Source: Diabrotica undecimpunctata
Taxonomy: Eukaryota; Arthropoda; Insecta; Coleoptera; Chrysomelidae
Direction: 5' to 3'
Assembly (NCBI RefSeq): GCF_040954645.1
Contig: NC_092807.1
Location: forward strand, 2,480,001 to 2,544,000
Length of the DNA stretch: 64,000 nucleotides
Positions 1-64,000 of this stretch are shown here, piece after piece; the first letter of the stretch is position 1, and each line of letters starts with the position of its first letter. The notes under the pieces were generated by a model. The model was given only the letters and a program-made list of their open reading frames with translations, was not told the DNA's origin and made no database searches. Made by a program: the position numbers and the translations under genes.

Positions 1-871
1 GAGTTACATTTTGGTCAAGGATAAAATTTTGAATCAGAATTATGGCAAGAATTAGTAAATATTTTAGGTATTAAGAACACTCTTAATTCTCCATTCGCAA
101 TTTTGTCAAATTTGTCAATACATTTCAATGTTCGTCGCTGATAATGAAAAAGTTTGGGATAATTGAATTCCTAATCGTCGAAAAAAAAAACAGCGTGTAT
201 AAAAGTGAAGAAAAATATCTGTCATGTATTTTTAAAACATTTATATATTTGATATGACTAAATGAATCGAGCAAATCAAAGTCGTTAAAAAACCTATTTT
301 TGATTAAAATTAAAAGATTCTTCATACAACTTCGACATCCATCCTTACTACGGTTGATTTATATTAGTATGATCTTCTTTTAACTGTACTAAACACAGTT
401 GATTGCGAGTAAAAAAGAAAAAACCTCTGAAAATCCCAACTAAATTAAATGCGCCAACGACGACATCACAGGAGCTGAAGTTCCGCCAGAGTGCGCCTAT
501 ACCGCCGTGGCACAGACACGGCTATTACCTGTCGTTTATCCAGGAAATTATTCAATTTATGCCTTTGATGTGTTACATTAGGTAATTAAGATTTATGTAT
601 TGGATGCATATGGTCAGTGAAATTAATGTCGGTTTCAAATTTTGTCTTATTTATGTAAATTTGCAACATGTCGAAAACTTTTCTGAAATATTACTGAAAA
701 TTAAAATAAACACTCCTCTACTTCGTATCTTAACATTGTATTTAAGACAATTATTACGATCTTATATAAATATCCTACAATATTGTCAAAAGCGGCTGGT
801 GAGGAAAGGCTAGCTGGCGCCGCCTCCCTAAGAAAATGATGTACCTATTAATAATTGTATTTTATATTCTC
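1..871. other. No recognisable gene
   Basis: AT-rich sequence with only short open frames on both strands. The frame at 403-585 is basic and low in complexity, has no splice context I trust and matches no family I know. A GC-richer patch lies near 455-540 and another near 790-830, but neither resolves into a feature. The last bases lead into an older repeat whose second copy lies at 8431-8527. Confidence 0.5.
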
Positions 872-922
872 ACTAGTGATTTTGCACCTAACCATGCGAC
901 GGGAGATCCAATCAATTACATA

Positions 923-1428
923 TACAGGGTGAGTCATGAGGAACTTTACATACTTCTACCATATGTAGAGTCCCTCAGGGAGCATATCATGTGGCCACTA
1001 AAAAATGTCAACTCCTCTTCTTTATTAATTAACAGGGTGATTTGTGTAATTGACCATTTATTTCATTTTACTGTAGTGTTTATACGGCTCATTTGATTTT
1101 TTTAATTTTTGCATGATACAGTACACTACTATCAAGCATTCGACTGGTATTAGCTAAACTAAAAAATTCCAGGACTGGCTTTGGAAAAATTAATTTAGGG
1201 ATTCGTATTAAATATTACACCCTGTATATATTTTTTTTAAAATGCAATAAGTGATTTTCAAACTACATAAATAGCCAATGAAAACGACATATGCGACAAT
1301 GTTGTCGCACTTTTATTAAATTTTTACTGAACGATCAAATCTTACCAAAAATAGAACAACCATAATGAAGTATCAAATTATATGGTAATTAATTTAAACA
1401 AATGTTATAAATTTCAAACATTTTAATA
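923..1428 (+). repeat. Left terminal inverted repeat
   Basis: This arm is the reverse complement of 3084-3591 with very few differences by eye. Similarity stops abruptly near 1428, where the left side reads AATAATTG and the right arm, reversed, reads AATTAAAA. The arm is mostly non-coding AT-rich sequence. It contains ACAGGGTG at the outer edge and an ACACCCTGTATAT block near 1216, so an internal copy of the outer end lies inside the arm. Confidence 0.88.
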
Positions 1429-1587
1429 ATTGAAATGATAAACTGAGTCACTGCACAACAAAAAACAGTAACTACTAACAATAACGAAGAACAATTTAAA
1501 AAAAAACTCAAAATATATACATAGTTATGATAAACCCATAAATTAGAACTGGAAAAGATACAATAATGGTAACAAAATAAAAATAAT

Positions 1588-2635
1588 TCAAAATAGATTT
1601 TTGAAATGGAACCCTGCAGCCTGTACACATTTTTGTTGCTGAATTGTTAATTGACGTATTGAATTACGGATACTCTGGGGATCGTTTCTAATAGTATTAC
1701 AACAATGTATAATTCTATCAATTAATTGTTGTCGGTTATTAATATTCACTGCGTAAACTAGTTGCTTCAATCGTCCCCAAATATGGTAATCAACGGGATT
1801 AAAATCAGGGGATCTTGAAGGCCACGAAATAGGACCTGCACGTCCTATCCACCTGTTGCCATAAACATTATTGAGATGTCTCACTGCCAGTAAAAAGTGT
1901 AGGGGTGCCCCATCATGCTGAAAATACATCCCTCGGATAGCAACGTTCGCGTTGGCAAGCAAATTCGGCAAAATATTTTGTAGAAAGTTCAAATAGACCT
2001 GCCCTGTTAAAGGACCATCAAAAAAGTGAGGACCTACTAATTGGTTATTTATGACACCAATCCACACGTTAACCGAAAACCTTAACTGAGAACGACGTTC
2101 TCGAATAGCATGGGGATTTTCTTCTGCCCACACATGTGAATTTCGTGAATTATTTATCCCGTCTCTGGTAAATTGGGCTTCATCTGTAAATAGTGTCCTG
2201 TATAGCGTTGGTCGATTATTGTTAATCCATCTACAAAATTCCAACCTATCGATCTCATCTCCAGCATGTAGTCGCTGAACCATTTGAATGTGATATGGGT
2301 ATAGATTATTTGCTTTGTAAGACTCTACTTACTTTTGATTGAGTAACATTGAGTTCTCGACTTACTTGTCTAGTGCTTATTGTAGGGTTCATAGTAACGG
2401 CGTCCATAATGTCATCTTCCTGCGCTTCATCTACATGTCGCTCTGTTGTTCCACTAGGAAAAGTGCCATTTTCTCGCAAATAATTAAAAACTGACCCAAA
2501 TGTTGGATGACTGGGAGTTCGACGATTAGGAAATCTCCTGCGATATTCTCTACTAGCAGCCCTACCATTCCCATTACAGAATCCATAAACAAATATTATG
2601 TCTGCATATTCTGTGGTCGAAAACTGATGTGGCAT
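1588..2635 (-). pseudogene. DDE transposase with DUF4817-type HTH, one frameshift
   Basis: The protein starts MPHQFSTTEYADII at 2635. The first ~108 residues form a helix-turn-helix region like the DUF4817 domains of insect transposases (motifs RRRFPNRRTPSHPTF and RQVSRELNVTQSKVSRVL). A single-base shift near 2305 then breaks the frame. The reading resumes as LYPYHIQMVQRLHAGDEI and runs through the catalytic half: LFTDEAQFTRDG (first Asp), YFQHDGAP (second Asp) and SPDFNPVDYHIWG (third Asp). By hand count 40 residues separate the last two acidic residues. The end is AAGFHFKNLF. Apart from the one shift the gene is complete at about 349 residues, so this copy could have been mobilised recently. 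Confidence 0.85.
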
Positions 2636-3083
2636 TTTGAACGAAAGTAACAAAAGCTCTACCAAAACTAACACAATGTACTTAACGTAGATATGACAGA
2701 AGAAATATGTATTCTTGTACACATAAATAACAATTGATAATGACAATAATGACAATGGGTATAAAATATCAAGAAACGTCAAACGGTCAACGCCAACCTT
2801 CATTTTAAACTTTTTTAGATTTATTTTTATTTAGTACAGTTGATGCAATATATTATTATTTGACATAAAATTTTAATCATTTACAATCAACAAAAACTAA
2901 CACATACAAGAGGTTTGACTTTTTAATCAATTTAATTTATTATTTATCGAAAATAATGTCCAATACGATCTATGGGTAAAAATTTAAAATTGAAAAACAA
3001 TTGATTCTATCGTATAGATAATACAAAGTTACAGTAAAGATGTTAATTTTCTACGTATTAGATTATGTTGTAGGAACTCATTT

Positions 3084-3591
3084 TAATTAAAATGTTTGAA
3101 ATTTATAACATTTGTTTAAATTAATACCTTATAATTTGATACTTCATTATGGTTGTTCTACTTTTGGTAAGATTTGATCGTTCACTAAAAATTTAATAAA
3201 AGTGCGACAACATTGTCGCATATGTCGTTTTCATTGGCTATTTATGTAGTTTGAAAATCACTTATTGCATTTTAAAAAATATATATATACAGGGTGTAAT
3301 ATTTAATACGAATCCCTAAATTAATTTTTCCAAAGCCAGTCCTGGAATTTTTTAGTTTAGCTAATACCAGTCGAATGCTTGATAGTAGTGTACTGTATCA
3401 TGCAAAAATTAAAAAAATCAAATGAGCCGTATAAACACTACAGTAAAATGAAATAAATGGTCAATTACACAAATCACCCTGTTAATTAATAAAGAAGAGG
3501 AGTTGACATTTTTTAGTGGCCACATGATATGCTCCCTGAGGGACTCTACATATGGTAGAAGTATGTAAAGTTCCTCATGACTCACCCTGTA
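3084..3591 (-). repeat. Right terminal inverted repeat
   Basis: Mirror image of the left arm, ending CTCACCCTGTA followed by TA. It also carries the internal ATACAGGGTGTAATA block near 3288, opposite the one at about 1216. Transcripts crossing the whole element could fold into a hairpin of about 500 bp, a potential small-RNA source. Confidence 0.88.
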
Positions 3592-3637
3592 TAATCACTG
3601 TACTTAATTTTTTCTGTCTTCCTCCTATTTAAGGTTG

Positions 3638-4500
3638 TATTTGGACTTTTCGTTAGCTTTGCTGCTAAATTATAATTTCAATATCTTCGCAAATATTATA
3701 GAGAATCGAACAAAACGATTTGAATGGAAAAATTAAAAAATCCATTAGTTAAAACGTACGATGTTAACATATCAATCATTGAAATTCTATTCAATTAAAA
3801 GTATACAATTTGTGATATTATTTAATCACATTCATTTATTATAATTTATAATCAGCATCTATCAAAATTTATACTATTAATAATAATAGTTTATACTTTA
3901 TGCATAAAAACCAAACTATGTTATAATACTCCAGAACTGATCAATCAATGACAAGCAAAAACCTTCACTAATTGATTGTAAAAAGCCAAACCGAAGATTC
4001 CTTATTTTTATTCACAATTGTACACAATAATTAATATTTTCACACAAACAAAAAGTCGATAAATCGCCTCGAAAGGGACGAAATAGAACATTTAATTAAG
4101 ATGGGAGCGCCAACTAATTATAAATATCAATCAGAATCAGAACGAATCCACAGTGGCTGGCGTAATAAAAATGATCATTAGAAGTTACAAATGGTTCCTG
4201 AATAATTTCTCGATATATTTTCTCCTTTCGTTGGTAAGCGTTAAAAAAGGACAAGAGGCCCGGTAAAAGTTCCGAGGCTTAATTACTACAGGGCTTTTTA
4301 GCAGTGGCGTGCAGAAATAAAATGATAGGAAGAACAAAATTCTAATGAAAATTTTATTTTATGTTTATTTTCCCCAAAAGAAATCTATACCTGTTTAAAC
4401 TAAAATGTCACTCTTTGTTCTTCTTTCTCTTCATTACCAGCTGTATAGTTCCCTTATTCTTATTAACATAACCTCACTTTTCATTGTTTGACTCATACGC
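3638..4500. other. No recognisable gene
   Basis: AT-rich intergenic sequence with no long frame, no transposon ends and no recognised motif. It lies between the long-TIR transposon and the decayed multicopy gene that begins near 4505. Confidence 0.5.
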
Positions 4501-5645
4501 TTTTATTTATGGCTAGTTGCCGTTGTAAAAACTATCCACATACATTGTGTTACATATGTGGTGATTTTGTGATTAAAAAACATCAGAGAGACATTACTGA
4601 CTTTGTAAAAAAGGTATATTTTGCATAATTTGGTGTCAAATTTGGTGACCAAGAGGTTGGGCTCCTCACAATATATGTTATGTTTGAGGAAGATTTCAGG
4701 AAGTAGTCGAAGAAAGGAAAAAGCTTTCAGAAAAGAAAGAAAGAAAGAAAGTGATTGTTTATCCGAACCTCCCGTGTGCTATCCGTCCGGTAGAGCATGG
4801 ACCTGAACTGCCAGTCCCTGAGCCTCCTCTACGTATTGAAGACATTTTAAATACTAGTTAATCAGAATCTGATGAAAGTGATCCAGAAAGTGATGGCGAA
4901 TTTTGTGAATGAACCACAGTTGTGTATACAAGCTGAGTTGGATGACTTAGTAACAGATTTAGGTTTAACAAAGGAAAAATGAGAATTGCTTGGTTCAAGA
5001 TTAAAAAAAAAGAATTTTTTGTCGTCTGGTACATCAATTTACAAATACAGGTACAGAGATCAACAGTTTGCTTAGTTTTTTTAGACAGAAAGGGGATTTG
5101 GTCTACTGCCATGATATTGGTGATCTAATGAATGCGTTTGTTATTGAGTATAATAAGGATGATTGGAGGCTTTTTATAGACTCTTTAAAATCAAGTTTAA
5201 AAGCTGTACTCTTATACAATGAGAACACTTATGCTTCACTTTATATTGCTCATTTATTCCATATAAAAGAGACATATGAAAATTTTGACACCATTCTACA
5301 GAAAATCAGCTATTCAGCTCACAATTAGCTGATTTGTGGAGATGTAATAATTGATACTTGCATACTTTTGTATAGAGAAAGAGATTTATAAAGTTTCCAT
5401 TGTGGACGGGACAGTAGAGAAAGAGATAAACACTGGTCCACAAAACAATGGCCCATAAGAAATGTTTTCACACCTGGCGAGAAGAACATTTTATACAAAA
5501 CTTTGGTAGATCCAAAAAAGTTCCTGCTTTCACCTCTACGCATCAAATTAGGTTTAATGAAACAGTCTGTCAAGGCTCTGCCTAAAGATGGGGAAAGTTT
5601 CAAGTACTTGAGTGAAAAGTTTCCCCATCTATCATAAGCCAAATT

Positions 5646-7100
5646 CTTCTTCTTCCTATGCCGTCCCCATTAACGGAGGTTGGCGACCACATTTTTAAAA
5701 GCTTCTCTGTCTTTTGCAACGTGGAATAATTCGTCTACAGTCATGTTTGTCCAGTCTCGAATATTTCGCAGCCATGACTTCCTCTTTCTACCTATTCTCT
5801 TTTTGCCATCGACTCTACCCTGCATGATGACCTGCAGAAGACTATATTTATTATTTCTTAGTATGTGTCCAAGGTATGCAGTCTTGCGTACTTTTATCGT
5901 TCTCAACAATTTTTTGACTCGACCCATTCTTCTCAGCACTTCCTCATTGGTGACCCTGGCAGTCCATGGGATTCTCAACATTCTCCGGTATATCCAAAGT
6001 TCAAAGGCTTCAATCTTTTTAACTATTTGCGCTTTTAGTGTCCATGTTTCTACCTCGTACAATAGTTGCGACCAGACGTAACATTCAACAAACCTCAGTC
6101 TCAGCGCAATATTCAGATTTTTGTCACAGAACAATTGTTTGAATTTTAAGAACGCTGCCCTTGCCATTTCTATTCGTACCCGGATCTCTTGGTCTGGATC
6201 TAATTCTGTGTTGATGTAAGCTCCCAGATATTTATATTTTGTCACTCTCTCTATTTGCTGTCCACCAAGAGTTAGTTGTTCATTATTTATTGGACTCCTT
6301 GATACTATCATAAATTTGGTCTTATCTGTGTTGATGTCAAGTCCCATTTGAATGCATTCACTATTTATTGCATCTAGTAAAGTTTGTAGATCTTCTATAC
6401 TCTCAGCCATAATTACCGTGTCATCTGCAAATCTCATGGTGTTTATGATTTCTCCACCAATTCTTATTCCCTCTTTTCTTTTCTGAATATGACCTGTGAG
6501 TACACGTTGAAAAGCGTCGGAGACAAGACGCATCCTTGCCTAACCCCTCTCGCAATCGGTATATTATTTGTTTCTATATCGTTCACCTTTACTACTGCTT
6601 TCTGGTTCCAGTATATAGCCTTAATAAACTCAATGTCTTTTTTGTCTAAATTGATGTTTTTTAATTCATCTATTAACTTCATATGCTGCACTCGGTCAAA
6701 GGCCTTCCTAAAGTCTATGAAGCATACATATGCACTCTTGTTATATTCCCGACATTTCTGCAAGAGTACCGTCAACGCAAATAATGCCTCTCTTGTACCC
6801 ATGCCTCCTCTGAAGCCAAACTGAGTTTCATCTATCTGTTCCTCACATTTCTTATAAATTCGGTTTTGAACAATTTTCAAAAGAATCTTTAAAGGGTGGC
6901 ACATTAGGCTTATCAATCTATAGTCATTACATGATTTGGGATTGTTGTTTTTTGGTAGAGGTAATTCTTCCATTCTTCCGGGATGTTGCCCTCTACATAT
7001 ATGTGGTTGAGAATTCGGGTGAGTCTCTTTATATTACCGTCATCTAAGGCTGTTAACAGTTCAACTGGAATTTGATCAGGACCCGGTGCTTTTAAGCTAA
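5646..7100 (-). mobile_element. 5'-truncated non-LTR retrotransposon, RTE-like, family A
   Basis: The insertion lies between two identical 12 bp copies of ATAAGCCAAATT (5634-5645 and 7101-7112), a clean target-site duplication. It runs on the minus strand, so its 3' end is at 5646, with a short GAAGAAGAA-type tail. Only the reverse-transcriptase part and C-terminus remain; the endonuclease is missing, as expected from incomplete reverse transcription. It landed in frame inside the decayed gene at 4505-7430, whose protein reading rejoins exactly when the LINE is removed. The same family occurs at 17486-18243 and 28362-29481. Confidence 0.9.
5670..6973 (-). pseudogene. Reverse transcriptase of family A LINE, frameshifted
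   Basis: The upstream part (6464-6973) has the RT fingers and palm: SCNDYRLISLMCHPLKI, TQFGFRGGMGTREALFAL, AYVCFIDFRKAFDRVQH and IARGVRQGCVLSPTLFNVYS. A shift near 6490 leads to the second frame (5670-6533) with the catalytic MRFADDTVIMAES box. The thumb and C-terminal region follow: KYKYLGAYI, YRRMLRIPWTARVTNEEVLR, LGHILRNNKYSLLQVIMQG and the basic GRKRKSWLRNIRDW. The FADD box and both conserved aspartates are intact. There is no zinc knuckle or restriction-type endonuclease at the C-terminus, which argues against the R2 clade. The exact clade is unassigned. Confidence 0.85.
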
Positions 7101-7440
7101 ATAAGCCAAATTAAAAGAAGATATTTTTGTTGGACCAGATATTCGTAAAATGATGTTCAACTCTACCTTTGAAACCAAGATGACTACTAAGGAAAAATAA
7201 GCTTGGATTGCGTTTAACAAAGTTGTAACCAAGTTTTTAGGTTATATGAAAGACCCTATCTAATGAGCCTTAACATCCACTTTTTGCATAATTATCTTGA
7301 CTTCTCTCTGAAAATCTGGGCGATGTCAATGAAGAACACGGCGAACAATTCCAGCAGGATATCAAGATGATGGAGAAACGATACCAGAAACAAGTAATGA
7401 TGATAAATAACCCTTATGTTACATAATATGTACAAAATAA

Positions 7441-8430
7441 ACCTTATTACTCATCTACTTCTTAATCTACGAATTTAAATCTCAAAAAACTACAAACAGA
7501 CAGCAAATTGATGAAAAAATCCCAACTGTCACTTAAATTTTAATTAAAACCTGTACAGATTCCAGCTCTAACTATGTAATGTAATGCAAGTAATCAAGTT
7601 TGATAATATTTGACAAGATAGCAGAAGTGATACTGTTTGGTAATAATTTCCATCGTCCATCAAACGAATATATAATCGTGGAAATTTATTCCCCCTCTAC
7701 CCCTATTAAAGGGTTAAAGTATGCTGCAAGAAGAAAGTGTACTGTATACTGTGCAAGAGCTACAATTCACCAGAGTTTACAACGGTTACTTTAAAAATAA
7801 AGCCAATTTTTTATTAATTTTAGCTTACGTAAATGATTAAGTAATTACATTGTCTTGAAATAGACCTCGAATTAGAATAATCCTTGTAAATATTTTCGGA
7901 GTTTCCGAATTCCCCCCGGCGAACAAAAATCCGTCAGGTGGCGAGGTATCCTATGACTTATAACGAGGTGAATATTCATACTAGAAAAAAATTATACACA
8001 AGGAGAATAATAAATAGTTTTAATAAATAATAAATAATAATAAAATATGGCACCTAAACGATAATACATTAATCAGCTCCACCTTAACCACAATTATGAA
8101 GAAACTCTACGTCTAAATTATAGAAATATCCTCATCAATATATCATCAAAAAATTAGCAACAGGTTATGTTACTAATTTTTTGACCACAAATTTTTAAAT
8201 GATGTTTTCCATTCAATATTTGTCAAAATAAAACAGAATGATCGTTTGTATTAGTTAATGGTATTCGTAGTAATATTGTCTTTTCATGCTAAATAAATTT
8301 AGACCGAATTCTTGTATGGAAAATGATAGAAGACATTCTAACATCTCTGGACCTCTAATTCTGCTTTTTATTATGGCGATTCTAATTTTATTCACAGTTG
8401 TCTTTAACACATGAGTAGATTATTATATTA
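7441..8430. other. No recognisable gene
   Basis: Low-complexity AT-rich sequence. The frame at 7600-7794 shows no known motif and no splice context. A small GC-richer patch at 7905-7950 has no identifiable function. Confidence 0.45.
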
Positions 8431-8527
8431 AACTAGTGATTTTGCCGGTCATCATTCGAGGAGGGATCCAATCAATTGCATCTACATTCACTTCATTTAA
8501 TTTTTCTGTCTTCCTCCTATCTAAGAC
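8431..8527. repeat. Paralogous empty site of the 0.9-3.6 kb transposon
   Basis: This stretch (ACTAGTGATTTTGC, then GATCCAATCAATTGCAT, then TTTTTCTGTCTTCCTCCTAT) matches the left flank 872-922 joined to the right flank 3592-3637, with no transposon between them. It shows that the element entered one copy of a pre-existing repeat. The identity of the older repeat is unknown to me. Confidence 0.75.
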
Positions 8528-8783
8528 TAGGACGACAACAGAATAATATTTTACTCTGTTGTACAACTTTCATAACAAATAAGTCACTTTTGGGGAGTCG
8601 CTGAACTTTTTGCCTAAAGTCGTCCATCCAATATCCATAAAAATCCAATTTTTAGGATCGACGAAATTTTTAAAAGAATTAAAAGTTAAATTTTTAAAAT
8701 AAAAAACTTCTTGCATGAAAGGGCCTTGCAGATAAATCCACAAGGAATCTACATTCCTGTATTTGGCTGTATACCATATATTA

Positions 8784-9205
8784 AAAAATTAATTAAAATC
8801 CTTTGTAAAAGGTATATATTTAAAAACCCAAACGGGCTGTATTAGACAAAACGTTTTCGGAATTCATTATTCCATCATCGGTGACCAACTGAAGTTGCTC
8901 AGTTGCTTCCATAAAGTCCTCGTAGACACACCGTCTCAGGACTTGCAACTTCAACGTGCAGTCATATGTCGCCATGTTACCTAATCCAACGGTAACTTTA
9001 ACATCCTAATTATTTATAAGATATAATGTCAAACAAATGTAACTAATTATTTGTTAACGGGTTTTTACCCATATATTTAGTGGCTACATTCATGTACTCC
9101 TAGACACCGATGATGGAATGATGTATTCCGAAAACGTTTTGTCTAACACAGCCCGTTTGGGTTTTTAAATATATACCTTTTACAAAGGATTTTAATTAAT
9201 TTTTT
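8784..9205. mobile_element. Non-autonomous foldback element with ~100 bp TIRs
   Basis: 8784-8883 is the reverse complement of 9105-9205 with a few mismatches. The arms contain AACCCAAACGGGCTGT and ACAAAACGTTTTCGGAAT, ending at CCATCATCGGTG. About 220 bp of unrelated sequence lies between them, with no coding potential. The inner arm reads ACCGATGATGGAAT, then ATTCCGAAAACG, then TTTTGTC. That layout echoes a hammerhead core (CUGAUGA, helix II, GAAA, cleavage triplet) but has C for U in the core and an extra U before helix II. Penelope-like elements carry inverted terminal repeats with hammerheads, so a relation is possible but unproven. Confidence 0.6.
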
Positions 9206-9770
9206 GCAGATAAATATTTTACAATCTGGCAGATAGTTATCTGAAGCATAGACATTTATTTATAAAATAAAATGTACCCGTCTTTTCACGTCAAATTATG
9301 TTGCGGTTTCTTATCTGTAAGATAAATGTAAAATTTATTTCGGAACATACTAATATTTAATTCATTGTCAAAGAAATCAAAATAATGTTTTAATATATCT
9401 TTTGATTATACAATTTGTGGTGTGCAGGAATAAATTAAATTATATAAAGAAAACTTTAATAATGAATAAAAAAATATTACATGTTTAATCATTCTTCTCA
9501 GGTTTTTCCACAACACTAAAATATTATATAAGGTTAGCTCAAATATCTTCAACTTTAACAAGTTCAGTAATATTTTCATTTAGCAATTCATCTTCAAAAT
9601 TATCTTTATTTTGATTTCCTAGGTTATACTCGTAAAATGTTGATGTAGATTAGAACGGTTGAATCTTTTCAACCTTACAGTCACTTCCACTGGATGAAGT
9701 CCCTAAACCTTCTCTTCTATACATAAAAAGTTATGTTGGATATCTGGTTCTAATATGAAATTCATTCATT

Positions 9771-9926
9771 CAGTCGCTCTGAACGTGAAAATAAATTTTT
9801 TCTGTCTTAGGAAGCAACTCTAACATGGCTTCGTATGGACGAAAATAGCGACATCTGATATTAAAATCCGTAAACTAATTTTTGAGACCAAACCAATTTT
9901 ATTTTCACGTTCAGAGCGACTGTGAC
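9771..9926. repeat. Inverted repeat linked to hammerhead unit
   Basis: The 25-30 bp around CAGTCGCTCTGAACGTGAAA (near 9771-9800) recurs inverted at 9898-9926. Reading 9780-9870 on the minus strand gives a sequence (ATATCAGATGTCGCTATT, then GTTGCTTCC, then AAGACAGAAAA) that matches the plus strand at 14971-15034, directly upstream of the hammerhead at 15058. So this locus holds one inverted partial copy and one direct copy of the same element, head to head. Confidence 0.7.
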
Positions 9927-9979
9927 TATCCGTTCTGAAGAGCCCTTTTAAGGCGAAATACGTATAAGCAGATACACAG
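9920..9979 (+). ncRNA. Type-I hammerhead ribozyme motif, copy 2
   Basis: The core CTGAAGA (9935-9941) fits CUGANGA. Helix II is GCC/GGC (9942-9944 with 9952-9954). GAAA is at 9955-9958. A very short helix III is followed by the cleavage triplet ATA (9964-9966). Helix I forms from flanking sequence: CCGTT (9930-9934) with AGCAG (9967-9971) by four pairs including one wobble and one mismatch, then an internal loop, then CTGTG (9920-9924) with CACAG (9975-9979). It is homologous to the motif at 15058, and the two differ by compensatory changes. The C-A mismatch in helix I suggests some decay. Such minimal type-I hammerheads are known from Penelope-like retroelements. Confidence 0.72.
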
Positions 9980-9999
9980 ACGCACTATACGTGAAATCA

Positions 10000-10950
10000 A
10001 ATCTTAACTGGCTTTTTCCTTTTATTCCGATATACTCTGTACGAGTACTAGAAACCAATTCGCTAAGGATTTTACTTAGTTGAAAAGATATGTTGTGGAA
10101 TGCAATTTCTAGATTCCCCATGTCTCTAATAACATTTTTATCAACGTCTGTTTTGCTTTGCAATTCTTAGAAGGCACAGATTAAAGCAAAAATCTGAATT
10201 TGGTTTCGAAAATTAGTTTACGGATTTTATTTACTTTTTCTTTTTTATTAAGTAATTCTAAAGTATTAATTTTTAAATATCTTATAAGTAATTATTTGTG
10301 ATGTGAATTTCAACACTGCCAAATACCAATATTGCGCACTGTCAAACTCATTTGAGTCTATCTTCACTGGGTCAAAATATATAAACTGTCCTAAAATCGT
10401 CATAAAATACCATCGAAAACAAGACTTTTTCAATATATTAATGTAGCGACAAAACACATTTTTAAATTGACAGCTTTAATAGGCTTTAATATTCCTTTAT
10501 AAAAATCGTAGATAATCTACGCCGCTGGCAATGGCTTCTGTTTCAAAGTTGATAGACTTAATTATAGGGTTTTATTCGTGATAGGATTAAGAGTTTCGTG
10601 ACAAAAAACACTTAAACGGTAGTTTGTGGGTTGGCGAAACTGGTAAGCCATTAAGGTAGTCACACACGAAGAAGTACATATTTTGCATACGATCATCAAC
10701 AAATTACGGAATATGATTCAAGGGGCGATAATACCTGATGTATTTACAAACTGAAATCAACGACATTTGAACAAGGTACAAGAAAGAGAAAGAGAGCGAG
10801 AAAGTGCTAAACAAACTTATCAACTTTTCAAAAAAAAACAGAAACAAAGATGCCGATCAATTAAAGACACTAAATTTATGAATTCCTTTTTCTGCTCTAT
10901 ATTTAGCTATTTTATTTACTTTTCTTTCGGATTGCCATTATATTGTAGGT
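10000..10950. other. No recognisable gene
   Basis: The direct hammerhead unit fades out by about 10020. The rest is AT-rich with short frames that match nothing I know. A purine-rich GAGAAAGAGAGCGAGAAAG run lies near 10780. Confidence 0.45.
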
Positions 10951-10956
10951 TTTTAT

Positions 10957-12671
10957 ATAGAATAGAATAGAATAGAATATTCTTTATTAATCCCATCAGA
11001 TCACATTGTGATATAGGACAAGTCATATAGTACATAAAGCATGATCAACAAGTTATATAGGACAATTACATAAAACAAAATCAATAAAATATAAAAAAAA
11101 AAAGATATGCGATATAGAGCGTCTCTGAACCCGTCGGTCCTCATTCCCTGTAGTTTTTTATTAAGTCAAAATAATCATTTAGGTTGTAAACGCATAATTG
11201 GATCAAGCATGCTTTTAATTTAGTTTTGAATTTTTGAATATTATTTTCATTTCTTATACATATTAAGTGGCAAACAATTGTAAAATTTAGATCCTGCAAA
11301 ATCAGGGCTAGTTTCAAAGAGAGTTGTGGAGTGTTTACACACACTTATCAACCTCCCGTGTCTTGTCGGGTAATTATGAAAGTCAGAGTTAAGGGTAAAA
11401 TTTTGAAATTTAGTTTTGACGTGAATAATACACTTATAAATATATAAAGCATGAAAACTCAACAGTCTGTGTTCAATAAAATATTTACGACATGATTGTC
11501 TATTATCAATATTGAATATCAATCTAAGAATTCTCTTTTGAGTTATAAAAACAGAAGAGTTTCTAGAGTTTCCCCACAAGACAACATTATAGGCCATATA
11601 TGAATAAACCAATGCATAATACACACTTATCAATTGATTGGTGTTAAATAGAGTTTTCAACTGAAGGATCGCATAGTAACCCTTATTCATTGTTTTGCAG
11701 ACTTTAGTGACATTTTCATCCCATGTCGTATTACTTTCTAGAATGCTACCAAGAAATAGTGTTGTATCACTAAAGGGTATTTCCTCAGAACTAACTGTGA
11801 TTTTATAACCATGGGATGGCTTACAGCACGAGTAGAACTGCATACAAATAGTTTTCTTTGCATTTACCATTAAAGAGTTCCTTTTACACCAGGTTGTAAA
11901 TTTTTGTGCTACTAAGTTCATTTTTGAAATAAGTTCGACTTCAGTTGACTCGTCAACTACAATTGTTGAATCATCTGCATAAAGAACTGTATGGTCTGCA
12001 GTTAAAAAATTTATCAAATCATTGACATATAGAAGAAATATTAAGGGTCCCAATACGGAGCCTTGCGGTACACCTTGATCAAGATTAAAAATAGATGACT
12101 TCTTATTATCGACTTTTACTAGGAATTTACGATGTTGTAAGTATGACCTTAACCAGTTCAAGAAATGACCCCGAAAACCAAGGGCTTCTAATTTATGTAG
12201 TATAATTTCAATGTCAATAGAGTCAAAAGCCTTAGTTAAGTCAAAAAAGAGTGCACCCACATACCTTTTCCGATCCAAAGCAGCGTGGATATAATTAAAT
12301 AATGAAATAGAAGCACTCTCTATAGATTTATTAGGAAGAAACCCATGCTGGCATTTATTTAAGATATCATATTTATTCAGAAAATTTAACATTTTACTGT
12401 AAATACACTTTTCGATAATCTTAGAGAGTACACTTGTTACGGTGATTGGCCTGTAATTATCAACCAAACATGGATCTCCCTTTTTGAAAATTGGACTAAC
12501 TACTCCCGTTTTAAGGTCACTTGGAAACTTGCCATCCTTGATAGATAGGTTGATGATGTGAGACAGAACAGGAGATATATATGAAGAAATGTATTTAATT
12601 ACTTTAGTGGGGATTTGATTAATACCTACTGAGCTGGTAGAAATCAAATGGTCACTCCCGGAGTGCCACAT
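10957..12671 (-). mobile_element. 5'-truncated Jockey/CR1-type LINE
   Basis: The element runs on the minus strand and its 3' end is marked by a pentanucleotide repeat (ATAGA units, 10957-10978) next to a short 3' untranslated region containing TTTATTAATCCCATCAGATC. Pentamer 3' tails of the ATTCT type are typical of CR1- and Daphne-like LINEs. The 5' side stops around 12640-12671 just upstream of the RT domain, so ORF1 and the endonuclease are lost. I found no convincing target-site duplication. Confidence 0.8.
11141..12671 (-). pseudogene. Reverse transcriptase (Jockey/CR1-like), nearly intact RT domain
   Basis: A long open frame (11247-12671, 474 codons) covers the RT and thumb. It begins near VGINQIPTKVIKYISSY, then VSPIFKKGD, NYRPITVTSVLSKIIEKCIY, QHGFLPNKSIESASISLF, GALFFDLTKAFDSIDIEIIL, LDQGVPQGSVLGPLIFLLYV and the catalytic LYADDSTIV. 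The end of the frame is FAGSKFYNCLPLNMYKK. A one-base shift there is followed in the next frame by NENNIQKFKTKLKACLIQL to 11141, which looks like the original C-terminus. All RT catalytic aspartates are present. The methionine at 12671 is a chance start in a truncated gene. Confidence 0.87.
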
Positions 12672-13039
12672 CCCGTTTTTTTACACACTTTTTCTTTATA
12701 CATGCATGAATAGTTCATATTCCGATTCATTTTTTTTTTTTTTTATTTTGGAGCTACATACACTTTTTTTATTTTTCCATATTTTTAATACTATACAATG
12801 CCGGTTTTACGAACACCTTACCATGTCAGTTGGCCTAATGTTAGATTGAAAAGAAAACTAAGTTTTAATGAACAAAAACAAAAGTAAGAGTAAAAGTCCA
12901 GAGTAAACTTTAAAAGTTTTAATTCGTCGAGCATTTTTGGATTTCCATAATTATAGAAAATATTTTTTAAATTAATCAAAATGGTTAATTAAACAGAATA
13001 ACAACAACGCGTAGAATATTTAATATTACAAAAAGAAAT

Positions 13040-13640
13040 ATGAAACTTTACCATGGAGTCACATCATCTTTTATTTTTAATTATATCCAAAATTCTTCGT
13101 GGCATAGTTTTTAACAAGTACTGGCAAAATTCTGCTGTAAATGAATCAAGTATTTCTTGCAATTTTTGCTTAAATTCGTTGACGGGCCTGGCAGGATATT
13201 TCCTCAATACTTTTTTTATTTCGCGTCACAAATTTCTATTGGTGACTGTTGGAAACCCAGTCCAGAACTTGTATACTGTAGAATTTAATCCATTTTAAAC
13301 TATTTTTTGGGTATGACAACCTGCGCCGTCCTGTTGGAAGACAAAATCTTCCGCTGATGTTAAACAGTGTTTCATAATCGGTAAAAGAGATTCTTTTAAA
13401 ATATTCAAATATTTGTCCGTATCTACATTCCCATCGATAAAATGTAACTTTCCCACACCTTTAGACGACATGCTGCCCCAGATCATGACAAATGCAAGAA
13501 ATTTGACTTTTCTCTTCAGACAGTCGGGATGGAAAGCTTTATTTTTCCTGCGAATGATGCGACTCCTACTGTCTCCAATACACACTTCAAATCTTAACTC
13601 ATTACTTCATTATATGTGGCATCTCTTAGTAAATGTGTCC
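13040..13640 (-). pseudogene. Tc1-like transposase fragment
   Basis: The open part (13295-13585) contains IGDSRSRIIRRKNKAFHPDC, FVMIWGSMSSKGVGKLHF and VFQQDGAGCHTQ, which hold the second catalytic Asp of a Tc1-type DDE domain. Continuing on the minus strand through shifts, SSGLGFQQSPIEICD corresponds to a decayed SPDLNPIEN box. The C-terminal PRRILDIIKNKR resembles the usual Tc1 end. No terminal repeats were found, and the first catalytic Asp region is missing. It is a dead relic. Confidence 0.72.
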
Positions 13641-13649
13641 TAATGCTCT

Positions 13650-14960
13650 TCTGACCATTTTTACCTATTTACCTAAATTTCATAGGGGGGCCAAATAAAT
13701 AGCTGTTATCTACATGCGTCACAATATCTAAAAAAGCTAATGGAAACATTGTTCCAATCATCGAATGATTTCGTAATGAGTCATTTGCTCAAGATTATCT
13801 CAATATCAATTACATTCGCATCTACCGGAAGCTGAAACTTAAATATTAGCAATACACAGTGAGGATTCATATAACAGTTAGACACTAGAGAGGCCCTATT
13901 TGCTCTAAATTAACTTACACAGTGACGCTTAGATGTTAATCAAGAGATGCGCAACGATTTCACATACTCTAAAAAGGCTTTCATCTGGATACACTGCGAA
14001 TCGTTCAAAAAAATTATTGCAATAAAAGGTACTGACGATAAAGAGCTGCAAATCAATCTAAATTTATATTCGAATTGGAAATCATTGATCACAGAATTGA
14101 CAGGTTTTAGTAGATATGCCAAAACAATAAACAAAATATTAGAAAATAAGACGAAGAAGACACAAGGATAAAATTTTATAAGGAAAAAAAGAAACCTACA
14201 TACCTATTCTATTATATTGACACAAATATAATAATATACCTCTATACCTTTTAGAACCCAAACTAACAAAACGAGATTTCTCAAAAGGGTGAAATGCATT
14301 ACCACAGTTTACAGAAACATAACTGAAGACATTTCTGAATATTTAGTCAACAAATGTTTCATCCATCAAAATATAAACAAAAAAATTATTAAAGAAAACA
14401 GCTTGAACAAATGGGAAATTAGCTTAATGTCAGCAAACGTTCCTCTAGGAGCCATACTAGTAATCTATTATTCTTCTATATACTAGTATTCTTGTATAAA
14501 AAACTCTCTTTTCGTAGAGTTCTTGAAGTATCTGCATATTAAAGGAATAAAACTTATGTGTTTTGAGTGTCTTTCTCACAATCTGACATAACTTTACCGC
14601 TTGTTCTGCTTCTGTTTCTTAGGAGCTGGTGAGCTCTGTAACAAATGTTCCCAAAACTTTTTTTTGAGCTTCCACATCCACATTTGGTACTCGCCGGTTG
14701 TTACTTCTTTTATTTACTACCGAACCGATATTGGAGAACTTTATTGGTTTAACACCAAATTAATAATGTACCTGTGGCCTACACCACGATTTGGATTTAG
14801 TGGAAGAAGTGCCTTCCCTTGTACACACTTCTCAATCTTTATTTACATTCCATAGAGAGAATTCCATACATAAAATTTACAAAAGCATCTTTATTAAAAG
14901 AAAGTTTATTATTAGGTTATTTTTAGATTATGTTTTTAATTATGTATTAACTGTATTAAT
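13650..14960. other. No recognisable gene
   Basis: Several frames of 60-85 codons lie here (for example 13947-14171 and 14289-14486) but none carries a motif I can name. SANVPLGAILVIYY near 14430 weakly recalls a GVPQGAIL box of a reverse transcriptase, without supporting neighbours. I leave the stretch unassigned. Confidence 0.4.
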
Positions 14961-14967
14961 TATTATT

Positions 14968-15160
14968 AATATCAGATGTCGCTATTGCGTCCGTTTCGAA
15001 GCCATTTTATCGTTGCTTCCCAAAGACAGAAAAGATTAATTTTCACGTTGAGAACGCCTATGAATAACTGTTCTGATGAGCTTTATTAAAGCGAAATACG
15101 TATCAACAGATACATAGTCGATTTGTACGTGAAATGAAATCTTGACTGTCTTTTTAATTT
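14968..15160 (+). repeat. Hammerhead-bearing repeat unit, copy 1
   Basis: This unit (ATATCAGATGTCGCTATT, GAAGCCAT, GTTGCTTCC, AAGACAGAAAA, TTTTCACGTT, the ribozyme motif, TACGTGAAAT, AATCTTGACTG) is shared with 9780-10020, where it exists as a direct and an inverted partial copy. It is non-coding. The shared sequence extends past the ribozyme on both sides, so the ribozyme is one part of a larger mobile unit. I cannot assign it to a named family. Confidence 0.7.
15058..15117 (+). ncRNA. Type-I hammerhead ribozyme motif, copy 1
   Basis: The catalytic core is complete: CTGATGA (15073-15079), helix II GCTTT/AAAGC with an ATT loop (15080-15092), GAAA (15093-15096), a minimal helix III around a four-base loop, and the cleavage triplet ATC (15102-15104). 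Helix I pairs CTGTT (15068-15072) perfectly with AACAG (15105-15109). After an AATAA/ATA internal loop, CTATG (15058-15062) pairs perfectly with CATAG (15113-15117). Open helix I with a very short helix III is the layout described for hammerheads of Penelope-like elements. Cleavage is predicted after 15104. Activity is inferred, not shown. Confidence 0.82.
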
Positions 15161-15164
15161 TATT

Positions 15165-15875
15165 TTTAATTATTATCTCTTTCAAATGCAATTTTTTGAC
15201 AACCGCTGAGTAAAAAATAATGAATTATAACCCATTGGACAGAAAATTAAATGCTCTTTAACAAATGTGCTATTTAATCCTGTTCCATTTAAAATTGTAA
15301 GGGTAACCCTTGCGCAAAGGTTGAACGCTAGGGGTTAAAAATATTCACTGAAAATGACTCCATTTAAGACAAAAACTTACCTGTAAATATGATATGTATA
15401 CATACATGAAATCTTTTGGCATTCACAGTTATCTACCATTTATTGGACGATTTCTATGTACACATCCACATCGCCTACATAAACGACTTTCATCATAAAA
15501 CAGTCATCTAACAGTTCCTTAGTTTTTAACGCCAATATCAATTCCGTAATTAGAATGAACTTATTTACATTTCCCATAAAAATTTCGTTATCTTCGATTT
15601 AGAATATAAAAAAGACGATTTTACAGTATAGTTATTGAGGGTCATCAAAATTCCATCAATCTATTTTATAGCACCACAAATATTTTAGAATTTATAAACG
15701 ATTGATATGTGAGAGATATAAATAAGTGCAAACTAAAAAAAAGATATAAATATGTATTTTTTTAATCGCTTTGGGTCAGACTAATTTAGATGTTCTCTAG
15801 TGGAATGGATGTTAATGAAGTGTGTTGAACGAATGTATATGTAATAGTGGAAATAATATATTTTTGTATCATCAT
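15165..15875. other. No recognisable gene
   Basis: AT-rich sequence without long frames or transposon ends. It ends at the possible target-site duplication CTTTGAAT of the next LINE. Confidence 0.5.
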
Positions 15876-15883
15876 CTTTGAAT

Positions 15884-16458
15884 AATTCTTCTTCTTCTTC
15901 TTCTTCGGCTTTTTCCATTATGAGTTCGCCGTTTTCGTCCTCCACAGCACTCTATTCTCCCAGTCACCTTCTCTGAGGTCTCTATCTATCATAGCATTTC
16001 CGACGTATGTTTTCCATCTTGTAGCAGGTCTTCCTCTCCGTCTTCTTCCCGGCGGGTCCCAGTTTAATATTCTTTTCAGCCACCTATGCTCTGGCATTCT
16101 TTGTACATGTCCGTACCACTGCAGGGCTCTGTTTTCCAACTTTTTTGTAATTGAGCATTTTATTTCCATTCTGTTCCATATTTCCTCCGTTCTTATTCTA
16201 TCCGCTCTTGTGATTTGTAGATATCTTCTCATAAAGTCTAGTTCAACTGTTCTTATTTTATTTCGTATTGTTGTTGTCATTGGCCATACTTCCGCTCCAT
16301 ATAGGGTGAACAATTCCGAAATTAATAATGCTTTCTGTTATATTTTTATTCCTCCCATAAAGAAGCTGTTTTGGCAACCTTGTTTTTATTTGCTGCCTTA
16401 CCTCTTTTTCTATTTTTCTGTCGCTAGATAATTTTTTGACAGGGACACACCACACTAG
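15884..16458 (-). mobile_element. 3' fragment of a non-LTR retrotransposon
   Basis: Minus-strand C-terminal remnant of an RT polyprotein. The frame at 15918-16313 reads GAEVWPMTTTIRNKIRTVEL, then FMRRYLQITRADRIRTEEIW, LQWYGHVQRMPEHRWLKRIL and the basic GRRRRGRPATRWKTYV near the end. A second frame (up to about 16450) supplies the preceding KKLSSDRKIEKEVRQQIK. The 3' end carries a tail of six GAA units. An 8 bp direct repeat CTTTGAAT (15876-15883 and 16459-16466) may be the target-site duplication, though it is short. Only the end of the element is present. Confidence 0.75.
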
Positions 16459-16514
16459 CTTTGAATCTAAACCTGACATACTTTTTCCCCAAGTGGAATT
16501 CGCTCTGAAAAGAC

Positions 16515-16935
16515 GTAAATTAAAAAAAACAGTAGACTAATTTAATATGCGAGACATGGACAGTCAAAGAATCAGATAGACGCTTTTGAAATCTAGACAT
16601 AAAGACGACTCATCGGTTCTAGATGAAATTGAACCCAATCAGCATCCCTCTAGTATTGTTTACACTAAAATTTTAAAGTTCATTGGTCATATCCATCGTA
16701 GTGATCATAAAATGGAGCGGTTGGTGGTCCAAGGAAGGCCTTAGAGTCAACGCCAACTCGGCAGATCCCCACAGCGATAGGCAGACATCACGAAAAAGCT
16801 TCTCAACAAGCAGTATACTGAGACAGTACATGTAATAGATGACCACGACCAATCGAGAAATATCATTAATTAGACTGAGAGCTGCTGAAGCTCACTGATC
16901 AACCACAACACATCTGCCAAGATGTTAATGACTAT
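16515..16935 (+). mobile_element. 3' fragment of an RTE-like LINE
   Basis: Plus-strand remnant. Reading through shifts gives PSSIVYTKILKFIGHIHRSD, HKMERLVVQGRP, QLGRSPQRWADITKKLL and HVIDDHDQSRNII. These correspond to the GHI-R-D and RLVVQGK boxes and the Arg-rich RSP-RW end of insect endonuclease-reverse transcriptase proteins. It ends in a short ATGATG-rich tail near 16930. Stops occur in all frames. It belongs to a different family from the neighbouring 15884-16458 piece. Confidence 0.65.
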
Positions 16936-17149
16936 GATGATGGGATAATTTTATTCCTAAATAGTTTTACATTTATTGTTTAGAATAGACTAAATAATTA
17001 AACTTGTTTAACTATTTAGTCTTTAATTGCTACCTTCCAACGAATGAGGTCTTTTAAAATTACCATAATTTTCTGGTTCAACTATTAAAATTCACGATTA
17101 AATCCACTAGGAAACTGGTGTAAAATTGGTACAGCATTCTTTGTAGATC

Positions 17150-20110
17150 ACCTTAGTTCTCTAATTTCTTCAATCCAATATTGACTAATAAAAAAACTGA
17201 CTGGAAGAACTTCAAAATAAACTTTGAACACAAAATTAATCTTGCTGTGCCATTGAGAAACACGATGTAACTTGATGTGAAATTAGAAGTTTTAATAAAA
17301 AATGTCCAACATGTAGCTTGGGAAAATACTCCACAATAACTTCAAAAACAAATCGGAACAACTATCCAAAAGAAATCAGATAACTCATAGTAGAAAAAAG
17401 AAAGTTAAGAAAAATTGTCAGCAATACAGAGCTCCACGAGACAAAACTAGTCTAAATAATGCTACATAAAAACTAAAAAGGAGATCTTCTTCTCATTGCG
17501 CCGTCTCCTTTCGAAGGTTGGCGATCCAAATGGCAATTGTAGTTTTGGAAACTGCTGCGGGAAAGATCTCTGCGGTGAGCGGTCGAACCATCTCCTCAGG
17601 TCTTTCAGCCACGAGTTCTGGCGTCTTCCTACTGATCTTTTGCCCTGTACTTTTCCTTCCAGTATAACTTGAAGTAATTCATATCTTTCGCCTCTCAGCA
17701 CATGACCCAAGTATTGCATTTTCCTCTCTTTGATTATTCTTAGTAATTCTTTTTGTTTACACATGCGACGAAGTACCTCAACATTAGTAACTCTTTGTAC
17801 CCATGGAATCCTCAACATTCGTCTGTATATATACATCTCAAAGGTATCTATTCTTTTTTCTATTTCAGAGTCCATTGTCCAACTTTCAAAGCCATACAGT
17901 AAGACAGAAAAAACGTAACATCTGATCATTCGGATTCTAAGCTGTAGACTAAGGTCTGATCTTGTAAAAAATGTTTTAATGCTCATGAATGTTTTCCTTG
18001 CTTGTTCGATTCTTGATAGGATTTCTTTTTTTGGATTACACTGACTATTGATATTTGTTCCCAAATATTTTATGGAATTTACCTGTTCTATTATTTGACC
18101 CTTGGCATACACCTGTACGTTTATTGGTGTCTTTGAAAATACTAAAGTTTTAGTTTTGGAAACGTTTAGATGTAAACCGAACATTTCGCTGTGGTGAACT
18201 ACCGCATTTATTATATTTTGTAGTTCTCGGAGGAGAACTTCTTCTAAAAAGGAGATACAGAATATAAAAAGTTCAACAACTGATTTCTTTTTAAGTAATT
18301 TAACAACTGACCCGAACACAGATTATTCGTTATGGAAGGCAACACAAAGAATGAGGAGACCAATTATTTATTTTCCTCCCATCAAGATACAAAATAACAC
18401 CTTCGCTAGAAGTAACGAACAGAAAGCACAACGATTTGTAGATTATTTACAAAGTACGTTCAAACCCAACTATAATTATGGTGAAGGACTGAAATGGAAA
18501 GAACCATTCCAAACCGAAGAAAGAATAACGAATAATCATTTAGAGAAGAATCAACAGAGATAAAAGAGAATATAAATCCTAAAAAAACTTCAGGACATGA
18601 TCTCTAACATGTATTGTAGAACAGGAGAACTATTAAAAAATCTACCAAGAAAAGCCATAGTTAAGCTGACACACCTAATAAATGCTGCTTTTAGATTGAG
18701 ATATGTTCTCAGACCCTGGAAAGTAGTCGAAGTCATTATGATCGCCAAACCAGGTAAACTTTCTAATTAAGTGACATTCTATCGACCAATATCACTCCTT
18801 CCGGTGATGTCAAAAGAATTTGAAAAACTTATATTGAAAAGATTAAAACCAATAATAGAAAGAAAAAATGTTATACCAAATCATCAATTTAGTTTCAGAA
18901 ATAAACATTCCACTATACATCAAGTTCACAGAATAACGAATATAATGGAAAAACCTTAGAAGAAAAGAAAGTCTGCTTTAAAATCCTCTTGGACGTATCA
19001 TAGGCATTTGATAAAGTCTGGCATGAGAGTTTAAACTATAAACTAAGAACGTTCATGCCTAACCAGTAATCAGAAATCTTAGAATCATACATTGTGAATA
19101 GATATTTCAGAGTAAAACAAGAAAAAGTGTACACCGATTTCAGGGAAACCAAAGCTGGCGTGCAACAAGGGAGTATATTAGGACCGGTCTTGTACCTATT
19201 GTATACGTGTGACATTCCAAAGCTAGAACAAAACACTATTGCCACCTTCGCAAATGATACAGCCATACTAGCGATAGGAGACACTAGTAAAGAAGCGATT
19301 GATAAGTTGCAACTATCAGTAAATACTATACATACCTGGACCAGAAAATAAAAAAACACTTAAATGAGATTAAATCTTAAAAAATATTTAGTTTATAAAT
19401 AAAAAAATAGAAAATTTCGCAGTTAGAATAAATGATACCCAAGTTCCTTATGCAACATCAGCAAAATACTTGGCATCACCCTAGACGCGAGGCAGCGCTG
19501 GAAAGTCCATGTCAAAAAGTAAAGAGGGGAGCTTGATATTAGATATAAGAAATTGTATTGGCTGATTGGAAAAAATTCATTATTATCCATTCATAATAAA
19601 TTATCCATTTACAAGCAAGTACTGAGGTGAGTATAGGTATATGGGTGCCAACTCTGTGGCTGTACCAAAGCTAGTAATATACATATTATCCAGAGATTTC
19701 AAAACAAAGAACTGAGGAACATTGTTGATGCTCCTTGATATATCCGTGATAGCAACCTCCACCAGGACTTGGGAATGGAAACTGTAACCGAAGTAATCAA
19801 GAAAACAGCAGCAAGTCAGCAGAGGCTCTATAGTCATGTGAATGTCGAGGAAATTCAGCTTCTTGACAATACTGATCTAAAGAGAAGACTCATAAGGACA
19901 AAATCATTTGAGTTAGTGTAAATATATAACAGTTTAATGTAAAAAGCAGAGTATAGTACTGTGATGTTATTGCATGTTAGTTGTAGTGTTTACTGTTCAA
20001 TGTCCAATTGTTCAATGTACAATATTTGCAGGGTCACCAATATTCCGTGGTTGTGTGAATGCGTGTGTGCTAAACTTATTTTCCACGGAAACAAAATAAA
20101 AATAATAATA
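17150..20110 (+). pseudogene. Decayed Jockey-like LINE ORF2, split by a younger LINE
   Basis: Read through many shifts, this is most of a Jockey-type ORF2. The linker after the endonuclease begins near 17180 (KKTDWKNFKINFEHKINL). LKRRY at 17475 continues after the younger LINE into YSLWKATQRMRRPIIYFPPI and the long frame 18351-18563. RT motifs follow: TFYRPISLLPVMSKEFEKLI, AFDKVWHESLNYKL, AGVQQGSILGPVLYLLYT and FANDTAILAIG, where the usual YADD is FAND, a lost catalytic Asp. The thumb (YATSAKYLGITLDARQRW) and the C-terminus (LKRRLIRTKSFELV, stop at about 19918) are readable. An A-rich 3' end lies near 20100. It is an old, inactive copy. Confidence 0.82.
17486..18243 (-). mobile_element. 5'-truncated family A LINE inside the Jockey relic
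   Basis: Flanked by identical 13 bp copies of CTAAAAAGGAGAT (17473-17485 and 18244-18256). Removing it rejoins the Jockey reading KLKR/REIQNIK. The minus-strand frame holds only the RT thumb and C-terminus: VNSIKYLGTNINSQCNPKKE, VLLYGFESWTMDSEIEKRID, YIYRRMLRIPWVQRVTNVEV, YLGHVLRGERYELLQVILEG and KVQGKRSVGRRQNSWLKDLR. It ends with a GAAGAAG tail next to the duplication. The sequence is clearly related to 5646-7100 and 28362-29481. The apparent protein start near 18319 lies in host sequence and is artificial. Confidence 0.9.
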
Positions 20111-20114
20111 AGAT

Positions 20115-20810
20115 CAAATAAAACGTAGAAAAAACTGTTAATAATATTTACAACAATAAGTTTCGTAAAACGTAATTAATTCTCGAAAGGAAGGTATTTT
20201 TGTATGTATCGCGGACTGATGCAAATTGTGACTGATTGATTACTAAACTAAACATACATTCTTTGTTTTAAAAGCCAGATGATATACTCCAGTATTATCG
20301 GCCTGGTCTCTTGTGATATCATTGCTTACAATATAATATTTCGTTTCCCATACATGAAAAATGCAACTTCAACACTCACTTAAAGTTAATGTTTGGGCAG
20401 CAACTTTATTAAACAAATTAATAGGTTATCACATTCTACCTGGAAATTTAAATATAAGATCTGGTATTTAATTTTTGAATAGAAAAGTTATAATTATTCG
20501 TAATTAGCTTGTCGCTGCAGTAGTAATAGATAAAATAAGAGCAAGCCATATAGTACATAGCCAGTACGTATTTTGAATGACACGATTATCTTTGTCATAA
20601 GTTTTTTGTCTTTGTTTATAAGTTTTTTGGAAACTGTAAGATTAAAAAAAATTAAAAAAGGAATTTAAAGAACAATCGGATTTTAGAGAAAAAAGAGGAA
20701 AACATCTAGGTACATATTAAAAAATAATAGTAAAAAGAACAAACGGAAAAATCGAGTGAGACAAACTTTGATCATATTTCGCATGAAATTACAAACTATT
20801 TAAATCATGT
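20115..20810. other. No recognisable gene
   Basis: AT-rich sequence after the Jockey 3' end. No frame, repeat pair or splice context stands out before the next LINE's target-site duplication at 20811. Confidence 0.5.
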
Positions 20811-20823
20811 ATGCCTTCTTATA

Positions 20824-21422
20824 GATAGAACATATCTTCTTAGATAGAACAAATCCAGGAATATATCTACCTAGGCCAAATCCTGAAACTAGACAAAGAA
20901 CCAAAGTGCGGAAATTACTAGAAGAGCAAGAGTAGCATGGGCAGGATTTGGAAAACTTAGTTGGATACTTAAGAACCGCAAAATACCCTAATACTTGAGG
21001 AGCAAAGTGTTCAACCAATGCATCCTTCCTATCAATGACATATGGATGTCAAACCTGGACCCTAACCAAGACAAACATGAATAAACTAGTCACAACAATG
21101 GAAAGAGCAATGTTAGGTATACGACTGTCACATAAAAAGAGGAACGACTGGGTAAGATCCAAAACAAAAGTTGAGGACATAGCAACAAAAATTACCATAC
21201 TGGACAAAAAGACCAACGTTGGAATACTACAATACAACATTGGAGACCTTACGAAAGTAAAGGACCAAGAGGAATACCACAGATGAGATGGGTTGATGAC
21301 ATTAAAAGAATAGCCGGAACAAATTGAAAATATTTTGCTCAGGATAGAGACCGATGGAAGGAGTTGGGAGAGGCCTATATCCTATATAATATTTACGACA
21401 GAAGGCTAAGAAGAAGAAGAAG
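20824..21422 (+). mobile_element. 3' fragment of a family B LINE
   Basis: Plus-strand C-terminal RT remnant: YIYLGQILKLDKEPK, then SMTYGCQTWTLTKTNMNKLV, TTMERAMLGIRLSHKKRNDW and VRSKTKVEDIATKI. Shifted pieces of the RGIPQMRWVDDIKRIAG end and an RRRRR-like tail encoded by GAAGAAGAAGAAG follow. Imperfect 13 bp duplications ATGCCTTCTTATA (20811-20823) and ATGCATTCTTATA (21423-21435) flank it with one mismatch. The closest relative in the window is 24793-25153. Confidence 0.8.
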
Positions 21423-21435
21423 ATGCATTCTTATA

Positions 21436-21900
21436 CAAAATTAGAATAAATAATATGAAAATTACTATGCACTTGATAAAGATTGACCACAAGAAAAGAA
21501 AACTGATTCACGTGCGCAGTTACCAGATATATTCAATTAAGAAATGAAAAGAGATTTTTCTCATTAACGACAATTTTTCGTTGTCTATAATAAGCTACAA
21601 CGTTTTTATAGATTATATGAGCCGACTATAAAATAAAAAAAAAATGTCCAACGTAAAAAAACTATACATTTCTTCTTGTATATTCAATTCCCTGAAACTA
21701 GCAATTATCTTTAAAATGCAAATTAAATGATGAACATAACAGTCAGAGAAAACCGTCCGAATGGCAATATACAACCCAAAACACGTGTAATAAATTAAGA
21801 AGCCGGTTACTCAAATTATCTTCATCTTCATAATAATTTCCTTGTGAATGTTAATTAATTTTGAAATAATTAATTTAGATGGCTAATTTTTACTAATTAT
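21436..21900. other. No recognisable gene
   Basis: AT-rich sequence. Its last 40 bases are pyrimidine-rich and contain a branch-point-like CTAAT, leading into the candidate exon at 21913. Confidence 0.45.
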
Positions 21901-21912
21901 TATTTATTACAG

Positions 21913-22134
21913 TGGTCTGCGGGTTTCCGTCTTGAAACTGAGGATATCGTTATTTTATGCAATGTTGATGTTGCGCCCGAATTTTATCATGTGGACGCTG
22001 AACCCAACAAGAAAAAAAGTGTTGATTTTTGTCTACATTATAAGTATTGCAATATTCCTAGTAAAAAGTCTTACAGTGCTGTACAAGATCGTCCAAAATT
22101 GGTATCAGAACAAATGTTGAGACACGTCTTAGAA
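21913..22134 (+). CDS. Candidate internal exon of an unidentified host gene
   Basis: A 222 bp stretch is open for exactly 74 codons (WSAGFRLETEDIVILCNVDV to LVSEQMLRHVLE). It is bounded by an acceptor-like TTTATTACAG at 21903-21912, with a branch-point-like CTAAT upstream, and a donor-like GAA/GTTAGT at 22135. Length and frame fit a phase 0-0 internal exon. Base composition and codon variety look more coding than the surroundings. I do not recognise the protein; it has no LINE or transposase motif. It may instead be a relic of an unknown repeat. An internal in-frame ATG is absent from the first third, so the short frame at 21932 in another register is a shadow. Confidence 0.4.
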
Positions 22135-22143
22135 GTTAGTGTT

Positions 22144-22167
22144 ATAGTCACATTTTAATGTGACTAT
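22144..22167. repeat. Perfect short hairpin
   Basis: ATAGTCACATT and its exact complement AATGTGACTAT are separated by two T residues, just downstream of the candidate exon. It could be a transcript hairpin or a chance palindrome; no further context supports a role. Confidence 0.5.
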
Positions 22168-22289
22168 ATTCGGCTTTTTTGTTTTCGTTTTGGTGCTTCC
22201 TTAGATCTCTCTTTTGATATGTCAGGGTCTAAAAGTAAATAAAAGTTTCACGAAATGTCTTCGGGTCTTTATCACAATTTCCAATATAT

Positions 22290-24190
22290 ATACTACTGAG
22301 TGAAACTAAAGAATGTAAAGCACCCTAGCTCCAAGAAAAACATGGATACAAGACGTCTCAAACAAGACAACACATATACGGAAACGAAATTTAAAATAAA
22401 AGAGAACTTAAAGAAGGTCAAAAAAGATAATGCAGAAACTCTAACAATTGACTAAAAATGTGGAAAAATTCAACATGCCCTTGTGTCAGTTGGAAAAGAA
22501 AACCTCAAACCGCTTGGGGAAAATACAAAACCTTGGATGACAGTAGAAATTCTTGAACTTATGGAAGAACGAAGAAAACATGAAGCAAAAGACCTGAATA
22601 AATACACAGAAATTCAGAAAAACATCAGAACAAAAATTCGAGATACAAAAGAGAGGTTCAAGCTCTCCGACAGATTCAAGGAGATGGAAAATCTGGACAA
22701 AAAGTATGATAGCTTTAATTTACACAAAAAAATCAAAGAAGTTACAGGTTCTAGAAAAAGTACAAGAACGAATATCCTTAAAAATGATAAAGTAGATATC
22801 ATTACTGATATGAAGGAAAAATTGTGTCACTGGACCAATTATCCAAAAGCTATTTATTGATGAAAGAGAAGAACTATCATTAGAAACCACAGAGAATAAC
22901 GGATCACCAATATTAAGGGAAGAAGTCATCTACGCCATCAAAAACACAAAAGAGGGCAAAACTACCAGACCAGATGATGTGATCATTCAATTAATAAAAC
23001 TCATTGATAAATATGTTATTGATGTAATACTTGAACTCTTTAATAGACTGCCACAATCTCCAGACAGTGGCTGCAAGACCTTTGTGGCAAACCCAAAAAG
23101 TCAAGTGCAACATCCTGCTCAGATCACAAAACAATAGCTTTAATGAGTCACACATTTAAAATATTTTTGAAAATAATCCACAGCAGAATTGTTAAAGCTC
23201 TTGAATATGACATTAGTGACACACAATTTGGTTTTAGAAATGATATGAGCACAAGAGATGGTTTGTTCGGCTTCAATGGACTGGCTCAGAGATGCATGGA
23301 TATGAATCAGGACATGTCCTTATGTTTTGTAGATTTTGAAAAGGCATTTGATAAAGTTTAATATAAAAAGCTTGTAAATATATCAAAACGCAAAAATCTT
23401 GACAGTCGTGATATGAAAATTGTCTCTAATCTATATTGGAATCAAACTGCCAAGGTAAGAGTTGACAACCAGAACACCAAAGATATTAAAATACAGAGAG
23501 GAGTCCACCAGGATTACGTGCTGTCACCACTACTCTTTAACAGTGAAGCGGTATTTAAAGAATTGGTCTCAGATTCAATAAAAGGTATATCTACCAATGA
23601 AGAAATGAGACTGGGAATAAACCTTTAAAAGATATCGAATACTTAATAACAGAACTAGAACCAGTGAGGAACTTGGAGACGTAGACAGGAAAATTGACGA
23701 TACTTAAAGATTCAAATACTCAGGATTCATAGTCTTAAAAATTAAAACGACTGAGCAAGAGATAAGCAGCAGATTAGAACAGACATGAACATGTATCAAA
23801 CAAATGAATAAGGTATAGGATAGATAGATATACAAAGGAGAGAATATATAACACCTTGTTACGTAGTGTAATATTTTACAGAGCAGAGAATTGGATAATA
23901 AACGTACAAAATAGGTCCAAAATTACAGCAACCGAGTTCATGATAAGAAGCTGTAGAGTAATAAGTCTGGATTGTATTAAAAATGAGAGGATAATGGCAA
24001 TAAAAGGAGAGATACTAAGCTACATTGAAGACAATCGTTTAATTGGGTATGGACACGTGAGAAGAGCAGATTATACAAAATGGATACCAAAAATTTCAGA
24101 GTTCGGTTTAAAGTCAAAAGAAAAGAGAAAACGAGGTAGACCCCGAAGACCGGGAAGGGATATACTGGAGGAGGCCATGAAAATACTATA
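22290..24190 (+). pseudogene. Decayed LINE polyprotein (RTE-like), internally deleted
   Basis: Plus-strand remnant covering the linker and RT. Linker: TKPWMTVEILELMEERRKHE in the frame 22483-22860. RT: HTFKIFLKIIHSRIVKALE, DTQFGFRNDMSTRDGLFGF, SLCFVDFEKAFDKV and VDNQNTKDIKIQRGVHQDYV. The expected YADD box is missing: after LFNSEAVFKELVSDSIKGIS the reading jumps to later thumb sequence, so about 100 residues are deleted near 23600. The C-terminal part at 23856-24200 has RAENWIINVQNRSKI, LIGYGHVRRADYTKW and the basic KRKRGRPRRPGRDILEEAM. Stops and shifts are frequent. The 5' limit is approximate. Confidence 0.78.
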
Positions 24191-24403
24191 CTTTGTATAA
24201 AAAATCGCAGGTCTGGTCAATTTGATTTTTAAGTCGGATAATTCATTAAATATTTGTAACCCTTAAGATTCAACGTACAAAATAAACAGTACTGAAACTG
24301 AAACATAGATGTCTCTTTAGGCGCGCTGTCATATTCAAATTAACTAGTATAGACCTGTCAAGTAATCCTTAAACAATTAATTATTAAGGCCTAATTGTTA
24401 AAA

Positions 24404-25836
24404 ATGGTGTTAAGTATAGAGGAGAAAGTGTTTCTTGTGGAGCATTATTTTCGCTCATACGGAATCGGCCGACGTAATAGTGCAAGTCTGCAATACGTGT
24501 GTGATCAATTCAAACAACGGTTTAATAAACGTTCTCCAAGTAATGCTGTAATTTTAAAGGCAACGAAAAGGAAACTCAGGGCGTCCCAGGACAGTTAACC
24601 ACAACGATAACCATGAACGTGTTTTTGAGCGAGTCTTGGAAAATCCAAAAGCCAGCCAGACAAGAATAGCGTTGAATCTTGGCTTAAAACGAACTTTCTT
24701 GCAAAGAATCCTGCAGGAGCTGGCTGCATTTTCGTATGTGATTCAGATACATCAACAATTACATCCCAGGAATTATCACAGTAGAGTGGAATCTTCTTCT
24801 TCTTCGTCTAGCCATTCACGTCCACATCTGAACATAAGCCTCTTCAAGTCTTCCTTTCCATTGTTTTTTATTGTACGCTACTTGTAGCCAATTTTTCCCG
24901 GCAGTCCTTTTCAGATCATCTGTCCATCTCATAGGAGGTCTGCCTCTGGGTATTTTGTGTTGGTATGGTCTCCAGGTTAAAATTGATCTGTGCCATTTGT
25001 TTAGATCGCTCCTAGCTACATGTCCAGCGTATTCCCATTTCAACTTTAATGATTTTTGCACCACATCGGTGACTTTGGTTTTCTGTCTTATCCATGTGTT
25101 TGTTTTCTTGTCCTTAAGTGATATACCTAGCATTGCTCTTTCCATCGCGTGTTGAGTGGAATATTGTGCCAGAATTCTTGCTTTAACGTATAAAAATCCT
25201 GAATTTTTGAAAAATGTGTGGTTTTCAGACGAAGCACATTTTCATTTGTCAGGCCATGTAAATCGTCGCACAAATCGATTTCTCGGCTTTTCTAGACCAG
25301 ATGAAGTTCAAGAAATTTCTTTACATAGCGCAAAAGTGAGTGTCTGGTGTGCAGTTTCGGGACGCGGAATCATTGGTCCACACTTTATCGAAGAAAATGG
25401 TATTCAAGTCACACTTAATCAACAGAGGTAGATACAAATTTTAACACGCTTTATCCCTGATTTACATCAATTTTGTCGTGCACGTAATTTGGAATTTCGA
25501 GACCAATTTTTCCAGCAGGATGGGGCAACTTGCCATACTGCTGTCGCAGTTCGTTAATTTCTTCAGGGACATTTTCCAAACAAATTAATTTCACGTTTTA
25601 CTGACTTCCCCTATCCTGCACATTTTCCAGACGCATACATTTGGGGCATGGCTAAAACTGCCTTTTTTAATCGGGTACCACACACCACCAATGAGTTACA
25701 AGGATGCCGTTAGAGCCTTATTCGCGGACTTGAGACAACCTTTATTCCATAACATTACGAGAAATGTTGAATATCGGTATGAAGTCTGTCTTGACAGAGG
25801 AGGAGCTCATTTAGAACATGTTATAAAGTGTCAATA
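24404..25836 (+). pseudogene. DDE transposase with DUF4817-type HTH, interrupted
   Basis: The start MVLSIEEKVFLVEHYFRSYG at 24404 opens the HTH half (QYVCDQFKQRFNKRSPSNA). After one shift it reads VFERVLENPKASQTRIALNL and LKRTFLQRILQELAAFSYV. At 24792 a LINE intervenes. Excising it gives an in-frame join RVE/YCARILALTYKNPEF, followed by the catalytic half: NVWFSDEAHFHLSGHVNRRT (first Asp), KVSVWCAVSGRGIIGPHFIE and FFQQDGATCHTA (second Asp). Then FTDFPYPAHFPDAYIWGMAK follows, where the third acidic residue of SPDLxPxDxxxWG is partly preserved. Several stops make it inactive. Confidence 0.82.
24793..25153 (-). mobile_element. Short family B LINE inside the DDE transposase
   Basis: Flanked by identical 9 bp copies of GAGTGGAAT (24784-24792 and 25154-25162). 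On the minus strand it encodes only the C-terminus: TMERAMLGI-like start, RQKTKVTDVVQKSLKLKWEY, AGHVARSDLNKWHRSILTWR and GRPPMRWTDDLKRTAG, ending AYVQMWT next to a (GAA)4-like tail. It is 361 bp, strongly 5'-truncated, with an open frame (24816-25145). The intact frame suggests a fairly recent insertion compared with the host transposase. Confidence 0.88.
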
Positions 25837-25894
25837 ATATGTATTTTTTAAAACAATAAAATAATTACAAGTTGAGTACTGTTTATTTTGGGCT

Positions 25895-26485
25895 ATACTG
25901 ATGAGCACATGAATGTACAATATTTTTAATTTTATTTTAAATGAAGCCAACTTTAATATGTTTTTTAAGCATTTGCCAAAGACAAAGTGTTAGTAATTAG
26001 AACTCTTAGATATTAACCAATGCAATCTCATCCAAATCATATTCACATTCTTAATTTGTTAATTATTTTTAACTCATTTACTTAACAGTGAGTTATTATT
26101 TTTTGACATTACGTTTTTTTCCTCGTCTTTAATACTGGACCTTGAATTGCAATAATGGCTAATGATTCTATTTACCAACATCGTATTAGAATAATTTTCA
26201 TATTTGATAATTATTTCAGTCATAAAAAATAAAAATAGTCGGCATCATTAAAAACGGATTATTTTGAAAATAATCCTTGTCTGCTTTTAAATTAATTAGA
26301 AAAATACACACTATATGATTTTTTTATTACATATATGTTTTATAATCAATTAACGGTATTTAAAAATATGTGGATTTGTTTATATAATGCGCATTTATTT
26401 TTTTTTATTTTAAGATTGATACAAAAAACAAAACTTCACTGAACTATACTTAATTCCATATATCTTACAATTTCCTTCCTGAAAC
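25895..26485. other. No recognisable gene
   Basis: Very AT-rich sequence with T-runs. Nothing coding or repetitive is evident before the minus-strand LINE begins. Confidence 0.5.
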
Positions 26486-26886
26486 ACGCTATTCATCTAG
26501 CTCTTGATCTTCTTCTTTTGTTTTTCCTTACACTCATCTTTCGAACACTTGTTTTCTGAGTATTTTTTTATTGTACTAAATATGTTTCCGGTTCTTCCCA
26601 ATCTTTCTTTTATTTCCTATTCCTGTTTTCTATTTTCTTCTATGATTGCTCCTAGGTATTTTAAGTGATCTTCTTGTTTTAGCTGCATACTATTTTTAAT
26701 ATTTTTATATCGTACTGTATATTTTCGGTGTTATACGTCAACAAGGCCATGTCGTCTGCAAAGTGTGGTTTGGGTAGTTGTTTGAGTTTCATTTTCCAGT
26801 ATTCTAGTAGAAATTTTCTCATCTTTTTCTTAGATTTGTTCTCACTATGTTTCTATTATTTCTATACATTATTTTTATAATTTCTA

Positions 26887-27890
26887 TTGTGTCAAAAAAG
26901 GGAGATCCGCTTCAATATAAAAACTACCGGGCAATAACTCTACTGACTGTGGCATATAAAATACTGTCAAATATTGTGTATGACCGATTGAGACCATATG
27001 CGGAACAAATAGTTGGGGGATATCAATGTGGTTTCTGCAGGCAGAAGTCTACAATAGATCGATCTTCGTCTTGAGGCAAATCTTGGAAAAGACTAGTGAA
27101 TTTAATATAGACACACATCTCCTTTTCATTGACTTTGAGAGTGCCTATGATAGCATCCATCGAGAATTTCTGATCTATGCACTGAAAAAGTTTAATATTC
27201 CAAGTCAACTCATTGATATCATAAAAGAAACACTTAAAGTACAAAGCAAAATTCGAATTCAAAACGAACTAACAGATACAATTCATGTGAGAACGGGCCT
27301 ACGACAGGGAGATGCCCTATCCTGTATTCTATTTAACATCACATTAGAGAAAATAATTATTGAGTCAAAAGTCAACACCAGAGGAACAATAATAACAAAA
27401 AGTGTACAAATATTGGCATTTGCAGATGATGTTGATATCATAGCTAGAAGCGAAAGAGAGATGATAGAAGCATTTAATGCGATAGAAAGAGCGGCACAAA
27501 GCAGTGGCCTAAACATTAATGAAATAAAAACCAAATACATGAGTTAGACACATATATAAGGGGGTGAAAGAAAATGACATATGGCGCAGAAGATATAACT
27601 TTGAACTATACATAGCATACAATGAACCCGAGATCATAACATCCATAAAGATCGGACGTCTGCGCTGGATGGGCCAAGTTGAACGAATGTTGGAGACTGA
27701 AACACCAAAACATATTATGAGGCAAACACAAGTAGGAAGAAGGTTATAGGGAAGACCCAAACTTAGATACATGGAACAAGTGGAACAAGATCTGAAAACA
27801 CTTAAGATTACCAACTGGAAAAACAAAGCAAGGAACAGAACAGAATGGCGGAAAATCCTAGAATACGCCAGGACCCAGAAACGGTTGTCG
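26887..27890 (+). mobile_element. 5'-truncated LINE inserted in the minus-strand LINE
   Basis: Plus-strand RT remnant beginning abruptly with SKKGDPLQYKNYRAITLLTV and KILSNIVYDRLRPYAEQIVG. A shift near 27040 leads into the frame 27026-27547: SIFVLRQILEKTSEFNIDTH, LLFIDFESAYDSIHREFLIY, VRTGLRQGDALSCILFNITL and the catalytic LAFADDVDIIARS. The C-terminal piece (IGRLRWMGQVERMLETETPK, WKNKARNRTEWRKILEYART) ends near 27880. A segment between the YLG box and the GH box seems deleted near 27550. No clear duplication was found at its ends, but the interrupted host LINE is collinear on both sides. Confidence 0.8.
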
Positions 27891-28361
27891 AGCATTCACT
27901 TTTCTTTCTCGTAATGTTTTTCATACATCCTTCATTAGAATTCTGTCAAACATCTTCTCTAGGTCTATATAGCATATATGTATTTCTTTGTTTGTATTTA
28001 CTATCTTTTCGCTCATTTTTTTTATTGTGAACGTAAGGTCTTGTGTGTTTTTGTTATTTCTGAATCCACATTGTGTGTCTTTCAATGTTGGATCTATTTC
28101 AGCCCTTACTCCTTTCTCTACTATTCTTGCAAATACCTTTCCTGATATATTTGATATGGTTATTCCTCGATAGTTGGTACAATTTCTTCTGCCTCCCTTC
28201 TTATGTATTGGTAGTATAATATCTGTTTTCTAGTCCTGCGCTATTTTCGCTTTGTTTGTTATGTCGTTTATTAATTCCTGTAGGCAATATGTGTTATCTC
28301 TTTCTATAAATCTTCTTATTTCTGGAGTGATGTTATCCCTACCCGCTGCTTTTTCTACTCT

Positions 28362-29481
28362 TCTTCTTCTTCTTCAGTGCCTTATCCGGTCCGGATGTTG
28401 GCGATCATCAAGGCTATCATGGTTTTGTTGACTGCTCTGCGAAACAGCTCCGCTGAGGTCATCCCAAACCATTGTCGGAGATTTTTCAACCACGAGATAC
28501 GACGGCGTCCCGGTCCTCTTCTGCCAAATACTTTACCCTGCATAACGAGTTGAAGAATTCGATATTTTTCTTCGTTCCGCATCACGTGGCCGAGGTACTC
28601 AAGCTTACGTTGTTTAATTAAATTAAGCACTTCTTTTTCTTTTGTCATGCGCTGTAGGACCTCAACGTTGGTGACATGGTCCACATCTCGAAGGCTTCGA
28701 TTCGTTTTTCAGTGGCTGGCATCAGTGTCCAGGCTTCAACTCCATATAGTAACACTGGAAGAACGTAGCACCTCACTATCCGCATCTTGGTTCCCAAACT
28801 GAGATCACTGTAGCACAGCAAGGATCTCAACTTAATAAATGTAGACCGTGCCATTTCAATTCTGGATCTAATCTCTTGAGCGTAGTCCCATTGTACGTTG
28901 AGGGTAGTTCCGAGGTAAGTGAATCTGTCGACTCTCTGGACCTCTTCGCTACCTGCCATTAGTGCCCCGGGATCTAAATTTGTACGGCTGACAACCATGA
29001 ATTTAGTTTTCTTAATATTGAGGTTCAGTCCGTATGTTACGCTCACAGTTCGCACTCGGTCTAGTAAGGCCTGCAGATCGTTTAGGCTGGTTGCTAGTAA
29101 CACAGTGTCATCGGCGTAGCGGATATTATTGATGTATTCACCGTTCACTCGGATTCCCATGTCTAGGTTTGTGAGGGCTTCATTAAAAATCTCCTCAGAG
29201 TATATATTGAAAAGAGTCGCATGATCTTTACTTGGTCGGTCAGCTGGTCTTCGACCTTGACTTGAGCACGCTGGTTCCAGTATAAATTCATGATGATCCG
29301 AATGTCCTTCCATCCATCCTACCATTCCGATCCAATCCTACTCTTTGTAGTGCGGTGACCATCTTCTGGTGCTGACAACGGTCAAATGCCTTGGCGTAGT
29401 CAATAAAACAAATATACACATCACAACTGACATCGCGGCATCTCTGAAGTAGGACTTGTAAGGTGAAAAGTTCTTCACGTG
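28362..29481 (-). mobile_element. Family A LINE inserted in the minus-strand LINE
   Basis: Identical 11 bp copies of TTTTCTACTCT (28351-28361 and 29482-29492) flank it, and the 3' end carries a (GAA)5-like tail. On the minus strand it reads VLLQRCRDVSCDVYICFIDY and AKAFDRCQHQKMVTALQ near 29400, then after a shift LFNIYSEEIFNEALTNLDMG, NNIRYADDTVLLATSLNDLQ, RVDRFTYLGTTLNVQWDYAQ and VLPVLLYGVEAWTLMPATEK. After another shift come HVTNVEVLQRMTKEKEVLNL, YLGHVMRNEEKYRILQLVMQ and GRRRISWLKNLRQWFGMT. It is GC-richer than its surroundings, consistent with a young copy of a less decayed family. Confidence 0.9.
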
Positions 29482-29930
29482 TTTTCTACTCTAACAATCT
29501 TTATTGCCTTCTATCATTCTTCAATTAAGAAACAAAGTATTAATGACAAGAAATTTTTAAAGTAAGTAAAGTAAAGTATAAAAATGTGTTATGTATTAAA
29601 GTTCTCTATCTATGTTACTTCCTCAGTACACGCGATTATCTTCTAATCGGCTTTGTAATTTTTCAGTCAAAATCGGATAATTCGCAAGCAAATTGATTTT
29701 CTATTAATAAACTAACTAATTATTACTAAAGTCACTAAAAAAGAATGGTTAAATAATTTCTAAGTAACCATTCTTAGGTTAGGAATCGTAGTTTATTTAC
29801 ATAATGTGCAAGTTTGCGTTGTTGACTATATTGAACCGGTACAATTTTAGATACCATTGGGTATTTAAGACCTACTTATTTTCAAAAATAAATAAATAAA
29901 TAAATGACACAACGTTCTTGTGTGTTTTAG

Positions 29931-31570
29931 ATGCCCAAAGAAAAATATAGGATTTGGAATGTGAACGACATGAGCCGAGCTCTTCAAACATTTCGTAATG
30001 TAGACATGGGATTAAATGAATGCTGCAGGCAGTATTGACTCCCTAAGCCTACCTTGCTCTGTCACCTTAAGGGGACCAATGTCAAGGCAAATAAAGAAAC
30101 GAAGGCAGTGTCTTACCAACAGCAGTGGAGAAGGAGCTAGTTGACATTTTAAAACTAGGGACGTTGATGTTTGGCCTTACGATCAATGATATTCCACGGC
30201 TTGCATTTCAAATCGTCGAGAAAAATCAAACACCAGATAATTTTAATAAAGAATTCCAAATGGCAGGAACGAAGTGGTTTTATGATTTCAAAGCTCAAGA
30301 AACGTCCATGATGCGCGCAAAAGGATTTAATAAAAGGAATGTTTATATCTTTTTCGATCTTCTGCAAAAATTGTTGGTGAGAATAGGTAATATTGATGCA
30401 ACTCGCATATTTAACGTAGACGAAACGGGTATCAGCACTGTGCAGAACAAATGCCAAAAGGTTCTTGCGCAAAAAGGTAAAAGGCAAGTGGGGTCAATGT
30501 CCAGTGGAGAACGTGGAACAGCTGTTTGCTGTGCGAGTGCTTCAGGAATTTTTCGTTCCACCTATGCTTATATTAACCGTATACGAATGAATAATGATTT
30601 GAGGGTTAGTGCTCCACCAGGGAGTATGGTTGAGATATTAGAATCAGGCCACATGACTAGTGATCTCTTTATAAAATGGCTCCAGCATTTTATTGATTCT
30701 ATAAACCCAACAGTAGAAAAAAAAGTTCTTTTGCTACTGAATGGGCATACAATACACTCCAAGAATCTTAAAGCAATTTCACGTGCTAGAGAGCATGGTG
30801 TAATAATGCTACAATTGCCTGGGCATACGACCCATCGCGTGCAGTCTTTAGGTAGATCATTCTTTAAGCCTTTCAAAGGCTACTACTCAATCAGTTAAAA
30901 AGTGGCTTCGTTCTAACCCTGGATTATGTTTTACACAACTTCACGTAGCTGGCTTGATTTCTGAAGGTTTTGGGAGAGCAGTAAGCATTGAAATTGCAGT
31001 TTATAGTTTCCGAACTAGTGGAGTATAGCCTGTTGATCGAATGGTCTTTAAAGATTATGTATTTTGTGCGGCTGAAAATTGAAATGACCATGAAGACAGT
31101 GAAACTCGGGAAGATGGTGAAAATGAAGAGTCTAATGGGAAAAACAAGGAACCATTTAGGTCTACAACAGGAGCTAATGTAGAGTACGAAATAACTTGGC
31201 CTGAACTACCTAGTCCTATAGAGAGTTTAGCTACGACTACTACACCCACTAGGCCTACTAAAAAGCTCGTGAAGCAAGTCCAAAAATTAACATTTCAATT
31301 GATTCAATTTTCCCGATACCGAAACCTTATCCAAAATTCAAGAAGGATACAGCACAAAAGGCAATGATTTGACGGAAAGTAACTATAAAAATGAATTAAA
31401 ATTGGCTAAACATCTACAGTTAGCACAAGAACAGATAAAAGAAATAAAAATGAAATTGGGGAAGGTTAAACCGAAATCTTAGAAGTAAGTGCTCTAAAAA
31501 TAAAACTAGATGATAAAATTCGTCTTAAAAGGAACAAAAAAGCTGTCAAGAAAAACTTAGCAAAAAAAAT
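29931..31570 (+). pseudogene. pogo/Tigger transposase with two lost catalytic aspartates
   Basis: The N-terminus starts MPKEKYRIWNVNDMSRALQT with a psq/CENP-B type HTH (DMGLNECCRQY, LLCHLKGTNVKANK). The main frame 30125-30898 includes FGLTINDIPRLAFQIVEKNQ, the first catalytic region RIFNVDETGISTVQNK (Asp intact), SSGERGTAVCCASASGIF and LLLLNGHTIHSKNLKAI. There the usual LLLDGH Asp has become Asn. HTTHRVQSLGRSFFKPFKGY follows, where PLD has become SLG. A shift then leads to KKWLRSNPGLCFTQLHVAGL, VYSFRTSGV and a basic C-terminus near 31380-31560 with LTESNYKNELKLAKHLQLAQ. Two of three catalytic Asp residues are gone, so it is inactive irrespective of its stops. Confidence 0.85.
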
Positions 31571-31731
31571 GTGAAAATCCTACAGTTTGTTCATTTAAAT
31601 GCCGCGTCAAGCTCATGTACTTTCATAAACGACATAATTTCTGATATTGGAAAATAAATTGTATTAAACAAAACATGAATAATGGTATTCACACTTAAAT
31701 TTATTTTACTATACACTGATCCCTCTGTATA

Positions 31732-33578
31732 AGAAAAAAGAGAAAAAAGAGAAAAAAGAAAAAAGGGACAACATTTACAACAACAAATTGAAAAAGTAGA
31801 ACGTGACCACAGAAGCAAGCAAAATAAAAAATTCTACAAAGAAGTAAGACAACATAAGAAAGGTGCATATATAAGAACACCGAACTTTGTGAGAGATAAA
31901 AATGAGCAAATGATTACAGCTGAAAATAAAATAATCGAAAGTTGGGCTGAATACTTTGAAAGTCTTCTAAATGTCCAGGTAGACGCGGATGGAAATAAAG
32001 CAAATTGTGAGTACCAAACGGCCGAGATGGAAGTACCCCCGCCAAGCCTGGAAGAAATTATCACGGCGATAGAAACCCTAAAAAATGACAAATCCCCGGG
32101 ACTAGACAATATTGATACAGAACTGATTAAAAAAGGAGGGCATGAACTTAGAACTAAAATACACCAATTAATGAAAGAAGCCTGGGAACAAGAAATAATA
32201 CCAAAAGAATGGAGTGGCTGTATTATCGTGCCAATACATAAAAAAGGCAGAAAGGATACATGTGGCAACTACAGGGGAATCTCACTAATCGTTACTACAT
32301 ATAAGATATTAGCTTCAGTTGTACTAAAACGATTACTGCCATATACAGAGGAAATTATTGGCGATTACCAATGCGGCTTTAGGCCTGGAAGATCAACAAT
32401 CGACCTATCAGACAAATGCTAGAAAAGTATTGGGAATATAATAAAGAAGTACACCAGATCTTCATAGATTTCAAACAAGCATATGATTCCATAGATCGCT
32501 TAAAACTGTGGAGTGCAATGATGGAGTTAGGGTACCAAAGAAGCTGCCCATGATTGCGCGAATGTGTGTCAACAATTCCTTTGCACAAATTAGAATAGGA
32601 GGCAAAACTTCAAAGGCTTTCGGCATAAGCACCGGACTCAGACAGGGAGACCCGCTGTCCCCATTACTATTTAACCTAGCATTGGAATATGCAATGCGAA
32701 AAATCTATACCAGAGTCAAACCAGACATAACTGCCAGAGGAGCAAAGATTATTGTCGCATTTGCAGATGATGTAGATGCAGTAGCACAGATAACACTGGA
32801 AGTAAAGGATATAGTATCGAACTTTGAAGAAGCAACACCAAGCGTAGGCCTGAAAATAAACGAAGAAAAAACTAAATACATAATCGTATCAAAAAAGGAA
32901 CTACAGCGAATAAAACAAAACATTACCATAAACGATCATAATTTTGAGGTGGTCAAAGAATTCAAATACCTAGGAGCAACAATTACCAGTGAAAACACAG
33001 GAGAACGGGAGGTTGAAATACGAATACTGGCGGGGAATAAATCATTCTTTTCCATTTAACATCTAATGAGGTCAAAGCTTCTCTCAAGGCGTGCCAAAAT
33101 CCAAATGTACAAAACCATAATACGACCAGCAGTGACATATGGAAGTGAAACATGGACATTGAGAAAGAAAGAAATCAATAAGCTATTAGTGTGGGAACGC
33201 AAAATCCTGCGAATTATATATGGTCCTTGCAGGGACAGCGTGACAAATGAATGGAGGAGCTGATACAACAATGAAATAGAGACTCTCTTCGGGAAAGGAA
33301 ACATCATAAGATACATAAAAGCCAATAGATTAAGATGGGCAGGCCACGTGGTACGGAGTGATGACGACAGACTGATTAGCAATGTGTTTTGGGAAAGACC
33401 AGATGGTAGAAGATCGACAGGAAGGCCTAGAAAAAGGTGGAAGACGCAGTCAGGGAAGACCTGGAGAAGATGGAAGTAAGGCCATGGGAAATAATAGCAC
33501 AGAATCGGAATCAATGGAAGGCAATAGTAAACGCGGCAAAAACTAACGAAGAGTTGTAAAAGCCAATGATGATGATGA
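31732..33578 (+). mobile_element. 5'-truncated LINE with (TGA)n tail
   Basis: Target-site duplications TGATCCCTCTGTATA at 31717-31731 and 33579-33593 flank it exactly, and the 3' tail is (GAT)5-like. Because the duplication begins TGA, the tail and target merge, consistent with annealing of the tail at the target during priming. The insertion lies in the 3' region of the Tigger element. Sequence upstream of the RT is short, so the endonuclease is absent. Confidence 0.9.
31770..33560 (+). pseudogene. Reverse transcriptase of the (TGA)n-tailed LINE
   Basis: The first frame (31889-32422) has KIIESWAEYFESLLNVQVDA, LKNDKSPGLDNIDTELIKKG, WSGCIIVPIHKKGRKDTCGN, YRGISLIVTTYKILASVVLK and YQCGFRPGRSTIDL. 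A shift near 32410 gives HQIFIDFKQAYDSIDRLKLW. A second shift leads to 32508-33059 with GISTGLRQGDPLSPLLFNLA, IIVAFADDVDAVAQITLEVK (catalytic FADD intact), KINEEKTKYIIVS and FKYLGATITSENTGEREVEI. The third segment 33066-33263 has YKTIIRPAVTYGSETWTLRK and WERKILRIIYGPC, followed by LRWAGHVVRSDDDRLISNVF and TGRPRKRW. There are about four shifts over a protein that is otherwise well conserved. This suggests a copy of moderate age. Confidence 0.87.
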
Positions 33579-33837
33579 TGATCCCTCTGTATAGGGTACA
33601 ATCAAGGAAACCCATGGTACAATAAAGGCAACTAGTTTTCTAAATTACACTTGCAACCTACCAGGAAAACATAAATTTTTAACAGTACAATCAATGATAT
33701 TAAGTTACAAAAATTATCTTGTATGTATAAATGTTTATTATTTATCCTAATATATCGTTCAGTTAAATATGACGAATATTATTCAAATTAAAATTCAAAA
33801 TATGTTAAGTGGTAGGTACAATATTGGCAACTCTCCC

Positions 33838-34425
33838 ATATATGCCTATGAGAAGAGTGAATAGAAGAAAAGAAAATATATTAATATGTTACTTATTATT
33901 CATATCAATTTAAGTAAAATAAATAATTCATAAATAAACATAAGTTTTTATTGCAAAATAAAAATAGTAAATGAAACCTTCGTTTAAAAGTGGTTTGCAA
34001 TTTCTCCGTTTCAGCTCTAGTCCGGATCTGCAAGGAAAGCCTTGCCGTTAATTAAGTAATTAAGACAGAATAATTAACAACGATATTTTTATATAATCCC
34101 AAAATCTCCTATTTCATACCAGAATATCCTTTTGTGTCGAGCGCTCAACGTTTTTCCCAACTTTAGGCATTTAGGTATTATTACTACGGCGGCTTTAGTG
34201 TCTTTGAATACAAATTTCATTCCTATACAACTTCATCAGTAATTGTGCGGACTTAATTAAGCTAATTATATACAATAGACGTGAAAAAACACGGTATATA
34301 CATAGATAGGTGTTACATGAGAAAACATTCTACGATTATCTAAGAACAATGAGAGGCGATTTTTTTAATGCTTTTTCTATTAAGTTGTTAGGCTTAGAGG
34401 AGTTCTTCTTCTTTTTATTATATCA
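33838..34425. other. No recognisable gene
   Basis: AT-rich sequence with a small GC-richer island at 34000-34060 and again at 34180-34240. No long frame or repeat was recognised. Confidence 0.45.
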
Positions 34426-34429
34426 GACA

Positions 34430-34790
34430 TAAGCCTGTTCTAAAATAGCTTCAGAACAATACAGACATTCGAATTTTAAGACTAGTTCGATTATTTTGTC
34501 GTCAATTACAATTTTTCATCGTTTGGGTTCTCTTGCCATAACTAAAGATTTCACTTAAATTGTTGATGTTTCCCTATTGGACGTTTCAACCGCTGTTTTA
34601 AATGTTAAGTACCATTTGCTGTATATCATCTTTGTTATCTGAATTCAGTTGTCTGCATAACAAAGGATTTTCTTCTGTTTTCGTATCTCTGTCGGTTCTA
34701 ATTCCCAATCTGGCACCTGATTTGGCTTCAGCAATGGACTAGATAAGACTAGATAAGGCTCTATTCTCACTTTCACTAAATATACTTTCA
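34430..34790 (-). pseudogene. Decayed family C LINE fragment
   Basis: On the minus strand, broken frames read KILCYADN at the expected CYADD box (second Asp changed to Asn), then VETSNRETSTI, KSLVMAREPKR and KIVIDDKIIELVLKFECLYC. These parallel the CYADDAVLIA, VISKEPRR and IDGKIVEQVMKFNYLGVEI segments of the LINE at 49958-51049. It is a short, old fragment with no visible tail or duplication. Confidence 0.6.
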
Positions 34791-35053
34791 CAGAAAGCCT
34801 GTAACGTGAATGTGATGATATCCGCTTGCTTTGTATTCTACAGCAAATCCTTTAATTGAGTTTAACTCCAGAAACAATCAGAAATACTCGAGCAATGGGT
34901 ATGGATGAAAGTACATCCTCATTACGAATCATTACAGAAATGTAAGTAAGGGTAGAGAGAGACATGTCGAAGGAGATAACCATATTATCGTAGGTACCAA
35001 TGGTATCTTTGAAAAAGTATTATCTATATTTTTTAGGTAATTAGTGGTACCGT

Positions 35054-35071
35054 GGTGTCATATACGACACC
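35054..35071. repeat. Subterminal palindrome 1 of piggyBac-like element
   Basis: GGTGTC-ATATAC-GACACC: perfect 6 bp arms around six bases. It sits about 10 bp inside the left end. The same arms recur at 36445 and 36604 with different centres, so selection seems to act on the arms. A transposase-binding site is the likeliest role. Confidence 0.7.
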
Positions 35072-35129
35072 ACAGACACCCTTATAAAAATAACTCTAAA
35101 GAAGTAGAAAAGAACTTGTTTATAACAAA

Positions 35130-36404
35130 AAAAATCAAATTTCTTCTGTCCAAGTTGGACAGATTGGTCTTCTGTATTCGGCACACAGGCAAGCTGTACA
35201 GCGGACGTACAGGTCTCTACCTTTTCTGTTGGTAGATCGAGGGCAAACTTGAAATATTTTGTGGGTTGGAGGTTCAGTTTCTTGATTTCTGAGTACTGGC
35301 TGGTTCTCTTGACCAACAACATCAAAAATCGTGGAGCGCAAAAATCTGGACAAAGTTGGTATTTCTAATCTCTCTTTTAGTTGTGGAGTCACCGACTGTA
35401 GTGTTAAATACCTAAGAAAATCTTTCCTGGGAGTAATTTTTAAATTTGGATCTGATTTGGTTCTACTTGCGCTATGAACAACATAAGCATGCACCATCAA
35501 GCATGCCATAAAAAACTCAAAGAGATCACCGACGAGTTTTCCTAGACACGGATTTAGAATGACACAAATGATCATCACAAGTGTCTACTCCTCTTTTTGT
35601 AGAGTTATAAAATAAAACAATTTGGGGCTTGCTAGTGTCTTCATCAATTACACAGCAACAGAACAATTTTTTTTGTTTTGTCAAAAGCAAAGTCAGAACT
35701 TGGAATAATTTTTTTCTTTTTAAGAAATTCTGGCGAAATGTCAGACTTGTTTTTTCCTAAGGTTCCAACCATTGGCAACTTTTTTGTAAAAGCTTTTCTG
35801 CAAGATCTGAGGACAAAAACCAATTATCCATGATGACATTTTTATTGGTGCCATAGAGATTTTTGTATCGGCAAAGAACGTATTGGGTAAGCAAAGTTTC
35901 TGATGCGTCTCGTCTCTGTTTTCCCACATATGGTACTGCAGAATACATATAAAAATCTTAGAGTCGCACAACATAATGATTTTATTTCCATATTTGTCTG
36001 GTTTATTTGGAATCGCTGAAAAATATTTTCCAAGCCAGAATCTCTTCTGGTTTATTTGAAGTGTGAGTCTTTGGACCTGATAGACGAAGCACTATGTTTT
36101 TTTAACTGTGCGAGTGTTTTTTTGAGAAAAACGCAGTTTTATACCACTTAAAACAATTTTTTCTATATACTACTTATCTTATTTGATCGCTCTTTTTCTG
36201 TGAATCTTCACTCTTTACTAACCTCTGGCTCTGCTTAAATGGTATCAGAATGTTCACTTTCACTAAGCTCTTTGTCTTCATCCTCACTCAAATATTCAGA
36301 TTCTCTATTATTTAAAGGGACATCTTCATCACTCTCACCAGCCTCATAAGCATGCACAATTTCTTCTAACTCAGCCTGAGTCAACGCTTTGTTTGTTGAA
36401 GCCA
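35130..36404 (-). pseudogene. piggyBac-like transposase
   Basis: The start MASTNKALTQAELEEIVHAY lies at 36404, followed by an acidic N-terminus (ESDEDVPLNNRESEYLSEDE). The DDE part at 35741-36033 is spread over two frames: KYGNKIIMLCDSKIF, TNKNVIMDNWFLSSDLAEKL (the MDNWF-S-LA motif with a catalytic Asp). The C-terminal part at 35135-35578 ends in a Cys-rich domain (VCPRSTNRKGRDLYVRCTAC, then LCAEYRRPIC) like the zinc-binding tail of piggyBac transposases. A large central portion between 36060 and 36230 is shortened, and there are several shifts. It is inactive. Confidence 0.82.
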
Positions 36405-36444
36405 TTTACTTCTATATTCAAGATTATAACGGGAATTGTACTGT

Positions 36445-36462
36445 GGTGTCGTATGTGACACC
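36445..36462. repeat. Palindrome 2, upstream of the transposase start
   Basis: GGTGTC-GTATGT-GACACC lies about 40 bp upstream of the minus-strand transposase ATG at 36404. Its position suggests that transposase could also bind near its own promoter. Confidence 0.65.
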
Positions 36463-36603
36463 GATAAATATTTTACAATAGCTATTAGCGCCCGATAAAC
36501 AGTTACGGTTACAGTTGATTTGAAGCTAAAAGAGGTAAAGGTACTGAGAATCTAAACCTTCTCTATCTAGGAACGTACTGACTGCATCTAATCGAAATTG
36601 CTC

Positions 36604-36621
36604 GGTGTCGCCAGCGACACC
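36604..36621. repeat. Subterminal palindrome 3 of piggyBac-like element
   Basis: GGTGTC-GCCAGC-GACACC lies just inside the right end, followed by AGTGTACCA, the inverted counterpart of the TGGTACCG outer sequence at 35045. Confidence 0.7.
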
Positions 36622-37548
36622 AGTGTACCATTTTAGGGTTGTATGGAAAAAAGCACTTAAAATGTAGATATGACTGATGATTGAACAACAACTAAGCCTA
36701 AACGTCTTCTTTAGCACTCGAAATTCTAAAGAAGTTATTGAGGACCAACAATAGAGTTGTTTTGGCAGAAAAATTTCAAATAAAAAAGGATTTAAACAGG
36801 GGTCTATTGTCAAATAAACTTTTTAATTTCTTGTCGGAGATAGTAATGAAGGAAAGCGGAATACGAAGAAACGGAACTATCTGCAACAGAGACCAGGTTT
36901 TTATCTTTGTGCCGACGATGTAGTGCTAATAGAGAGAACAAAAAAACAATTACTGAGGATATTTAAGTTAATTGAAGAGAAGGCCCAGTGATATGAATTG
37001 CTAATACACGAATAGAAAACAAAGAATATTGAAATATTGTGTCAAGAAGGTACATCATTTCGAGTACTGAGTAACCTAAGGATTACTTTAACAAACAAAG
37101 AAGAAGAGAATCTACAAATTGAAAAGCGGATTGTCGGAGAAGGAAGAACTATTGGAGTTCTGCACAAATTATTGAAAGTAAAAAGGTATTCCGTGTGGCC
37201 AATATGAAGTTATTATACAGTGATGAGTGTCTTACCACCCGGCAAAATAGCGGAAAGGATAGAAGACAGATTAAGTTGCGAGACAGTACGAGATAAGGCT
37301 AGTATTAGACGTGTCTATTTGACTTCAGTCATAATTATACGGATGACCTCGAAAATATTTTATTTTAATAATTTCTGATGTTAGAATAAATGATTAAATA
37401 TATTAAGATATATTATAGTAAAAAACATTAATTAGTAGCGATTTTAAATTATAAATCTTTAAGTTTATTTAATAATAAAAATAACTCAACTGAAATATTT
37501 GACTAAACTAAATAGGTATAATCAGTCCGAAAACAATTGTTGTATGTG

Positions 37549-37612
37549 GAGTTGGCGTAATAGTTGGAGACGTTGTCTATTGATAAGAAGACTGGGGTTC
37601 AATTCACACCAA
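37549..37612 (+). repeat. tRNA-like sequence (pol III box A/B)
   Basis: TGGCGTAATAGTTGG resembles a tRNA box A and GGGTTCAATTC a box B, with spacing close to that of a tRNA gene. A full cloverleaf with good stems cannot be drawn, so it is not called a tRNA gene. It may be a SINE head or tRNA pseudogene. Confidence 0.4.
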
Positions 37613-37846
37613 GGGTAAAATTTTTGTTTTACTCAATCAAAAATAATAGAAAATATGATACATATTAGGTAACAAGTTTTCGAAAAACTCATTATTTACA
37701 ATTTATTCTTATTCCAATTCCTCTGTACAGGTACTGATTTTCAAAACAATTGACGACATTGAAATGGATGCGCGCGAACAGCTACCTGCTTTATAGCTAA
37801 CCAAATCATTAAGCCTTCAAGTTATCAAATAATAACACATCGAGAA

Positions 37847-38641
37847 GTGTTTTTTACGGTAAACAGAAACTTTTTATTGAAAAAACAATTCGTGAAAAGG
37901 ATTTTAACGGCCGAGGAAAAAGTGCAAATTGTTGTCTTGCATGTGAATGGATTATCAGACAACATGATTAGACAACAATTTGTAAATATGTTTCCAACTA
38001 GGCCGGCTCCAGCACGATCAACAATTCAGTCTATTCAACACCATTCTTCCATATTCTTACACCACCAACAATGTGGAATTCCAAGATTTAGAGTAGGTGA
38101 AATTTTGTAAAGACATCGATACCGTCCCTATAAACTTCATAAATCCAACGAACAATTCCCTGAGGATCAATATAGACGTTTAGAATTTTGTCAAACTGCA
38201 ATGGAAATGTCACATCAAGATGAACATTTTTTAGAGAACGTTTTGTTCACCGATGAATGTACGTTTTCATTGCATGGCCGTCACAATTCAATCAATGCTA
38301 CGTATTGATCTCGAGGAAATCCTCGTCAGATTTATGTCGCTCGTACCCAGCGTCTTCGAAAAGTAAATGTTTGGGGAGGCATAATAGGGAATCATGTCAT
38401 TGGTCCATTTTTTATAGACGGTATGTTGACTGGGCGGAAATACTTGGAACTTCTGCAAAATGAAATTGTCCCAGCCCTTTGTAATTTACCAATACCTTTT
38501 GATTCCATATGGTTTCAACACGATGGTTGTCCTGCACATAATTCTCCCATCGTCAGTGAATATCTCAGTGCGACTTTTTCTAATCGATTGATTAGTGGCC
38601 ACGGATATTTTTTTATTTTTGTAGAATTTTTACTTATTTAA
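37847..38641 (+). pseudogene. Truncated DDE transposase of the 37.2-39.3 kb element
   Basis: The HTH half is at 37847-38110: KRILTAEEKVQIVVLHVNG, RQQFVNMFPTRPAPARSTIQ (DUF4817-like). After a shift, FCQTAMEMSHQDEHFLENV leads to VLFTDECTFSLHGRHNS (first Asp), then VNVWGGIIGNHVIGPFFIDG and, in 38423-38641, FQHDGCPAHNSPIVSEYLSA (second Asp). The frame ends at NRLISGHGYFF, where the SPDLxPxD box should follow, so the third catalytic residue is deleted. Inactive. Confidence 0.83.
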
Positions 38642-38793
38642 ACAATCTTTAAAAGTTTTTACTTTATTTTCGAAAGTACGACGATACTGTTTTGTCAATA
38701 AGATTTTTTGTTTTAACTTTAGTTTTTGGTTAGTTTTGTTTAGTGATTCAAAGCAAAACGATCTTTGCATAATTTCAAATTATTAAAAAAAAA

Positions 38794-38873
38794 CCACATG
38801 TGGGTTTTGAACTCTAATCGTCTGCGATGTCTGTATCGCAATGTCGAATTCTTATCACTAATCTACGAAGGAT
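38794..38873 (-). repeat. Second tRNA-like sequence, opposite orientation
   Basis: On the minus strand, CGTAGATTAGTGATAAG (box A-like) is followed by GACATTGCGATACAG and AGAGTTCAAAACCC (box B-like), again with tRNA-like spacing. It ends ACATGTGG before a T-run, which could act as a pol III terminator. No sound cloverleaf was drawn. Confidence 0.4.
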
Positions 38874-39654
38874 TTATGATTTAATCCGTGACAAGAGTCT
38901 ATGAAACTCCTCAAATCATAGTAGAAATTATTCTTGGTTAATAATTTAAAACTTTAGATTAAATAATCACTATTAAGTAATTAAATTATTTTATTTACAT
39001 TTTTGCTTTATTGTGGTCAATCAGTTTTTACTTTATGCGAAATTAAAAAATGGAAATACGTCACACATTCGACGTTACTCATAATAATTATGACCGAGGT
39101 GATTTAGCTCGAATCTAACGTCTAAAGGTGTGAGACTATCGATAGTGGTAATGTAATGTAATATAAATTATAGGTTTTTCCGATTATTTCTCACCTCTAC
39201 GAGTTTCATCTCTTTTTATTTCACAAGGTAACTGTGTTTTCTATCTCTTACGTTAAAAAGCCGGGTGGTAAGACACTCATCACTGTATACAGTTTATATA
39301 GAGTATCTAGAAGCGAAATATTTAAAAAAAAATTTGGATGATTAAAATGAAGGAAACCTTTGCCATTATTAAGCCATATTATAAATTAGCCAGATTATTA
39401 GGGCGAAAAGACTAAAGATATTTAGGGCATGTGCTTAGAAGAGCTCGGAAGATGAGTTGAGGACTCCCAACAGAGAAGAGAAGAGGAAGTGTGGAAAAAC
39501 GGAAAGGTGCTTGAAGCGTGTAGGAGGGACCTAAAGAAATAGTAACAAGTAACTAAGAACTGTGGCCACTCACCGTGAATTTTTAAAAAGAAATTTTAGT
39601 TCCTGGGTTTGTCGGTCTGTTATAAATAAAACACTCTGCCAATGGTGCATTTAC

Positions 39655-40020
39655 AAAAAAAACTCAACGTATTATTGATAGAATTTTGATCTTTTTATGT
39701 GAATTATCTCTAACTCCAACACAAGAGCACTTTTTCCAAAATCCGAACTTTTTTAAATCAAAACAATGGGTATTTTCTAGAGAATGCTTAGATAAGGCTG
39801 TAGTCTGTTGATTTGTACACCACATTTGTATGCAACAAGCCTTCTATGTAGATATTGGTGCGATTGTCCAATATATGTTGAGTTGCAGTCTTTACAATTT
39901 ACTTTACAGTTTAATTTTTGAAAATATTTTCCAGATATTTTTGACGATTTATGTCCAACATCAACGTTAACATGTACATAAATATTATACATACCATATA
40001 AAATAAATAAATGTTTGTTC
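39655..40020 (-). pseudogene. Penelope-like element fragment, GIY-YIG endonuclease
   Basis: On the minus strand, FQKLNCKVNCKDCNSTYIGQ followed by SHQYLHRRLVAYKCGV matches the GIY-YIG endonuclease of Penelope-like retroelements: the paired Cys (NCKDC) just before STYIGQ is typical. Downstream, in another frame, HCFDLKKFGFWKKCSC corresponds to the conserved H-FDF segment and terminal IKIL to the usual C-terminus. The RT part is absent, and the fragment is cut off at about 40020 by the start of the adjoining LINE. Confidence 0.72.
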
Positions 40021-40027
40021 AGAATGC

Positions 40028-40367
40028 TCTCGGGGGAACCTGTAACCCTAGAGAGCGCGTCCCCAGGTGGCGGATAGGGGAATGCCCTCACCGGCCTGTT
40101 TGCAGCTAGGCCGGCGGGTAGGTGGGAAATAAAATACCCCCGCGGGCCAACAGGTGGGGTAGATAGGACTCCTAAGCCGTAGAGAAGGCAACTTATCTAA
40201 GAGAAGGATACTCTGATTTAAAACGCGGGTCCTTCAAGTTGGGGGTTGAGGCATCGGGCTAACTCCTCGATACTCGGAAAAAATAATCAAAGGTTAAAAA
40301 TTTCAGCAAAAAGCCTTGGAATTCGGACGGATTAAACTATAAACGAAATTCGCAAAGAAAATGGATT
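40028..40367 (+). other. GC-rich 5' UTR of a LINE
   Basis: The stretch from about 40028 (CTCTCGGGGGAACC) is markedly GC-rich against its AT-rich setting, includes CGCGTCCCCAGGTGGCGGAT and CCCCCGCGGGCCAACAGG, and runs directly into the endonuclease frame. Internal promoters of non-LTR elements lie in such 5' regions. Its presence shows that this copy is not 5'-truncated. Confidence 0.65.
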
Positions 40368-41520
40368 ATGAATTTGGGTGCTTGGAACATACAAGGAATA
40401 AGGACAAAACAGGAGGAGGTCTTCCGTGAACTGAGTAAAATGAAACTAGACATCTGTGTATTAACTGAAGTAAAGAAAAAAGGAAGAGGAAATGAAAAGA
40501 TAAACGAATACCTGCATTTCTATAGTGGCGTAGAAAAGAGCGAATGAGCTAAAAGGGGAGTGTCTATAGCAATACATCAGAAACTGAAAAAATGTATTAA
40601 ATCATGGCAAGAAATAGATGAAAGAATTATCCTCATGGAAATTAAGAAAAATGGCCATGAAATAGTGGTAATTGGAACATATGCACCGACGGATGACTCA
40701 AGGATTGACAGCAAGGAAGAGTACTTTAACAAGTTAACAACTGTTCTAGCCACAATTAATAAGAAGAAAGAAATTTGGATTTTAGGTGATCTTAATGCAA
40801 GAACTGGAAAGAGCTCCAACAGTGAAATAATAGGGAAATATGGAGAAGACATTCTGAATGACAATGGTCAAAGATTAATAGATTGTTGCGAGGCACATTC
40901 TTTGAAAATATTAAATGGTTTCTTCCCCCATAAGAATATACACAAATTTACATGGACGCAGCCTACCAGGAATTTAAAATCAATAATTGACTATTTCATT
41001 CAGCGTAAAGATTCTAAACTAAAAACGAAGGACGTGAAGGTGTTTAGAGGGCCAGAATGTGGAAGTGAACACCATATGATTATTGCAAAAGTAATGGTGA
41101 CATTTAAGAGAGAACAATCAAGTCACAAAAATGATGAAGTAACAGACATAGGAATAACCATAGAAAACGTAAAATATAACCTGGAAAGCTTTAAACAAGA
41201 TTCGACAAAGTTCTTATATAAAATTAGAATAGCTCAGAAAATAAAAAATATAAAAACAAAGGACTTAGACCCTGAAAGTCTGTATGAGGTAATTAAAAAA
41301 TATATTCATGAAGCGGCAAATGAAGCACTGGGAAAAGTTGAAAATCGGAAAAAAGGTAAACCTGAATGGTTGTCAACGGAACTAGAAGAGAAAGTTCTCA
41401 AGAAAAAACAAGCATATCACACATGGCTTCAATCCAAAGACCCTCAAGACAGAGAAATATACGCTTAATGGAATAGAGAAGTTAAAAAGGACGTGGATAA
41501 GGCGAAAAATATAAACTGGA
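40368..41520 (+). pseudogene. LINE endonuclease (APE/EEP) domain
   Basis: The reading begins MNLGAWNIQGIRTKQEE and continues DICVLTEVKKKGRG (catalytic Glu), RGVSIAIHQKLKKCIKSWQE, ERIILMEIKKNGHEIVVIGT, YAPTDDS, WILGDLNARTGKSSN (catalytic D-N pair), FTWTQPTRNLKSIIDYFIQR and ECGSEHHMIIAKVMV (catalytic SEHH, the usual SDH-type box). These are the APE-type endonuclease motifs in order. A stop lies at 40546-40548 before KRGVSI and another at about 41467 (YA-stop-WNREVKKDVDKAKN), so the polyprotein is not intact. The remainder is the linker to the RT. Confidence 0.88.
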
Positions 41521-41544
41521 AAGTGTGATAAACTGGACAGATTT

Positions 41545-42357
41545 ATGGGTGGAACAAAAGTGGCACAAGCTTGGAAAACATTAAAGCAGTTTAGGAAAAA
41601 TGAGAAAAGTGAAGACAACATTTCTCTCATAAAGTTAAATGAATGGGAAGAATATTATACGAAACTGCTAAAAGAGGATAGAGTAGAGTACAGATGGGAA
41701 AAGATAAGGGAATTAATAGACAACAGAGACGAAAGACAGGAAATCCCTATAATAACATTATCTGAATTGACGGAAACCTTAAAAGAGGTTAAAAACGGAA
41801 AAGCCACAGGGCCTGGAGACATTCCCATAGAGCTGGTTAAATATGGGCCGACTGCACTTTTAGAATTAATAGTAGACCTTTTCAATAAATGTATGTGTGG
41901 AGACCAGGAAATTCCTAAAGATTGGAATAAATCATATATAAGCTCCATATATAAGAGAGGGAATAAAAGAGACTGTTCCAATTATAGAGGTATTAGTGTG
42001 ACGAGCTCTGTGGGCCGGTTGTACGGCAGAATATTAAAGAAGAGGGTTGAAAGACAGATACAAGATATTGAAGAACAAAGCGGCTTCCGTACCGGGAGAT
42101 CCTGCCTTGATAATATATTTATCCTACGACAAATAATTGAAAAGCGTGTCGAAAGAAGTAGAGAGACCCATTTGGTATTTATAGACCTTGAGAAAGCATA
42201 TGATAGTGTCCCGTTAAAGAAAATGTTTGAGGTCCTCGAAAGGTCCGGATTGGATTCGACGTATATCCGAGCGATATATAAATTGTACGAAAATGCAATT
42301 AGTTGTGTAAAAATACCATATGAAGAGAAAAAAGCTAAAAACTATTCAACCAAATGA
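41545..42357 (+). pseudogene. Reverse transcriptase, cut before the catalytic YxDD
   Basis: Continues the same LINE: VAQAWKTLKQFRKNEKSEDN, TLKEVKNGKATGPGDIPIEL, IPKDWNKSYISSIYKRGNKR, DCSNYRGISVTSSVGRLYGR, GFRTGRSCLDNIFILRQIIE and LVFIDLEKAYDSVPLKKMFE (first catalytic Asp). It ends in YAISCVKIPYEEKKAKNYST at 42357. The expected G-RQGDPLSP and YADD motifs are missing. So this copy has its 5' end but lacks its 3' half, the reverse of normal LINE truncation; a later deletion or recombination is implied. Confidence 0.85.
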
Positions 42358-42359
42358 CG

Positions 42360-43034
42360 TAAACGTAAAGTAAATAAATAAGAACATTTATGTTTAGAAC
42401 AATTTCTAAATTTGCTTACGAACACGTACCTCCCTGACACCAACCATGTCGGTAATTAAAAAACAAGTTACCTCGAGAAATCGATTGGTCAAAGAGAAAA
42501 GACTTAACGTCTCTCTTAAATGAAATGAGCAATTTATCGGTTGTGAATTGGCATTAGCTTTAAAAGTGGCCGCTATAGTCGTGGAGGAAGGAGGGAGCGC
42601 CACTTTCGACACCTCTGTCAATGAAACCCATTATTCGGTACGTCCATAAAACTTTTAATGTCTTCATTTTACGTTTCACTGATGACCTTTCGGCTTGACT
42701 TAGCGAAAAAATGTCTGCGTTAAACTCACGCGACCATTAAGTTTTTGTGAAAGCCAAACGCCGATTTCTATAATTCCCCGAGATATGATTCCGCTGCAAA
42801 GCCTTAGAAACTAATAAAGGAGTACATGTTCAAAGTTCTTAGCTATCTTCTTTCTAGTATATGCGCTATGCATTACAATCAAGATATCTCAGATGAGTCC
42901 AAGCCAAACAAGTGATTACCTGTACCAATAATTGCGAATGCTATTATTTAAAATGATAAAAAGAAGAAAAAGTAAGATTTTACGGAAAAACTATAAAATA
43001 ATTGTTATATAAATCATCTACAACACAATGTATA
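42360..43034. other. Non-coding sequence without recognised features
   Basis: More balanced base composition than the surroundings and no transposon or LINE motif. It may be unique host sequence. No gene model is supported. Confidence 0.45.
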
Positions 43035-43154
43035 TACAGTAAAACCTCGGTTAACCGAAATAATTGGGGGGGAGGCCGTTTCGGATAACAAGAATTTCGG
43101 TTAAAAATAACATTGTTTTTTATAATATTCTTCTATAATATTCTATTCAAAGTA

Positions 43155-45271
43155 CAGTAAAACCTCGATATAACGGACCTCTATTTAACGGACTTCGGAT
43201 ATAACGGACAAAAATTTGGTCAAATGTAAAAAAAAATAAAAATGTATTGTTAATATTATACAAGCTTAACCCGTCCCTTCCACTATATTTTACAAAGAAC
43301 TTAGCATAAGACAAGACATTTCTAATAGTAATATGTATATATTTTTTTGCTGAAAAATAAATAAATAAAGCATTTGTGAGAGAAACCTAATATTTTATCA
43401 TAAACATAATATAATGTGTCTACTACACACATGACATAAAAATTTACACATTTGTTTGACTTGTTTATTCGTTGTGAATGAACACATTTAGTGTACGCCA
43501 GTAAATAAGTTCAAATTTTGGCAATCCTACCCTTTAAAATATAGACAAACGGTAAATAATCAATCTAAACGATCAATCAAAAACTAGAGATTATACAAAA
43601 GTTGGAGTCTGGAACGTCTGTGTCTTATATATGTGATCAATATGGCATAGAAAAGCAAACTGTTTCGGACAAAGAAACAAAAGCAAAATAAATAAATTTG
43701 CATTAATGTGTGATGTAGGAGAGAACAGCAATCTCAGAAAATGCATGAAATTGGCTCGTGAAACTTCATTGGTTGGAAGAAGCAATCTTAAAATGGTACG
43801 GCCAACAACGTTCTAGCGGGATCCCGGTCAGAGTCGAATTGAAATCTGCTGCAATTAAATTAGCAAATCATATGGACATATCATTCACAGCAAGTGATGG
43901 ATGGCTCTGGTGCTTTCGCAAAAGGCACGGAATCATGAATAAAAGAATTTACGGCGAAGCTTCAAGTGCACCAAAAGAAGAAATAGAACCTTTTAGGCAA
44001 AAATTAGTATAACATGTAAGTAACGAAATGCTATTAGAATCTTAAAGTTACAATGCTGACGAAACTGGTTTGTTATGGCGTACTTTTCCTAAAAGCACAC
44101 AAGCCTCATATGAAAAATCGAATTCTGGAAGAAAAATCAGCAAGGACGGGATCTCGAAGGCATGGTTCACCTCAGATATTTTCAAAAATTGGTTATTTAA
44201 AGAATGTGTACCTTCAGTGAGAAAATTTCAAGAGAACAAATTTTGAATACCGCCAGAAGAGGTGAAAGGTTTATTACTAGATAACGCTACTGCTCACCCG
44301 TCTGAAAATATTCTACGTTCAGAAAATGACAACTTTAGCTGTATGATTTTGCCAAAAAATACAACATCGCTTATTCAACCCATTGATCAGGGAATAATTT
44401 TGGCAACCAAACGAATATATCGCAAAAAGTTTTTAGACGAAGTAATGGTTGTATTGCACAATGGAGATATTGCAAAAGATACAAGAGGGCGGCGTGGCAT
44501 ACCTTGCAAAACTTTAGGTCTTGCAATTTAAAATCAACAATTTTTAATTTTGTTGCAGCATTAGAAGATGTGAAAGAGCAAACATTAAAAAAATGCTTGG
44601 AAGAATTTGTTTGATGGCCAAGATTCAGACATAAATTTAGAAGGCTTGGAAGTTACTGATTTCTGTAGAACAATACATAATAATGTCACAGAACATGTAG
44701 CTGAAGAAGATGTTTTACCATGGCTAGAAGTAGATACAGGTGACCCTGGGTATAACATCATGACTGAAAGTGAAATAGCAGATGAAGTTATGAACCTAAG
44801 AAGTGAGGATGGAAGTGAAGATGGCGAAGAAGACGACAAATCAACACTGCCAAAAATGAAGTTATAAAAAGTAAGATCGCACCTCGACGATCTAATAACA
44901 TTTATTGATTATTTATCAGATAACGAAGTTCGACTGTATTTTACGCATTTTCGTAATTTTAGAGAGTTGATCATAAAAAAAACAACAAACATAGAAAATG
45001 CAAACGAAACTTGATTTTTTCAAAACAGGATTACCAACAGCAAGCGCGTTGTTATCAACAGCAAAGTCACTTCACGACGAATTTCCGAAGACAATTAAAT
45101 AGAATTTTGTTTGTATTTTGTATTTTTTATACATATCTAAATACAGTATACATACATATTTTAAAAAAAAAAGTTTTTTGATTTATTTTGAACATATTTT
45201 TATATAACGGACTTTCGGCTTTAACGGACGCCCCGTCCCCCCAACTAGTCCGTTATATCGAGGTTTTACTG
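43155..45271 (+). mobile_element. Inner Tigger-like transposon
   Basis: TIRs CAGTAAAACCTCGATATAAC plus GGAC match perfectly between 43155 and the inverted end at 45271. TA flanks both (43153-43154, 45272-45273). The sub-terminal sequence repeats short ATATAACGGAC blocks. The element, 2117 bp, lies just inside the left end of the outer Tigger and is oriented oppositely to the outer transposase. Confidence 0.88.
43560..44867 (+). pseudogene. Tigger/jerky-type transposase, internally deleted
   Basis: Broken frames give an N-terminal HTH (DYTKVGVWNV-like decay of the first HTH), then in 43758-44012 the CENP-B type domain: LEEAILKWYGQQRSSGIPVR, AIKLANHMDISFTASDGWLW and FRKRHGIMNKRIYGEA. The catalytic start NADETGLLWR follows near 44055. 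Reading then jumps from KSNSGRKISKDGIS to KAWFTSDIFKNWLFKECVPS, so about 60 residues are deleted. 44262-44531 has KGLLLDNATAHPSENIL (second Asp) and LPKNTTSLIQPIDQGIILAT (third Asp). 44607-44867 is the acidic C-terminus. All three Asp residues are visible but the protein is broken by deletion and shifts. Confidence 0.83.
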
Positions 45272-45993
45272 TATTGATATTAAAAAATACTATGAGTTGA
45301 TTTCGTAATGTTTTTGAATAAGTAAATACAGAATAAAGTAATAAAATTAAGTAAAATGAACAAATTTAACATGCTTTTTTAAAGAAATCTTCTATTTTCT
45401 TTTGCGTTTTCGTTTGACAACGATATTTTTCTCTCTCTCCATCGTTCATTTGCAGAACGTCATGAGTTTGCCTCATTCGATTGTTAGACGAAACGAAAGC
45501 AATCTGAAAAGGACAAAACTTTATGCAATGACAACAAAAATTAAGAACCTAGTCGTGTCCCTAACTAATTAGGCCTACTGTATAAAATTCTTAGCTCCAA
45601 GTCGTTGAAAATTTCGTCGGCGGTCTCGTGCTGCCTGTTACCTCTTGGGTCGTCATCTTCGTCGTCTGATATGCTCAGGTTATCTGGATAAAGAACCATA
45701 TCAATGATGTCCTAGTCGATGAATTGACTTTCCAGGTCATCGGCTGCTAACCACTCACGTATCTCTTCTTGGTTAATATTGTCACATCCCGGCAAATTTT
45801 TTATAAAAGGTTTAATTTCTTCTGTCGTTTCCTTACCATTTTCTTCTTCAGGATCGTCAATCAAAATCCCATCAAAAACTTTGTTCCAGCATTTCTCCAA
45901 AGTTGAAGATTTGATCTTGGCCCACGACTCAGCTCACCAATAAACATGTTTCATTGTTAAAGAGTTGAGAATTTCGGGAATACTTTTGCATTA

Positions 45994-46239
<246 letters not shown>

Positions 46240-46500
46240 TCATTCTGAAAATAAAGTGGTCGACATCCATGACCTTTTTTGGCTTCTATAACTGAAAGTG
46301 CTTTTTAGGAAATATCTTTTAGAGCTCTGGGTTTTTGTGATTTCTCAACACACATAGACATCAATCGGTGAGTGAAATTAATGGAATTGTTTACGTTTTG
46401 CAATAAACATTTACTTTTTATTGACGAAATTATTGAAACTGTCAGCCGTTTCTGTTAAACGATGTTTCGGTTAAAAAGGTTTCGGTTAAGGGAGGTTTTA

Positions 46501-46503
<3 letters not shown>

Positions 46504-46580
<77 letters not shown>
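46504..46580. repeat. (AT)n microsatellite
   Basis: About 38 uninterrupted AT units directly abut the right end of the outer Tigger. The TA target-site duplication of the transposon is part of this run, so the element inserted at the edge of, or helped seed, the microsatellite. Confidence 0.95.
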
Positions 46581-46583
<3 letters not shown>

Positions 46584-46639
46584 AAAGTTTACATCTTTCT
46601 TCAAAAGCTTGCGATCTCTTTGATGAATTCCCAAGCCAA

Positions 46640-47560
46640 ATATATGACGCAGAAAGTCAATTCGTCAAACTTACCGTGTTTGAATCGGTATCAATAGATT
46701 GTTATGACGTTATTTCAGCGTTTCTGATTCGTCAGACACTCGGGCTGATACAAAATCAAATATGGAAAAGCCAACGAATGTCTCCGGCTTAATTCCCACT
46801 TGGTTAGCGTACAAAGGTGCCACATATTTTGATGGTCATAAACGAAAACGATTTAATAATACCATTTTTCTGTCCTTTGCTCTATACGAAATGTGCAATA
46901 GTTTATATCTTTCAGCAAAAGCTTGCGATCGCTTTAATGAATTGAAAAGCCAAATATCCATTGTCCAAAGGTACGCAGCCAGGACAGTTGTTTTGTTCCG
47001 ACCCAGCGTTTTTTTTTTCATGCACGTTCTATTCTGGTGGAAATTTGCTTGCCACTTTTAACCCTGCAGTCAATCCAACTAACCAGATATCTAAAGTGTG
47101 CCACCGTTCCCAGGATTTTTTATCTAATTTTAGTATTGAGTCTTCGATAGTAATTTTTTCGACCACCATCCATTTTGTTTTATTTCCGTTAATTGTTAAG
47201 CCCTGTCAGTGCATTCGTTGTTTACAGCGTTCAGCAGGGTTTGAAGGTCTTCTAGACTCTCTGCCATTATGACAGTGTCATCTGCGTATCTGATGTTATT
47301 AATAATTTTGCAAACGTTACAGAACGGTATTATTAAACCGTTTTCGTTTATGGCAATCAAAATAGATGGCAACATTGTACACTAACCACTTGAAGTAGAA
47401 AATAAGCAGGAGACATTCGTTGGCCTTGGCGTGTTTGGTTTTGTATCAGCGCGAGTGTCTGACGAAACAGGGATACTGAAATAAAAACGTTATAACACTC
47501 TATTGATACCAATACATGGTAAATTTGACGAAATGGAAGATCTGTAGGATGTCCCATGAA
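46640..47560. repeat. Diverged inverted repeat pair with a LINE piece between
   Basis: 46640-46870 and 47310-47560 are inverted copies of each other at roughly 75-80 % by eye. Shared blocks include CGTCAGACACTCG, CCAACGAATGTCTCC and CATAAACGAAAACG. A third partial echo (TTTATATCTTTCAGCAAAAG at 46900, with AAAAGCTTGCGATC also at 46603) adds a short direct repeat. The open frame 46762-47061 crosses these repeats and is probably not a gene. The arms could be the TIRs of an old foldback element. Confidence 0.6.
47065..47312 (-). pseudogene. Short family A LINE piece
   Basis: On the minus strand it reads IINNIRYADDTVIMAESLED and LQTLLNAVNNEC, the catalytic YADD region of family A (compare RFADDTVIMAESIEDLQTLL at 5646-7100). 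The rest is decayed (KQNGWWSKKLLSKTQY). It lies between the arms of the inverted repeat and has no visible tail. Confidence 0.65.
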
Positions 47561-47589
47561 AACATGGAGTTGATACCGGAACAAGCAAA

Positions 47590-47940
47590 AACACTATTGT
47601 TGTTATATTCAATTAAATTTTTGTCCATTCTTCTCTCCCGTTGATTGTCCTTTCTATACCTATTTCTAATTGCCATACCTCTTAAGTCTTCTTCCACTTG
47701 TTGTCTCTATCTCAGTTTAGGTCTGCCTCTGATTCTTTTACCTGGTGGTATCCATTCCGTTATAACTCTTAACGGACTGCTCTTTTACCTCCTCATTATA
47801 TGTCCATACCATCTAACTCTTTGTGCTTTTATTGCTCTAACTATGTTCTCTTGACCCATCCATTTCGTGATTCACCCATTGTCTTGCATCCTCTTCTTTT
47901 TTCCTCTTTGGTCCTCTCACTTTATATTAACCCGCAAAAT
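47590..47940 (-). pseudogene. 3' LINE fragment
   Basis: Minus-strand C-terminal RT remnant: EMDGSREHS, then EWIPPGKRIRGRPKLR and QVEEDLRGMAIRNRYRKDNQ with RERRMDKNLIEYNNN. These match the GHV-RM, PPG-RGRPK-RW and VEEDL boxes of LINE C-termini. Stops are present. A short GAA-rich part near 47900 (coding for KKEDA) is coding rather than a tail. Confidence 0.62.
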
Positions 47941-48235
47941 TATTAAACCCTCCGAGGTACAGCAAACTGGTCACTGGCATCCTTTGGAGACCCGTAAACT
48001 GATCATCTCAGATTAGTTGAAATGAAAATTCAGCTGCATGAATTTTCGATAGTGAACTTTTTAATGAAAATATTTTAAAGCACGAGTCATTTCCGGTTAT
48101 ACTGGAAAGATTTCCAACTTCATTGCAACTTATGCATATTATTCGAAAGAATCTTAATTTTCCAACTATGCAAAGCTGTGCAGTTCATGGCATCCTTGGA
48201 AAACATTTTAAATTTGAGGTAATTAGCAATTTATT
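47941..48235. other. Non-coding, holds a motif repeated at 62.7 kb
   Basis: The segment GGTCACTGGCATCCTTT at about 47970 recurs inverted at 62735 as AAAGGATGCCAGTGAGCAG. Surrounding bases are also related (CAGTTTGC and GAGATGATCAGTTTACG here). It is probably a dispersed repeat. No coding sequence is seen. Confidence 0.4.
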
Positions 48236-48560
48236 TAACCAGAATAGAAAGGATTAACAATAAAAGCATTAGAGAAACAATGTTAATCAAACGAACAATT
48301 ATAGATGACTTATCAACAAAACGACTTATCTGGTTCAAATATATACAAAGAATGGATGAACAAAGAATATTAAAGAAAATACTAAAATGGAACCAGAAGG
48401 CAAGAGAAATTGGGAACAATTTGGAATTAAAAAATAGACAAAGAAGTGAGGGAAAGAAACAAAGAAGAGGTCCTCGGATCAACTGGACGTTGTGGTGATT
48501 GAAAGTCAAACAATGGTGGAGAACGTTATAAACCGACATGTCGTAGTAGTAGTAACAATT
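48236..48560 (+). pseudogene. 3' LINE fragment with (GTA)n tail
   Basis: Plus-strand C-terminal remnant: ERINNKSIRETMLIKRTIID, DLSTKRLIWFKYIQRMDEQR, ILKKILKWNQKAREI and KQRRGPRINWTLW, ending with a shifted WLKVKQWWRTL. The 3' tail is GTAGTAGTAGTA near 48541-48553. It belongs to a LINE family distinct from A, B and C. Confidence 0.65.
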
Positions 48561-48870
48561 TATTTAATATGACCGAAAGCATTAAAACGCTTGCAGTTCG
48601 TAGCTATTAGAAATGATCAAAGATCATTTTATAATTTTTACCTGCCACGAAGTGCAGGTAGGCTAGTGATCAGTTTGCAAATCTATCCAGGTGTATTTTA
48701 AAATCCTGGTTTTATTGCGGTGATGAATTTCTACTATCTACGAGTACATTTATGCTAAATGGGATGAGTTTACGTGTACCCAAACGAGCAATAGATACAA
48801 TGAGATCCATTTTGTTGATACTTAGATAGGTATTCATAGGTATTTAAGTATAAAAAAAATACCTTACAAG
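48561..48870. other. No recognisable gene
   Basis: AT-rich stretch without notable frames. A short inverted repeat (TTTACCTGCCACGAAGTGCAGGTA region, 48640-48662) is visible but has no clear role. Confidence 0.4.
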
Positions 48871-48879
48871 AAACGTTTA

Positions 48880-49946
48880 CTGTGAAAAATTCTATAAACT
48901 TTTACAAAGAATTTGTGAAGAGGAACAATTGATCGCCAAAAATATAACGCCAATGTCAGAAAATATTAGCCAATAAGGGAAAACATTAAATTGGGAGCAT
49001 TTCTAGTGGAGAAAGAGGGGTAAATACTACTGTGATTTGTTGTGCTAGTGCAGTAGGGCAGATTGTATCATTCATGATAGTTTTTAAGAGGAAACGTTTT
49101 CAAGAGGAACTTTCGTTAAACCAAGCCCTGAGGTCCCTGTTTTGTTATTGTTGGACAGCCACAGCACACACAGTAACCACATAAAAACTCTACAAATGCA
49201 AGAGATAATAGAATTAGGTGACTGCAGTTACCAAGTCACACCACACTCAGACTTCAACCGTTGGATGTTAGATTCTTTAAAGCCTTTCAAAATGTTTATG
49301 GACAATGCATTCAAAAATGGTTCCGATAACGTGGATCGAACTGTATCAATGCTTCAGGTTTCCGGGATAATTGAAGAGGCTTATGGGCTTGCTGTAATAG
49401 TAAGAAATGCACAGAACGCTTTTCATGCTAGTGGCATTTGGCGTATAGATGAAAGTGTTTTTAAAGAAACTGCTTTTGCAGCTTCAATGATAATGTATCA
49501 AACTCTAACCACGAATCGCAACAGGAAGCATCCTCTTCTGATGAAGATAATATTCCGTTGGAAAAACGAACGAAGAGAGCAGCATCAACTTCCCTACATA
49601 CTATTTCAGTTCAAGATATTTCGCTGTTACGTATAAAGAAATCAAAATCATCAAAAGTTTGTCGCACCCAGAACGCAGTTGAATTGACTAGTTCCCCGTA
49701 CAAAAACGAACTTATGCTGAGGCATCTAAAGTAAAATCGGTTAAAACTACTTTAAAATTATCAAAAATTGGTTGTAAAAAAAAGGTAGCAAAATTAGGTG
49801 TAGCTAAATCTGATAGTTCTGAATCTCTCGAAGAAATGATCCAATGTCTTAAATGTAAAATTTGGTTTCATGCAAAATGTGCCAATGTTTTCACAGAAAA
49901 CTTAAGATTCATAATATTTCATGACAATACAGATTTTTTACATGTA
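48880..49946 (+). pseudogene. pogo-like transposase relic with PHD-like end
   Basis: Broken frames read ISSGERGVNTTVICCASAVG near 49010, QIVSFMIVFKRKRFQEEL, then in 49142-49636 LLLDSHSTHSNHIKTLQMQE (second catalytic Asp), FNRWMLDSLKPFKMFMDNAF (third Asp retained) and NAQNAFHASGIWRIDESVF. A Lys-rich stretch follows (49700-49790), then MIQCLKCKIWFHAKCANVF, a decayed PHD-finger core (C-x2-C, W-H-x2-C). The domain order is the same as in 51648-53546, but the sequence is diverged, so they are different families. The N-terminal half is missing. A LINE at 49958 cuts it, and its 3' end resumes at 51061. Confidence 0.72.
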
Positions 49947-49957
49947 GGTTAAGTTTA

Positions 49958-51049
49958 ATAGAGAAGTCTATTGAATATGGAAAACCAGCATACATGTGCT
50001 TTGTAGATTTAAAAAGTGCTTTTGACAGGGTAAAGCGAAATGACATCTTAAATTTATTACAAGCTGAACCAATAGACCATCAGATAATAAGGACAATTAA
50101 TGAAATTAACAAGAACAATAAGACCAGAGTTATAATGCCAACAGGGGAAACAGAATTCATAGAACTAAAAGGAGGAATCCACCAATGAGACTCGTTCAGC
50201 CCATTGTTATTCAATATGGTGATGAATCAAATAATTCACGAAGTAAAAAAAGACACGGATACCACATGGGAGCGCATAAAATCACGATACTATGCTATGC
50301 CGATGATGCAGTACTAATTGCTGATAACGAAGATAACCTACAATGGCAGCTCCACACCTTCAATATCGCAGCAAACAAACTTAATCTGAGAATATCACTA
50401 AAAAAAACTAAATGTATAGTGATCAGTAAAGAGCCGCGTAGATGAGAACTAGAAATAGACGGCAAAATTGTAGAACAAGTAATGAAATTCAATTACCTAG
50501 GAGTAGAGATCACTAGTGACAGGGATATAGGAACACAGACCACAAGGCAAGCATCAAAAGCGGCAAGAGTAAGTGGTTGCCTCCGAGAAACCATATGAAG
50601 AAACAAATATCTGACCACGGAAAGCAAAATGAAAGTATACAAGACAACAGTAAGACCAATCCTAACATATGCAGCGGAGACAAGGACCGATACAAGAAAG
50701 ACGAAACAACAAATCAACAATATCGAAATGAAAGTATTAAGATCAATAGCGGGCATATCATTAAGAGACAGACAAACCAACAGAAGTATACGTGAACAAT
50801 GCAAAATTAAAAATATTAACAGGTGGATAAAAACAAAAAAAAAACTGGAACGAACATGTAAACCGAATGGGACCAGATAGATTAGCGAACATCTGTAAAA
50901 ACAACAAGCCGTATATCAGAAGACCCGTTGTAAGGCCGCCAAAAAGCTGGAAAGATAATGTACAGTCAATAACAACTGAAACAGAATAAGAGGCAGATAA
51001 ACAGGAGTAATCCTAGTCGGGCGAAGAAGAAGAAGAAGAAGAAGAAGAA
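49958..51049 (+). mobile_element. 5'-truncated family C LINE with (GAA)n tail
   Basis: Target-site duplications GGTTAAGTTTA at 49947-49957 and 51050-51060 are identical, and the 3' end carries about nine GAA/AAG units. The plus-strand RT reads AYMCFVDLKSAFDRVKRNDI (first Asp), ELKGGIHQ, ILCYADDAVLIADNEDNLQW (catalytic YADD intact), ISLKKTKCIVISKEPRR, IVEQVMKFNYLGVEITSDRD, YKTTVRPILTYAAETRTDTR and EMKVLRSIAGISLRDRQTNR. There are a few shifts and stops. It is very similar to 54945-55972. Confidence 0.9.
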
Positions 51050-51060
51050 GGTTAAGTTTA

Positions 51061-51185
51061 TTAGTTACAGACGTTGAATATTATAGTTCATGTTTGTTAT
51101 CGCGTATCGGTCCAATTAAGGGTGCTAATGGTCCAATTAAAGATGCCGGTATCCCAAATTGGACTTTTGTTTATATTTTTTTATG
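51061..51185. repeat. 3' end repeats of the pogo relic
   Basis: GGTCCAATTAAGGGTGC (about 51109) and GGTCCAATTAAAGATGC (about 51130) are tandem variants, followed by the inverted ATTGGAC at 51160. This looks like the repeated-motif end of the pogo-like element that starts before 48880. The matching left end was not found. Confidence 0.5.
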
Positions 51186-51196
51186 TAGGGTAGATC

Positions 51197-51609
51197 GGGG
51201 CTAGTTGTGACAGGGGCATGTTGTGACAAATAGTTTTATAGACTAACCATAGGTAGCAGCGTCGCCCGGTTACCCAGAATTCCACGTCCGCATGTCCTCA
51301 GTCTGTTTGTGTAGTTTGGTTGTGATGCTATGCGTTTCTGCCGCTTTATAAAATTATATGTCATTTCGTTGTAACGAAGTAAAATTTTGCTGTTGTCTTT
51401 GAATTGTTATTTCACTTTCAAACCACAAGGTAAGAAACTTATTCTAGTTGTAGTAGATAGTTTGTTTATTTCTCTCTAGTAAGACACAGTTTGGTTTCTA
51501 TACGACGTGTCAAGGTCTGTGCAAGTGGCTTTATGTAAAATGGCGTACGGTGGGGCTAGTTGTGACGAAAGGCTTGGGGCAGATTGTGACAGTGTCACAA
51601 CATGCCCCT
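51197..51609. repeat. Left cluster of 16 bp subterminal motifs
   Basis: GGGGCTAGTTGTGACA at 51197 and GGGGCATGTTGTGACA at 51213 are adjacent direct copies. GGGGCTAGTTGTGACG (about 51552), GGGGCAGATTGTGACA (about 51577) and the inverted TGTCACAACATGCCCC (about 51593) follow. The last two face each other. Confidence 0.85.
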
Positions 51610-51644
51610 ACTAATTTTAATGCATGTTTATGGGTTTGTTACAG
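51430..51644 (+). promoter_or_regulatory. Predicted 5'-UTR intron of the pogo-PHD gene
   Basis: Donor CAAG/GTAAGA at 51430 and acceptor TTTGTTACAG ending at 51644, three bases before the start codon, define a 215 bp intron. Two or three copies of the GGGGC...TTGTGAC motif lie inside it (51552-51609), so the intron overlaps the presumed transposase-binding region. Confidence 0.6.
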
Positions 51645-51647
51645 ATA

Positions 51648-53546
51648 ATGGTGAGAAATTATAAAAGGAAAACGGAACGTGGTCGGAGTAATATAAACAG
51701 TTACGAGTCGGCTTCGTTAGATGTTAAGTCTGGATCGTGTAGTTTAAGGTAAGCAGCTGAAAAATATGGCGTTAACCGGATGTCCTTACTTAGATATATA
51801 AAAAAACAACAAACCAATCCAGATGGAGTGGTAGAAATGGGTTACAAAAGACCTCGAATGATATTTTCACAACAACAAGAAGAAGAGCTCTGTGAATATG
51901 CTGTTCAGGCAGCGAAAATATTTTATGGTATTAGCCCAAAAGAAATGAAAAGTTTAGCTTTTGAATTTGCTATAGCGAACAAAGTTCTTGTGCCTGAGAA
52001 TTGGGTAGCAACAAAACACGCCAGTAATGATTGGTTTACAAAGTTCATGCAACGTAACAATAATGTGTCTATTCGTGTTCCTGAGGCTACCAGCTTAAGT
52101 CGGAGTACAAGTTTCAACAAGCACAATGTCGGACTCTTTTTTGATAACCTCGAATTAGTATTAAGTCAAAACCATTTTACAGCTAATGATATTTGGAATA
52201 TAGACGAGACAGGGACTGGGACTGTCCAAAAACCGGTAAAAATCATAGCGAAGAAAGGCGAGAAAAGAGTTGGTGGTGTCACTTCAGCTGAGAGGGGGAC
52301 CAATGTTACTATGGTTCTTGCTATTAACGCAGAGGGTAACTCAGTTCCTCCTATGTTCGTTTTTCCACGTAAGTTTTACAAGGAGCATTTTGTACGTGAT
52401 GGGCCAGTAGGTTGTTGTGGTACTGCTAACCCAAGTGGCTGGATAACAGGCCCGGACTTTTTGTTTTTTATGAAGCATTTTGTAAAAAAAGTAAGGTGCT
52501 CAAAGAAATCACCGGTTTTAGTTCTGTTAGACAACCACAGTGCTCACCTATATATCGAAGTCCTTGACTATTGTACAGAGCACGGTATTACTCTCTTATC
52601 GTTCCCTCCCCATACAACAAATAGACTTCAACCACTGGATGTTTCCGTTTTTGGTCCATTTAAGAAGTTTTTAAACGACGCCATGTGTGGATGGATGAAA
52701 TCTCATCCTGGAAACACAGTCTCAATTTATGACATCCCAAGTATAGTGAAAACAGCATTACCTAAAGCTGTAACACCAACAAATGTTCAGGCAGGATTTC
52801 GTTCTACAGGAATATGGGAATTCAATAGAAACATTTTTAATGAAGAAGACTTTCTGTGTTCTTCGGTGACCGACCGACCTTTGAATAGGCCTATTGACAT
52901 CGTAGATGGTAATGAGGAAGCCAGTGCTGGGCAGCTTAAAGAGTTTCAGCATCTCGATGAACCTGAACCGTCGTCATATTATGCTAACCAGCCAGGACCC
53001 TCCCATACCTATCAACCAGGACCATATCAACAAGGATCATCGCAGGCCAACCTACCAGGATCATTCCATGCCGAAGTTCTGCCTGTCAGCCCTATGGATA
53101 TAAGACCTCTGCCAAAAGCTGGTCCTCGAAAAAATAAAAAACGCAAGAGCTTAACATCTGCAATTTTGACTAGCACACCTGTCAAGGAGACAATTGGCAG
53201 TGAAGAGTTAAAGAGGAAGGAAACAATAAAGTGCAAAGAGGATAAAATAAAGAAAAAATTATTTGACTCAAAACAACTGTTGCCTAAGAAAAAAGCAGCG
53301 CCAAAGAAAGAGACCGCAACAAGAAAAAGAGAAGACAGCTCAGAAGAAGAGGAAGAAGATTACTTTTGCTTAGTTTGTATGGGACCATATAAAAAGTCTA
53401 GGTTAGGAGAAGACTGGGTGCAATGTATGGAATGCAAGCGGTGGGCTCATGTAAAGTGCACAAAAGATGATCTTTATTATGTTTGTATAAACTGCCACTC
53501 TTCAGAACTACAAGTAGAATCAGCACAAATTGACGATAGCGATTAA
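51648..53546 (+). pseudogene. pogo/Tigger-like transposase with C-terminal PHD finger, one stop
   Basis: The likely start MVRNYKRKTERGRSNINSYE at 51648 opens a psq-type HTH (SLR-stop-AAEKYGVNRMSLLRYIKK). Codon 35 is TAA (51750-51752) where the family has a charged residue. From 51780 the frame is open for 588 codons. Counting from there: a CENP-B-like region (DWFTKFMQRN near residue 84), catalytic Asp142 (WNIDETGTGTVQ), Asp251 (VLVLLDNHSAHL) and Asp287 (TTNRLQPLDVSVFGPFKKF), a DD35D pattern. Then come a Pro/Gln-rich linker (about 405-440), a Lys-rich nuclear-signal-like region (about 450-520) and a C4HC3 PHD finger (about 530-573: FCLVCMG, WVQCMECKRWAH, YVCINC). A start at 51780 would lose most of the DNA-binding domain. 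Confidence 0.9.
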
Positions 53547-53712
53547 GTTTTTTATTTTACTTTAAATTCACTAGATGTTTTTCTACACATTTGTTTCTTA
53601 CATAAACATTTATCAAACATTTATGTATCTATACTTAACTATAAAATAAATTTATTATGGAAACTTTGTTATTATTCTCCAACTAAAGTTTATTATATTT
53701 AAAAATATTTAC

Positions 53713-53950
53713 TGTCACAACCTGCCCCAAGTTCGTCACAACTTACCCCATATTGGGGCAAATTGTGACAATATGTGCATTTTGTAAAACTATTTACATA
53801 CTGTAAGGTATTGCTTAAAAATTGCTGATGTTCCCAAATAATGATTCCCAATTAAAAATAGTACCTCATTAAAGTAATCTAACAGCCCTAAAAATTACGA
53901 AAAAAATGTTAAAAATTATTTTGTCCAAAGTGGCACAACTAGCCCCAGTC
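53713..53950. repeat. Right cluster of 16 bp subterminal motifs
   Basis: Inverted copies TGTCACAACCTGCCCC (about 53713), CGTCACAACTTACCCC (about 53734) and GGCACAACTAGCCCC (about 53932), plus the direct GGGGCAAATTGTGACA (about 53755), lie between the stop codon and the right TIR. They mirror the left cluster. Confidence 0.85.
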
Positions 53951-53957
53951 TACCCTA

Positions 53958-54357
53958 CTTATCTATTATTTGTGATTTTTTGGAATATAAACAGTATTTA
54001 GGAATGATTTTTATGATACAATTTTTAAATATTTATTAACGCCTTTAATACAATAGATATTTGAAAAGTGAACCAAATTAGAAAACCTCTTACACTACGG
54101 GCCAACTAATAAAACAGCTATCCAAAAAAAACGAAGGAGAAATGATTCGAAAACCGAAAAGAAAGAAACAGCATAAAAGGTAGGTAAGTTTCTGATGATT
54201 TCATAGATCTTCACGGTATTGTAGTTGTTATATAATCAACCAATAAATATTTGTGTTTATACCATAAAAGTAGTAATTAATTACATCAAATAGGAAGCTT
54301 ATTTTCTTGGTCACCATGATTTACCATTTTGAGTTGTATTTTAACTGGAAGAACATG
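53958..54357. other. No recognisable gene
   Basis: AT-rich spacer between two DNA transposons. No long frame or repeat was recognised. Confidence 0.5.
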
Positions 54358-54519
54358 TACAGCTGGTTCCTAAAAAAACTGGTACGACACTTAAAGTGTA
54401 ATTTGTAGAAAATTAAGCAGTGTATTTTGAAGGATAAATACTTATTATTTACATACTGTCACTATCACTGACAAATCTTAAAATTTGTCAGATAACTTAT
54501 TCTGTTCAACCTCAAAAAA

Positions 54520-56538
54520 TTGGCTCCACATGCTAGCAAAGAACTAAAAGCAAGAATTTTAACGAAATTAGAAGATGATTGATCACTATCTACCATAGCG
54601 AACCATTTTAACGTAAGCAGAACAACAATTTTTAATATTAATAAAAGATGGAGAGAACAAGAAACACTAGAAAGAAAGCAAGGTCGTACGCTTTTGGAGA
54701 GATTAGAAGAGAATCCTTTGGAAAATGCAAAAACTGCAAGAATTATGTCACGGTTTCCAGGAAGAAAGACAACAACTTGTCGCAGAATTAAAGCATCGCA
54801 TCTTAGGTACTGAACTGCAGCAAAAAAACAAGCTCTTACACCACAACAGAAGCAATTAAGGCTTTTATTTGCTTTAAACCATCAGCTACAAAATCAAGGT
54901 GTTTGGGACAGGGTAATTTTTATAGATGAAAAAATTTTTAGTCTGATAGATTTGAAGAAAGCGTTTGATAGAGTGAGAATTCGGGACGCGATACATCTAT
55001 TATATGAAAAGGGAATATCACTGGATTTAGTAAAAACCATTGAGAATATATATAAAGATAACATAGCTATGGTAAGATGTAAAGGAAAACTATAGCAACC
55101 TATCAAATATGAAACTGGCATTAGACAAGGAGATTCACTGAGCCCATTAATATTTAATCTTATAGATGAAATCATAAAGAAAGTTAAAAAAAGAAGAGGA
55201 TATAGAATGGAAGAAAAAGGAAATAAGGATAATATGCTACGCCGACGACGCCATAATAACAGCCGAAAATGAAGATGACCTACAAAGATTAATTAAAGAA
55301 TTCGAAGATACGGCGCTCATATGCAACATGGAGATCTCAACAGAGAAAACTAAAACGATAGTGATATCAGCGGAACCGAGACGATGTAAACTAGTCGTAA
55401 ATAACAAAATAATAGAACAAGTGATGGAAACTAAATACTTGGGAATAAAACTGTCAAGCTACGGAAAAGTGGAAGAAGAAGTACAAAAACAAGTGAACAT
55501 GGCAAACCGAGCAACAGGATGTGTCAACAACACATTCTGGAGAAACAATTACCTCACAACGGAAACGAAAACCAGGATATATAAATCAACAATAAGACCG
55601 ATAATGACGTACACAGCGGAAACAAGAGCAGATACGACGAAAACACAAAGACTACTGGAAACAACAGAAATGAAAGTCTTACGAAAAATAACAAACCAAA
55701 CTCTAAGAGACAGAGTAAGAAGTGAGGAAATACGAGCGAAATGTACTATAGGGGAAATAAACGCGTGGACCAAAAGAAGAAAAGTGGAATGGAATCAACA
55801 CATCCAAAGAATGACAGAAAATAGAATAGTAAGAATTGCAAGAGACACATCGCCAAATGGAAGAAGATCATTGGGACGACCAAGGAAAAGATGGTCAGAC
55901 AACGTCAATTGAGGCTAAAACCCGAAGTAGAACAGGCATTAAGCCTATTTATAAAGTAGGAAGAAGAAGAAGAAAATTTTTCAGTCTTCTAAAGAGGGCA
56001 AAATTGAGGTGTATATGCCAGATAATAATAAATTTAATCCTCTATATGTTGATAGATATCGAGCAGCTAATCATTTTAGCGGCAATGTATGGGGATGGAT
56101 TTCATTTAGAGGAATGGGAATGGTACAGCGTATTGATGGCAGGTTTGTTGGGCAGACTTATTTGAATATTTAAAAAAAAACATCATGTTTCCCAGTGTAG
56201 AACAGTTGTATTCAGAAAATAATTTTATCCTTCAAGATAATTGTCCTGTTCATACTGCAAATATAATAAACCAGTGGCTCCAGAATAACAACATCGAAAC
56301 CTTACCATGGCCCAGCTACAGTCCAGATTTAAATCCAATCGAGAATGTGTATGGGGTTATTATAAAACGGTTGTATCGGCGTAATTTTATACCTCAAAAT
56401 GCTGAAGAGCTGTGGCACGGTATACAACAGGTTTGGGAAGAGCTCTCTGAAGAAGACAATTTCATAGTTCCTTTCACGCAGATGGACCGAAGACTACAAG
56501 CTGTTATCAATGGTGATGGAGATATTACAAAATATTAA
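54520..56538 (+). pseudogene. Tc1 transposase, interrupted by a LINE
   Basis: The N-terminal paired-type HTH reads LAPHASKELKARILTKLEDD, then STIANHFNVSRTTIFNINKR and AKTARIMSRFPGRKTTTCRR. The catalytic half starts GVWDRVIFIDEKIF (first Asp). The LINE breaks the codons right there, and removal of it restores DEKIFQSSKEGKIEVY. FSGNVWGWISFRGMGMVQRI, ENNFILQDNCPVHTANIINQ (second Asp) and PSYSPDLNPIENVYGVIIKR (Glu) follow, with 34 residues between the last Asp and Glu. The end is INGDGDITKY. Two stops (near 54582 and 54812) were seen, but the downstream frame 56185-56538 is intact. Confidence 0.88.
54945..55972 (+). mobile_element. 5'-truncated family C LINE inside the Tc1 transposase
   Basis: Near-identical duplications AAAATTTTTAGTCT (54931-54944) and AAAATTTTTCAGTCT (55973-55987), differing by one base, flank it. 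The tail is (GAA)4-like. The RT starts in the middle: IDLKKAFDRVRIRDAIHLLY (first Asp), YETGIRQGDSLSPLIFNLID, then after one shift near 55215 RIICYADDAIITAENEDDLQ (catalytic YADD) and the long frame 55328-55912. That frame has TKTIVISAEPRRCKLVVNNK, IIEQVMETKYLGIKLSSYGK, STIRPIMTYTAETRADTTKT and GRRSLGRPRKRW. One shift aside, the remaining RT is in good condition. Confidence 0.92.
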
Positions 56539-57119
56539 TTTTACTTTTACATACCTAAATTTAGTATAGTTTTGGTCTTCCAGACCCTTGCTGAGACTTT
56601 CTTGTTCCCTCCATTTTTTATTAATAGAAAAACTGTGGTTCTGCCTACGTTAAAATGTTTTGATGCCTCTGATAGTGCCCAGTTCTTTTAATTTGCTTAC
56701 AATTCTTGCTTTAATATATTGTTAAGTCGTTTGTTATATTTGTTAATAATAATAAAAATAATAACAACAACTCTAAAAACCATCATTTATATATGTACTC
56801 TTTATAAAATGAAAGAATTCAAAATATTATCAAAATTTAGACCTTAATAATTATTACAATTTATGAAGTAACATATATGTTATCAATTGTTTGTTGTTTG
56901 TTTGTTTATTGTTTGTCTCTCATAATAAATATAATATAATATCAGAACAATCAAATACACTGCTCAAAATGATCAAATCTTACTAAGAGTCGTGTCAGTT
57001 TTTTATGAACCAGCTGTACAGTACAGATACAGTATTCGTTACTATAGTAAAATATGCTAGTATTTCTGTACCAGACACATCTGAAGAAAGATTTTTTAAA
57101 TCATAATCTAATAATTACC

Positions 57120-57620
57120 GTGAATATCGTAAAAACTATTGAAAATATCTACGAGAACAACAGGATGGAAATCAGAATAGGTAGCCACCTTAAGAAGTCT
57201 ATAGACACAGGCAACTGAGTTAAACAGGAGAACTCACTAAGCCCTCTGCTCGTCAATTTAATTATTTATATTTAAAAATACTCGTAGACCACACAACATT
57301 GATATCCCAAGATTAAAATAGTCTACAAAAACTGATCTAGACAACACAGGTGTATTGTGTGTATAATGGGCTCAACAAAGACTATTGTAATCGACGGAGA
57401 TGAAAAAATACTAAGAATAATTCAGTAAATACGCTGAGACCGAAAGAACAGTGAAAATCTAAGAAGAAAATGCAACTTATAATGCAAGGTATAAGTGACT
57501 GAACAGAAAAAATAATGTATCAGCCTATCGCGCAATAACGAAGTGACAACATTCCAGGTAGGTATTACTCCGCTAATGAACAAACAGAATTGCTTATAAA
57601 AAAGAAGAAGAAGAAAAATT
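57120..57620 (+). pseudogene. Decayed family C LINE fragment
   Basis: Broken plus-strand reading IVKTIENIYENNRMEIRIGS and ENSLSPLLVNLI corresponds to LVKTIENIYKDNIAMVRCKG and DSLSPLIFNLID of the LINE at 54945-55972. The end near 57600 has an AAGAAGAAGAAG tail. Most of the middle is unreadable. It lies 100 bp beyond the Tc1 element and about 270 bp from the Msx-like exon. Confidence 0.6.
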
Positions 57621-57887
57621 GTATTTAGTTAGACATAAATATGATATACCTACTTGCCAATATATACTCATTTTCATGCAGGTTTTAGAATCTAGATTCA
57701 AAAAATTTTTCTTTCATAAATTATATAAGTAGACACCTATTAATTAAAAAACTAATTAATATTAATAAGTAACAGTGTTTAAGCAAAATAAACCCCCTTC
57801 GGCATTCCAGGAAGTCCAAGTCCCTCTCGGAATGATACCGACTTATTTGAAGCTGTCAAGAAAGAATCCTAACCTATAATTACCTAC

Positions 57888-58446
57888 CTGAGTTCATGTT
57901 GGGAACCCCGAAAGGTGCGGCGCCTTGGAACATGGGCCCAGGTCCTCCGAACGGGTTCACCAGTCCTTGATGGGACCAGTTAGGATGCGCGGCCTGGTAC
58001 ACTGCTGCCGCAAGAGCCGAAAAAGGCGTCGGCCGGATGGGACCTTGGCTCAGTAGCGAATCTTTGGAAAAGTCTCTTTCGCGGGTGTCTCTTTGAGAGA
58101 GATAATCGCTCTCTTTCGACGGAGAGTCTTCTATTTTGCTCTCGGCGTTTAGATCTTCCACGTCCACTATGGAATCTTCTTGGTTGGAGTCGTATTCATC
58201 GTCGGAAGAGTGATGCGTCGGGCTGGATGACGGGATGGTGGATGAATTAGGCGACACTGACTTGGAAGGCCTCGTGTCGGCCAAGAGGGAAGCTACACTA
58301 AAACTAATATGTCCGTTTTTAGCCGACTGAGCATCGTTAGTTGCTTTGTCGCTAATATTTTGCATAGTTTCACCGTTCTTAGCGTCTAAGGTATCCAAAT
58401 TTTGGACAGTCATTATTTGGGCACTGTCGAGAGGGTTTTTTAGCAT
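57888..58446 (-). CDS. First coding exon of an Msx/msh (Drop)-type homeobox gene
   Basis: The exon starts MLKNPLDSAQIMTVQNLDTL at 58446 and is open for 186 codons and one base to a consensus donor CAG/GTAGGT at 57888/57887. HISFSVASLLADTRPSK (about residues 46-62) matches the conserved N-terminal FSV-LLAD motif of Msx/msh proteins, an eh1-like repressor motif known to recruit Groucho. A Ser-rich acidic middle (SSDDEYDSNQEDSIVDVEDL) follows. RPTPFSALAAAVYQA (about 138-152), then Pro/Gly/Phe-rich sequence, is like the region before the homeodomain. The homeodomain must be on a downstream exon, outside the window or beyond recognisable sequence. The gene would encode a DNA-binding repressor of neural and muscle patterning. 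msh orthology is from memory; another NK-like class gene is the main alternative. Confidence 0.7.
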
Positions 58447-58760
58447 AAGTCAAACTAGGGAATAAAGGACACCACTGTCACGTAAACATAAGAACCAGAA
58501 AAACACGTTATACACTTCATTTAGATATAATATTATATAATAACCGACTTATACCCAAAGGTGTTCAGGTTAAACTGATGAGAGAACTGTTTACAGTTAA
58601 TATCAGCGATGAGGCGGGGCTTTTAGGGGCGGCTCGCTTAGTCCCGCCTAGCGTTTAACTGCGTTATTAAGCAAATCAACCAATCACCGCCGGTTGTCCT
58701 TAACTACAAGCCAGCGGCTCAAGCGAATAGTCGACTCTCTCACATTTTCCCCCTACAGCA
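58447..58760 (-). promoter_or_regulatory. 5' UTR and promoter region of the Msx-like gene
   Basis: Upstream of the exon, a GC-rich patch (58608-58650) has GC-box-like GGCGGGGC and GGGGCGGC, unlike the AT-rich setting. A CCAAT box (AACCAATCACC) lies near 58678-58688, and an AT-rich TATATTATATAA-like element is at about 58526-58543 on the minus strand. The transcription start is not defined. The patch continues to about 58760. Confidence 0.5.
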
Positions 58761-59440
58761 CGAACGATATTCGTCTGGTTAGCTGTTTGATACCTTTATT
58801 TTGTTTCTGTCCGGATTTTTATTACTATAACTGCTACTTAAAGAGCTTACACTTGTTTATAGTCGTTAAAAGAGGTCTTTCGAAATTGTTATATCTTAAT
58901 TACAGAGGCGAAAGATGGACTTATTCATTTCGGATGGGTTTTTTACGGCCTCCATATTGAATTTGTAACGAGATCGTTATGCCTACTGTTAAAATTATTA
59001 TTGGTTGTTGCTCAAGAAGATCGTTAAAGACTAGAAATGGGCGCAACATCGGTAAATTGTTTGTTTACTTTGATTTAAAAAGCCTTTTGGAGTTTTTTAT
59101 GGTTTCTGGCTGTACAGGTGAAACCAGGAGCAAGTAATGGAAAATTATAATAGCGATAATATATTTATCTGTATAACTAACAAACTCATATTTAATCATT
59201 ATAAATTACAAAACATAATTTAGTCAAACAGTTTTTTTATGGCATACATATACTGAAACTGTTTTCTTTTAACTTGTGACTTATGTTTAAATATTGTATT
59301 TCTATGAGAACAAACCACAATTGATTGAGCATAGACTTTCGTCATTCAGCCAGTTTCAATAGATTATTGAATTTATTCCTCAGAAAAATACACAATGATA
59401 GATATATAAATATTTTTAAATAGGCAAAAAGAAATAAAAT
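58761..59440. other. Upstream flank; possible THAP-like fragment
   Basis: Mostly AT-rich. At 58980 on the plus strand MPTVKIIIGCCSRRSLKTRN is followed by GRNIGKLFVYFDL, loosely like the start of a THAP zinc finger (M-P-x-C...GC-S-R), but the expected first Cys is missing and the frame ends soon after. It could be a decayed THAP fragment or chance. No other feature was recognised. Confidence 0.25.
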
Positions 59441-59469
59441 AAGACTTACTCACAATCAGTTTAATTTTA

Positions 59470-59525
59470 CTACCTAAGACGACCGGTTTCGCTTTCTACA
59501 ATTTGCAAAGCATCTTCAGGTCAAA
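59470..59525 (-). ncRNA. Hammerhead-like motif, copy 3 (non-canonical)
   Basis: Minus strand: TACC and GAC (helix I) precede CTGAAGA (59518-59512). A T and the helix GCTTT/AAAGC follow, then GAAA, CCGG, TC, then GTC and GGTA. GAC pairs with GTC, and TACC with GGTA across a small internal loop, so helix I has the same two-part layout as the other two motifs. An extra U sits between the core and helix II, which a canonical hammerhead lacks. The same extra U occurs in the arms at 8784-9205. Cleavage competence is therefore doubtful. Confidence 0.4.
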
Positions 59526-59529
59526 CGGT

Positions 59530-60760
59530 ACAAAGTAAATTAAATGATGCCTGTACAAGAATTATTAGTTAATGATTCGGGAAACATAGTTCAAATTATC
59601 CTGTATTGCTGATTATGGGTGATCTTCGGTTTTTATTGTAACTGTTTGATAATTAGCGGGGAAGTTTCTTGAGGGGAGAGATGTTAACAAATGAAATAAG
59701 AATAGGGTATTATGTGATTGTTTGTTAAATGAAAGTGATGTTTTATATTATTTAAATTGTTAAAAGTTATTTATATTTATTCGAAAGATATATTTTAGAA
59801 ATATGTGTTAATTTATTGAATTTTTTTTAATAAAAGGACAGTTGTATGACAATGAATGAAATTAGATGTACAATTTTGTGGGTGTGCAATTTCTTTAACT
59901 TGTAATTATCAAATTTTTTGATAAAGTGAATTTGATTTATTTTGTCAGAAAATTGTGATGTCAGATATGTTAAAATTATTAAAACAAAAACAGTTAAGTA
60001 CACATAGGGACAAACAGAAGACAATTAAAACGACAAAACAGACATTAAATTTAAAAGGGGACACTTATTGGCACTACATCACTTTGTAGGAGAGGAACTG
60101 GTAAAAATTGAGTTTTTTGTTGTCTACTAGATTTTTAAGAGGCCACCTTTGTTAGGTCTCACATTAATCCGTTTGTAGATTCTCCCATATCAAGCACCTG
60201 AACAATAAGTTCAATTACTTTCAGTAAAGCTCTAGTCGTTGAATCTTTTCCTTCACTTCTTCTGTTTGTCATTTTGCCCTACATAAAATCCCTTAGTAGT
60301 TTTCGTCTCTCATGATGTGGAGACTCTTAGCTCCAAGGATTTCAACTTCCTGATTTTTATGGAATTTAAAACGTTGCATTATTTTCCTAGTTGTTCGAAA
60401 ACTCGTGCGTTTGTTTTCCGATCCATCCGTCGTTGATTAGTTTTTTCTAAATCAAACTGTCTACTAGATATACCTAGATAAATGATTTACTATCCAAATA
60501 ATTTGATATACGGTCTTTAATTAGGATTTCAAACATTTTATCTATTATTGGTATTACTTATAGTTAGGAGATTATAATCACCTATCTGGTGTATTTAAAT
60601 TACCTTTTTGATAAATTGGAATTACCTACTTTTGATATTTTTTATAAATTATTCCAAGTAACCTCATTAATATATTTAATGAATATTATATAGTGGTTTA
60701 ATACCTAATTATATTTAAAGCTTGCTTTATAATTTTACTGTTAAATCTATAATAATGAAG
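59530..60760. other. No clear gene; possible LINE trace
   Basis: AT-rich. On the minus strand at 60290-60450, broken frames read KTNQRRMDRKTNARVFEQL and LEILGAKSLHIMRDEN-like sequence, perhaps an old LINE or other repeat. I could not confirm a family. Confidence 0.35.
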
Positions 60761-60769
60761 ACATGAGAA

Positions 60770-61480
60770 TTTTTTAACTTGAGTATGCATTTTTTACATT
60801 ATATGCTAATAAAGGAGCCGTGAAGAATAAACTCGATCTTCTAGGTAGTTATTTAGAGAATAGAGTCAAAACGTATCGAGCAATGGAACATTTGGGTATA
60901 CCAAAAAAATTGTTCAGACTAGTAAAATAACACTAAATAACTCGACTTGTGAAATTGCTTGGCGAGGTCACATTTTCAGATCAATTTACGGTAGCAAAAG
61001 GCTTGAGATAGGGAGACCCTTCATTCACTACATTATTCTTCAACTTCAACAAGCAAAGAAGTACAGTTTGGTTTTCGCATCTATTTGTATTTTCATTGTA
61101 GCTTTCTTGTAAATATTATGTATGAGCATTTTGTATCGGGAGTCTATCCTGCAGTTGTTTATAGCTCTCTCTATTGCTCAAAGTTCTATGGAGTCGAAAG
61201 CCTTTTCATAATCAACGAAGCCAATGTATAAGTTCAAGTAATATTGATTGGATTTCTCTATTAGAGATAGTATTTAGAGGAAGTAAAACAAAAGATAGGT
61301 GGAATAGAAGAATTAACAACGAATTAATGGCTTTGTACAAAGAATCTACTATTACACCAGGTTTGTTAAGTCGCTAAAGATCAGATGGTTATGACATCTA
61401 AAAAGAATGGCAGGGTCCATAATGCCTAAACTAGTTATGATCAGAGAAACTAATCGGTCCCAGAAGAAGAGGTACATCAA
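60770..61480. pseudogene. Mosaic of decayed LINE fragments on both strands
   Basis: Plus strand 60800-61040: MEHLGIPKKLFRLVK and VKLLGEVTFSDQFTVAKGLR, then GDPSFTTLFF, an RT piece before the YADD box. Minus strand 61050-61255: LYIGFVDYEKAFDSIEL and RYKMLIHNIYKKATMKIQI, a different RT carrying the first Asp motif. Plus strand 61262-61480: RGSKTKDRWNRRINNELMAL and ESTITPG, then a KRM-like box. The middle minus-strand piece probably inserted into, or recombined with, the plus-strand LINE. All are dead. Confidence 0.6.
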
Positions 61481-62755
61481 GAAATTTATAATTTATAATA
61501 GACAAACAGTAGGCAGCATCACATATAAGGTATTGTTATGTTTAAGATAAATAAAAGACATATGACAGTCATCAATGATCCATGCTAATTACTGATAGGT
61601 AATAGATTATCTACCAAGATACCACAAACTTCCATGTAAAATGAAAAATTCTCAGTGCAAATTGAACCAAGTTAAAATTGAAAATGCCATACCATCCAAC
61701 TACATAGTCCAGGGTGACACTAATAACGTAACAAAAAACTTCTCATCGATTCTTATGCAAATTTTCCAAAGCACAATAAAAAAAAACAAGATAATCAAAT
61801 GGAGTCGAACCAAGATACCACGCACAAGAAAATCTAGTAGATTTGTATAGATTTTTAAGATTCTTAGTAGAATGCTTCGTCAATAAATAACATCAAATTG
61901 GGTCCTATCATAGTAGTAATTTGAAACAACAAATATTTGGAAGCAAATAGTAAAGTTAGAATAAATAAGACTTATTAGATCTACTATAACACATATATAA
62001 ACGAGAGAAGACATAAATAAAACTAAAAAATGCTTGGTCATGTGAGAAGGATTTGGTGAAAGTCTTAACTCATACACGGTCATAGAAAATTCCATGACCG
62101 TGTATAAGTTTTATGGAACCATACATTTGTCTGACAAAAATCTATAATTACACTGTATATACTTAGAGGCTATGTAGCTGACAGATACTATATTGTATTA
62201 AATACTGCATATATTCTATTTGACTAATTTTTATAAATGGGATTTGATGCTTATAGAATATAGGCCACATAAAAAAATATAATCAAGATCATCCAGGTTA
62301 TTGCGATCTTTTCAATCATCGCCCTCAATCACTTTTATTTTAAATACATGACATTGGTAGTATGCATGATCAAATCGTAGTGGCTTTACGATGGTGATAC
62401 ATTTACGTAGAGTGCTAAGATTCTCTTGTTTTTAATTTATTTCCTATAACCGAAAATAGCACATACTCAGAAAAATTTTCTGCAATGCAGCTGAATTTTC
62501 AGTTCTCAAATCCATTTAGATTGGCAGATACGTCTAGTAGGTCACTCACCCTGAGACACTCAATATAAATATATCAGTTAAGTTTTAAAGACTTTTCTGA
62601 ATTTAATAGGTCATAACGTAAAAAAAAGTACAAGACGTGTAACAGTTAACAGGCAATGTTCCGCATTAGGAAGCAGTGATTTACGGCAAAAATGCTGGTA
62701 ATGAGCTTATCTATCTAAGATGAGTGTACAGGTATCTAAAGGATGCCAGTGAGCA
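61481..62755. other. No gene recognised; contains a hairpin and a dispersed motif
   Basis: AT-rich with short frames. The perfect hairpin at 62072-62105 and the AAAGGATGCCAGTGAGCAG motif at about 62735 (inverted copy at 47970) are the only structures seen. Confidence 0.45.
62072..62105. repeat. Perfect hairpin, 12 bp arms
   Basis: ATACACGGTCAT and ATGACCGTGTAT flank a 10-base loop (AGAAAATTCC). The arms are more GC-rich than the surroundings, and no transposon end or terminator context was recognised. Confidence 0.7.
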
Positions 62756-62759
62756 GTTA

Positions 62760-63290
62760 CCCACGACAAACTGATAGGTGTCTTGAAGCAGTTGCACCAA
62801 GTTCTCTGTATTATCAAAAATTTGTATCGATATCAATGTGCAAACATACTAATGGGTCAGAATAAGACGGAAGTAGTGAAAATACGACGTGGAATGAGGA
62901 AAGGGTGTACTTACATCGCCCCTACTTTTTATATGAACTGCGAATTTAGTTTCAAAGAAGTCTTAGATAATAGTTGCAGGCTAAAATCAACGAGATCAAT
63001 GACAACAATCTAAGATACGCAGACGACACGGTATTGATTTACCTAGTAAAATAGGGGTTAACGATAACTGGAATATAAGCAAAGCATACACAGCAATTTT
63101 CCACATTGCTATATGACATGGAGAACTGGACTCTTACAGCAACACTAATGAAAAAAGTTAGGCTTTTGAGATGCGGATTTACCGACGAATATTGCGGATA
63201 AGTTGAGTTGATCGAATAACAAATAAAATAGTTTTACACCGAATGAAAAAGAGCAACAAAAACAATAAAAATTCGAAAGTTACAATTTGA
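62760..63290 (+). pseudogene. Decayed LINE fragment
   Basis: Plus-strand broken reading: LKQLHQVLCIIKNLYRYQCA, MGQNKTEVVKIRRGMRKGC, FYMNCEFSFKEVLDNS, then LRYADDTVLI (catalytic YADD) and, after a gap, AFEMRIYRRILRI and VDRITNKIVLHRMKK. The last motif resembles family A (EAFEMW-YRRMLRIPW). The thumb between YADD and AFEM is deleted. Confidence 0.65.
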
Positions 63291-64000
63291 AAATCAGATA
63301 CATCGATTCTTTCATAAAAATTTTCACCAACACCTGACCATTTAGCATCATCCATTTTAATTAAATCTTTCATAATTAACTTTTTTCTAAATCCTGACAA
63401 AAGTCATATCGTCGGAAATATTATCGTACATCCCATTTAATGGCCAGTTCGTTTATTCTATTCGGCCATAATAAAACATATACATCATCATACGTATCAT
63501 CAATAGAATGCCTATTGATATAAAATCCATAGCTGTCATAATATACTGCGATCTGGACGTTATTTACTCTTTTATACCCTCATGCATAGACGGAGACTAG
63601 CAAAGCAATGAGGGTTATTAACGACATACGAACGAGCTGAATTTTGCGGAGAATATTAATTTTTGTTTTATTTTTTGGGGCCCCAAAAAAGATGCAAAAA
63701 AGTTTACCACTTTTAAACCGCGCTTTTCCCTAATATCCCCTCGCAGGGGGGTAAATACTCAAAAAAATTGATTTACACAGAATCTGTACACCGTAGAAAA
63801 AAATATTTCAAATAAAAAATGTAGCTGAGATAATTTTAAACAAAAACGTTTATAAGCTTTTTTTGTGTAGAATAAACCGTTCTCTTAGAAACAACGCTTG
63901 AAGCGACCGTCGATTTTGCATGTCAGTTACTTGCGCGAAATCAATGTTGAATAAAATTTGAATCAGCTCGACGGTAAAAATTCGATATTTTTTGATTCAA
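63291..64000. other. No recognisable gene
   Basis: AT-rich, with homopolymer runs and a CCCCTCGCAGGGGGG palindrome-like patch near 63736. No coding motif or transposon end was recognised. Confidence 0.45.

What the first reader, a model, noticed from the sequence alone, without database searches (positions are those of the whole stretch)
9920..15117. Two paralogous type-I hammerhead ribozymes with compensatory changes
The motifs at 9920-9979 and 15058-15117 share the core (CUGANGA, GAAA, cleavage triplet ending in H) and two-part helix I formed by flanking bases. They differ by a compensatory pair in distal helix I (A60-T115 offset becomes G-C: CTATG/CATAG against CTGTG/CACAG) and another in helix II (T-A becomes C-G). 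Base-paired drift in two helices is strong evidence for selected RNA structure in the source element. Minimal helix III suggests that cleavage may need dimers or tandem copies, as reported for Penelope-like elements.
Basis: partly seen in the sequence, partly recalled or inferred. Interest (0 to 1): 0.88.

Follow-up and report, generated by a model that had tools for sequence, protein, structure and literature searches.

The report
Back-to-back hammerhead ribozyme mobile repeats
The two RNA motifs are copies of a roughly 400-base mobile repeat, present thousands of times in this apparently insect genome, that is predicted to make a self-cutting hammerhead RNA; its copies often lie back to back, which suggests that it is likely spread by Penelope-type retrotransposon enzymes.

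Summary
No Rfam model reaches its gathering score. The decisive evidence lies outside the window. The motifs belong to two subfamilies of a ~400-bp tandem repeat; the copy-2 core occurs at 2,897 places in the 1.74-Gb genome (at most one mismatch; reversed pattern 0). Five of 15 hammerhead pairs change on both sides among 27 distinct copies. Copy 2 is a 199-bp insertion with an 11-bp target duplication; copy 1 is a head-to-head composite.

That layout is common. Of 44 clusters among 100 listed places, 14 are mixed-strand, all minus-then-plus. Ten of 20 young loci are head-to-head inserts, 8 of them bounded as a whole by 9-14-bp repeats (one doubtful). A 3' end at unit 196-205 occurs in 18 of 20 loci, a 5' end at 304-308 in 10 of 20. 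This fits non-autonomous hammerhead elements (animal "retrozymes") spread by Penelope-like machinery, which in vitro extends both target strands. The helper was not found (0 of 14 sampled loci share sequence); self-cleavage is untested; LINE-type twin priming is the main rival.

The parts
9764..9892 (-). Inverted arm of copy 1: unit positions ~377-406 and 1-95, head-to-head with the direct arm; no hammerhead core
   Evidence: Alignments to the 406-bp unit
9898..10229 (+). Direct arm of copy 1: unit positions ~70-406, 81% identical to the copy-2-type unit
9920..9979 (+). Type I hammerhead motif, copy 1 (H17 = A9966; two C-A mismatches in helices)
14956..14966 (.). Left 11-bp target site duplication TTAATTATTAT
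   Evidence: random placements give 11 bp or more in 1 of 2000 (slack 3) and 11 of 2000 (slack 25)
14967..15165 (+). Copy 2: solo insertion of unit positions 1-199
   Evidence: Boundaries 1-199 recur in many blastn hits to fetched genomic copies at 96-100% identity
15058..15117 (+). Type I hammerhead motif, copy 2 (predicted cleavage after C15104)
15022..15057 (+). 5' arm extending helix I
   Evidence: 44-nt arms 15022-15065/15110-15153, 75% complementary; fold z -3.3
15118..15153 (+). 3' arm extending helix I
15166..15176 (.). Right 11-bp target site duplication

Best explanation
The two motifs are copies, from two subfamilies, of a ~400-bp tandem repeat, too short to hold a reverse transcriptase gene, whose RNA is predicted to fold into a type I hammerhead ribozyme and which is likely spread by Penelope-type retrotransposition that copies RNA onto both strands of a staggered cut. 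Shown: the unit, its tandem period, the copy number, covariation in distal and proximal helix I and in helix II (helix III does not vary in the copies collected), the head-to-head composite inserts, direct repeats around whole composites, and the recurrent ends (3' at unit 196-205, with a second cluster at 400-7; 5' at 304-308). Inferred: an RNA of one or more units starts near unit 305; reverse transcription primed at the cut starts inside it near unit 202; a second RNA, or the same one, is copied from the other strand, so that the two 5' ends meet in the middle and a duplication flanks the whole. The template must run across the hammerhead site (after unit 138), so it is an uncleaved or re-joined RNA. 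The hammerhead would trim long transcripts to units, probably as dimers because helix III is so short; this step is untested.
For: Copies: 41 places for copy 2, nearly all 98-99%, some at 406/393/405-bp spacing; 47 places for copy 1, the best others mostly at 94-96%; 2,897 cores with at most one mismatch, 0 for the reversed pattern. Orientation: 14 of 14 mixed clusters are minus-then-plus; 14 '-+' and 0 '+-' neighbours among 100 listed places; 10 of 20 copy-2-type loci and 10 of 20 copy-1-type loci are head-to-head. Direct repeats of 9 bp or more at the outer ends of 13 of 20 loci, including 8 of 10 composites (L024 and L033 doubtful); null 0.5% of 600, 10 bp or more 0 of 600. Ends: 3' at 196-205 in 18 of 20 loci, 5' at 304-308 in 10 of 20. 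Covariation. The genome holds RT + GIY-YIG frames, the domain set of Penelope-like elements. PMC3846280: head-to-head inverted pLTRs with 8-10-bp duplications. PMC11167929: a Penelope-like protein cleaves and extends both strands, starts reverse transcription internally and does not need hammerhead cleavage.
Against: No sequence is shared between the unit and 14 sampled Penelope-like loci (for 12 of them only ~1.7 kb from the endonuclease domain downstream was read, and many of the 14 are close relatives). No sense-strand hammerhead was found in them. The long Penelope-like locus L079 carries its inverted repeat on the 3' side, not the expected side. In most composites only one arm has the 3' end near 202. 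Copy 1 in the window shows no target duplication. Among copy-1-type loci only 6 of 20 have repeats of 10 bp or more (null 1 of 600). LINE twin priming also gives a minus-then-plus order with flanking duplications.
Confidence: 0.6

Rival explanations
1. LINE-type twin priming. A non-autonomous tandem-unit RNA is mobilised by one of the genome's LINEs, and internal priming on the second strand inverts the 5' part. With tandem units, inverted and direct arms then look alike.
For: Explains minus-then-plus order and target duplications; reverse transcriptase (RVT_1) frames without a GIY-YIG match are in the window. Inverted arms start at 304-308 in three composites (L027, L029, L035), as an RNA 5' end should.
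Against: In three composites the direct arm, not the inverted one, starts at 304-308 (L021, L024, L028). The 3' end is internal to the repeat. The array at C1:35365858 has arms identical around its centre. No LINE with a matching 3' end was seen, but none was searched for.
Confidence: 0.25
2. Retrozyme circle route. The hammerhead excises a ~400-nt monomer, a host ligase closes it, and reverse transcription around the circle makes the tandem arrays, as proposed for animal retrozymes. This concerns the template and can hold together with Penelope-type integration.
For: Tandem period with modal spacing 400; the circular fold is well paired, z -3.5 against 40 shuffles; three unit pieces of L026 share four private variants and two share a fifth.
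Against: A recurrent 5' end at 304-308 is not expected from an endless template. Units within one arm still differ by 1.16% on average, against 1.39% between loci (permutation P 0.02 for pieces of one locus pooled). The circle does not by itself explain the inversions.
Confidence: 0.35
3. Ordinary satellite DNA: arrays spread by recombination and inversion, with the hammerhead as a passive relic.
For: Up to six same-strand units in a row in the listed C1 clusters.
Against: Solo and 1.75-unit insertions with 9-14-bp flanking repeats and recurrent ends; all 14 mixed clusters have one polarity; helices covary.
Confidence: 0.05
4. A chance hammerhead look-alike in an interspersed repeat.
For: Rfam scores are far below cut-off; the motif is no more conserved than its flanks.
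Against: 0 of 100 random windows hold the pattern; all five double changes of the three-subfamily alignment fall in hammerhead helices I and II and none in the extended arms.
Confidence: 0.03

Closest known systems
Animal non-LTR retrozymes (PMC7229834; PMC7761336)
   Same: Type I hammerhead inside short (150-450 bp) low-GC tandem repeats in many copies, target duplications longer than 4 bp, well-paired unit RNA
   Different: Here half of the sampled loci are head-to-head composites with recurrent 3' and 5' ends; the parts of the two papers that I read (abstract, sections 13 and 17 and passages of the first; section 7 and passages of the second) do not mention this
Penelope-like elements and their pLTRs (PMC3846280; PMC11167929)
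   Same: Head-to-head inverted terminal repeat, partial tandems, duplications of similar size, hammerhead in the repeat, internal start of reverse transcription
   Different: Full-length copies are only 705-711 bp of unit sequence, without room for a reverse transcriptase frame; no shared sequence with 14 sampled Penelope-like loci
Newt and axolotl satellite hammerheads (PMC7229834, PMC6155905, passages)
   Same: Very short helix III capped by a palindromic tetraloop, which works as a dimer in those animals
   Different: No inverted arrays described in the passages read; different host; dimer action untested here

Membership tests
Type I hammerhead ribozyme | Catalytic core CUGANGA, GAA, A15.1-U16.1, H17 | tested here: met
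   (the 27 distinct copies were picked with a core pattern, so their core identity is by construction)
Type I hammerhead ribozyme | Open helix I, closed helices II and III | tested here: met
   Helices I and II 5 bp each in copy 2; helix III only 2 bp plus a palindromic tetraloop
Type I hammerhead ribozyme | Covariation of the helices | tested here: met
   5 of 15 pairs (one of them in a single copy), 26 cells, 0 of 500 shuffles; slid controls 0-6 cells. The number of pairs alone is reached by 62 of 500 shuffles and the number of pair types by 321 of 500
Type I hammerhead ribozyme | Score above an Rfam hammerhead gathering cut-off | tested here: not met
Type I hammerhead ribozyme | Loop 1-loop 2 tertiary contact | not tested
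   An internal loop in helix I is present, but no contact was modelled
Type I hammerhead ribozyme | Self-cleavage | not testable with these tools
   needs a transcript
Animal non-LTR retrozyme | Hammerhead within tandem repeats of 150-450 bp | tested here: met
   406-bp unit; 42 same-strand neighbours within 2 kb, modal spacing 400
Animal non-LTR retrozyme | Low GC and target duplications longer than 4 bp | tested here: met
   GC 0.34 for the 199-bp copy 2; 9-14 bp at 13 of 20 loci, two of them doubtful
Animal non-LTR retrozyme | Non-coding | tested here: inconclusive
   Only the hammerhead-to-3'-end part of the two window copies was translated: stops in all three sense frames
Animal non-LTR retrozyme | Circular RNA in cells | not testable with these tools
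   needs RNA
Penelope-like element | Own RT and GIY-YIG reading frame between the terminal repeats | tested here: not met
   Full-length copies are 705-711 bp of unit sequence only; a ~720-bp stretch inside L022 was not examined
Penelope-like element | Head-to-head inverted terminal repeat inside one target duplication | tested here: met
   8 of 10 composites, one of them (L024) doubtful
Penelope-like element | Sequence shared with pLTRs of the genome's Penelope-like elements | tested here: not met
   0 of 14 sampled loci, mostly 3' flanks only and few subfamilies

The most novel reading that the evidence does not exclude
Animal hammerhead 'retrozymes' are satellites of Penelope-like elements: a Penelope-type enzyme copies an uncleaved, linear, multi-unit hammerhead RNA with a defined 5' end onto both strands of the break, which leaves polarised palindromic arrays. 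The circular RNA would then be a by-product and not the template.
Probability: 0.35. Interest if true: 0.8.

Novelty: new variant of a known kind. Interest (0 to 1): 0.55.

Why it matters
Which enzyme spreads animal hammerhead repeats is open: PMC7761336 (its section 7 read) says their sequence shows no motif that would tell, and PMC7229834 (Discussion read) names Penelope-like elements as a strong candidate. This family leaves a structural footprint of integration in many copies: polarity, recurrent ends, and duplications around composites. That makes the question testable in one genome. The recurrent 5' end also bears on whether the circle or the uncleaved RNA is copied. Three searches of the held library (20 of 288 papers listed, 12 of 67 listed, 10 of 22 listed) showed no paper that joins retrozymes with head-to-head arrays; I judged this from titles, abstract starts and term counts of the listed papers only.

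Tried and rejected
I first read the inverted repeat 9862-9892/10199-10229 as the ends of a small DNA transposon with copy 1 inserted inside it and a 9-bp duplication AAACCAATT. The genomic copies showed that these stretches belong to the unit itself; rejected.

Rfam searches gave only sub-threshold hammerhead, microRNA-like or other chance-level hits. Pattern scans of viral and prokaryote contigs gave 0 hits or 10 short viral matches, 0 of 10 with an upstream CTGANGA. Dimer co-folding does not separate the motif from shuffles. A pol III box scan was inconclusive. Comparing units within and between inserts to tell a circular from a linear template was indecisive. A 60-nt covariance model found no third copy of the motif in the window (next best hit E 1.5). 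The extended helix I arms fold well but show no both-sided changes, so I do not claim them as selected.
Full report
WHAT WAS CHECKED. Each has the full set of type I hammerhead core letters and the helices described. A pattern asking for core, helix II, a short helix III and helix I finds these two places in the window and none in 100 Markov-1 windows of the same length. Rfam gives nothing at its gathering scores. Asked for weaker matches, copy 2 is picked up by Hammerhead_3 (17.8 bits, cut-off 48.5) and RAGATH-1-hammerhead (15.3, cut-off 56.3), copy 1 by no hammerhead model. The likely reason is helix III, which is only A-U and U-A closed by the palindromic loop ACGU.

COMPENSATORY CHANGES. 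Between the two window copies there are 26 differences over 129 ungapped positions. Two pairs change on both sides, one in distal helix I and one in helix II. With substitutions placed at random 0.16 are expected (P 0.009), but copy 1 also has two C-A mismatches and one G-U, and the motif is not more conserved than its flanks. Two sequences are too few to carry the claim (123 of 500 shuffles reach the observed value).

THE GENOME. The window lies at C5:2480001-2544000 of a 1.743-Gb assembly. Its transposon content, and a frame at 57880-58449 that I recall as resembling the insect muscle segment homeobox protein, suggest an insect; no call names the organism. A search with copy 2 returned 41 places, nearly all 98-99% identical over the whole 111-base query, several spaced 406, 393 or 405 bp apart; 40 of 1,680 first-look candidates were scored. 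A search with copy 1 returned 47 places, the best others mostly at 94-96% (40 of 3,492 candidates scored). The core of copy 2 with at most one mismatch occurs at 1,468 plus and 1,429 minus places; the reversed control pattern occurs at none.

THE UNIT. Twenty regions of the copy-2 type were fetched (L019-L038), chosen by me from the places with tandem and inverted ones first, so they are not a random sample. They show a 406-bp unit: positions 1-199 equal window 14967-15165, positions 200-406 follow in tandem copies. Copy 2 is a solo insertion of positions 1-199 with an 11-bp duplication TTAATTATTAT. Copy 1 is made of a direct arm (unit ~70-406) and an inverted arm (unit ~377-406 and 1-95) lying head to head. 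My earlier reading of part of copy 1 as a separate DNA transposon was wrong.

ENDS AND TARGET DUPLICATIONS. Of 33 arms in the 20 loci (arms shorter than about 60 bp were dropped), 3' ends at unit 196-205 occur in 18 of 20 loci (not in L019 and L026), and 10 of 33 arms end in a second cluster at 400-7; 5' ends at 304-308 occur in 10 of 20 loci. Copies of 705-711 bp, 1.75 units long, recur (L020, L021, L023, L028, L032). Direct repeats of 9 bp or more lie at the outer ends of 13 of 20 loci and repeats of 12-14 bp at 9 of 20; random placements reach 9 bp in 0.5% and 10 bp in 0 of 600. Two of the 13, L024 and L033 (9 bp each), are doubtful because the left copy lies inside the element's own A/T-rich end. 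L022 was tried with two outer boundaries; only the wider one gives 9 bp, and it is counted as a miss.

HEAD-TO-HEAD COMPOSITES. Ten of the 20 loci are composites with a minus-strand arm on the left and a plus-strand arm on the right (L021, L022, L024, L025, L027, L028, L029, L031, L035, L036). I left out a 19-bp minus fragment about 320 bp beyond the end of L027. In 8 of these 10 the repeat flanks the composite as a whole (L024 doubtful), so both arms entered together. Of 20 copy-1-type loci (L059-L078, chosen from the 47 places) 10 are also head to head and none is plus-then-minus; 6 of 20 have repeats of 10 bp or more near their outer ends, some of them simple in sequence (the null gives 1 of 600). 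A less selected view is the list of the first 100 of the 2,897 places, all on contig C1 and without mismatch: 44 clusters, 18 single, 12 same-strand, 14 mixed; neighbours within 2 kb are 42 same-strand, 14 minus-plus and 0 plus-minus. The largest mixed arrays are four minus then four plus, and three minus then six plus. The centre of the first was read: the two arms mirror each other without mismatch outside a short middle.

COVARIATION WITH MORE COPIES. Twenty-seven distinct hammerheads were aligned (28 rows, one of them a duplicate; window copy 1 is among them as L039). They were collected with a pattern that demands the core and the helix III letters, so identity there proves nothing. In them 95.1% of 405 cells pair and five of 15 pairs change on both sides: two in distal helix I (one of these in a single copy), one in proximal helix I and two in helix II; 26 cells do so against 8.4 in shuffles (0 of 500) and 0-6 when the partners are slid. 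The number of pairs with double change alone is less striking (62 of 500 shuffles), and the number of pair types is not (321 of 500). A third subfamily, read from the centre of the C1 array, adds a further double change in proximal helix I. In an alignment of one copy from each of the three subfamilies, all five double changes lie in hammerhead helices I and II, and 8 of the 9 pairs that are broken in at least one copy lie in the extended arms. The pairs that are C-A in window copy 1 are mostly C-G in its subfamily, so copy 1 is probably a decaying copy.

WHAT MIGHT MOVE IT. The genome holds many frames with a GIY-YIG domain: 73 places over the cut-off among 150 scored of 6,687 candidates. One 605-aa frame has a reverse transcriptase domain (29.0 bits, just under the cut-off of 29.6) followed by GIY-YIG (27.6, cut-off 22.6), the domain set of Penelope-like elements. 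None of 14 such loci shares sequence with the unit, though only downstream flanks were read for 12 and many are close relatives; one antisense hammerhead-like motif was seen in L089. The link to Penelope-like elements therefore rests on structure. Head-to-head inverted terminal repeats, partial tandems and 8-10-bp duplications are described for them in PMC3846280 (passages and section 6 read). PMC11167929 (passages read) reports in vitro that one such protein cleaves and extends both DNA strands, starts reverse transcription internally, and does not need hammerhead cleavage. Copying from both strands would give composites whose 5' ends meet inside and whose duplication lies outside. PMC3846280 itself prefers self-priming for such palindromes. 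LINE twin priming would give the same polarity and is the main rival.

HAMMERHEAD AND TEMPLATE. The tandem copies run unbroken across the predicted cleavage site (after unit 138), and the recurrent 3' end lies about 64 positions downstream of it, so the reverse-transcribed RNA was not simply a cleaved 3' end. Either uncleaved RNA or a re-joined circle or oligomer served. The recurrent 5' end favours a linear RNA; private variants shared by unit pieces of L026 favour a repeated single template; unit differences are indecisive: 1.16% within arms (25 pairs), 1.05% between arms of one insert (22 pairs), 1.39% between loci (1,174 pairs), permutation P 0.02.

STANDING. A type I hammerhead by core, topology and covariation, not by Rfam score, and untested for cleavage. 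It looks like an animal retrozyme and meets most of that family's tested features. It is not an autonomous Penelope-like element, since its full-length copies have no room for such a frame, but its copies are laid down the way Penelope-like elements are.

Noticed in passing
window 921-3593: DNA transposon with terminal inverted repeats of about 500 bp (outer 318 bp 99% complementary) around minus-strand frames matching DUF4817 (38.3 bits, cut-off 22.6) and DDE_3 (26.4, cut-off 28.6).
   Followed up: partly
window 8783-9205: Foldback-like repeat with 101-nt arms, 97% complementary, 221 nt apart.
   Followed up: no
L089 about 1193 (minus strand): A second, different hammerhead-like motif about 1.2 kb downstream of a GIY-YIG domain, antisense to it; 0 such hits in 405,640 shuffled bases.
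   Followed up: no
L079 1267-3966: 605-aa RT plus GIY-YIG frame flanked by 370-nt inverted repeats (99%) next to AT-rich microsatellites.
   Followed up: partly
unit 196-210 and 395-406: Both preferred 3' ends lie beside a similar stretch (ATTTTTATTCGGAT and ATTTTACGGATT), perhaps a start signal for reverse transcription (sequence, ends).
   Followed up: no
L095 250-601: The large palindromic array at C1:35365858 lies beside sequence that I recall as resembling a cytochrome P450 exon (sequence).
   Followed up: no
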